Shown here one piece after another: positions 1-37,250 of a DNA stretch of 37,250 nucleotides. Below the pieces are notes generated by a model. That model was not told where the DNA came from. It saw only the letters and a list, made by a program, of their open reading frames with translations, and made no database searches. A program made the position numbers and the translations under genes. Numbering within the stretch: position 1 is the stretch's first letter; every line of letters starts with the position of its first letter. Source of the DNA: Bacteroidota bacterium (GTDB lineage: Bacteria > Bacteroidota > Bacteroidia > Bacteroidales > FEN-979); the NCBI GenBank assembly GCA_026391715.1, contig JAPLDO010000246.1, positions 1 to 37,250 of the forward strand. Direction: 5' to 3'.

Positions 1-262
1 GGTCGGAGACGTTCAGTGTCATGGAGGGGAAATCTTTGTCCAGGATAATGGCCACCGGGGTGTCTTCATCGTTGGTGCAGGTGTCGAAATTATACCCGTC
101 GAGGCTTTGCTGCATGGTGCAGGTGATGTCGTTGTCCAGACCGGTATAAATGAACTGGACAGTGATTTTGGTGGCGCCATTGGGGATCTGGATGTATGGG
201 GTGAATGCATCGCCATCGGCGGCGGCGAGATTGCAGTTTACTAATCTTTTGGCGAGTGGCAT
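1..262 (-). CDS. Phage structural protein, N-terminal part only (partial)
   Basis: The frame is open from an ATG at 260-262 to the left edge, giving about 87 residues beginning MPLAKRLVNCNLAAADGD; the 3' end lies outside the window. It is the most distal visible gene of the leftward head operon, after the connector-like gene, which is where head-completion or tail genes usually sit. The visible part contains a beta-rich stretch (KITVQFIYTG) and several acidic residues. I recognise no family. A head decoration, neck or tail protein is inferred from position only. Confidence 0.6.
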   Translation of the reverse strand, partial: MPLAKRLVNCNLAAADGDAFTPYIQIPNGATKITVQFIYTGLDNDITCTMQQSLDGYNFDTCTNDEDTPVAIILDKDFPSMTLNVSD

Positions 263-263
263 G

Positions 264-298
264 TTTTGTTATTTACGAATGGTTCGAATGACGAATTA
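264..298. repeat. Simple repeat in phage gene leader (TTACGAAT / TTCGAATGACG)
   Basis: Short degenerate direct repeats of ATTTACGAATG and GAATTACGAATT lie just upstream of the partial gene and overlap the end of the preceding gene. A similar stretch precedes the capsid gene (3449-3487), so these leaders share a low-complexity sequence. Confidence 0.5.
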
Positions 299-775
299 CG
301 AATTGGTGGTGATGCGGAATCCTGATACCCGTCTGGAGGTTGGGATGGTGTATAGCGGGTAGTTTTGGGCTATGACGTATTCCTTTAAGATGGACTGTTT
401 GGCATAGGCGATCGAAAGTACCTCTTTGAGGGTGTCGCGGCGATGGCCGGGCGGGATCAGCACGGCGGTGGTTACTTCAATCAGCGATGGCGAGACGGCA
501 GGATCGGCGCCGGGGGTGTATTGGGCAGTTTCCAATAACTGCTGGTTGAGCAGCGAGGCTTTGACAAAAAAGGCAAGGCAGGGCTTGATGTACTCGCTGA
601 TCAGGATGGAGTAGTTGCCGGAATTGGTTACTACATCCGCATAAAGCGTGGAGGTAAGCACCGGTTTGATGTATTTGAGCTCGGCGGTCTGTATTACTTC
701 ATCCTTGACCAGGGTGCGGTCAATCTCGGTGAGATAGGCCAGAGAGATGACATCGGAGGCGGAGATCAGGGACAT
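296..775 (-). CDS. Putative phage head-tail connector/adaptor protein
   Basis: A 159-residue, mostly helical protein beginning MSLISASDVISLAYLTEIDRT. It lies between the portal gene upstream and another small structural gene downstream, the usual site of the gp6/gp15-like adaptor that docks under the portal. The opening resembles the 'xxLITxxDVxxx' start of connector proteins, and the middle (SEYIKPCLAFFVKASLL) forms amphipathic helices. There are no catalytic motifs. Family membership is inferred from gene order and size. It is probably cotranscribed with portal and capsid. Confidence 0.55.
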   Translation of the reverse strand: MSLISASDVISLAYLTEIDRTLVKDEVIQTAELKYIKPVLTSTLYADVVTNSGNYSILISEYIKPCLAFFVKASLLNQQLLETAQYTPGADPAVSPSLIEVTTAVLIPPGHRRDTLKEVLSIAYAKQSILKEYVIAQNYPLYTIPTSRRVSGFRITTNS

Positions 776-815
776 GGCAGATGGTGAAATGGTGTGATGG
801 TGAAATGGTGAAATA
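776..815. repeat. Short tandem repeat of ATGGTGAAAT type
   Basis: The gap between portal and connector genes is a degenerate tandem run of ATGGTGAAAT / GGTGTG. It reads ACCATTTCACC on the coding strand and forms the leader of the connector gene. There is no clear ribosome-binding site in it. Confidence 0.55.
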
Positions 816-2081
816 TCATGGCGCTGAGGGATTGGGGGTGACGTAGGTGTTTTGGAGCTGGAGGATCAGTACCTTTTGCGCAGGGTCGTTTTTATCGTAA
901 TCGAGGCCGGAGTCGCGGCGGACCTCCCAGACAAACTTCAGTGGGTTGATGCGGCTGATGGGCGGGGTGTTGATGAACTCAAAGTCTCGGATCACCAGGT
1001 TGCACTCGTAAAGCGAAGTTTGGAGCGACTGCAGGAAGATTTCCTGGATCGGGTGGATCACGGTGGTGATGGCGATTTCATATTCATTTAAAATTCTGCC
1101 GGAATCGAAACCGGATTTGTCGTCGGAATAGGGTGTCAATGTCCGGAACCAGTTGTGGATGGTGATCAGGGAGATTTCAGACTGCTTGTGCAGGTCGGTC
1201 CAGTTATCCTCCTTCTCTCGCTGGAATGAGATGAACTTGGCTTCCTGAGAGCTGATCCCCGGCCCAAGGTCGGAAAGGTACTGGATGATGATCTCATTGG
1301 CCTTGGAGCTCAGGGCACCTTTGTATTGCTGGAACATGGCGTCCAGCTCGTCGGCTGCCTCGTCGGAGTTCACCCCCGGAATGACCAGCAGTCCGGGAGT
1401 GGCAAACGACGATTCGAGGCGGGTCTGGTTCCAAATGTTGGTGAGACCAGAAATGATGATGTTGCGGATCCCGGCAAAGTAGGAAGGGATGCCATAATAG
1501 GTAAACTCAGGTTCATAATCCTTGATCTGGACCATGGCGTGAAGCAGCCCATCGCTGCCCTTGGAAAAGTCAGGAAACAAACTGACCGACCGGACCTCTT
1601 TATCCCCTTTTCCCTTAAACAGTGACCAGTCTGGTTGGATCAGCGCCTGTTTGCCATCCATGTGGAGCCGGACCCGGGAGGCATCCTGGTGGTAAATGAA
1701 AACGAAACTTCGCTTTTTGTTGGTGACCAGTTCATAATAGCAGTTGCCAAAGGTGAGGTAATCGAACACCAGTTTTTTCAGGGTGTACCAGAATGGCTCC
1801 TTGTGGTTGTTGGGAACCTCGATAAACTTTTGCGTGACAGGATCGGAAGATTGGATCCCCTGTCCGAGAATGTAGGTGGTTTTGGAATTGAGGATGGCCC
1901 GGTGGACCGGTACCTCCCGCGCCAGCTTGATCAGTTGGCGGGGAAGTGCATTGTCATCACCAAACGGGACAAAGTCCTGGTAATTGACCCTTTGGGCAAT
2001 GTGATCGGTATCGAACAGGTTGAGAACCGGCGAATAGTTAAACTCAAAAAACCTTGTCGTGTTGATCTGCTTGGAGGCCAT
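816..2081 (-). CDS. Phage portal protein
   Basis: A 421-residue protein of the size and layout of HK97/SPP1-like portals. The dodecameric portal forms the DNA entry channel of the capsid and docks the terminase. The N-terminal part (about 25-120) has the typical 'DNALPRQL..L...VPVHRAILNSKTTYILGQG' opening, in which a phage portal places a clip/wing helix after a membrane-like stretch. The region 'DYLTFGNCYYELV' at about 107-119 and the C-terminal helical crown 'GRILNEYEIAITTVIHPIQEIFLQSL' are also portal-like. It sits 17 bp downstream of the capsid gene on the same strand. A capsid-portal order following a protease/scaffold is consistent. Start chosen at the first ATG, just after the capsid stop. 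Confidence 0.8.
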   Translation of the reverse strand: MASKQINTTRFFEFNYSPVLNLFDTDHIAQRVNYQDFVPFGDDNALPRQLIKLAREVPVHRAILNSKTTYILGQGIQSSDPVTQKFIEVPNNHKEPFWYTLKKLVFDYLTFGNCYYELVTNKKRSFVFIYHQDASRVRLHMDGKQALIQPDWSLFKGKGDKEVRSVSLFPDFSKGSDGLLHAMVQIKDYEPEFTYYGIPSYFAGIRNIIISGLTNIWNQTRLESSFATPGLLVIPGVNSDEAADELDAMFQQYKGALSSKANEIIIQYLSDLGPGISSQEAKFISFQREKEDNWTDLHKQSEISLITIHNWFRTLTPYSDDKSGFDSGRILNEYEIAITTVIHPIQEIFLQSLQTSLYECNLVIRDFEFINTPPISRINPLKFVWEVRRDSGLDYDKNDPAQKVLILQLQNTYVTPNPSAP

Positions 2082-2098
2082 GTTACCAGGATTGAGAA

Positions 2099-3448
2099 TT
2101 AATCGCCAAAACCAGCCAGGATCATCAGCTCGGTGTGCAGGTAGGCGGTTTGTGCCTTGTACTGCACCCGGTAACGACGCATCTGCAGATCAGGGTTGTA
2201 CCAGGTCTCGACATCCTGCGGGTCCATCAGACCATCAGTACCGAAGATCAGGTTCTGCTGGGTGGTGAAGATGGCCCGGTGTGGCTGGATGCCATTCTGA
2301 TAACCGGAAATCCATGTATCCCAATCGGGACGGACCAGGATGGGGTAACCTTCGTAAGATGGCACGTTGACCCCGTTGAGCATCATGGTGAGCGGCAGAT
2401 CGCCGGTTTTACCCTTGATGGTGTGAACAAAGTTGCGCCACATGGAGCGGGTGACCATGAACACCAAGGGAAACTCGAACATCTCGGGACGGGCGGCATC
2501 GATCATTGAATCGAAGGTGGTGTCGGCCTCGTTGGCGCTCAGGGTGCTTGCCTTGACGGCAGAGACTGCCCCGGAAGCGGCAAACGTTCCGGAGCCATCG
2601 GCCACGGCGGTGAAGGTGAAGGCCTGACCCTTGTATTTGCCGACTACCTTGATCTGGGCACCAGTTGGATTGGTCACGATCACCCCGTTTATGCCTCCCC
2701 GGGCTTCGATGGTGGTTTTGTGCGCTGCCAGCCAGGCGGCCACGGTGGCGGTTGCACTGGATGCGTATGCCTGGGTGTAATCCTTGCCGTTGATGGTGAC
2801 GGTGATCAGCGTGTCGGTGTTGGCCGTATAGGTGAGAATTTTCTCAGCTTTGACGGCAGACACCGAAGAGGCGATCCCCACATGCTGCGCGGATGGAATG
2901 GTACCGGCATAAACATCATTGAAAAAGTGGGTCATAAAACCGGTGTACCCGGAAAAATCATCATCCACCGTACCGGTCGGGATACCCGAGGTCAGTTCCT
3001 CCTGCGTCGGGTTGGCAAAGAACATCTGGCGGATCAAGTCCTGTTGTCCAGCCTGGGCAATGATGGGCAACATGATCTTGTTCCAGACATCGGGTTCCTT
3101 CATCCGCTCCACGTCGTCCTCCTTGTAACCGGAGGCCAGCATCTGCTCGATGATGGACCCCCAGAAAGCCCGGCCGTTCTGCTCGAATTCCATGGCCATC
3201 GGCTGGACAGTGATGGAAGGGTGTGAAAGCGTAAAGGTGCCTGATGGGGTAAACCCCGGGTTTGCCTTGGGCTTGGTGATGAAACTTGGCCGGGAAATCT
3301 TGTTCAGTTTCTCGGTTCCTTTGATGTCGGTTCTGACGGTAATGGCGCCACGGATATCCTCGCCCATGAAAAATGGGTTGACAAAGAAATCACGGATTGA
3401 CTGCTTGGTGAAAGCAGGACTGACGGAGTGGGAAAAAATGTTGGACAT
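2099..3448 (-). CDS. Phage major capsid protein with inserted ~95-residue beta domain
   Basis: A 449-residue protein in the major-capsid position, between protease/scaffold and portal. The N-terminus (about 1-185: 'FFVNPFFMGEDIRGAITVRT', 'RAFWGSIIEQMLASG') and C-terminus (about 305-449: 'RPEMFEFPLVFMVTRSMWRNF', 'MRRYRVQYKAQTAYLHTELM') look like one capsid fold. Between them, about residues 201-294 form a Thr/Ala-rich beta domain with 'LITVTINGKDYTQAY'. The insert is bracketed by the same hexapeptide, VSAVKA, at 196-201 and 295-300, and by a matching DNA stretch (TTGACGGCAGA). This suggests an insertion or duplication into a surface loop. The insert may be a decoration or receptor-exposed domain (inference). 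Confidence 0.8.
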   Translation of the reverse strand: MSNIFSHSVSPAFTKQSIRDFFVNPFFMGEDIRGAITVRTDIKGTEKLNKISRPSFITKPKANPGFTPSGTFTLSHPSITVQPMAMEFEQNGRAFWGSIIEQMLASGYKEDDVERMKEPDVWNKIMLPIIAQAGQQDLIRQMFFANPTQEELTSGIPTGTVDDDFSGYTGFMTHFFNDVYAGTIPSAQHVGIASSVSAVKAEKILTYTANTDTLITVTINGKDYTQAYASSATATVAAWLAAHKTTIEARGGINGVIVTNPTGAQIKVVGKYKGQAFTFTAVADGSGTFAASGAVSAVKASTLSANEADTTFDSMIDAARPEMFEFPLVFMVTRSMWRNFVHTIKGKTGDLPLTMMLNGVNVPSYEGYPILVRPDWDTWISGYQNGIQPHRAIFTTQQNLIFGTDGLMDPQDVETWYNPDLQMRRYRVQYKAQTAYLHTELMILAGFGD

Positions 3449-3487
3449 GGTTTTTGGAATTACGATTTACGAATGACGATTTACGAT
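3449..3487. repeat. Simple repeat in capsid gene leader (ATTTACGA)
   Basis: Three to four imperfect copies of ATTTACGA / ATTACGA and one GAATGACG fill the gap between the protease and capsid genes and run slightly into the protease 3' end. The stretch resembles the leader repeat near 264-298. Confidence 0.55.
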
Positions 3488-4488
3488 TGATGAGTTGCCG
3501 GCCTTTTAAGTTTATCTTTCAGGTGGGCGGGTATTTGGCTGAGGAGCTGTTTGCCGAAGGTTTGTTCAGATGCACCGACCTTGATTTGCGGATCGGCAGC
3601 TTCGACGGTGGTTGGCCTGGCTGAGAGCTGATCCTGAAGGGTGGCGATTTGTTCGTTGAGCGCTGAAAGCTGCTTTTGATAATCGGTCTCCCTGGTTGCG
3701 AGCTGTCGCTGGTGATCCGCTTCGAGGGTTGAAATTTGCCCCTGGTAGTCGGCCTCCAGTTGCTCGATGGTCTGGTTGTACTGGTTCACCTTGTCCTGGT
3801 CAGCGCCATCGGATGCCGGGGTGATCAGGTTTTTCAATTTCTGGAAAAGTTCCTTTTTCATGGTTTGATTGTTTGAATAATACTTGAGCATAAATTCGAT
3901 GATGGTGTCAGGCTTGCGGGCGATGAGCTGGGCGATGGCCGGGTTGGTGTCCAGGAACTGCGTGGCCTGGTAGGAAAATGAATCAACGGCAAACAAAGAG
4001 TTGGTGGCGGCAGGATCATCCACCAGGTCGGTGGCCAGAAGCTGCTCGATGCGGGTGGATGGGTACTCGGCATCGGTGATCTGCGGTTCAGCCGGCACAA
4101 AGGCGATGGAGGCGCCAAACATGTCGGGGTTGTTCTTTGCCATTTTGACAATGTAATCGAATAGGTTCCCGGTGGGCGAATCCTTGCAGACATCATCCAG
4201 GTGAAGATCCCCGAATACCTTGTCGCCCTCGACCTGGAAATTTTTAAACCTCCCGATATAGGTGCCAAAGGAAGAGCTGCACATGTTCGGGTGGCCGAAA
4301 CGGGCTTTTATCCCTGCCTCCTTTGCATTGCCCAAGGCTTCAATCTGCGACAGGGTGGTAGCATCAATCTGCTCGAAATAGGATTTAACCTTGCCAGCCT
4401 GGGCAACCACAACTTTTTGCAGGATGCCGGTGTCGGGGTCGATTTTGGCGAAGGAAAAGGCGATGGGCGGGGTGGAGAATGACTTCAT
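3481..4488 (-). CDS. Phage prohead protease fused to coiled-coil scaffold
   Basis: About 335 residues from the ATG at 4488 (MKSFSTPPIAFSF). The N-terminal half carries a prohead-protease-like stretch: 'ARFGHPNMCSSSFGTYIGRF', 'GDKVFGDLHLDD', 'NPDMFGASIAFVP'. Its His and Ser are candidate catalytic residues, as in viral assembly proteases. The C-terminal 100 residues are a heptad-rich Gln/Glu/Leu coiled coil (four 'LEADYQ/DHQRQL'-type turns), as in a capsid scaffold. A protease-scaffold fusion just upstream of the capsid is common in tailed phages. An in-frame ATG at 4518 would add ten residues, but it lies only 9 bases from a good -7 box, so 4488 fits better. Confidence 0.75.
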   Translation of the reverse strand: MKSFSTPPIAFSFAKIDPDTGILQKVVVAQAGKVKSYFEQIDATTLSQIEALGNAKEAGIKARFGHPNMCSSSFGTYIGRFKNFQVEGDKVFGDLHLDDVCKDSPTGNLFDYIVKMAKNNPDMFGASIAFVPAEPQITDAEYPSTRIEQLLATDLVDDPAATNSLFAVDSFSYQATQFLDTNPAIAQLIARKPDTIIEFMLKYYSNNQTMKKELFQKLKNLITPASDGADQDKVNQYNQTIEQLEADYQGQISTLEADHQRQLATRETDYQKQLSALNEQIATLQDQLSARPTTVEAADPQIKVGASEQTFGKQLLSQIPAHLKDKLKRPATHQS

Positions 4489-4527
4489 ATTGACCAAAAA
4501 ATTAAATACCGCAAACATACAATTACT

Positions 4528-4557
4528 TAAAGTTATAGTTTAGTAAACATTGGCAAA
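4528..4557 (-). promoter_or_regulatory. Bacteroidetes-type promoter for the phage head operon
   Basis: Read leftwards, TTG (4554-4556) is followed by an 18-base spacer and TAACTTTA (4528-4535), one base off the TAnnTTTG consensus. It would start a leader of about 35 bases before the ATG at 4488. It is back-to-back with the rightward promoter near 4573-4603. Confidence 0.5.
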
Positions 4558-4572
4558 AACATATATAATAGA

Positions 4573-4603
4573 TTGTTATTGATTTGAAATAGTTGTAATT
4601 TTG
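4573..4603 (+). promoter_or_regulatory. Bacteroidetes-type promoter for the terminase genes
   Basis: TTG at 4573-4575, a 20-base spacer, then TAATTTTG at 4596-4603, a full match to the TAnnTTTG -7 box. The first gene starts 15 bases later. Together with the leftward promoter it makes this AT-rich 100-bp gap the divergent control point between packaging and head genes. Confidence 0.65.
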
Positions 4604-4617
4604 TAAGAAACGGCGAA

Positions 4618-4881
4618 ATGAACCCAGAGACAGAAAAGGTGATCAATGGTCTGCGTGACCACTTCGGGATTGAAGTTGAAGCGCTGGTGAAAAATGGTTT
4701 GCTACCGTTATCCTCGGCGAAGAAATGGCTGGTGAAACAGTTGTACTATTCTTATGCCCGGCAGGGAAACACCATTGACCAGGGCGGCAGGACTTACACA
4801 GATATTAAGAATGAGCTGAGCGCCGAATATGGGATCAGCATCAGCAGTATTGAAAAAATCATCTACCGGGACCGGAACTGA
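4618..4881 (+). CDS. Small phage DNA-binding protein, possible terminase small subunit
   Basis: An 87-residue protein beginning MNPETEKVINGLRDHFGIEVEALVKNG. The C-terminal half, 'TYTDIKNELSAEYGISISSIEKIIYRDRN', reads as a helix-turn-helix: a helix, a 'YGISISS' turn and a basic recognition helix. It is the first gene after the rightward promoter and two genes before the large terminase. A packaging-site recognition (small terminase) or regulatory role is inferred. The next gene competes for the same assignment. Confidence 0.6.
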   Translation: MNPETEKVINGLRDHFGIEVEALVKNGLLPLSSAKKWLVKQLYYSYARQGNTIDQGGRTYTDIKNELSAEYGISISSIEKIIYRDRN

Positions 4882-4925
4882 GGATTCGGCAGGATGACAA
4901 GTTGAACCATAAAATATGGGTAGAT

Positions 4926-5216
4926 ATGGTTGTAAAGAATGAAAAGGGACAGTTTGCCAAAGGTCATGGCGGCAAACCCAAAGGCGCCATCAACAAAACC
5001 ACGGCCGCCAACAAAGAGCGCATCGAGTTTGTGCTGGGTCTGCTGGATGAGAGCCTGGAAGAGGACGTTCAGAAGCTCAAACCCAAAGAACGGGTGGAAC
5101 TGTGGTCAACCCTGCAGGAGTTCATCCGGCCAAAGCTCCAGCGGATGAACCTGGACATTGCACCACCGGAAGACAAGGTGACCAAGATCACGTTCGAGGT
5201 TGTCAAGGGAAATTAA
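4926..5216 (+). CDS. Phage protein with 'KGQFAKGHGGKPKGA' start, probable small terminase-like
   Basis: About 96 residues from the ATG at 4926 (MVVKNEKGQFAKGHGG). The basic N-terminal signature GQFAKGHGGKPKGAINKTT is common in short proteins directly before large terminases. An acidic helical region (LGLLDESLEEDVQKLKPKERVELW) and a hydrophobic tail follow. Its stop lies 6 bp before the large terminase ATG, so the two are translationally close. A TTG at 4902 would add eight residues (MNHKIWVD) but has no better signal. Exact role (DNA recognition or terminase partner) is inferred. Confidence 0.65.
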   Translation: MVVKNEKGQFAKGHGGKPKGAINKTTAANKERIEFVLGLLDESLEEDVQKLKPKERVELWSTLQEFIRPKLQRMNLDIAPPEDKVTKITFEVVKGN

Positions 5217-5222
5217 CCAGGC

Positions 5223-6401
5223 ATGGAGAAGAAGATCCGGGTTTCGGTGGTCTTTGAGAAAAACTATGGCGCCAGGACAAAGATCGTGGTGAACCAGGGC
5301 GGCAGCCGGTCCGGAAAAACTTTTTCCATCCTACAACTGCTGATCTTAGTCAAGGCGTTTGAAGATACCGACATGGTTTTCTCCATTGTCCGCAAGAGCA
5401 TGCCGGCGCTGAAAGCCTCGGCCATGCGGGATTTTTTCGAGATCCTCCGGGCGAATGACCTTTACGATGAACGGAACCACAACAAGACTGAGAACACCTA
5501 TATATTAAATGGCAACCTCTTTGAGTTCATGAGCCTTGACCAGCCTCAGAAAAAGAGGGGCGCGAAGCGCGCCTTTCTTTTTATCAATGAGGCCAACGAA
5601 CTGAACCTGGAAGACTGGGTTCAATTGTCGCTCCGGACGGAAAAGCAGATTTTCATTGATTTCAACCCCTCGATGGATGAACACTGGATCTATGATGTGG
5701 TGATCCCCCGGCAGGATTGCACTTTCATCCATTCAACCTACCTGGACAATTTGCAGTTTTTGCCTGCGGAATTAGTCAAAGAGATTGAAAACCTGAAAAA
5801 TGTTGATGAAAATTACTGGCGGATTTACGGTCTGGGCGAGATCGGCCAGATCAAGGGGCTGATCTTTACCAACTGGGAGGTGGTGGATTCGTTCGCGCCG
5901 GATTGCAAGTGGATCAGCTACGGGATGGACTTCGGGTTCTCCAACGATCCGACTGCCCTGGTAAAGGTAGGGATGGCCGAAGGCCATCTCTACCTGGATG
6001 AATTGATTTATTCCCGGGGTCTGACCAATCCGGAAATATGCAAGTGGATGAACCAGTTGGGCATCACCAAGGCCGATGAGATCATCGCCGACAATCAGCC
6101 CAAGTGCATCCACGAAATCCGGCAGGAAGGGTTTAACATCAAGCCCACGTTCAAGGGGGCGGACTCGATCCTGGCCGGGATTGACATTCTCAAGCGGCAC
6201 CCGATCCGGATTACCAAGCGGTCGGTGAACCTGATCCGCGAGTTCAAGAACTACAAGTGGAAGGAAGATGCAGCCGGAAACCCGCTCAACGTTCCGGTGG
6301 ACCGGTTCAACCACGGGATCGACGGTCTGCGCTACGCCTGTCTGGGGCGGCTGTTCATGGGCAACCGGCTGGTGAAAACCAGCAGGATCCGGAACGGATA
6401 A
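5223..6401 (+). CDS. terL: Phage terminase large subunit (PBSX/terminase_3-like)
   Basis: A 392-residue packaging ATPase-nuclease, the motor that pumps phage DNA through the portal and cuts concatemers. Visible motifs: Walker A GGSRSGKT at 26-33; Walker B with catalytic Glu in LFINEAN at 119-125; the FNPS coupling-type motif at 147-150; and an RNase H-like nuclease with Asp236 (YGMDFGFS), Asp290 (IIADNQPK) and Asp367 (HGIDGLRYA), the three metal ligands expected. All motifs are present and the length is normal for the family, so it looks intact. It is the last gene of the rightward block; a long non-coding stretch follows. Confidence 0.93.
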   Translation: MEKKIRVSVVFEKNYGARTKIVVNQGGSRSGKTFSILQLLILVKAFEDTDMVFSIVRKSMPALKASAMRDFFEILRANDLYDERNHNKTENTYILNGNLFEFMSLDQPQKKRGAKRAFLFINEANELNLEDWVQLSLRTEKQIFIDFNPSMDEHWIYDVVIPRQDCTFIHSTYLDNLQFLPAELVKEIENLKNVDENYWRIYGLGEIGQIKGLIFTNWEVVDSFAPDCKWISYGMDFGFSNDPTALVKVGMAEGHLYLDELIYSRGLTNPEICKWMNQLGITKADEIIADNQPKCIHEIRQEGFNIKPTFKGADSILAGIDILKRHPIRITKRSVNLIREFKNYKWKEDAAGNPLNVPVDRFNHGIDGLRYACLGRLFMGNRLVKTSRIRNG

Positions 6402-6470
6402 TCCGGTTGCAACGCCAGTGGCATCACCCTCCTTAATAATTTTTTTTGCTTTGAATTTGGTGAATGCCTT

Positions 6471-6720
6471 TTAATTTTTTTTCTTAAAAAACATATACCA
6501 ATCCGGACACGGTAGCCAGGGCGGGGGGGCAAGGCTGGGGGTCATATTTTTTTACCAAAAGAAAAAAAACTGCCAACCGGAAATCAACTGATTGGTAAAG
6601 GGTTTATGCAGTTTTTTGATAAACAATTCAAAAAAATATGACAACACCCAACGGGCTTGGCCTTGCCCCCCCGACCGGGCTGCCGTACTTTCGTATATGT
6701 TTTTTAAAGAAAAAAAATTA
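6471..6720. repeat. Large imperfect inverted repeat (arms ~85-95 bp)
   Basis: The left arm (about 6471-6556) and right arm (about 6627-6720) are imperfect reverse complements. The outer part TAATTTTTTTTCTT plus AAAAACATATA is matched by TATATGTTTTTTAAAGAAAAAAAATTA. The middle part CGGGGGGGCAAGG is matched by CCTTGCCCCCCCG. The inner part GTCATATTTTTTT is matched by AAAAAAATATGAC. The central 70 bases hold a further small inverted repeat (AAAAAACTGC / GCAGTTTTTT). It could be a MITE-like element, a cruciform or a long RNA hairpin. Confidence 0.75.
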
Positions 6721-6771
6721 CCCCCCAGCCCTGTCCGGAATTAGGAAATACCTATAAGAAGAACACCTCAC

Positions 6772-6802
6772 CCGCGCGCTGCCCCGCAGGGGCAGGGCGC
6801 GG
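6772..6802. repeat. GC-rich hairpin at the head of the tandem structured units
   Basis: CCGCGC-G-CTGCCCC pairs with GGGGCAG-G-GCGCGG around a GCA loop: 13 base pairs with one G-G mismatch. It is followed directly by AACAGGG, the motif that opens each tandem unit. Confidence 0.7.
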
Positions 6803-6803
6803 A

Positions 6804-7450
6804 ACAGGGCTTGCAGACGGAGAAATCCATCCTCCCCGCGCTCGTGCGCTCTTCAGCACGTGGGCGGGGGCGACGAAAGGCTGGTGTACCCACTGCCGCT
6901 CGCTGGCCCCGAAGGGCGGCAAAGAATTGCGACTGGCAGAGGGATTGACCGCCGGAGGCGGTTTGCAGAGCAATTTTTTGTCCGGCCGAGTGGGACAGTG
7001 TGCGGCAAAACAGGGTAGGCGTTCCGGGAAAAACTTACACCACAGCCGCCGTGCGCTCTTTAGCACGGGGGCTGTGGCGACGCTCACGGCCACGCACTGC
7101 ACCCGAAGTGCGGCAAAGCATTGCGACTGGACGAGGGTTGATTGATGGGAGAAGGATTCAGAGCAATAGTTTTGCCGCGCGAGTGGTGCAGCGGGTGGCC
7201 AAACAGGGCTTATATTCCGGAAAAAACCAACACCACAGCCCGCTTGCGCTCTTTAGCAAGTGGGCTGTGGCGACGCTCATTGCCGCTCGCTGACCCGATG
7301 TGTGGCCATGAATTGCGACTGGTCGAGGATGTGGTAGCAAAATAATGGTACAGAGCAATTTAATGGACACGCGAGGGGCAGTGTGCGGCAAGACAATCCG
7401 TCTGAACGGAAAAAACCGATACCACCAACCGGCGGACGCTGGTTGGTGGA
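6804..7450. ncRNA. Tandem structured units (~193 bp, 3.5 copies), candidate non-coding RNA
   Basis: Units begin with ACAGGG at 6804, 7010 and 7203 (the fourth, ACAATC at about 7393, is partial). Each has CGGA(A)AAA, a long hairpin with loop GCTCTTTA/GCTCTTCA, GGCGACG, ATTGCGACTGG (6926, 7120, 7312) and CAGAGCAAT (6966, 7159, 7351). The hairpin stem differs between units but stays paired. Unit 2, 7040-7077, has CCACAGCC..CCGTGC / GCACGG..GGCTGTGG. Unit 3, 7233-7270, has a 15-bp stem with CTTGC / GCAAG. Unit 1, 6834-6869, has CCCCGC..CGTGC / GCACG..GCGGGG. Unit 4, 7422-7449, has CCACCAACC / GGTTGGTGG with a different loop. Paired changes suggest selection for structure. Strand and function are unknown. 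Confidence 0.45.
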
Positions 7451-7534
7451 GGTCGAGGGAATGGATGCGGGGAGTGTCGGTTTTGGTGATGGCTTGCGAA
7501 GAACTAACTCGTTCTGCCCGAAATACTGACAAAG

Positions 7535-7597
7535 GTTTGAGAAGCGACCTGAAAATGCTGAGTGACAGGTAGCGCGTTTAGTAGCACGTTCTCAAAC
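7535..7597. repeat. Two-level hairpin (GTTTGAGAA / TTCTCAAAC)
   Basis: A perfect 9-bp outer stem encloses an inner ACCTG (7546-7550) / CAGGT (7566-7570) stem and a short side arm. It lies just downstream of the tandem units and could be another domain of the same RNA. Confidence 0.55.
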
Positions 7598-7662
7598 TTC
7601 TAAATCTTCTCACGGGGATATTTAACATAATATGCTTATAGGACAGATGCAAGATAAAGAAT

Positions 7663-7755
7663 GGCAGCTAATGTAGAGGCTGCCGCAGTGGGCAGGTGGA
7701 AGTTGAGTAGCAGGATGACCTTTCAGCCCATTGCGGCTGCCGATCATTAGCTGCC
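7663..7755. repeat. Long nested hairpin, ~26 base pairs
   Basis: The outer stem GGCAGCTAATG / CATTAGCTGCC is perfect over 11 bp. The inner stem pairs 7678-7693 (GGCTGCCGCAGTGGGC) with 7726-7741 (GCCCATTGCGGCTGCC) as 14 Watson-Crick pairs, one G-T and one mismatch. The loop is about 32 bases. It is too long for a simple terminator and has no T-run. Likely an RNA domain or a mobile-element palindrome. Confidence 0.65.
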
Positions 7756-7875
7756 GTGGGGATTAGTAGATGGGAAAAACTTACATGCGGCTGTACTATA
7801 AGATCATGTTATGTTAATTAGACCGCTACTCGTCGTACTATGTTTTGGTGAATGTTGATTAGCAGGATCGTGTCC

Positions 7876-7941
7876 GCCACTTTAGTGGCACTTGACGGAG
7901 AGATTATTAGAAGGACGGTTTATGCCGCTTTAGCGGTCCTT
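7876..7941. repeat. Pair of hairpins with TTTA loops
   Basis: GCCAC-TTTA-GTGGC at 7876-7889 and CCGC-TTTA-GCGG at 7925-7936, the second enclosed by AAGGAC (7911-7916) / GTCCTT (7936-7941). The same CTTTAG loop context recurs in the tandem units (GCTCTTTA-GC) and in the element upstream of the ABC transporter gene (ACC-TTTA-GGT at 32191-32200). Confidence 0.55.
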
Positions 7942-8102
7942 GGAAAAGTGCGTATTAGTAGTGGTATCATTCAATGCGATCGCCCGATTAATAGAATTGC
8001 ATTACCGAATAGTCCTTTATAATTTCATCAATCGAATCATATATGCATCTACGGACTCTTATAATGCTCAGATCAAGGCATTTTGGACTGCATATGGGGA
8101 GT

Positions 8103-8129
8103 GTAAGAAATGTGAGTTTCTTACTTTTT
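8103..8129 (+). terminator. Terminator-like hairpin, rightward
   Basis: GTAAGAAA / TTTCTTAC (8 bp, loop TGTGAG) followed by TTTTTA on the + strand. AT-rich and modest. No rightward gene ends here, so if real it would end a transcript coming from the structured non-coding region. Confidence 0.35.
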
Positions 8130-8310
8130 AGGTTAGCGAATATTTATGTGTTGGTAACTAGCCCCTCACCCAATTTCCTTCTTGATTTAGAGTTACGGCT
8201 TAATCAAATTTGCCTTGAAATGGGGTATTTCCTTAGCTTGAAAAATTAAAAAAACCCAATGAAAAGATTGTAATGAAAAACTCAGGAGTAATCCCTATTC
8301 GTAATTTATA

Positions 8311-8754
8311 TCACAAATAGGAATAATAGGCATTGGATTCAATAAAACTGGTGTCGATGTTGCCCCTGTAAGCAAATGCATCCGCCGGATAGTCAACTAC
8401 ATTAATGGTTTTCACCTCGTCAACGGCTGGTACCATGCTGTTTAAATGCTTCAATAAAGCGACAAACCACTTGTAACTGAACTGTAGGTAGTCGATGGGA
8501 ATTTCCTTTCCAAGGGTTATTTTAAGAATTTCCCTATAGCTGGATGCGAAATCAAATTCATGAATGTTATTTGCTGGGTAATTTGAAGCCAACTCGGTGA
8601 TAATCTGGCCGTAAACATCTGTAAATTCCAAAAGCAGACTGGGGCGATCCCCCCCCCTCTCAAATTCTGTATTCAGGAATTTTATATACGCTTTAAACCC
8701 CGGGTCAATTTGCTTCTGACTAAAATCAGAACCTAGATATGCTACACTATCCAT
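8311..8754 (-). CDS. Hypothetical protein, 147 residues
   Basis: An acidic, Tyr/Phe-rich protein beginning MDSVAYLGSDFSQKQIDPGF. I recognise no family and see no signal peptide, membrane segment or catalytic motif. Its codon use is ordinary AT-rich and it has a full start and stop. It reads the same way as the metallophosphoesterase operon, but a 270-bp gap with a weak terminator separates them, so it is probably a separate unit. The N-terminal half (YIKFLNTEFERGG..LLLEFTDVY) and the aromatic C-terminus (SFIESNAYYSYL) suggest a small soluble alpha/beta protein. Function unknown. Confidence 0.6.
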   Translation of the reverse strand: MDSVAYLGSDFSQKQIDPGFKAYIKFLNTEFERGGDRPSLLLEFTDVYGQIITELASNYPANNIHEFDFASSYREILKITLGKEIPIDYLQFSYKWFVALLKHLNSMVPAVDEVKTINVVDYPADAFAYRGNIDTSFIESNAYYSYL

Positions 8755-8967
8755 ATCGTAAATGTAGAATTCAATAATATAAAAGAATCAATTTCCATTT
8801 AAAGTCATCTTGTGAGCCAAATACACTGTCGTGTAAAAAACAATGATTCTTCAGAGAATTGCAATGATACAACAATTTTTACGCTGATGCAAATTTATTT
8901 TTCGAATGTTTAAAAATATTTCCAATATAAAACAACCATAACAATTCTGAAAAAAAAACACCCAGAT

Positions 8968-8993
8968 AATCCGGAAGGATTGCTATTTTTTTT
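8968..8993. terminator. Weak bidirectional terminator-like hairpin
   Basis: A short AATCC-GGAA-GGATT hairpin with a T-run to its right on the + strand and an A-run (T-run on the other strand, 8949-8959) to its left. It lies just beyond the stop of the metallophosphoesterase gene. The stem is only 5 bp. Confidence 0.3.
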
Positions 8994-9025
8994 ACAAAAC
9001 AACTGTGCAAGATGTCATGATTCAA

Positions 9026-10777
9026 TCAATTACATTTAACGGTAATAAATTCAGCATACTTGTCTGCATTGAGGAAATGATAGGTAAACTTCATTTCATG
9101 CAACGTTTTGAATAATGGATCATGTTTCATTAAGTCAAAAAAATGATGTTTAAAAACATTATATTTTGCTTCATTTTTTACAATCTCATCCCCAATGGCT
9201 GCCCTTACACCTGGTTTTTCGAGATCGAAATGAACAGGCAAGATACGAAAAAAATCAAATATGGATACAATCAGGGTAGATTCATGATCAAGCACCTTCA
9301 TATCCACAAGAAGGCCAAATAACTTCAGCATCGCTTTGAACCCTGATTTTTCACGGGTTGAAAAGTCGTATAAGTTCCTTCTGTTAGTTAGAACCACCCT
9401 TATAACATTCATGGCGCTGACATCAGGGTAAGAATAAATCCGATAATCAAGTTGCTTCGTGTCCAGAAGATGATTATACTTTTCATCTAATTCGGACATT
9501 GAAATCAAGTGATTTTTCTGGAAAAATTCGATATGCTTAAACTGATTGCAATTAAATTTCGTAGGAACGATTTCCCATTTGTCAATTTCTTTCGGGCTAC
9601 AATCCTGTTTCCATGGCAGAAAACTGGCAGGCACCCCAGCGGAGCTATCGTTTTTATAACGTATGGCAGGTTTTTCTTTCCAAGAAAAAGCGTAATTTTC
9701 CACAAAATAATTAAATCTGCGGTGGGTTATTTTACCGGCATCTATTTCCAACAATGAAAACCAATTACAGGGAAAATACTCCTTATCTGTTTTTCGTTTT
9801 TCCTCCTGCGATTCAACTGAGCTGTCGAGAAACATGCCTGCCCGCAACATTAAACAATGTTCTCCATGCCTGCTACCCGTTGAAGGAGCTGAGTGTTCAT
9901 GACCTACCAGAAAAAGGCTGGAGTGCCTGAATAGAAACTTGTCCAGGGGAGCATTCAGGTCACCATCATCAGAATGACGCTCGGTCCAATGCAGCCATTC
10001 GGGAGGATGGTGTGCCAAGGAAATAACCAATGGCTTTTTGTCGGCAATGATCCGTTCGACTCGTGCTGCATGCTTGTCGAAGGCATGGAGTGCATAGGTT
10101 TGGTTTCCATATTCACTCAGCAGACCGTCCTTACCCTCAATAACCTGCGAAAGGACATTCCTATAGCCAAATTCCAAAAGCTTAACTTTGAATTCATCCT
10201 GAGCATTTTTACCAGGTATTTGGCCATAAGACAAGTAGGCACTGTTGATTAATAAAAAAAGGCAATTGAAATCTTCGTGGTAGAAAAAACCGGAAAGTCT
10301 TGATTTGTCCATCTGGAAATTATCAGGTTGACTCTTTATTACATCCGGAAACCTGGAAAACCTATAACTGCTGAATACACTGAATATTTTGCTGTATTGC
10401 TCCAGATTTACCTTTTCATGATACTTAAAGAATTCTTTTAAACTTTTTCCTTTCCCTTTTGCCTCAACATACAAACTGGACAACTTTTCCCACTCTACAT
10501 CATGGTTACCCGGAACAAATAAATAAACAGAATTTATACAGACTGCCGTAATCTTAGAGAGCAATGTTTCTTTAAAAGCGACATAATCATCTGGTTCTGA
10601 TGCAGAAAACGCTATATCCCCCGTAAATACCACATGGGTTATTTCCTTTTTTTCATTTTCGTGAGATACTGTTTTAATGAAGTCCGCTATCAACTCAGTG
10701 ACTTTGCCCTCATCGCAGTATATTGCTTTGAAATGGATGTCCGAAAGCCAAAGAATATGCATTTCTTTTTGTGACAT
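9026..10777 (-). CDS. Calcineurin-like metallophosphoesterase with C-terminal extension
   Basis: A 583-residue protein. The first 300 residues hold a complete dinuclear-metal phosphoesterase site: DIH (Asp13, His15), GD (Asp54), GNHD (Asn91, His92), HHPPE (His256/257) and GHEH (His293, His295). Such enzymes hydrolyse phosphodiesters, including nucleic acids and cyclic nucleotides; the substrate here is unknown. Residues 330-583 form an extension I do not recognise (ends AEFITVKCN). The gene starts 3 bp after the stop of a large unrecognised gene and is surely cotranscribed with it. Next to a type III restriction locus, a nuclease or signal-degrading effector in a two-gene defence module is a reasonable inference. 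Confidence 0.85.
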   Translation of the reverse strand: MSQKEMHILWLSDIHFKAIYCDEGKVTELIADFIKTVSHENEKKEITHVVFTGDIAFSASEPDDYVAFKETLLSKITAVCINSVYLFVPGNHDVEWEKLSSLYVEAKGKGKSLKEFFKYHEKVNLEQYSKIFSVFSSYRFSRFPDVIKSQPDNFQMDKSRLSGFFYHEDFNCLFLLINSAYLSYGQIPGKNAQDEFKVKLLEFGYRNVLSQVIEGKDGLLSEYGNQTYALHAFDKHAARVERIIADKKPLVISLAHHPPEWLHWTERHSDDGDLNAPLDKFLFRHSSLFLVGHEHSAPSTGSRHGEHCLMLRAGMFLDSSVESQEEKRKTDKEYFPCNWFSLLEIDAGKITHRRFNYFVENYAFSWKEKPAIRYKNDSSAGVPASFLPWKQDCSPKEIDKWEIVPTKFNCNQFKHIEFFQKNHLISMSELDEKYNHLLDTKQLDYRIYSYPDVSAMNVIRVVLTNRRNLYDFSTREKSGFKAMLKLFGLLVDMKVLDHESTLIVSIFDFFRILPVHFDLEKPGVRAAIGDEIVKNEAKYNVFKHHFFDLMKHDPLFKTLHEMKFTYHFLNADKYAEFITVKCN

Positions 10778-10780
10778 GAT

Positions 10781-12169
10781 TTAATTTTTTGTCTGCTTAT
10801 CAAATTCCTTTTTAAAAATCTGTTTTTTATATACAACGCCAAGATGCCAAAGCGAGTAGAAAACAGCATGTTTGAATTTCATGATCGCCTGGCGGGAAGA
10901 TTCATTCGGAGTGAAAAAATCACCATTGGGATCAATAAAAAGAAAAATATCAGGGTATTGATTTACGAACTCCATGATAATTTCCCCGGTCTGATAATCC
11001 CGTCGGAGTAAATGGATCTCGTGATTCATCTTTTCATAGTACCATGAAAGAATTGTATATGATAAACAATTGAAAAACAAAACCATCATCTCTTCATTTT
11101 CAGACCCAAATGCAAGATGATCTCCAATAAACTCCTTGTTAAAAATCAAACTTTTTCCATCTTCAAGGTAGCTACTAAACCAATAATTAAACATTTCCAT
11201 TGATAATGAAATATTGTCAAGTTTACTCCTGTTCTCATCCCCTTTCTCCAGGTAATTTGAAAATTTATCGGAAATAATACGTTTTGCAAACTTGTCATCG
11301 ATCATTTTAAGTTTGTGCGTATCAACTTTCTGCGCACTCACCATTTCACGCATATGGATAATTTCCATCTTTGTCAGCAGGCCATTTGTCCGTAAACCGG
11401 TCTCCAGATTAACTAAATAACTGGTTGTTTCGTTTGCATACATCTTGACCAATGTTTTTGTCAATTCCTGAAATTTCTCAAGTTTGAGTACGGTTATCAC
11501 CCTTTCTTTCATCTTCAAATAATTCCTTTCCCAATATGAGTACAATTCAGGAATCGGGCATTCAAGATGATCTTCGTTAAAGCAGGTCTCGTCAAAGACC
11601 GCCACAACAAGCAAGATCCGTATCAGTTCATTCACAAAAGGACGTTCCACAATATAACCTAGGGAAGAATATACCGCTGTATGCTGGAGAAAGTGCACCC
11701 ATGACCAGAAAACGTATAGTTTGGTGTTCCCATTGAACGTGTAAAAATATTTAATCACATCAATTTCATAGTAGATCAATTTGAAGTCGTTCATGATTTC
11801 ATCAGCGGGCTCATTCCTCGACCGGAGTATACGGTTATATTCCTCGACAATCTCAATTTTACTTCGGTTGATAATGCTGGCATACGCCTCGTGCTTATCG
11901 ATATCAATGTGGAAGTTATAATTGTTAAGAATTTCCTTCACGATTGTGTTAACCATGAAAGAGGGCTCGAGCAGGTGAAAAACATTATAATTGATCGAAA
12001 TTACGTTGGATACGGTATTTAATTCATTTTGCCGGATTAGCAGTTTCCCGTCCGGTTCAAACAGGGAAGGAGAGATCATCTTGATCAGCACCACCGGCAT
12101 GCCGATCTTGAACGAGTCGGGGACGCTGATCGGATACCGCGGCGCCACCGCGAACATCACCGCGCGCAA
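10781..12169 (-). CDS. C-terminal part of a large unknown protein; 5' end lies in a foreign fragment
   Basis: A 462-residue frame, AT-rich and plausible from about residue 32 on (ISPSLFEPDGKLLIRQNELN...). The first 30 residues, 'MRAVMFAVAPRYPISVPDSFKIG', are read antisense through a GC-rich fragment that encodes part of a PAS domain on the other strand, so the annotated start is not trustworthy. The frame probably continues the upstream gene: both lack a natural junction, read the same way and together would give one protein of about 975 residues. The content is helical and aromatic-rich (FYTFNGNTKLYVFWSWVHFLQ) with no motif I recognise. It ends 3 bp before the metallophosphoesterase. Confidence 0.6.
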   Translation of the reverse strand: MRAVMFAVAPRYPISVPDSFKIGMPVVLIKMISPSLFEPDGKLLIRQNELNTVSNVISINYNVFHLLEPSFMVNTIVKEILNNYNFHIDIDKHEAYASIINRSKIEIVEEYNRILRSRNEPADEIMNDFKLIYYEIDVIKYFYTFNGNTKLYVFWSWVHFLQHTAVYSSLGYIVERPFVNELIRILLVVAVFDETCFNEDHLECPIPELYSYWERNYLKMKERVITVLKLEKFQELTKTLVKMYANETTSYLVNLETGLRTNGLLTKMEIIHMREMVSAQKVDTHKLKMIDDKFAKRIISDKFSNYLEKGDENRSKLDNISLSMEMFNYWFSSYLEDGKSLIFNKEFIGDHLAFGSENEEMMVLFFNCLSYTILSWYYEKMNHEIHLLRRDYQTGEIIMEFVNQYPDIFLFIDPNGDFFTPNESSRQAIMKFKHAVFYSLWHLGVVYKKQIFKKEFDKQTKN

Positions 12170-12220
12170 GCGCGCCGAGACGGTCCTGCGGGCCGGCGAG
12201 GAGCGCTACCGCGGACTCGA
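12075..12220 (+). other. GC-rich foreign fragment encoding part of a PAS/PAC domain (probable chimeric insertion)
   Basis: In an AT-rich neighbourhood this stretch is GC-rich (for example GCGCGCAAGCGCGCCGAGAC). On the + strand it reads ISTTGMPILNESGTLIGYRG, then ATANITARKRAETVLRAGEE, then RYRGLE. That is the classic end of a PAS domain with its PAC motif and the 'ITxRKRAE..LR..EERYR' linker to the next PAS domain of a sensor kinase. No kinase or rest of PAS is present. Edges are estimated to within about 10 bp. A length of about 146 bp (one short read) and the breaking of a gene on the other strand point to misassembly; a real micro-insertion is the alternative. Confidence 0.7.
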
Positions 12221-13857
12221 ATTAATTTTTCTAGCTTATCACTTTTATCTTCAATAAACTTCTTCAGAAAGTTAATAAATGGAATAAAATCAATGAAATA
12301 GATAAAAAGGATACTGTCGGAAATACCTATTTTATAGCTATGGAAGACCTTACGGATCTTTGTTCTTAACTGGCGCGAAAGATTTAATTTTTTCAACGTC
12401 AGGTTGATCTGCTCCTCATCTTGACGGATAAGTTTTTTCAATTCCTGCGTCACGTCACAGATAACAGAATCGCTGACAAGAATCTTTTCATGCGCAGCAG
12501 TCAAAGGAAATGTCGGGGTTGTTTTAATTCGACGGATATGCCTATAAAGTTTGCCGTGTTCGATGTGATGAAACAGGTCGTAATTTGATTTCAGGTTATC
12601 ATGAAAAGGAGATGCTTCCTTCCCATCAACCTTTTTCTGCAATAAATAATCAGTTTTTCCAATTTTGTTCCTGATCGAATCACTAATAAGCCCATCCTGG
12701 ATCAGGCTATCAACAAAACTCGACAAATGCCCCGGTTTCTCCTCAATTTCGACGATCGTTTTAAACTCATCAAAGAGAAAAGCACTGGAACTGTTCCTTT
12801 CTTCAAATGTTTCCAGGGAAAAACCATAATAAGAGTGCGTGTCAACAAAAACATGTGCATTTAGTACATCGCCAGCTGAAAATCCAAAGACAGAACGGTA
12901 CAGGGTATTTTTCAGCACATCTGAATCTAAGGCAGCTGCATCATTTTCAAATAAGTTTTTAAACGATAAATTGCGCAACTCATAAATAATATCGAAAGGC
13001 AGGGAAGGTTTACCCGATAACAATATTAGGGTTAAATCACTCCAATTAAATGAATTAAGCAGAACATGGACACAGTCCCCAATCTTAGGCATCAGCATTT
13101 TCCTGATCTTGGCAATGACAAGGTTTTTAAAATCAGCCCCTGTCCCAATAAGTAGGCCATTGCTTAATTTCAGGTTAGTAATCTGTAAATAGGGCTTTTC
13201 AGAATAAAATGATTCAATCCCATCTGAAATCCATTTTGTTAATTTATAGGTTTCCAGAGGAGACCCAGAAGGCAGCGGGAATGGGACATCAGACTGTGGG
13301 ACAAATGAGGGATTCCCCATTCTGATCAAATCAAAAATAGTCAATTCGTTTAAAAGCGAACCTGTTAAATTATTTCCTTTAGATGACAGTTCCAAATTAA
13401 AACAATCAATTCCCTTTTTAATCAATTTTTCCGCATCCTTTTTGAATGCAGTAATTTTCTGATCCATCAGTGCCGGGAGTTGCAGCTTCAAGAAATAGGC
13501 CTGGAGCCCCTTCTGGATGAGCATCGCATACGGTAACGTATCTAATAGGGAACCGGTTTGAATCTGGTATGAAAAGGTGTTTTTAGGGAATGAAGTACTG
13601 GTAAATACCCGCTGGGCAAATTTGTAATTATCAATCAGGGAAATATATCCGACATTATAATGCCCGAACATGTGGTACCTGTAAGGGTTGAAATAAACAT
13701 TGCTCCGGTGGACTCCGTCAGGATTTAATGTTTTTTGCCTTTCTCTGAAATCACTGTAAATACTGTCAATATGTTCATGGAATTCTTTTTCTTTACCAAT
13801 TGGGTAGGTGGCCAGCGCAATGTGAACGGCCGAGGATTCGAATTTCAGTTCATCCAT
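12157..13857 (-). CDS. N-terminal part of a large unknown protein, upstream partner of the metallophosphoesterase
   Basis: A 566-residue frame beginning MDELKFESSAVHIALATYPIG. Residues 1 to about 546 look native; the last 20 (RVRGSAPRRPAGPSRRACAR) come from the GC-rich fragment and are an artefact of reading through it. The N-terminal region has a distinctive 'NPYRYHMFGHYNVGYISLIDNYKFAQRVF' stretch, and the rest is rich in helices and Leu/Ile. I recognise no domain. Together with the next frame it probably forms one protein of about 975 residues. It is the first gene of the operon and has a good promoter about 150 bases upstream. A sensor or scaffold for the phosphoesterase is a guess from gene order. 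Confidence 0.65.
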   Translation of the reverse strand: MDELKFESSAVHIALATYPIGKEKEFHEHIDSIYSDFRERQKTLNPDGVHRSNVYFNPYRYHMFGHYNVGYISLIDNYKFAQRVFTSTSFPKNTFSYQIQTGSLLDTLPYAMLIQKGLQAYFLKLQLPALMDQKITAFKKDAEKLIKKGIDCFNLELSSKGNNLTGSLLNELTIFDLIRMGNPSFVPQSDVPFPLPSGSPLETYKLTKWISDGIESFYSEKPYLQITNLKLSNGLLIGTGADFKNLVIAKIRKMLMPKIGDCVHVLLNSFNWSDLTLILLSGKPSLPFDIIYELRNLSFKNLFENDAAALDSDVLKNTLYRSVFGFSAGDVLNAHVFVDTHSYYGFSLETFEERNSSSAFLFDEFKTIVEIEEKPGHLSSFVDSLIQDGLISDSIRNKIGKTDYLLQKKVDGKEASPFHDNLKSNYDLFHHIEHGKLYRHIRRIKTTPTFPLTAAHEKILVSDSVICDVTQELKKLIRQDEEQINLTLKKLNLSRQLRTKIRKVFHSYKIGISDSILFIYFIDFIPFINFLKKFIEDKSDKLEKLIRVRGSAPRRPAGPSRRACAR

Positions 13858-14305
13858 TATTTTAATATATCAGTATGCCAAATATTAATGGGCGTATGCA
13901 ACGTCCTGAATAACTATGCAATAAAATACAAATAAACTCACTATCTCCTTTTCAGGACGTAAAAGTTTCGATTAAACTTGATGACAGTCCACTTCCCCTG
14001 CGACACTAACAAAAATAATACATCTCGACATAAAGCCAAATTAAATTGCTTAATTGAATACAAAAAAGTTGCCATTATGATATGTATTATTAATACGAAA
14101 CGGTACAGTTTTACGGAAACGGGAAACCATTCCAATTGATATTACTTCATTTAAAAGAAAAATATTTTCATATTCGTTATGATACAGTATATTATTCGGT
14201 AAAAGTAAAATATTTATAGAAATCAATTTTAAATCAAAGACATTTTTCAGAAAAAAAAAGCAGAAAATTGATGCGAATTATGCTAAATTAGCCAGAACGA
14301 TTGTG
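13858..14305. other. 448-bp AT-rich gap between the unknown operon and the type III Res gene
   Basis: It holds the promoter of the phosphoesterase operon (14010-14040) and otherwise only AT-rich sequence. A 64-residue frame on the - strand (13941-14135) overlaps that promoter and has no recognisable features, so I do not call it. I see no repeat or RNA gene here. Confidence 0.6.
14010..14040 (-). promoter_or_regulatory. Bacteroidetes-type promoter for the unknown-protein / metallophosphoesterase operon
   Basis: Read leftwards, TTTG (14037-14040), a 19-base spacer and TATTTTTG (14010-14017), a full match to TAnnTTTG. It would give a leader of about 145 bases before the ATG at 13857. Confidence 0.5.
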
Positions 14306-16990
14306 TTATGGTTTTTTGAATACAATATTCGGTGACACCACACCTCTAAAACTGCTGGTTTTTGTGACCTGGTCATGGGGGATCAGGACGTATTTCCAGG
14401 GTTTACCTCCATGTTCGGCTGTGTATTCTGTGGCGTATTTGCAGTACTTCAACGCAGCTTGTGCCTTTGCTTGTATCTCTGACAAGTCAACGGCATTGGC
14501 GGCCTTGGTTTCAATCAAATAAATACAGTCTGCGGTTTCGGCAACAAAATCGGGTTCGTAAAGTTTGCTGTTATGCAACCAGTAGATGCGGAACTGGTTT
14601 GGTGCCGGGCGTAGCCATTTCAATACTTCCTTGTCATTTTCCAGGATATAGGTAAGTGTCTGTTCGGTTCTACTTTCAAACTTGTATTCGAAGTGGCAGC
14701 TTTTTTCAAACCCCAGGAAGACAAATTTTGGAACCTGTGCAGCCGGGAAGGAATCATCCCGGTAATCCTTACGGCCCTCGTTTTTAAGTGCGGTACCACT
14801 CCAATCTTCAATTTTTGTGAATGACTTGACATTTGGCTTGATATAGTCGGGTTCATGTAGTCTAAAGTGTTCCATCATTTGGCTGTACATTTTTCCGGCA
14901 ATAAATCTTCGCCATTGAAATACAACTGTTTTGATATCCTCCCCTTCAGACAAATTATTTTGAAGGTTATCGACAGCTTGTTTTGCCAGTTTGTGCAACA
15001 GATCTGCATTGGCATCGTAGTCGATTTCCGAATAATTTATAAGCTCGGAGATGAGCAGTTTGATCGGACTGCCATAATTTACCCCAGATTTCACTTCGAT
15101 AATATCGTAGCTTTTATCTTTCAAACCAATCCGTACAATTTCCTCATTGAGTTGATCAAAAGAAAAGCCTTGACCATCTAATTCAAAATCATCAATACTT
15201 GCGGTTACTTCACCCTGGACCAAATCCATCCTCGGAATTTGAATGATATTTTTCTTGAAATCTGCAACCAAGGTTTCATAAATATCACCCGCCTCTTGTG
15301 CAATTTCAGCAGCAAACAAATTGACCTGGCCGGTTGAAAGTTCTTTCTGAACAGCTTGCATTACTTGCTGTTTCACTTCCGGCTTCATTAAATCATCGAC
15401 CTTTTTAACTTGAGAGTTGGTGTTGAAGAAGGGAATGACATTGACCAGAATTCGCTTTGCATCAATTGTGTTCTGCTGTTTCTGTTTTTGAGGGCCGGTT
15501 TGAAGTTTATTGACAATGTCTTGTTCTTTCCGGATATTCTCAGTTATCGTATTTGGTACTGTTACAACTTCAACTCTTTCACTAAGCTGGGCAGCGTCGA
15601 TTTCGACAAACTTAAGTTTGTTTAAAATTGAATTGGGATCCTGGGCAGCTGCAATTACCCGGTCGAAATTATCATGTGCAACTATGGTGAGCTTGTCAAC
15701 CTTCTCATTTCCGGTTCTTTCACCACCAAACGGTAATCGTAGCCCCCTGCCAATGGTTTGTTCGACCAAAACTGAAGCGTTGGCGGCTCTGAGTGGAACT
15801 ATAGTATATAGATTGGTTACATCCCAGCCTTCTTTAAGCATGTTCACATGAATGACAATTTCGATTTCATTGTCATCCTGTTCTAATGAGATAAATTGTT
15901 GCTCGATAAGATCCTCATTTTTTGTTGTACTGTCAATTTGAAGCACCTTTTCAGCAAATGCACCTTCATAAAAGTCCACTGACGTAACTAAATCATAGAC
16001 TGCTTTTGCGTGAATAGTTTCACGGCATACTACTAAAATAAAAGGTTTCACCAACTTTTTGCCAGTATTCAAGGCGAAAAGTTTTAACTCTTGTTTAGTG
16101 TCCTCGTGAATGCTGATCGCATCTTCCAATTTAATTTTCTCTATTTCCTCTTCACTCCGGCCCTGGGGATTAAAGTCTTTACGAGTGGCAATGGTCGGGT
16201 TTTTTACATAAAGCCCATCTGTGAGCGCCTGAGCCAGACTATATTCATACACAACATTCCGGAACTGATTACCTTCTTCATCTATCGGAGTTGCCGTCAG
16301 CTCAATCCCAAGGATGGGTTTCAACTCATTAATAGCCCCCTTACTGATTTTTGCATGGTACCGATGTGCCTCATCCATCAAGATTACCAAATCCTTCAGG
16401 TTGGTGAGATAATCCCAGTAGCTCTGCCCCAAATACTCTGACAACCGTTTAATCCTGGGGGCGAGATTCCGGCCTCCTTCTTTCACGGGTTTAGTTTCCC
16501 TGGCAAATTTTGAAACATTGAAAATGTTGATCCTTATTTCCGTATCATTGAACAGTGAACTTACCTGGTTATAATTATCACCGGTGATAATTACAGGTTT
16601 GTTGTGTACGAAGTCAGCAATGCCATTAAATACATATTTTGAGTAACTGCTGTTACCAAAATCTTCAATCAATTTGTTGTAAATAGTGAGGTTGGGGGCT
16701 AATACGAAAAAGTTTTTAACTCCTTTTTCCAAATACAACCAGGCGATGCATGCTCCCATTAACCTTGTTTTGCCCACTCCGGTAGCGATACTGTAACAAA
16801 TGGAAACAAATTCCCTTTCGAAATCAGTACAGGTTGGATATAACCACTGAACTTTCTTCAGTTCTGTTGGCAGGTCAACTTCCTTATTCAGTTCCAACTC
16901 ACCGGCAAGGTGTGTGAGAATATCTAATGCATCTTGCAGTGGTTTGCGAAGGGATAATCGTTGTTTAATGTTTTCTGAGATCTGGTTCAT
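14306..16990 (-). CDS. res: Type III restriction enzyme, Res subunit
   Basis: An 894-residue SF2 helicase-nuclease that, with Mod, cuts DNA carrying unmethylated recognition sites. Motifs: Walker A ATGVGKT at 69-75, DEAH at 206-209, TATP at 232-235, and the motif V/VI region 'NMLKEGWDVTNLY...EQTIGRGLRLPFG'. The C-terminal PD-(D/E)XK nuclease is intact: YEPDF (Asp814) then IETKA (Glu827, Lys829). Length and order are those of intact Res subunits. It is the last gene of the leftward four-gene operon, 20 bp after Mod. Confidence 0.92.
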   Translation of the reverse strand: MNQISENIKQRLSLRKPLQDALDILTHLAGELELNKEVDLPTELKKVQWLYPTCTDFEREFVSICYSIATGVGKTRLMGACIAWLYLEKGVKNFFVLAPNLTIYNKLIEDFGNSSYSKYVFNGIADFVHNKPVIITGDNYNQVSSLFNDTEIRINIFNVSKFARETKPVKEGGRNLAPRIKRLSEYLGQSYWDYLTNLKDLVILMDEAHRYHAKISKGAINELKPILGIELTATPIDEEGNQFRNVVYEYSLAQALTDGLYVKNPTIATRKDFNPQGRSEEEIEKIKLEDAISIHEDTKQELKLFALNTGKKLVKPFILVVCRETIHAKAVYDLVTSVDFYEGAFAEKVLQIDSTTKNEDLIEQQFISLEQDDNEIEIVIHVNMLKEGWDVTNLYTIVPLRAANASVLVEQTIGRGLRLPFGGERTGNEKVDKLTIVAHDNFDRVIAAAQDPNSILNKLKFVEIDAAQLSERVEVVTVPNTITENIRKEQDIVNKLQTGPQKQKQQNTIDAKRILVNVIPFFNTNSQVKKVDDLMKPEVKQQVMQAVQKELSTGQVNLFAAEIAQEAGDIYETLVADFKKNIIQIPRMDLVQGEVTASIDDFELDGQGFSFDQLNEEIVRIGLKDKSYDIIEVKSGVNYGSPIKLLISELINYSEIDYDANADLLHKLAKQAVDNLQNNLSEGEDIKTVVFQWRRFIAGKMYSQMMEHFRLHEPDYIKPNVKSFTKIEDWSGTALKNEGRKDYRDDSFPAAQVPKFVFLGFEKSCHFEYKFESRTEQTLTYILENDKEVLKWLRPAPNQFRIYWLHNSKLYEPDFVAETADCIYLIETKAANAVDLSEIQAKAQAALKYCKYATEYTAEHGGKPWKYVLIPHDQVTKTSSFRGVVSPNIVFKKP

Positions 16991-17010
16991 AAAGAATGTT
17001 GCTTAAATAT

Positions 17011-18750
17011 TTAGAATAGCTCCGTTTGGATTTCATCATCTTTTGATCCACTTTTGGATCGTCCAGATTTCTTTAAGGCAGACTTTCCTTTGACATTTAT
17101 TAAACTATCGATATTGGGCTCCTCTGCCTCAGATATATCACTTACGATTTTATCATGAGGTAGATTTACAATGTTGAACGAATAATCATCTTGACCAAAC
17201 TCACACCTGCCATAAAGCATTTGTGGAATTTTTTTAATAGTAACGTTGCTATATCTTGATTTACATTCTGTTTTAAAACCTTTGCAGCATATCAATAAAC
17301 TTTCATTTGGGCCCATCTCATCAGCAAGCCGATCCAACATTTCAACTGTTATAAACTGTGTAGTAGTGAATATGAAGTCTTTTTCACTACTGTAGCCTTG
17401 CTTCCAATATGTGTTTTCGTGCGGTCCGTATCGAAAGCCTTCTTGTTTTGCCATTGCGGCTGCTAACATGTTGGCATTGTATAGTGGATTAATAATATCT
17501 CTATCATATTTGTCTTTTTGTATTAAACTAGGGGCTAATGCGTAGAATTTAAAACCACCTCCTCCTTTCCATTCAGAAAGGTTACTAATACCTCCCTGAT
17601 CTGAACCATCTATTACTTTTTTTAGACGAGGAACGCAAAGCGTTATTGCATGGTTACCTAACTCAATACCAATCCATCTGCGATTCATTTTATGAGCAAC
17701 CGCCGCAGTGGTAGCAGAACCTAAAAAAGAATCAAGGACCCAATCACCTGCTACAGTAACTGAGTTAATAAGTGTATAAATTAGCTTTTCAGGTTTAGGA
17801 TAGTCAAATGCTTCACTATTACCGAACAGCAATTCACTTTCTTTTGTAGCATCTTCATAAGTGGACATTTCATAATGGGCAATACTCAATAAATTTTTCA
17901 TTTTCTTTGGCTCACCACCCTCTTTAATATGATTAGGTCTAAAAGGAATTTGACTGATTAATATCTTCTCTTTATTTCTTATTATTTCATCCAATTTACT
18001 TTGTGAGTATCGCCATTCTCCTTCTAATCTGAAAGGATTCACATTTTGACCCGCCTTTATCTCAACCCTGTCTAGCAATCGAGTGACGATATTCCCTCCA
18101 GACATTTCACAAGACTCTATAATTTGGTCTTTTAGATTAAAACAAACTGAACCAGCAGAGAATTGTAAAATACGAACACCATTACCAGCATTATTTATCG
18201 GGTATTTTTTTCCTTTAGTTGTTTCACCATAGATGAAGGGTGGAGAGTGCTTTGAGTTTTTACTATAACATAAAATATATTCAGTTATTGACCCCATATT
18301 TGAGAGGAAAGAAGGTTTTTTCTTTTTTTCCCAAATCAGAGAACCTAGAAAATTATTACGGCCAAATATTTCATCACATAATATTTTTAAATAATGTACT
18401 TCATCGTCATCAATACTGATAAAAAGAACACCATCATTTGACAACAAAGACTTTAATATTTCTAACCTAGGTTTCATTAAATTCAACCATAGAGAATGTT
18501 GTATACCATCATCATAATGTTCAAATGCATTGCCTGTATTATAAGGAGGATCTATATAGATACATTTAATTTTATTAGAAAAATTCTGCTCTAATGCTTT
18601 TAAAGCAAGGAGATTGTCACCTTGGATTAGTAGATTCTCGGAATTTTGACTTCCATAGGAGTATTTTGTGTCCTCGATCAAAATTCTGGGTTCTAATTTC
18701 GGATCATTACCTTTATCAAACCATGTAAGTTCAAGTTTTTGATTTCTCAT
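17011..18750 (-). CDS. mod: Type III DNA adenine methyltransferase, Mod subunit
   Basis: A 579-residue beta-class N6-adenine methyltransferase, in which the DPPY catalytic motif (67-70, YIDPPYNTG) precedes the SAM-binding motif (DSFLGSATT, about 340-348). 'FDYPKPEKL' at about 315 is a characteristic type III Mod motif. The middle region (about 120-300) is the target-recognition domain that sets sequence specificity. Mod alone methylates and together with Res forms the nuclease. It ends with a Lys/Ser-rich basic tail (KSALKKSGRSKSGSKDDE). It lies 7 bp after the PLD-like gene and 20 bp before res. The recognition sequence cannot be predicted from this. Confidence 0.92.
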   Translation of the reverse strand: MRNQKLELTWFDKGNDPKLEPRILIEDTKYSYGSQNSENLLIQGDNLLALKALEQNFSNKIKCIYIDPPYNTGNAFEHYDDGIQHSLWLNLMKPRLEILKSLLSNDGVLFISIDDDEVHYLKILCDEIFGRNNFLGSLIWEKKKKPSFLSNMGSITEYILCYSKNSKHSPPFIYGETTKGKKYPINNAGNGVRILQFSAGSVCFNLKDQIIESCEMSGGNIVTRLLDRVEIKAGQNVNPFRLEGEWRYSQSKLDEIIRNKEKILISQIPFRPNHIKEGGEPKKMKNLLSIAHYEMSTYEDATKESELLFGNSEAFDYPKPEKLIYTLINSVTVAGDWVLDSFLGSATTAAVAHKMNRRWIGIELGNHAITLCVPRLKKVIDGSDQGGISNLSEWKGGGGFKFYALAPSLIQKDKYDRDIINPLYNANMLAAAMAKQEGFRYGPHENTYWKQGYSSEKDFIFTTTQFITVEMLDRLADEMGPNESLLICCKGFKTECKSRYSNVTIKKIPQMLYGRCEFGQDDYSFNIVNLPHDKIVSDISEAEEPNIDSLINVKGKSALKKSGRSKSGSKDDEIQTELF

Positions 18751-18757
18751 CCTAGTA

Positions 18758-19825
18758 TTATTTTATTAGCCAACGTTTTGCACCGGATCTTGTTTGATTA
18801 ATACAATTTTTTATTTGTGTATTATAAATAATCCCTCTAAGAAAAGAAACAAAATATTTATTTGATCCAAGTTTTTCAAACTTTAAAAGGAGTGGCCTAT
18901 CGAATGTTGCTATCTCTGTGATTGTAAAACGATAAGTGTAGTTTCCAAAAAGGCAAATTACAGAAGGCCGAAACTCATTGTTTGGAAATTGCAGTTGAAT
19001 CGTCTTATGAACCATATTTTGATTGACACCAAAGTAATTTTCCAGGACATATGTAGGTATTTGAACCTGTGTTCCATTAGCACCTGTTTCCGTTAATACT
19101 TCCAAAAACAATATTGAACCAGCCGACGGTTTAATAATTTTTTTGTTCTGCGGATTTGCTTTAATATGCGAAATGGTAGATGTTACTGGAATAATTAACT
19201 CAGGAAATAGGTTTTTTAATTCATTACTTTTTCTTCTTTGAGTTTTCTCAATCTTTCCTAAACTGACACGAAACTTTTCCAGGCCCTTTAAAAGTTCTTT
19301 ATCAATGCTTCTTAAATTGTTTTTTTTAAACGGACTTTGAGGATTGCTATAAGTAGCCCAAACAGTTTCAAACTCTTTTAGCAAAACATGGTCACTGCCA
19401 CGGTCCAATATTAGTTTTATTGAACATTCGCTATTTATTGAGATACCACCAAGCGATAGATTTGATGAACCAATAAATACGGTTAATGTTTCTTTTTTAT
19501 CAAAGTAATAAATTTTTGGATGAAAGGTGTAGTTGACATTTGATGCATTAAATACATTAAAAGAGCCTTTTGGCATACGTTCATTTAAATATCTTAGAAC
19601 ATCAATTTCACTGGTGCTACTGCCTATACCAATTATCATTTTTAACTGAGAATTGTTCGACTCATAGAAACTCTCTAACTCTTCATAGATTGTGTCCAAC
19701 CCATTCCAAGATAAATATGCGACAAGAGCCCTAAAACAAGTATTTTTCTTGTCCAGTAGTTCCATTTTTAGCTCATCCTTTAAAGGATTTTCAAATGGGG
19801 TTTGATTAATTACATGTGTCTTCAT
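18758..19825 (-). CDS. PLD-superfamily nuclease-like protein, restriction-associated
   Basis: About 355 residues from the second ATG (MKTHVINQTPF; an ATG 9 bp upstream is also possible). One HKD-type motif is visible: HPKIYYFDKKE followed by GSSNLSLGG (H105, K107 and SSN at 123-125 in the longer version), as in NgoFVII-type restriction nucleases and other single-HKD enzymes that act as dimers. The C-terminal 120 residues include 'LFLEVLTETGANGTQVQIPTYVLENYFGV', an extension I do not recognise (possibly DNA-binding). Position between the helicase and Mod, with gaps of 24 and 7 bp, ties it to the restriction operon as an accessory nuclease. Confidence 0.8.
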   Translation of the reverse strand: MKTHVINQTPFENPLKDELKMELLDKKNTCFRALVAYLSWNGLDTIYEELESFYESNNSQLKMIIGIGSSTSEIDVLRYLNERMPKGSFNVFNASNVNYTFHPKIYYFDKKETLTVFIGSSNLSLGGISINSECSIKLILDRGSDHVLLKEFETVWATYSNPQSPFKKNNLRSIDKELLKGLEKFRVSLGKIEKTQRRKSNELKNLFPELIIPVTSTISHIKANPQNKKIIKPSAGSILFLEVLTETGANGTQVQIPTYVLENYFGVNQNMVHKTIQLQFPNNEFRPSVICLFGNYTYRFTITEIATFDRPLLLKFEKLGSNKYFVSFLRGIIYNTQIKNCINQTRSGAKRWLIK

Positions 19826-19849
19826 AGCATCCACTAATTTTTGTTGAAT

Positions 19850-22765
19850 TTATTCAACCTTCCAGCGTATTGTAAATAATTCTGTCTCTGTGGTATTTTG
19901 CTTCAACCGTTGTTCTATCTCGTCCAATAAGTCGTCTTTCCGTTTTTCAATATCATCTTCATTTTGATACTGGTTGTAACGTTTATCAGCTAATTTCTTC
20001 TCAAGATCTTTAATAATACGCTGTTCTTTGATTTTTTGTTCAAGGTTGAGGAGCTTTCGTGCCTCTGTCTTCCGGGATTTAATTTCCTTGTCCAATTCTT
20101 TTATTTCAAACTTGATGCTATTTCTTACATCCTCACTCCATTTTTCCAGTTTATCAACCTCTTCATTAAAGAAAGTGTGATTACGGATTCGATTATCTTC
20201 ATTAATCCCTACTTGTTGGGAATAGTGATTTTCTTTCAATCGTTGCCTTATGTCATCGGTCAGGTTTAATGGAGTTGGTTTTATCTTAGCTTCCAGTGAA
20301 AACATCCGGTGACATTGCTCCGGTTGTAAGCTATTTCCATTATCATCGTAGGCAGCAAAAAGTATATGGTCTTCCATCTCGAAACTGGAAATGGAAATTT
20401 GTTTTGCCTGGAGCCAACCTTGAGAGTCCCTAAGGCTTTCAAGAATTGAAATCTTCTTTTCACAATTGGAGTAATCGAATACCAATTCCTGAACCGGGAC
20501 ATCCAGTGCCTTACATAGAGAAATTACTTTTTGAGCTAATGGATGACCTACACGATACAGATTTTCATTTGAGTTAAGTGCCTCTAATTCATGTTTTTCC
20601 CCAATGTTTTTCTTGCCGACCTTGTATGGGCCTTTATGGATGGATTCACCGGGAAATGGATTTTGATTCAGGTAAAAGCTATTTTCAGAATGGTCAAACG
20701 TAGCATAGGGTTGCAAATAATACTTGGTCAGTTGCCACAACCAGCTCTCAAACTTGTTCAAATAATCACTGCTTTGCTGTAAATTGATCTTCAGTTTTTC
20801 ATGTACTTCTTCGTCAAAATTTTCCAACAACTTTTTCCTGGTAATATCGATCCCCTGTTCAATTTCCGGTTCCATTTCCTTTTGGAGAAAATCAAATGCG
20901 AGTTGAATGGCTTCAGTGGTCCGACATGTCTGATAGATTTTCACAATTCTCTTTTCAAAGTCAACCCCGCTTTCGATGGCACCCAGAACCTCATCACTGG
21001 CGCCAAAAACCCCACTGAATAATTGAAATTTTTCATCTAACAGCTGATAAACGCGCTGGTCAGCAGCATTGGTGTTGTTTAAAAAATTGACAACTACCAC
21101 GTCAAATTTTTGTCCATAGCGGTGACATCTTCCTATTCTCTGTTCAATACGCTGGGGGTTCCAGGGTAAGTCATAGTTTACCACCAGTGAACAGAATTGA
21201 AGATTAATGCCTTCTGCCGCTGCTTCTGTGGCAATCATTATTGTTGCCGTATCCCGGAAATAATCAACCAGTGCTGCTCGTTTATCTGCAGTCCTTGAAC
21301 CTGTGATTCTATCAGTCCCTTTATGAGTTTTAATCCACGCCTGATAAATCTGATTGCTCTTCGGGTCATTGTTGCTTCCATTGAATAAAACGATTTCATT
21401 TCTGTATCCCCTCGCCTCCAGATTATTTTTTAGGTATTCCTGGGTTCTGGTGCTTTCAGTAAAAATAATCGCCTTACGGTTTGCCTTAAGCTCGGTAAGT
21501 TTTTGAAAACCTTTTTCTAAGGCAGTAAATAGCACCTCCCCTTTGGAATTGACGCGAATGGACTGTGCTAATTTTTTAAATTCATTTAGTGCTTCGATCT
21601 CTTTGCGGATTTCAGCGATTTCATCTGAAGTGTAAACCCTGTCATGTTTGGGGGTGCTCTCATCTTCTTCATCGATCCATTCGTCTTGCTGTTCTTCAAA
21701 GGTTTCATACTGCTCGGTGAAAACCTCATCAATGTATTGTGGGAAATTTTCCTGGTTAGTTATTGTTTTATCCAACTTATCTGCCAAGCCTTGAAGCGTT
21801 TCTGATATTGCATATGTTGAGGATGCAAGCAACTTACGAAGTATTAATGTCATAAGTGTACGTTGACTTGGTGGTAAAGCGTACAAGTTGGGACGTTGTA
21901 AATAATCTGACACCAAATTGTATAGCTGTTGTTCATCATCTCTCGGGGTAAACTCTTGCAAAATACATGAACGGTTTGTGTAATTGATATACTCCAATAC
22001 CTGTCTTCGCAAAGTCCGCTTGCAAACTGGTTCCAGTCTCCTTTTTAATTCATCAAAATTCTTTTCCTCAGATAAACGGCTGTATTGGGTTTTAAAGCTT
22101 TTTAAGTCACCAAAGGTATATTCATCAATGATGCTCACTAAGCCATACAGTTCCAATAATGAGTTTTGTAGCGGGGTGGCGGTTAATAAAATTTTCGGGG
22201 CATGTGCCACTGCATCCTTGATGGCTTTGGCTATCTTATTATTTGGTTTGTAAACGTTTCTAAGTCTGTGTGCTTCATCAATTACTACTAAATCCCAATC
22301 AATCTTGGAAATATAGACTGCTTTACTTTTTACAAAATGATAGGAGCATATAACAATCTTTTCTTGCTGTTGAAAAGGATTGAAGTTTGCCTTTTGAAGC
22401 TCTTCATTGAAAGACTTGGCTTCAAGAATAATGGAGGGGATGAAAAATTTATCTGAAATTTCCTGGTTCCATTGCTTACGAAGGTTTGCTGGTGGGATAA
22501 TAAGAATTTTTCGCTTCTGTTCAGCCCACTTTTGTGAGATGACAATTCCAGCTTCAATGGTTTTTCCCAATCCAACTTCATCTGCCAGTACAGCGCCTTT
22601 GGAAAGTGGGGATTGAAAAGCGAACAAGGCGGCATCAATCTGGTGTGGGTTCAGATCAACCTGAGCATCCGACAGCGAAGCAGTGAATTTTTGTAAACTA
22701 TTGGAAGAATAACGTTTAGTTAATTCGTATGCGAAATATTTAGCGTGGTAAGGAGTGATACTCAT
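19850..22765 (-). CDS. SNF2/RapA-type helicase-translocase, restriction-associated
   Basis: A 971-residue SF2 ATPase. N-terminal lobe: Q-like NPHQIDA at 39-45, Walker A DEVGLGKT at 62-69, DEAH at 163-166 and TATPLQN at about 195-201. C-terminal lobe: ATEAAAEGINLQF at about 512-524 and QRIGRCHRYGQ at 542-552, the SNF2/HepA form of motif VI. An acidic insert (about 355-372, EEQQDEWIDEEDE) separates the lobes. The C-terminal 100 residues are a long charged coiled coil (KEIKSRKTEARKLLNLEQKI). It heads the operon and has a strong promoter. Such translocases with a PLD nuclease and methyltransferase suggest a multi-part restriction system. Confidence 0.88.
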   Translation of the reverse strand: MSITPYHAKYFAYELTKRYSSNSLQKFTASLSDAQVDLNPHQIDAALFAFQSPLSKGAVLADEVGLGKTIEAGIVISQKWAEQKRKILIIPPANLRKQWNQEISDKFFIPSIILEAKSFNEELQKANFNPFQQQEKIVICSYHFVKSKAVYISKIDWDLVVIDEAHRLRNVYKPNNKIAKAIKDAVAHAPKILLTATPLQNSLLELYGLVSIIDEYTFGDLKSFKTQYSRLSEEKNFDELKRRLEPVCKRTLRRQVLEYINYTNRSCILQEFTPRDDEQQLYNLVSDYLQRPNLYALPPSQRTLMTLILRKLLASSTYAISETLQGLADKLDKTITNQENFPQYIDEVFTEQYETFEEQQDEWIDEEDESTPKHDRVYTSDEIAEIRKEIEALNEFKKLAQSIRVNSKGEVLFTALEKGFQKLTELKANRKAIIFTESTRTQEYLKNNLEARGYRNEIVLFNGSNNDPKSNQIYQAWIKTHKGTDRITGSRTADKRAALVDYFRDTATIMIATEAAAEGINLQFCSLVVNYDLPWNPQRIEQRIGRCHRYGQKFDVVVVNFLNNTNAADQRVYQLLDEKFQLFSGVFGASDEVLGAIESGVDFEKRIVKIYQTCRTTEAIQLAFDFLQKEMEPEIEQGIDITRKKLLENFDEEVHEKLKINLQQSSDYLNKFESWLWQLTKYYLQPYATFDHSENSFYLNQNPFPGESIHKGPYKVGKKNIGEKHELEALNSNENLYRVGHPLAQKVISLCKALDVPVQELVFDYSNCEKKISILESLRDSQGWLQAKQISISSFEMEDHILFAAYDDNGNSLQPEQCHRMFSLEAKIKPTPLNLTDDIRQRLKENHYSQQVGINEDNRIRNHTFFNEEVDKLEKWSEDVRNSIKFEIKELDKEIKSRKTEARKLLNLEQKIKEQRIIKDLEKKLADKRYNQYQNEDDIEKRKDDLLDEIEQRLKQNTTETELFTIRWKVE

Positions 22766-23064
22766 TTAATTGTTAGGAAAAGATTGTTTAGCATCCTATT
22801 CTGGCGATCTAATGTGATTCAGTATTGTAAATCAAAGTTAAAAGAAAATTCAAATGTAGTCAAATGTTAATAATCTTTAACCTAACTGAATATTACAATA
22901 AAAATAAAACAAATGGAAATAATGCAGAATTAGTAAAGCATAACAACCTTTTAAATTATTAAAAGATGCAATTTGTCGACCACTTTTAAATTACCACAGT
23001 GAGTATTGAGTATTGTTTGGCCGGGAAAAAAATGCCAACCAGATATGAGAGGAAAGAAAAGAAA
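22766..23064. other. 299-bp AT-rich control region of the restriction operon
   Basis: It contains the promoter at 22833-22864. The rest is AT-rich and featureless, and includes the 3' leader of the protease gene, whose stop is at 23065. Confidence 0.5.
22833..22864 (-). promoter_or_regulatory. Strong Bacteroidetes-type promoter of the type III restriction operon
   Basis: Read leftwards, TTTG (22861-22864), a 20-base spacer and TAACTTTG (22833-22840), both full matches to the Bacteroidetes consensus. It gives a leader of about 60 bases to the helicase ATG at 22765. No further promoter of this quality lies in the short gaps downstream, which fits one operon for all four genes. Confidence 0.7.
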
Positions 23065-23961
23065 TTACAATTGACTTGGTAGGTGTTCAATGTATGCAAC
23101 CCCGCGATGGTTCTCGATAATTTTAACCGCACCAGAATTCGAAAATGTGTGCATAAATGCATGATGAGTGGTTAATACCAAGTCCTGTAACTTATTGTCA
23201 AGTTCGAGATCTACTACTTTAACTCCATGTTTTTTGCAAGTATTCATTGATAAGTGACGAGCATGTGTCTTTGAATTAATATGACTTGAAAAGTGATCAA
23301 GAATTGATTTTGTTTTTGTCTTATCTCCGTTACACATATTGTCGTTCAACCACCCTTCAACTAAGTCTCTTGACATGGTAATCGCGTGTTGACAAGCACT
23401 TAACAAGGTTGGATGGTATTTGGATATTATAAATTGCCAAAGAGCAGCATTGGCTGGGTTGTTAAGTATTTCATTCCTGGCACGATCAAATTCATCAATA
23501 ATAGCCTGGCATGGCATATTGCCCATTTGAGGGTCGATCGGACCCAAACTTGAATGCTTCCCCATTAAAATTTCCTTGCATGACAGTGCTATCATAGTTC
23601 CTGCCGACATAGAAAGCTGAGGTACAATTGCCCGGATATCTTTGTCAAACATAGATTTTAGATACACAACAAGCGCTTCAGTTGCAGCAAGATCACCTCC
23701 GGGAGTATGCAAAATAAGGTCAAGCCCTTTTGACCTATCCAATTTATGGATATTCAACATGAAACCTGAGATATCCTTGTCATTTACGGCAGCATCTTGG
23801 ACGTTAGGTCTTTGAAGCCAGCCTGAATAATAGGCAATAATATTCCTTTTAGTATAGGAGTTTATTGCTTTCAAATACTTTCGCCTGACAACATCAAGGG
23901 CAGAGTTACCTTGTCTGTTAATCTTAGCAATTTCTTCAAGAACTTCTTTCCAGTTAGGCAT
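23065..23961 (-). CDS. SDH-family ClpP-fold serine protease-like protein
   Basis: A 298-residue protein of the serine dehydrogenase proteinase (SDH/SppA-like, ClpP-fold) type. It has a TPGGD turn (HTPGGDLAATEALVVYLKS, 86-104), the nucleophile Ser119 in QLSMSAGTMIALSC, and the downstream 'GKHSSLGPIDPQMG' characteristic of this family. There is no signal peptide or membrane segment, so it is cytosolic. These proteins are often found next to defence or mobile genes, where they may act on a partner. Starts 2 bp after a 69-residue gene, so translationally coupled. Confidence 0.82.
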   Translation of the reverse strand: MPNWKEVLEEIAKINRQGNSALDVVRRKYLKAINSYTKRNIIAYYSGWLQRPNVQDAAVNDKDISGFMLNIHKLDRSKGLDLILHTPGGDLAATEALVVYLKSMFDKDIRAIVPQLSMSAGTMIALSCKEILMGKHSSLGPIDPQMGNMPCQAIIDEFDRARNEILNNPANAALWQFIISKYHPTLLSACQHAITMSRDLVEGWLNDNMCNGDKTKTKSILDHFSSHINSKTHARHLSMNTCKKHGVKVVDLELDNKLQDLVLTTHHAFMHTFSNSGAVKIIENHRGVAYIEHLPSQL

Positions 23962-23963
23962 AA

Positions 23964-24173
23964 TCAGTATGTGATTGGAAATGTATTGGGCGTAAGAATG
24001 GGAGTAGGGCTTGATTTATCATATAAAGTAAATTCTTTTATAGAATCACCTGGTTTTATCCATTCGTGTCTAATATCTCCGGGGGTCTTTCCCAATACTG
24101 AAAAAATCTCATAGTACTCTTCCTGAAAATTCCTTTCTTCTGGGTTACCGAAAGTTTTATTTTTTGTTTTCAT
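23964..24173 (-). CDS. Small protein upstream of the SDH-type protease
   Basis: 69 residues beginning MKTKNKTFGNPEERNFQEEYYEIF, hydrophilic, with a C-terminal Pro/Thr-rich stretch (SSPTPILTPNTFPITY). The gap to the protease start is 2 bp, which supports a real co-translated gene. I recognise no family. It may be the partner, inhibitor or substrate of the protease (inference from context). Confidence 0.6.
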   Translation of the reverse strand: MKTKNKTFGNPEERNFQEEYYEIFSVLGKTPGDIRHEWIKPGDSIKEFTLYDKSSPTPILTPNTFPITY

Positions 24174-24545
24174 ACTGGTTGAATATGTTGACCTATAATA
24201 ATTGTAATTGAATATAGTATGTGAGAAAATACATTTTGTAGGATGTGAAAATGTATATAACGTTGTTTTTTAATATTTTATATAAATGGCTCTAAATCGG
24301 TGTAAAATTAAAACAAATATAATACAAAAAATGAATTTAAGTTCGGTTAAAAGGATACGTCAAAATTGGAGACGATAATGGTTGTAGGTTGTACCCTTGA
24401 AAACCCTTGTTAATATTGATTAAATCTCAAAATGGGATACAACCATGTGTTTTTACTCGAGAATTGGCTGTTTGTTAGTTGGTTGTACCTCGCTACATGC
24501 TAATAAATTGAAATACAGGTTGATAAAGATGGTACAACCTACAAC
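24174..24545. other. 372-bp AT-rich intergenic region carrying the heptamer cluster
   Basis: The protease unit's upstream region (about 24174-24370) is AT-rich and I see no full promoter there: a TATATTTG -7 box at 24314-24321 lacks a -33 partner. The other end carries the GGTTGTA iterons described separately. Confidence 0.5.
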
Positions 24546-24546
24546 C
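24380..24546. repeat. Iteron-like cluster: six GGTTGTA heptamers in an inverted frame
   Basis: Two heptamers in tandem (24380-24395) and two in inverted tandem (24531-24546) form a perfect 16-bp inverted repeat, GGTTGTAGGTTGTACC / GGTACAACCTACAACC. Between them lie TACAACC (24438-24444) and GGTTGTA (24481-24487). The right end coincides with the stop of the prim-pol/DUF3987 gene. This layout suggests binding sites of a replication or partition protein, or an origin. A terminator role is unlikely because the arms are 135 bases apart. Confidence 0.6.
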
Positions 24547-26894
24547 TATTTAACCCCGGTAAAAATACTGTTGACATATTGTTGCTTAACTTTCATAATG
24601 CGTGCGATCTCACTTTGGTTGGTAATACCGACTGTGTTACGAAGGAAAAGGATAACATCTTTTTTGGATAATTCACTGGGAGCACCGGATGTTAAATAAT
24701 GGTAAACCTTCAACCCGGTTACCCGAAAATATTCCGTTATCCGAATGGCATATTCCATGGTTTCGGGTTCGATGGTAATACTTGCATTTCCCTCGCAGAC
24801 CAATTTCATGACCTGGATGATAAGTGCAAGGCGGAGTACCATTATATCCAACTTAGCATATAGTTCCTTAATGAATTCTACTTTTTCAGCGTTGCTTTTA
24901 TCTGCGTTGCGATTGTAAAACTCCTCATAGAGATTTTCAGCTTCATCGCTTAATTCAAATGTATTATCTTCTGATAATCCACGTAAATTATTGATATATT
25001 GTTCGTAGGCTTGTTTAGATTCAGGGGACACGGTCTCCTTCTTGTAATGCGATTTTTCACAAAAATCCGGCCATACAAACATGCAACGTTGGATCATTCC
25101 ATTTTCTGCACGGCCATCATTGGTGAGATCATTCAACTTTTTAACCTGAACACCACCGGCAATTGTAATACATGGCTCATCAATACGAGTCGGGTCCTGA
25201 CCTTTGCGATTGATGGTAGTGCCTAACCCAGTCCAAGTGGTTAACATGGTTTCAACTTCACCACTTTTCGCATACCTATACCTGCCAATGTCGTTGATCC
25301 ACCCCATGATTTCATCCCTGTACATTAAGATCCCCCGAAGGTTGTTGTTGTGAACTTCGGCCATTGATTCAGGAGTAAAGTCCTTCAAAATAATTTGTTT
25401 ACAAATTGGAACAGGAGGGAGTTCATGAATATCCTGCTCCTTCTTTTCAGATTTAGTCATGTTTTTTACCGAATCAAATACAGCTTTTTCCTTTTTGTAG
25501 GATTTATAATTTTCGGCATCTATTTTATTCAACGGATTTAGTGCAAAATGCAAAGGCTCGCTTTTTCCGGTTCCACTGGGCGCAACGAACATCCACCATA
25601 AGGCGGTTATATTCGTGTATTTTCCGGTTAAAATATGGGATAAGCCAATTGCAGAAGCAGTAGCGACAAAAAATGAAGCTGCCCAAAAATCTCTTGGAGT
25701 ACCATAGACTGTAGAACATTCAACGGTAAGCCTTTGCAGGAAAACGGGTAAACCATCGATAGGAAATTTAGGAATTGGGGGTGTATTGGCTTTTGACGCA
25801 TCTGACGGAAGTCTATTGTCTTTTGTATTCTGTGGATCCGTCTCGCCCGATGCATCCGTCTCATTTTGAGTTGGGTCAGATGTTTCAGAATCATCAGCAG
25901 GCTCCGGCTTATAGTGCTGAATCCCATAGCGGATTTCCAGTTCCTGGATCGCTTTTTTCTGATCGCCGCCGTGCTTATAGATGATGAATATGTCTAACAG
26001 TGAGTATCCCTTTTCCTTCTCGAATCCAGGTGCATTATCAGTAAAGCAGTAGAACATATTCCGTAATCTGCCGAAGGTAGCTGAGGTTGAATCATCGCCA
26101 TCGGGTTTCCCGGGTCGCTGCCAGTATTGAACCCCATCCCGACGTTCACGGATGCAACGCCAACCGTTTTCGATCAGAATATTCTTGGCTTCTTCGACTT
26201 CGGTTTCATTGTATCTTCCCCAAACTGTATTTATATCGAACTTTTCAGGCCATTTCCCGTTCGTGGTGTGCTCGCTTTTAGTTTTGATGAACCTGGTCAT
26301 GGATTCGGCCAGGGAAAACAGGTAATCACGCTCTTCCTCGGTAATACGGGCAATCTCTGTCAAACTTGCACCATGGAGTTGTTTGTATCCTTCACTTGGA
26401 ATTGTTGCCACATAGGCGCCATTCCCCCGGGTTTCGATCATGACCTTGCCGGTTTCCCAATAAGCCAGAACCCGGGAGGCTTGTTTGCGCTCTGACTGCC
26501 TGTAATAAATATGGTATCCGCCAGAGGGGGTTTTGACAATGGGAAGGTTGTTTCGTTTGATAATGGTATTGGCCGTTGGGTCGGTCATGATCCGCTGGAA
26601 AATTTCCGCAATGGGTTCCCCGGCTTTGGCGTCGAAGTCCATGCATTCGAATCCGCTGGAGACATCGCCACAGACGACCCCGATTTTCTCAGCTTTGGAG
26701 AAAAGGCGATCCAGGCTATCCTCATTTACTAGTTGGTAAAGGAAGGGGTGCCCTTTTTCGAGCATGGGGGCCTTGTTGTTCCATAGCGGGATGGGGTTGA
26801 GGCCTTCGAGGAGGTAGTCGGAGGCGGTTGTGAGGAGGGAGGATGGCATCGAATTTGGCAGGAATGCTATCTGATTTTCATTCATAGGCTGCAT
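24546..26894 (-). CDS. Prim-pol / DUF3987-type replication protein
   Basis: A 782-residue two-domain replication protein of mobile elements. N-terminal primase-polymerase-like domain (about 20-175): catalytic acids in ECMDFDAK (Asp86, Asp88), TPSGGYHIYY (His128) and ETRGNGAYVATIPS. A charged low-complexity linker (331-370). C-terminal DUF3987 ATPase: Walker A APSGTGKS at 439-446 and RDEIMGW as the Walker-B-like motif. Such proteins prime and unwind element DNA. An ATG three codons downstream (MNENQIAF) is also possible as the start. The HTH gene lies 38 bp upstream on the same strand; a heptamer iteron cluster lies at its 3' end. Confidence 0.82.
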   Translation of the reverse strand: MQPMNENQIAFLPNSMPSSLLTTASDYLLEGLNPIPLWNNKAPMLEKGHPFLYQLVNEDSLDRLFSKAEKIGVVCGDVSSGFECMDFDAKAGEPIAEIFQRIMTDPTANTIIKRNNLPIVKTPSGGYHIYYRQSERKQASRVLAYWETGKVMIETRGNGAYVATIPSEGYKQLHGASLTEIARITEEERDYLFSLAESMTRFIKTKSEHTTNGKWPEKFDINTVWGRYNETEVEEAKNILIENGWRCIRERRDGVQYWQRPGKPDGDDSTSATFGRLRNMFYCFTDNAPGFEKEKGYSLLDIFIIYKHGGDQKKAIQELEIRYGIQHYKPEPADDSETSDPTQNETDASGETDPQNTKDNRLPSDASKANTPPIPKFPIDGLPVFLQRLTVECSTVYGTPRDFWAASFFVATASAIGLSHILTGKYTNITALWWMFVAPSGTGKSEPLHFALNPLNKIDAENYKSYKKEKAVFDSVKNMTKSEKKEQDIHELPPVPICKQIILKDFTPESMAEVHNNNLRGILMYRDEIMGWINDIGRYRYAKSGEVETMLTTWTGLGTTINRKGQDPTRIDEPCITIAGGVQVKKLNDLTNDGRAENGMIQRCMFVWPDFCEKSHYKKETVSPESKQAYEQYINNLRGLSEDNTFELSDEAENLYEEFYNRNADKSNAEKVEFIKELYAKLDIMVLRLALIIQVMKLVCEGNASITIEPETMEYAIRITEYFRVTGLKVYHYLTSGAPSELSKKDVILFLRNTVGITNQSEIARIMKVKQQYVNSIFTGVK

Positions 26895-26932
26895 GAATTA
26901 TATGTTCCAACAAACTTGTCCAAAGACCTTAA

Positions 26933-27244
26933 TTAAATCCCTTTGTGGTGCTTGCCCTTGAATGCGGAAATGTTGTCGAGGGCAGCTGTTATTTCCGTTT
27001 GCCTGTAAAGAACACGTCCACCGATGCGATATCCCTGTAGGATTCCATCTTTGGACCAATAATGTAGCGTTGCCAATGATATTTTTAAAAGTTTGCAAAC
27101 CTCTTTCCGTGATAGGTACTCACCCTTGGTTTGAGACGGAGATACGTTGGCTGGTTGGAAGTTCTTGAGTTTTTCTTCGATAATATCCCCGATCATCGCC
27201 CGGAGCTCGGGGAGGGGAGTGCTGTGCAAAATGATGTTGCTCAT
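26933..27244 (-). CDS. Excisionase-family helix-turn-helix protein (HTH_17 type)
   Basis: 103 residues with a winged-helix DNA-binding domain at about 45-95: EYLSRKEVCKLLKISLATLHYWSKDG followed by ILQGYRIGGRVLYRQTEI. This is the MerR-like excisionase fold found directly upstream of DUF3987 genes in Bacteroidetes islands. It likely regulates excision or replication genes. A Bacteroidetes promoter and a 14-bp palindrome lie upstream, so it may regulate itself. Confidence 0.82.
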   Translation of the reverse strand: MSNIILHSTPLPELRAMIGDIIEEKLKNFQPANVSPSQTKGEYLSRKEVCKLLKISLATLHYWSKDGILQGYRIGGRVLYRQTEITAALDNISAFKGKHHKGI

Positions 27245-27258
27245 ATTTGTTTTTTATG

Positions 27259-27290
27259 CAAATATGGCATGTTCTGAACCCCTCTAACAA
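27259..27290 (-). promoter_or_regulatory. Probable promoter of the HTH / replication genes
   Basis: Read leftwards, TTG (27288-27290), a 21-base spacer and CATATTTG (27259-27266), one base off TAnnTTTG. It ends 14 bases before the HTH start codon. Confidence 0.45.
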
Positions 27291-27297
27291 TCCGTAA

Positions 27298-27311
27298 ACA
27301 GTCCGGACTGT
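27298..27311. promoter_or_regulatory. 14-bp perfect palindrome, candidate operator
   Basis: ACAGTCCGGACTGT is fully self-complementary and lies 7 bp upstream of the -33 element of the HTH gene promoter. It has the size and place of a dimeric regulator site, for the HTH protein or the element's own repressor. Confidence 0.45.
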
Positions 27312-27328
27312 GACGAAAGCCAATAGAA

Positions 27329-28015
27329 TCAAGCTAAATCAGTTAAATCAGGTATAGTGAACTTGGAGCGCTTGGTGTCGGACAAAGTGTTTTTAATTGG
27401 GTTCATTTCCTTGATCAGGTTCTCCTGGGTTGTGTTGACCTTGAAATTGTTGAAACAGAATTTTGCGAGACCGGTGTAATTATATTCACCGCCATAAAGA
27501 GGGGGTTCAATGAAACCTGCTTTGACCAATTCCAAAAACAGGTAACCTAATTGTGACGGCGAGCCACGCCAGGTCACTTGGTTCTGTGAATGGAGACTGT
27601 GTCGGTTTTGAGGTGTTGAATGGATGTAGTCTTTTTTCTGGATCGTTATCCATTCCAGGATTGTTTGTTCTCTGATTTCATCTAAAACGGGATTATCCTT
27701 AATTACCTCCTCCAATACCAATAAGAAAATAAAGCCATTCCCATTTTTTTCCGCGTATTTTTGTCGGTGGTAATTGATAAAATCAAATGCGCGGGCCAAA
27801 TTAATGTCGTTCAGCGGACCCCAAAAAAAGCTATGGATGATAATATCCCGGGCTTCAATCCTTTTTAAAAACTCCTCAGCAGACAAATCCGGGATAAGCT
27901 GAATGGTATCATGAACATAAATTTCATAATTGCCATTTTGGAACATATCAGTTGGCCGGAATTTATTCTGGTCATAATATGTGATGGATAAAAAGTCGTC
28001 GTAATCAGGAAGCAT
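27329..28015 (-). CDS. Element protein with RteC-like C-terminal domain, paralogue 2
   Basis: 228 residues. The C-terminal about 80 residues closely match the neighbouring upstream gene: 'WRGSPSQLGYLFLELVKAGFIEPPLY' versus 'WNGTPSQFGFLMNCLVKKGYIDPPLY', and 'KNTLSDTKRSKFTIPDLTDLA' versus 'KNSLSNTKRSKFDIPELSDLA'. The pattern W.G...QL..L...G.I followed by a conserved helix and R.KF.. is like the C-terminal domain of RteC, a regulator of conjugative transposon excision and transfer in Bacteroides. The N-terminal part is unlike its paralogue. A regulatory role is inferred. Confidence 0.65.
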   Translation of the reverse strand: MLPDYDDFLSITYYDQNKFRPTDMFQNGNYEIYVHDTIQLIPDLSAEEFLKRIEARDIIIHSFFWGPLNDINLARAFDFINYHRQKYAEKNGNGFIFLLVLEEVIKDNPVLDEIREQTILEWITIQKKDYIHSTPQNRHSLHSQNQVTWRGSPSQLGYLFLELVKAGFIEPPLYGGEYNYTGLAKFCFNNFKVNTTQENLIKEMNPIKNTLSDTKRSKFTIPDLTDLA

Positions 28016-28089
28016 ACTTTCAATTTAAATTAAATTTCCAAGGTAGTCTTGATGTTGAATCAATTGTAATTGTTCAAGGGATCTGAAAT

Positions 28090-28965
28090 TCAGGCCAAAT
28101 CGGACAATTCCGGAATGTCAAATTTCGATCGTTTGGTATTTGACAAACTGTTTTTTTCCGGATTGACCTCTTTGGTAAGGTTCCCGATCGTTGTTTCAAT
28201 ATCGAAATAGTCATAACACAAGCGGGCAAGGCCGGAGAAGTTGATCTCACCGTTATATAATGGAGGATCGATATATCCTTTTTTCACCAGGCAGTTCATC
28301 AGAAACCCAAATTGAGACGGAGTACCATTCCATTTGATTTTTTCATTGATGGGCGTAGGCTTCACGTTTTCCTTCAAATAAGCCATTTTTTCATTGACCC
28401 ATTCAAGAATAGTTTGCTTCCGCGCTTCCGGGATTTCCGGGTAACTTGGAAGCATCTCTTTGATAAATATCAGGAATGGCTTTTTGTCAATTATCTTCGG
28501 AGATCCATGCTCACGATAGAACTCCATGAATTTTTCGTGCTTGTAAAATTCTGGGTCAACAATTATTAATTTATAATTAGATTTCGTTTTCAGGTAATGC
28601 GCCAAGAAGCCAGGCGATGTAACTTCATTTGGATCATACAAAAGAAAGTGACTTTCGGTTTCAAACTTATTATAATGGTGCTCAAGAAAACTAAATGTTC
28701 CGGTGATACTACGGTTTAACGATTCCGCAATCGTGTTATGTATCTCAACTTGCTTCTCTGCCGACAACCGGTCATAATTTTCAAATTCCTCGGCTGTGTG
28801 AGGCCCTAATAAAACACGTGGATCATAGATGTTGTACTTTTTATCCAAGTTAATATCCCAGTGAGAGTGACCAGGAGATTCAAATATTTCCTCGACATCC
28901 AGGTAGGTGAGGTTAAAATGCCACTCGTATGTGTTATCATCCTTTGGTTTGACAGTTTTGGCCAT
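28090..28965 (-). CDS. Element protein with RteC-like C-terminal domain, paralogue 1
   Basis: 291 residues. N-terminal part (about 1-150) is acidic and aromatic, beginning MAKTVKPKDDNTYEWHFN. C-terminal about 85 residues are the RteC-like domain shared with the gene 74 bp downstream. The integrase stop lies 2 bp upstream of its start, so it is translationally coupled to the integrase. It may be the result of duplication with N-terminal divergence. I recognise no enzymatic motif. A role in excision or transfer control is inferred from RteC family knowledge. Confidence 0.65.
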   Translation of the reverse strand: MAKTVKPKDDNTYEWHFNLTYLDVEEIFESPGHSHWDINLDKKYNIYDPRVLLGPHTAEEFENYDRLSAEKQVEIHNTIAESLNRSITGTFSFLEHHYNKFETESHFLLYDPNEVTSPGFLAHYLKTKSNYKLIIVDPEFYKHEKFMEFYREHGSPKIIDKKPFLIFIKEMLPSYPEIPEARKQTILEWVNEKMAYLKENVKPTPINEKIKWNGTPSQFGFLMNCLVKKGYIDPPLYNGEINFSGLARLCYDYFDIETTIGNLTKEVNPEKNSLSNTKRSKFDIPELSDLA

Positions 28966-28967
28966 AG

Positions 28968-30296
28968 TTACGCATTTTCAGTTTGTTCCTGCTCTTGCTT
29001 ATTATTTTCCGGTTTGGGAAGCGGTTTAACGAAAAACGGGTGGGCGGCAATTAGATCGGCATTTTGTTCCTGGGAGATTTTAATGTACTTCAGGAATGAC
29101 TTTTCCGACCGGTGACCGGTGATCTTGGAAATGGAGATACTTGGCACACCTGCCAGGTAGGCATTGGTAGCAAAGGATCTGCGGGCGGTATGAACTGTTA
29201 CCAATTGATACTTGAAGAACTTTGATTCAGTACGCTTACCTCCTTTATTCTGGGTTTTAATAACCGACTCGTCAAGGCCAGCCTCTTCTGCTATATCCTT
29301 CAGGTAATCGTTCATTTTCTGATCGCTGATTGCAGGTGGGAGGCTCCCTTCATATTTTTCCAGGATTTCATTGATGGTCCAGTGAACCGGAATTTCCACG
29401 GTTTCGCCGGTTTTTTCTGTCTTTACCCTGATGCGGGTACCTGATTTGATAATGTTCTCCATTTTCAGTTTTGAAAGGTCGCCAAAGCGCAGTCCTGTAT
29501 AGCAACCAATGATAAACAGATCACGCTGCCGCTCCAGTTTCTTATTTCCGGACAAATCAAGGTTGTAGATCGTTTGGAGTTCCTGCTCGTTAAGATAGAT
29601 CGTATCTGCTGTTTCGGCAAATACTTTGAAATCACGAGGCAGGTCCCTGTCGATATATCCTTTTCGCATTGCATAATTATGAAAAATTTTAATGTTCTTG
29701 ATATGCGTGCCGGAAGTATTAAATGAAAGTACCTTTACTTCATTGCAGAATTTGATGAACGACTCGTAGAAATCCATGTTGATATCGGTGAACCTTAGCA
29801 CCAGTCCTTTGTTTTTCTGGTATTCATCCAGGGCGGTCAGGGTGGTTTTGTAGTGTTTGATCGTCCAGGGTTTCCGGTTGACGGTTTTGATGTATTGATC
29901 GGAGGCTTGGTAAAATGTGACGGCTTCGGGGTTTTCTTTTGGTTTGGGGCGGATGGCTTCTTCGAGTTCGAGCCGGAGGAGGGGGATATTGGGTGCGGAG
30001 TTGGAGATCATGTGCTTGTCGTAACAAGCGAGGGCTTTTTCTTCGATGTCTGTCAACCGTTCATTGGTTTCCCTGAAATTCTTATATCTTTCGGTCTGCC
30101 TTGCCCGATGTTCAATCGGGTTCCAGTTTTTCGGATGGATCTTTTTACCGGTAGAGAGTACGATGCGTTTCTGATCAACGTACATATAAAGAAAAATGAT
30201 TGTTTCCGCTGTCGGTTTTTTCTCTTTATCGTCGGTTTTCTCTTTCTTCTCCTTCTTGGTATTTGGATTCTTGAGAATAAATGTCACGGTTGCCAT
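28968..30296 (-). CDS. int: Tyrosine site-specific recombinase (integrase)
   Basis: About 442 residues from the ATG at 30296 (MATVTFILKNPNTKKEKKEK). Catalytic set complete: Arg270 (TGLRFGD), His369 and Arg372 (HTARRSF), His395 (TGHRS), Tyr404 (LKYIKIS). N-terminal arm-binding/SAM-like region typical of Bacteroidetes integrases. An ATG 24 bp upstream is disfavoured because a TATCTTTG -7 box (30318-30325) overlaps it. This enzyme integrates and excises the element. A repeated 26-bp sequence lies just upstream. Confidence 0.92.
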   Translation of the reverse strand: MATVTFILKNPNTKKEKKEKTDDKEKKPTAETIIFLYMYVDQKRIVLSTGKKIHPKNWNPIEHRARQTERYKNFRETNERLTDIEEKALACYDKHMISNSAPNIPLLRLELEEAIRPKPKENPEAVTFYQASDQYIKTVNRKPWTIKHYKTTLTALDEYQKNKGLVLRFTDINMDFYESFIKFCNEVKVLSFNTSGTHIKNIKIFHNYAMRKGYIDRDLPRDFKVFAETADTIYLNEQELQTIYNLDLSGNKKLERQRDLFIIGCYTGLRFGDLSKLKMENIIKSGTRIRVKTEKTGETVEIPVHWTINEILEKYEGSLPPAISDQKMNDYLKDIAEEAGLDESVIKTQNKGGKRTESKFFKYQLVTVHTARRSFATNAYLAGVPSISISKITGHRSEKSFLKYIKISQEQNADLIAAHPFFVKPLPKPENNKQEQEQTENA

Positions 30297-30317
30297 AGTT
30301 GTAAATTTTAGACTATA

Positions 30318-30325
30318 CAAAGATA
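30318..30325 (-). promoter_or_regulatory. -7 box of the integrase gene
   Basis: TATCTTTG read leftwards, a full match to TAnnTTTG, about 20 bases before the ATG at 30296. I see no TTG at the expected -33 distance; the first 26-bp repeat lies there instead, so integrase could control its own gene. Confidence 0.45.
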
Positions 30326-30330
30326 ATAAA

Positions 30331-30356
30331 GGTGACGGTACAGGTGACGGTAAAAG
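30331..30356. repeat. 26-bp direct repeat, copy 1 (candidate recombinase arm sites)
   Basis: Two GGTGACGGTA decamers 12 bp apart, followed by AAAG. About 21 of 26 bases match copy 2 at 30540-30565. It lies within 40 bp of the integrase start, the usual place of an attP arm region. Confidence 0.5.
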
Positions 30357-30497
30357 TAATTTTAATTGAATTTATTTATACACAACTGAATGTTTGTAAA
30401 TCAGGAAAGCCTATGAATAGTGCGGTTTTTGATAAAAAATGATGTTGGGGGATTTAAAAGGGTGGTGTCTTGTCCTGGGCACCATTAAGTAAGATGA

Positions 30498-30530
30498 AAC
30501 GCTGTAAACATGATGTTTACGGCGTTTTTT
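30498..30530. terminator. Strong terminator hairpin between integrase and MFS gene
   Basis: A 13-bp stem, AACGC-T-GTAAACA / TGTTTAC-G-GCGTT, with a TGA loop, followed by TTTT on the + strand and flanked by AAA on the left. It lies 48 bp beyond the stop of the leftward MFS gene and probably ends that transcript; on that strand the T-tract is interrupted (TTTCATCTT). Confidence 0.6.
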
Positions 30531-30539
30531 GTTTTGGGT

Positions 30540-30565
30540 GGAGACGGTTGAGGGGACGGTAAAAA
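30540..30565. repeat. 26-bp direct repeat, copy 2 (candidate recombinase arm sites)
   Basis: GGAGACGGTT and GGGGACGGTA with the same 12-bp internal spacing and AAAA tail as copy 1, offset exactly 209 bp. It ends 12 bp before the MFS stop, so a boundary of the element may lie between the copies. Confidence 0.5.
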
Positions 30566-30577
30566 TTCCAAAGTCGG

Positions 30578-32032
30578 TTAACTCAGAACAACCGGCTCCT
30601 CCCCTACCGACGCCCCGGGTTTTTTATCGTTCAAGGTAAAGGCAAGGATCATCGCAATAAGGCACATACCTGCGCCGCCTGCATAAGCCCAGCGGAACCC
30701 TGAAGATAAGTTTTCCGGCGACAATGAAGCGGCATGGGTTTCATTAGCTGTAAACCCTTCCGGTATTGCAACTGCAAATAGAAACTCCATCAGTATAATT
30801 CCCATCATCTGACCCAGGTTTGTTGAAAGTTTGAAAACGCTGGAAGAGATTGACTGCTTTTCGGGATCGGCAATTGACATTATGAAATTATTATTTGGGG
30901 TAATAAAAAATGCGTAAGCAACCCCTTGAATAATGAGGAAAAGGAATACGATCCACAAATGCATCTGTTCCATGAAAAGGAGGAAAAACAATGCGCCGGC
31001 GAATGCGAGGAACATCCCAGACTGCATCAGCCGGGTTTTTGAAATATGGTCGGAAAGGTTGCCTGCCACAGGACTCATAACGCTGAATATTACAGCGAAG
31101 GTCATTAAAATAAATCCTGCATGCTCCACATTAATTTTCAGCATGTAAGTAAGAAGGAATGGCATTAATACGCCGCTTCCTGCCATCAGCCCATACCCCG
31201 ACAATGAGATGATCATACCAGTTGAGAAATCACGTTGGCGGAAGATGGTAAGATCAAGGATTGGATCAGCCGCTTTACGCTCGCGGACAACAAACATCAC
31301 CAGAATCAGTAGCGAGGCAGGAAAGCCAATGAATATGACGGGGCTGTTCCATCCAATTTTGTGCGACTGGGTAATACAAAAAACAAGTAACGCCAGTCCT
31401 GAAAAGCTCAATAGCGCCCCGGCAAAATCAAACGGACCCCGCGCGCCGTCATACTTAAAATTCTCCTCTCCGGGAATGGCTTTCCATGCGAGAATAACTG
31501 CAAAAATACCAACCGGTACGTTAATTAGGAAAATCCAATGCCAGTCGAGAAACCCGGTAATCAGTCCACCCAATGGATTCCCAACCAGCAGCCCCAGTGA
31601 AACCATTGGTGAGAATATCCCAAAAGCCCAACCCCTCCGTTGAGGTGGAATAAACCGCGAGATCAGAGAAATTCCAGTCGAATATAGCATGGATGCGCCC
31701 AATGCCTGAATAGCGCGGGCGGCGAGCAGCATCGTTAATGAACCGGCAAAACCGCATAAAAGAGAACTCAATGTGAATATTACGAACCCGGAAATAAAAA
31801 TCTTTTTAACGCCATATTGGTCTGCCAGTTTGCCGAAAATAATCATAGCGCCTGCCATTACTACCATATACACGAGGATAATCTGAACAACGCTACCGGT
31901 TCCGACCTGGAAATACCGTGCGATACATGGGAGAGAGATATTCACGATATTACCATCGAGCAGCGCCATGAAACCAGCGAGAGAAGCGCTAAGAATAAGA
32001 GCAATTTGCCGCGACTTGTTTTCTATATACAT
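30578..32032 (-). CDS. MFS drug/efflux transporter, DHA2 (14-TMS) family
   Basis: A 484-residue membrane protein of the EmrB/QacA type, an inner-membrane proton antiporter that exports drugs or small organic molecules. The N-terminal motif 'LDGNIVNISLPCIARYF' is motif D1-like. 'GKLADQYGVKKIF' is motif A. 'ALGASMLYSTGISLISRFIPPQRRGWAFGIF' is typical of the family, and 'GNPLGGLITGFLDWHWIFLINVPVG' is motif C of 14-TMS exporters. About 14 hydrophobic segments. It reads leftwards from an isolated promoter region and ends at a strong hairpin. Its substrate cannot be deduced. Probably a host gene next to the element end. Confidence 0.9.
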   Translation of the reverse strand: MYIENKSRQIALILSASLAGFMALLDGNIVNISLPCIARYFQVGTGSVVQIILVYMVVMAGAMIIFGKLADQYGVKKIFISGFVIFTLSSLLCGFAGSLTMLLAARAIQALGASMLYSTGISLISRFIPPQRRGWAFGIFSPMVSLGLLVGNPLGGLITGFLDWHWIFLINVPVGIFAVILAWKAIPGEENFKYDGARGPFDFAGALLSFSGLALLVFCITQSHKIGWNSPVIFIGFPASLLILVMFVVRERKAADPILDLTIFRQRDFSTGMIISLSGYGLMAGSGVLMPFLLTYMLKINVEHAGFILMTFAVIFSVMSPVAGNLSDHISKTRLMQSGMFLAFAGALFFLLFMEQMHLWIVFLFLIIQGVAYAFFITPNNNFIMSIADPEKQSISSSVFKLSTNLGQMMGIILMEFLFAVAIPEGFTANETHAASLSPENLSSGFRWAYAGGAGMCLIAMILAFTLNDKKPGASVGEEPVVLS

Positions 32033-32370
32033 AGGGTTATGAATCAGTCAAAATAAAATCATCTGTTCTTTAAAGAAAGCAAAGATACAAAACCACAAAG
32101 GACCACTAAAACAATAACTTTTGAGCCTTCTCCGGAAAGGAAAACAATTTGGACTAAAGTCCAGTTACTATCTGATTATCAATTGTCACGACCTTTAGGT
32201 CGTGGCAATTTAAGTTGCTAAAATACCGGACTTTAGCCAAATATTAATTATGGCGCAACTTTTCGGAGCGGGCTAAAATGTTTGCTTTTCATTTGATGCA
32301 AATATTTTTGCCTACAGTAAACTGCCAACTGAAATAATGTATATTTGAGAGAATTTAAAACAATCTAATA
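32033..32370. other. 338-bp divergent gap with MITE-like element
   Basis: It separates the leftward MFS and rightward ABC genes. It has a TATCTTTG -7 box for MFS (read leftwards, 32080-32087) and a TATATTTG -7 box for the ABC gene (32340-32347), both without a -33 partner at the usual spacing. Between them lies the MITE-like element described next. Confidence 0.6.
32122..32275. mobile_element. MITE-like element upstream of the ABC transporter gene
   Basis: Degenerate terminal inverted repeats: TGAGCCTTCTCCGGAAAG at the left and CTTTTCGGAGCGGGCTA at the right (32259-32275). They match the 18-bp TIRs of the element at 35491-35763. Inside is a nested palindrome: GGACTAAAGTCC (32151-32162), then a 13-bp hairpin AATTGTCACGACC-TTTA-GGTCGTGGCAATT (32181-32210), then GGACTTTAGCC (32228-32238). 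No coding capacity. Confidence 0.6.
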
Positions 32371-35300
32371 ATGTCCGAACCCATTCTGATGGCGCTGGTG
32401 CAACTTTTCGCCATCATCGCAGCCTCTTCAAAAAAGCGCATTTCTGAAAATTCACGAAAAATTCTTGAATCGTATCTGAGTCAACATCTGAATTATCAGG
32501 AACTTGACGAATATTTAAAGCTTTTTGATGAATTGCTGCTATTTCACCAGCCGGAAGAAACGGAAATTCAAAGTTCAGATGTTCTCGAAAAAACAAATTC
32601 GATTTGTCAGAGAATAAAAAAACAACTGACAGCGAGAGACCGAACTATTGTCTTTATCAAATTTCTGGAATTTCTTGATGATTTAGCCCGCGAAAATGGG
32701 GATAAGTTAACGAGCGAAGATGAAAGGTTTGCCGCTTATTTGAAAATTTTTAAAGAATCCTTCAATTCCCCCGACCAGGAATTTACGGACGCCGTAGCAT
32801 TTATCACCGATCCATTGGGTCCGCTGGTACATCCCGATCATCTTTTAATTATCAGCGGTGAAAAAAACGAAATATCTACGGGAAAAAAGTATCTGGATCG
32901 CGAACATCTCAGCGGAAAATTGTTTGTTCTTTTTGTTCCTTCAATACGAACCATGATTTGCAGGTACCTTGGAAATGATGAACTTTTCCTCAACGGACAT
33001 ATCGTGCAGCCATACCGATCATTTGTGTTTTCAAACGGAACAATCCTGAAAAACCTGAAAATTGCGCCAGTATATTATGCCGATGTGGCTGCCAGGTTTC
33101 TTCAGGCGTCGAAAAAAGTCAGCATTGAATTTACCGCGAAAGAGGCGGAATACAGGTTCAAACATAGTAGCAACGGAATACATCCGTTTAGTTTTACCGC
33201 CTCTTCGGGGGAACTGATTGGAGTAATGGGAGGCAGCGGCGTTGGGAAATCAACACTTCTAAACGTTCTTAATGGAAATCTGAAACTCAACAGCGGTCAG
33301 ATTTTAATCAATGGTTACGACCTCGAAAAGGATAAGGTTAGACTTCAGGGGATAATTGGTTTTGTGCCACAGGATGATTTGCTGATTGAAGAGCTGACTG
33401 TATTCCAGAACCTCTATTATAATGCGAAACTGTGCTTCCGCGATTTTTCTGAAAAGAAGATCATTCGCTCGGTGATGCGCGTTTTGATGGATATCGATCT
33501 TATCGGAACTCGTAATCTCACAGTGGGCGATCCAATCAACAAGTTTATCAGCGGCGGTCAGCGAAAACGGCTGAACATTGCCCTCGAACTTATTCGCGAA
33601 CCATCGGTGCTCTTTGCCGATGAACCTACAAGCGGTCTTTCTTCAATGGATTCGGAAATGGTGATGCTTCTGCTGAAGGAACAAACCTTGAAAGGCAGAC
33701 TTGTGATTGTTAATATTCATCAGCCTTCATCTGATATTTACAAACTTTTCGACAAACTGTTGATCATGGATAAGGGCGGATATCCGATTTTTTACGGGAA
33801 TCCCATTGACGCGCTTACATGGTTCAAACGCGCCGGCAACCATGTTAATCCTGATGAAAGCGAGTGCCAGAGCTGCGGCTATGTGAACCCGGAACAATTG
33901 CTTCAGATAACCGAAACAAAAATTATCAATGAATACGGTCGCTTCACAGGCAACAGAAAGAACACGCCAAAAGAGTGGTATGATTTGTTCAGGGAGCATA
34001 TTCAACCGAAACTTGAAATCAGGGAGGCAAAAAGCGAGGCGCCGGGAAGTTATTTCAAAATTCCGGGACTTTTCAAACAGTTCAGGATTTTCAGCATAAG
34101 AAACCTGCTGTCGAAAATCACCAATCGCCAGTACATGCTGATCAACCTGCTCGAAGCGCCCTTCCTTGCTGCAATGCTCGCCATACTTACAAGATACAAA
34201 TTCGGGGATCAATATTTGTTCAGCGACAACAGAAACCTGGTTCCTTACCTGTTTATGAGCGTCGTGGTTTCGCTTTTCCTCGGAATGATGGTAAGCGCCG
34301 AAGAGATTATCAAAGACCGGCGAATACTGAAACGTGAAGCATTCCTGAATCTGAGCAGGTTCAGTTACATTAATTCAAAGATCATCCTGCTGTTCGCGCT
34401 TTCCGGTATTCAGTCTTTTCTTTATGTTGTTGCCGTAAACCTGATCCTTGACATTCATGGCATGACTCTTTCCTACTGGCTAATACTGTTTGCAACCTCC
34501 TGCTTTGCCAATCTTGTAGGTTTAAATATTTCCGCCGGGCTCAATTCAGTGGTTGCAATCTATATCCTTATACCGTTTATTCTGGTTCCGCAACTTCTGC
34601 TGAGTGGAACCATTGTTCCATTCGATTACCTCAATCCTTCAATTTCATCGCGCGAGCATGTTCCGCTTGTCGGAAATATGATGACTTCACGCTGGACTTT
34701 CGAGGTTCTTGCAGTGGAACAATTCAGCGCCAACGAATACGAAAAAGCATTTTTCCCGTTGGAAAAGGAAATTTCGCGCTACAAGTACATCACCGCTTTC
34801 GTAATTCCAACCCTGAAATCGGAACTTGACGAGTGTTCGCGGAATTTATTCAAACGCGAAAACCAGGCTAAAACCGCCAATATGTTTGCCATTCTTAATA
34901 ACGAAATCCCGGCGCTTCAGCAGGGAAGCGCTTGCAAACCATTCTCGTTGCTGAAGAATCTGAATCCAGCGCTGTTTGACGACTCCACCGTAGTTTCTGC
35001 AAAGATTTACCTCGATTCATTAAGTCGGTTTTATTCTTCGGGAATCACAGCAGTTTCCGCGAAAAGCGACGCCATTTACGAAAAACTGAAAAGTGTGATG
35101 GGCAACGATGGCGTTTACCGGTTTAAACAGGATTATTACAATGAAAACATTGCCGACCTTGTTAAAAATAAGGGCGCTGAGAATAAAATTATTGAAGGAG
35201 AAGGGAAATTGATCAGGAAATATGAGCCAATCTTTATGGATCCGGAATCGCACATAGGCAACGCCCATTTTTACGCTCCGGTAAAGATAATCGGATCATG

Positions 35301-35436
35301 GAAAATAGAGACCTTCTGGTTCAATTTCTGGGTTATCTGGTTAATGTCTTTCGGACTTTATCTAACGCTTCTTCACGATACCCTTCGCAAAATCATTGAA
35401 TATTTTGAGCAGATTAAATTCAGGAAAAAGGGATAG
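32371..35436 (+). CDS. ABCG-type transporter half (ATPase fused to membrane domain) with N-terminal extension
   Basis: A 1021-residue protein. Residues 1-140: acidic helical region of unknown role (TerB-like flavour, unproven). About 190-245: a beta-rich stretch (LFLNGHIVQPYRSFVFSNG). ABC ATPase: Walker A GGSGVGKST at 287-295, signature SGGQRKR at 394-400, Walker B VLFADE at 413-418, switch His450. Then an ABC2-type membrane domain from about 585, with an unusual extracytoplasmic segment of about 200 residues before a final TM (NFWVIWLMSFGLYLTLL). This ATPase-then-membrane order is that of the ABCG family. Substrate unknown. Flanked by MITE-like elements; AT-rich, host-like. Confidence 0.85.
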   Translation: MSEPILMALVQLFAIIAASSKKRISENSRKILESYLSQHLNYQELDEYLKLFDELLLFHQPEETEIQSSDVLEKTNSICQRIKKQLTARDRTIVFIKFLEFLDDLARENGDKLTSEDERFAAYLKIFKESFNSPDQEFTDAVAFITDPLGPLVHPDHLLIISGEKNEISTGKKYLDREHLSGKLFVLFVPSIRTMICRYLGNDELFLNGHIVQPYRSFVFSNGTILKNLKIAPVYYADVAARFLQASKKVSIEFTAKEAEYRFKHSSNGIHPFSFTASSGELIGVMGGSGVGKSTLLNVLNGNLKLNSGQILINGYDLEKDKVRLQGIIGFVPQDDLLIEELTVFQNLYYNAKLCFRDFSEKKIIRSVMRVLMDIDLIGTRNLTVGDPINKFISGGQRKRLNIALELIREPSVLFADEPTSGLSSMDSEMVMLLLKEQTLKGRLVIVNIHQPSSDIYKLFDKLLIMDKGGYPIFYGNPIDALTWFKRAGNHVNPDESECQSCGYVNPEQLLQITETKIINEYGRFTGNRKNTPKEWYDLFREHIQPKLEIREAKSEAPGSYFKIPGLFKQFRIFSIRNLLSKITNRQYMLINLLEAPFLAAMLAILTRYKFGDQYLFSDNRNLVPYLFMSVVVSLFLGMMVSAEEIIKDRRILKREAFLNLSRFSYINSKIILLFALSGIQSFLYVVAVNLILDIHGMTLSYWLILFATSCFANLVGLNISAGLNSVVAIYILIPFILVPQLLLSGTIVPFDYLNPSISSREHVPLVGNMMTSRWTFEVLAVEQFSANEYEKAFFPLEKEISRYKYITAFVIPTLKSELDECSRNLFKRENQAKTANMFAILNNEIPALQQGSACKPFSLLKNLNPALFDDSTVVSAKIYLDSLSRFYSSGITAVSAKSDAIYEKLKSVMGNDGVYRFKQDYYNENIADLVKNKGAENKIIEGEGKLIRKYEPIFMDPESHIGNAHFYAPVKIIGSWKIETFWFNFWVIWLMSFGLYLTLLHDTLRKIIEYFEQIKFRKKG

Positions 35437-35776
35437 TTATTTAGTTCTTTAAATTCATCAAATCTGTAAAAAAAACGGGATAATTAAAAATGAGCCCACT
35501 CCGAAAAGTCATTTTTTTTGCCACATTGCTACAATCATCACGTTATTGCCCCTGACTTTAGACCCCTTCCCCCCGGCCCCCTTCCCCAAAAAGGGAAGGG
35601 GGAGTCCCGCGCTAATATGCAATAGATGTGTTAATCATGGTATTATGCCGATCAGCACGTTACTCCCCTCCCTTTTTGGGGAGGGGTTGGGGGTGGGGTC
35701 CAATGAAGGATTATATGACAAATAGTAGTTTATTTATTTTATTGGCTTTTCGGAGTGGGCTCAAAAATGAAATATT
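35437..35776. other. 340-bp gap filled mostly by a MITE-like element
   Basis: Beyond the ABC stop there are about 55 AT-rich bases, then the element described next, which ends 14 bp before the stop of the surface protein gene. I see no gene here; a rightward frame (35628-36005) spans the palindromes and then antisense of the surface gene. Confidence 0.6.
35491..35763. mobile_element. MITE-like element with perfect 18-bp terminal inverted repeats
   Basis: TGAGCCCACTCCGAAAAG at the left and its exact reverse complement (35746-35763) at the right. Inside are two GC-skewed hairpins, CCCCCTTCCC-CAAAAA-GGGAAGGGGG and CTCCCC...GGGGAG, of a kind repeated in many Bacteroidetes genomes. No coding capacity. 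The TIR is shared with the element upstream of the ABC gene, but the interior differs. Confidence 0.7.
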
Positions 35777-37250
35777 CTATTGTTTAATGATTTTTATTGT
35801 TTCAGCGCCATTTGCGAAAATCACCCGGATAAAATATATTCCATCAGCCATTCCTGAGAGTGAAAACTCATGCTTTCGCGCTATTGACAAATCTTTTGAT
35901 AGAATTTTTTCACCTCTCATTCCGCAAATTTCAATCCTGTTAGTTTCAGATTCATTGGCTGCTGTAAGTTCCACAATAAAAGTTCCGGTGGTAGGGTTAG
36001 GATAGACTTTGAAAGCCGATTTTACTGAAATGGAAGAAAGTTCCTCTTCTCCGGTGGCAACCGTAGCAATTGAAGGAGTCTTCCCCCCGCAATACGGACC
36101 GCCGGGAGCAATTTTACCAATCATATATCCTCCCGGATCAACCTTCGTACCTTGAAAATAATGAATATTCTGCCCGGCAATCATGGTTACGTTTCCTCCG
36201 GTTTGAACTATAAAAGTAGTTGCGCCTCCAGCTACATTGATTGTCTGGGTTGCATTGTAACAAACCGTTCCGGTCACGGTTCCGGTAACTGTGGTGTTTA
36301 TCGGAATTCCGGTGACAGTCATAACAATCGTATTGGATGTGGCAGGATTTCCTGTAACACAAGCCAAGTTGGAAGTCAGAATACATGTGATTTCATCGCC
36401 GTTAACCGGGATATAGGAATAAACAGCATTATTGGATCCTACATCCATAGCGTTGACCTTCCATTGGTATAATGGCGTTGAACCTCCATTAGATGGGGTT
36501 GCAGTAAAAATAACAGTGGTTCCATTACTTACAGGATTGGCTGATGCGCTTATAGTCACGCTAACCGGCAGAATTGGGTTGACCGTCATTGTTACAGTAT
36601 TGGACGTTGCCGGATTCCCTGACGGACAAGTTGCGTTGGAGGTAAGCAAACAGGTTATAGCATCTGCATTCGCCGGGATATATGAATATGTCGCATTTGT
36701 CGCTCCGGCAATATCAGTTCCGCTCTTCTTCCATTGATAAAGCGGCGTTGTCCCGCCATTGGTGGGAGTTGCCGTGAAAGTTACCGAAGTTCCCGCGCAA
36801 ACCGGATTTGCCGAAGTTGCAATAGTCACGCTCACCGGTAGAATTGGGTTGACCGTCATTGTTACAATATTTGATGTTGCCGGATTCCCTGAAGGACAAG
36901 TTGCGTTGGAGGTAAGCAAACAGGTTATAGCATCTGCATTTGCTGGTATATATGAATATGTAGCATTAGTTGCTCCGGCAATGTTTGTTCCACCCTTCTT
37001 CCATTGATAAACCGGCGTTGTTCCGCCATTGGTGGGAGTTGCAGTGAAGGTTACCGAAGTTCCCGCGCAAACCGGATTTGCCGAGGCTGCAATAGTCACG
37101 CTCACCGGTAGAATTGGGTTGACAGTCATCGTTACAATATTTGATGTTGCCGGATTTCCTGACGGACAAGTTGCGTTGGAAGTTAGCAAACAGGTTATTG
37201 CATCTGCATTTGCCGGGATATATGAGTATGCTGAATTCGTCGCTCCGGCA
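35777..37250 (-). CDS. T9SS-secreted repetitive surface protein, C-terminal part (partial)
   Basis: About 490 residues visible; the frame is open to the right edge and its start lies outside. Tandem Ig-like repeats of 90 residues (NPVCAGTSVTFTATPTNGG..PLYQWKK...YSYIPANADAITCLLTSN) cover most of it, three nearly identical and one diverged (about 36301-36570). Then a unique segment and a C-terminal sorting domain, 'FKVYPNPTTGTFIVEL...GIYFIRV', ending KQ. The sorting domain targets the protein to the type IX secretion system, either surface-anchored or released. Probable adhesin-like or structural extracellular protein. No enzymatic motif in the visible part. Confidence 0.88.
   Translation of the reverse strand, partial: AGATNSAYSYIPANADAITCLLTSNATCPSGNPATSNIVTMTVNPILPVSVTIAASANPVCAGTSVTFTATPTNGGTTPVYQWKKGGTNIAGATNATYSYIPANADAITCLLTSNATCPSGNPATSNIVTMTVNPILPVSVTIATSANPVCAGTSVTFTATPTNGGTTPLYQWKKSGTDIAGATNATYSYIPANADAITCLLTSNATCPSGNPATSNTVTMTVNPILPVSVTISASANPVSNGTTVIFTATPSNGGSTPLYQWKVNAMDVGSNNAVYSYIPVNGDEITCILTSNLACVTGNPATSNTIVMTVTGIPINTTVTGTVTGTVCYNATQTINVAGGATTFIVQTGGNVTMIAGQNIHYFQGTKVDPGGYMIGKIAPGGPYCGGKTPSIATVATGEEELSSISVKSAFKVYPNPTTGTFIVELTAANESETNRIEICGMRGEKILSKDLSIARKHEFSLSGMADGIYFIRVIFANGAETIKIIKQ
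36571..37250. repeat. 270-bp tandem repeats in the surface protein gene
   Basis: Two complete units (36571-36840, 36841-37110) and the start of a third (37111 to the edge) repeat at exactly 270 bp (90 codons), marked by GAATTGGGTT. A diverged unit precedes them (36301-36570). Near-identity of adjacent units implies recent duplication or gene conversion, and makes the copy number here vulnerable to assembly collapse. Confidence 0.85.

Follow-up and report, generated by a model that had tools for sequence, protein, structure and literature searches.

Directly after the large terminase gene (TerL) of a Bacteroidota contig lies a stretch of tandem repeats, which raises the question of what kind of element follows a gene for DNA packaging. 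The window, that is the whole stretch of DNA analysed (37,250 nucleotides of contig JAPLDO010000246.1), had been read from its letters in an earlier note, which placed RNA-like units with changes on both sides of their stems at positions 6771-7450 and proposed an undescribed large RNA of a Bacteroidetes phage or element. The features located in the window are collected in Table 1.

Table 1 Positions and supporting evidence for the features located in the window
Feature	Position	Strand	Evidence
Portal protein	816-2081	-	phrog_11226, 1.2e-14
Probable major capsid protein	2099-3448	-	No Pfam match above cut-off
Head scaffold/protease	3481-4518	-	phrog_73, 1.6e-6
Small terminase-like protein	4902-5216	+	Position; cluster of 6 members; weak DUF5681 match (0.068)
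Large terminase TerL, directly upstream of the element	5223-6401	+	Terminase_3, 4.4e-24; phrog_2, 8e-39
5' palindromic module	6475-6716	+	Nested inverted arms 6475-6501/6690-6716 and 6509-6535/6660-6686; conserved core 6529-6656
G+C-rich hairpin before the array	6771-6802	+	Sequence and fold
Long hairpin, unit 1	6829-6876	+	5-copy alignment, pair counts
Second domain, unit 1: ATTGCGACTGG...CAGAGCAAT stem, GAGTGGGACAG motif	6891-7012	+	Direct repeats
Long hairpin, unit 2	7036-7083	+	5-copy alignment, pair counts
Second domain, unit 2	7085-7205	+	Direct repeats
Long hairpin, unit 3	7229-7276	+	5-copy alignment, pair counts
Second domain, unit 3	7278-7395	+	Direct repeats
Hairpin of the partial fourth unit	7422-7449	+	Inverted repeat, position
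Conserved 3' module, covariance model R1	7570-7855	+	E 2e-36 in own genome, with a model containing the window sequence
Core hairpin, 5' arm (TTAACATAA + NTTATAN)	7622-7641	+	Pairing in 17/17 loci, tree null
Core hairpin, 3' arm, with an extra 2-nt bulge	7796-7817	+	Pair counts, tree null
3' tail with small hairpins	7818-7942	+	Resembles the C165 copy (blastn to L005)

The tandem units and their long hairpin

The tandem units of about 193 bp are present as described, with a period of 193, 2.2 copies and a 77% match. A 36-nt motif common to three units starts at 6907, 7101 and 7293 (spacings of 194 and 192), the 58-nt hairpin blocks start at 6818, 7025 and 7218, and a partial fourth unit follows the three full ones within 6771-7450. 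The arm differences read between the units are found as well: GTGC/GCAC of unit 2 becomes TTGC/GCAA in unit 3, and unit 1 has CCCCGC/GCGGGG where units 2 and 3 have CCACAGCC/GGCTGTGG. While the units and arm changes were correctly described, the loop was not shared by all of them as had been claimed, that of unit 1 being GCTCTTCA and not GCTCTTTA.

The long hairpin was aligned in five copies, three from the window and two from another contig of the same genome (C165). Its pairs form in 93.8% of the cells, and the double-sided stem changes claimed for it are seen in 5 of 13 pairs. When compared with 500 shuffles, the covariation score and the percentage paired were never reached (0/500 for both), while the number of double-sided pairs was reached by 12/500 and that of pair types by 27/500; the true register outscored all six slid registers. 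Among 18 loci scanned, the loop of this hairpin occurs only in the window and C165, so the array appears to be a local domain duplication: we take the 193-bp units to be a local tandem duplication of two RNA domains in the lineage of the window, the middle of the element differing between lineages. By eye, motifs resembling those of the second domain are also recognisable in other copies of the element. The copy number of units would vary while each stem stays paired.

Extent of the element

The limits 6771-7450 proved too narrow, as the element spans from about 6475 to about 7945. A second copy is found on contig C165 of the window's genome and a third in a relative (G006:C362). When the three copies are compared, the conserved parts are the 5' palindrome (6475-6716) and the 3' module (7570-7855), not the array. 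The three tandem units form the repeated central section of a longer noncoding element, and its conserved heart lies 3' of 6771-7450.

The core of the 5' module occurs with different arms in 12 distinct sequences, among which 19 of the 47 consensus pairs are changed on both sides. The palindrome lies about 20 kb (C63) and about 13 kb (C154) upstream of the RNA core in two cases, and the module also stands alone. The covariance model of the 3' module, R1, was built from 17 of 18 near-locus sequences (L048 was left out). Further downstream, 13 of 21 near loci share a 3' terminus, ...GGATTAGCGGTTGCGGAGGG or a close variant of it, which lies 388-523 nt past the start of the core, is not dif-like and is directly followed by unrelated sequence; this terminus is absent from the window, from C165 and from six other near loci. 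One copy (L250, ~6980-7320, in G032:C54) is truncated on its 5' side, within the 3' arm of the core hairpin, and has a nearly usual 3' end. Genes resembling toxin-antitoxin systems on reading (L005, 8478-9019 and 11030-11311) flank the degraded C165 copy. The right end of the window's contig (36552-37250) carries a further tandem array, with a 270-bp unit, 2.6 copies and a 91% match.

Palindromes standing alone, together with the truncation of L250 at its 5' side only, are what would be expected of a noncoding passenger that is itself mobile, like a MITE or a retroposon, and has settled at the ends of prophages and other small elements, with a structure serving its own spread. A copy without phage block (L072) fits such a passenger, and so does the 3' end common to 13 of 21 near loci, given that no shared left end was seen among five prophage left flanks. 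Against it, no target-site duplication was found by eye, and the tie to the terminase presented below is strong; we consider this explanation quite unlikely.

Covariation of the core hairpin

The 3' module contains a core hairpin with the pattern TTAACATAA-NTG-NTTATAN ... NTATAAN-NN-CATG-TTATGTTAA. All of its 16 pairs form in 17 of 17 near loci (100% of 272 cells), and two of them each show three standard states. The covariation score and the number of double-sided cells were reached by none of 500 shuffles, while the number of changed pairs (263/500) and the pair types (297/500) did not exceed them. An alignment of 29 core sequences, including four phage contigs, is 92.5% paired, with double-sided change in 9 of 22 pairs; the number of double-sided pairs was reached by 2/500 shuffles and the score by 0/500, while the pair types were again not above the shuffles (175/500).

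The covariation test that had been suggested was carried out in a form similar to R-scape, using the G statistic with APC and a null in which the inferred substitutions were placed randomly on the FastTree tree (200 simulations). For the core, 34 distinct sequences out of 36 near and distant ones were used, three poor matches to the regular expression (L119, L120 and L115) having been dropped beforehand. Significance was reached by just two column pairs; each lies in the core helix and pairs in 34 of 34 sequences. The expectation of covariation was thus borne out by the core hairpin. In the full-length alignments, of 10 and 8 sequences, and in the 5' module (12 sequences) no pair was significant by the tree null. 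Significance therefore rests on the core and array hairpins, and covarying structure, by which a large ornate RNA is judged, is supported for these two.

Coding potential and known families

The spacings of 194 and 192 between units do not keep a reading frame, as had been pointed out in the earlier note. The open reading frames over the array are 97, 116 and 124 aa long, and the two that were searched (7000-7293 on the + strand and 7158-7532 on the - strand) have no match in PHROGs, so that the protein-coding family named there as counter-evidence was not found. In the window's element, open stretches extend over 145 and 166 codons at the longest, within the range of shuffled sequences (mean 93, maximum 183). 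On the grounds of the frame-breaking spacings, the lack of a family for the two frames and the length of these stretches, a protein-coding repeat was rejected. At another locus (L065), one open stretch of 222 codons is longer than the shuffled maximum of 136; the open reading frames listed for L060, which is 94% identical to L065, include no counterpart of it.

No Rfam family matched at gathering score in the window or in 12 loci, and none did so up to an E value of 0.5 in 6 loci; in the element region, other families were at chance level only. Membership in GOLLD, ROOL or OLE was rejected, as their covariance models gave no match in these searches. A tRNA island was discarded since there is no tRNA gene in the window, and a known phage or plasmid was discarded since there is no DNA match in the annotated phage and plasmid collections. 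No earlier description of the element was found in Rfam or in the available parts of the literature searched.

The folded strand

Both strands of a 740-nt stretch fold below shuffled sequences (20 shuffles), the + strand with -380 kcal/mol (z -8.8) and the - strand with -320 kcal/mol (z -11.6), so that the better z-score belongs to the - strand. The strands were also compared by counting single mismatches with at least four Watson-Crick pairs on either side. Over 18 loci, which are related so that the counts are not independent, G.T was found 47 times, A.C 12 times and other mismatches 115 times, compared with 12.7, 10.7 and 46.8 in dinucleotide shuffles. The corresponding counts for 10 distant loci are 15, 3 and 67 (shuffles: 9.8, 6.3 and 31.8), and those for unrelated window DNA are 28, 22 and 92. 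Read on the terminase strand, G.T and the other mismatches thus exceed the shuffled level, unlike A.C. Because G.T outnumbers A.C 47 to 12 inside helices, the folded molecule is most likely the single-stranded + strand, with RNA as the natural candidate and folded single-stranded DNA as the alternative. Among 26 four-base loops in 13 loci, tetraloops showed no excess on either strand (GNRA: 0 on + and 1 on -; UNCG: 0 on both), and a scan of the element for Bacteroidetes-type promoters gave nothing better than shuffles.

As DNA, the core hairpin could be a recombination site consisting of two inverted dif-like arms, folded as a single strand and joined to the chromosome by the host's XerC/XerD, much as happens with the attP of CTXphi or with integron attC sites; this would be why the elements lack an integrase. 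Each arm of the hairpin does read ATAA-spacer-TTAT, and the right arm ends in what we take to be the manner of the E. coli XerD box. One exact dif-like site, ATAATTAATATTATGTTAA(AT), is present in the window's own genome (G000:C20:654-672, L269). It also counts for a Xer site that Bacteroidetes Microviridae proviruses are reported to use dif-like sites, some of them with an additional one (PMC3091885). The position of the hairpin argues otherwise, as it is internal and not at the junction of element and host, being flanked left and right by conserved sequence in the 17 near loci that were aligned, and the shared 3' terminus found beyond it in 13 of 21 near loci is not dif-like. Moreover, its two spacers are unequal in length, the dif-like pattern with at most one mismatch is rarer in the genome than its reversed control (15 vs 48), and a Xer site would have no need of the other hairpins, which extend over more than 1 kb and share the G.T bias. 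A role as DNA is therefore rather unlikely; if it were true, junctions and packaged ends would be expected at the hairpin or at ...GGTTGCGGAGGG.

Association with the terminase

Out of 43 genomes of the family, 9 have TerL, 10 have the 3' module and 8 have both (Fisher 2.7e-6). Each positive genome holds one to five matches to the element, a number that would suit a mobile passenger. TerL occurs in 21 places, of which 17 have enough downstream sequence to be testable, and the RNA lies at most 2 kb downstream in 14 of these. For three of the 14 the evidence is a short 5' fragment at the end of a contig (G008:C40, G008:C132 and G009:C541), and in one other, the C165 copy (G000:C165), TerL is degraded and the RNA lies 1.8 kb on. 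No RNA follows TerL in the remaining three places (G008:C38, G035:C37 and G034:C103), where the next open reading frame begins about 200, 40 and 5 bp past the TerL stop, respectively. That prophages without the RNA end near the terminase is also what insertion of a passenger would leave.

Adjoining TerL on the same strand, the element could, instead of being a free RNA, mark where packaging starts (pac) or serve as a regulatory 3' UTR in the terminase mRNA. The other sequence starting directly past its end in 13 of 21 near loci agrees with this, while the cores seen with no terminase nearby (L072, L118, L126, L127 and L328) do not, and we hold it to be very unlikely.

The late-gene prophage

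The late-gene block of the window (296-6401) comprises the portal, scaffold/protease, probable capsid and large terminase genes, and the contig starts inside it. The 449-aa capsid candidate has a weak tblastn match to an XkdG-annotated protein of phage BS-TP3 (28.7% over 29% of the query, 6e-9), and its AlphaFold model, from 5 sequences, has a mean pLDDT of 33. Homologous loci repeat the block with tail spike, holin-like and endolysin genes on its left (GH108 was tested in one copy). A complete prophage of about 10.6 kb lies between host genes in G066:C63, which has the same coordinates as G032:C63. In this prophage no integrase or replication gene was recognised on reading the open reading frames, and in the complete prophages of relatives likewise only late genes were recognised (lysis, tail spike, portal, probable capsid, scaffold and terminase). 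The failure to recognise an integrase in the prophages, where the open reading frames were read and part of them searched against families, is also in favour of a Xer site.

The possibility that these are decayed prophages was rejected, as the median dN/dS values, from pairs with computable dS and with dS near saturation, lie between 0.04 and 0.08: 0.041 for TerL (20 pairs), 0.079 for the portal (19), 0.053 for the capsid candidate (30) and 0.069 for the tail spike (15). Prophages of this type, of about 10.6 kb and under purifying selection, occur as several diverged copies per genome (G066/G032:C63, corresponding to L063 and L064; G064/G029:C154; G035:C42; and others). Directly to the left of the one in G035:C42 are a methyltransferase-like gene and other defence-like genes, as judged by reading (L245, 5563-10633).

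Cores in other phages and distant elements

When species genomes were scanned with the pattern, 17 stretches were obtained, mostly from Bacteroidales, of which 12 have both arms; the other five (L014, L019, L020, L026 and L028) were dropped on inspection for a missing second arm. The core pattern is also matched by three IMG/VR contigs. The core lies in a noncoding stretch directly after TerL in three phage contigs (L159, L160 and L161), and in L163 a convergent TerL of phrog_15 (GpA) ends 48 bp away from it. The terminase of L159 belongs to phrog_38 and is accompanied by a Mu-type portal, while that of L160 belongs to phrog_2/3717, with L161 being 85% identical. That phage contigs with terminases of three families have the core in this same position, in addition to the tie within the family, is difficult to reconcile with a mere passenger. 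Both L160 and L161, which are contigs of IMG/VR, have the same late-gene order, after which come about 0.6 kb of noncoding sequence containing the core and then primase/helicase-like genes. These two are relatives of the prophages and possibly represent the complete small phage. The hairpin test was applied to terminase relatives from IMG/VR (the best 80 of 532) and passed by five, two being known loci and three being AT-rich sequences which, by eye, we attribute to chance. One viral pattern scan gave no match, and none of the 54 stretches from a viral scan with the DUF6266 alignment was confirmed.

A model of the core, R2, found matches in 25 of 374 genomes of the order and in 19 of 365 genomes of the phylum, the window's own genome included in both; as R2 scores self-complementary hairpins on both strands, match counts are inflated, unlike these genome counts. 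Recurrent proteins are found near distant cores, namely DUF6266 (L118, L126, L127, L328 and L331), DUF6943 (L328, L331, L333 and L334) and a protein like that of L162 (L123, L124, L137 and L162), as well as a J-domain protein of phrog_15863 next to L118. No paper naming DUF6266 or DUF6943 was found in the literature searched. DUF6266 occurs in 12 of 295 genomes of the class. The hairpin regular expression found nothing in 18 DUF6266 loci; it was too strict, since in G523:C1 and G496:C1 R2 later located hairpins at distances of 0.7 and 1.3 kb from DUF6266, respectively. Pairs of tyrosine recombinases stand beside 2 of 20 distant loci (L135 and L136), and some distant loci have hairpins in inverted pairs, both of which would be in keeping with recombination at the hairpin.

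In several small elements (L328, at G523:C1:458600-467200, L331, L333, L334 and L336), DUF6266, DUF6943, DUF5675, holin-like or L162-like proteins are encoded near the hairpin, and in G523:C1 hairpins in inverted orientation flank the small-element proteins. RHS/YD-repeat type proteins, with a C-terminal motif identified by reading, lie near other distant hairpins (L105/L125, L116, L117, L330 and L338).

Proposed function and comparison with known systems

The undescribed large phage or element RNA proposed in the earlier note is favoured by homologues with covariation, the wobble excess of the + strand, the lack of an Rfam family and the place after the terminase in several phages. In the reading we prefer, with a probability of about 0.58, the tandem units are the central part of a structured noncoding RNA, large (~1.0-1.6 kb) and modular, which is encoded on the + strand directly 3' of TerL, at the right-hand end of the prophage, and which would have its role late in the cycle. 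The best-supported interpretation is a new family of large structured RNAs from phages and small mobile elements in Bacteroidota. The 5' palindrome standing alone in two loci and the better z-score of the - strand slightly lowered our confidence in it and slightly raised that in a passenger. The RNA would be transcribed with or after the terminase and, as its position beside that gene suggests, would act late in the cycle, most likely in forming or loading particles or in otherwise propagating the element, perhaps as imagined for the packaging RNA of phi29 or for GOLLD/ROOL cages.

A broader and doubtful proposal is that this giant RNA, with its core hairpin, could be a common propagation determinant of Bacteroidota mobile elements that have no recognised integrase or replicase, from the late-gene mini-prophages to the elements that have only DUF6266/DUF6943-type proteins and lysis genes. 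Its RNA or DNA form would direct packaging or integration, with minimal elements borrowing functions of the host or of a helper phage.

Few large structured RNAs are known from phages, with functions that are still poorly understood, and this family gives a concrete place in the phage cycle at which to test one. The core is found beside three types of terminase, does not occur in every prophage copy and is also present with tiny elements, which provides natural plus/minus pairs. The family also draws attention to late-gene prophages that are under strong purifying selection.

The packaging RNA of phi29 is a phage RNA tied to DNA packaging and encoded by a small phage. The element described here is similar in its possible link to packaging, which is drawn from its position, and differs in being several times longer and in having no Rfam match. 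GOLLD and ROOL are described as large ornate RNAs of phages and prophages with a function that is not understood (Nature 2025, PMC12286853). The present element resembles them as a large structured RNA of phages and prophages; in contrast to them, it has no Rfam match and no tRNA gene in the window, comes from Bacteroidota, carries tandem arrays of domains and adjoins the terminase. The core hairpin, finally, is like the attP of CTXphi and the attC of integrons in its paired arms resembling recombinase boxes, its variable loop and the extra unpaired bases on one arm (in part PMC3091885). Unlike those sites, it lies inside the element and not at its junction, has unequal spacers and, in the near loci, is set within about 1 kb of structured sequence.
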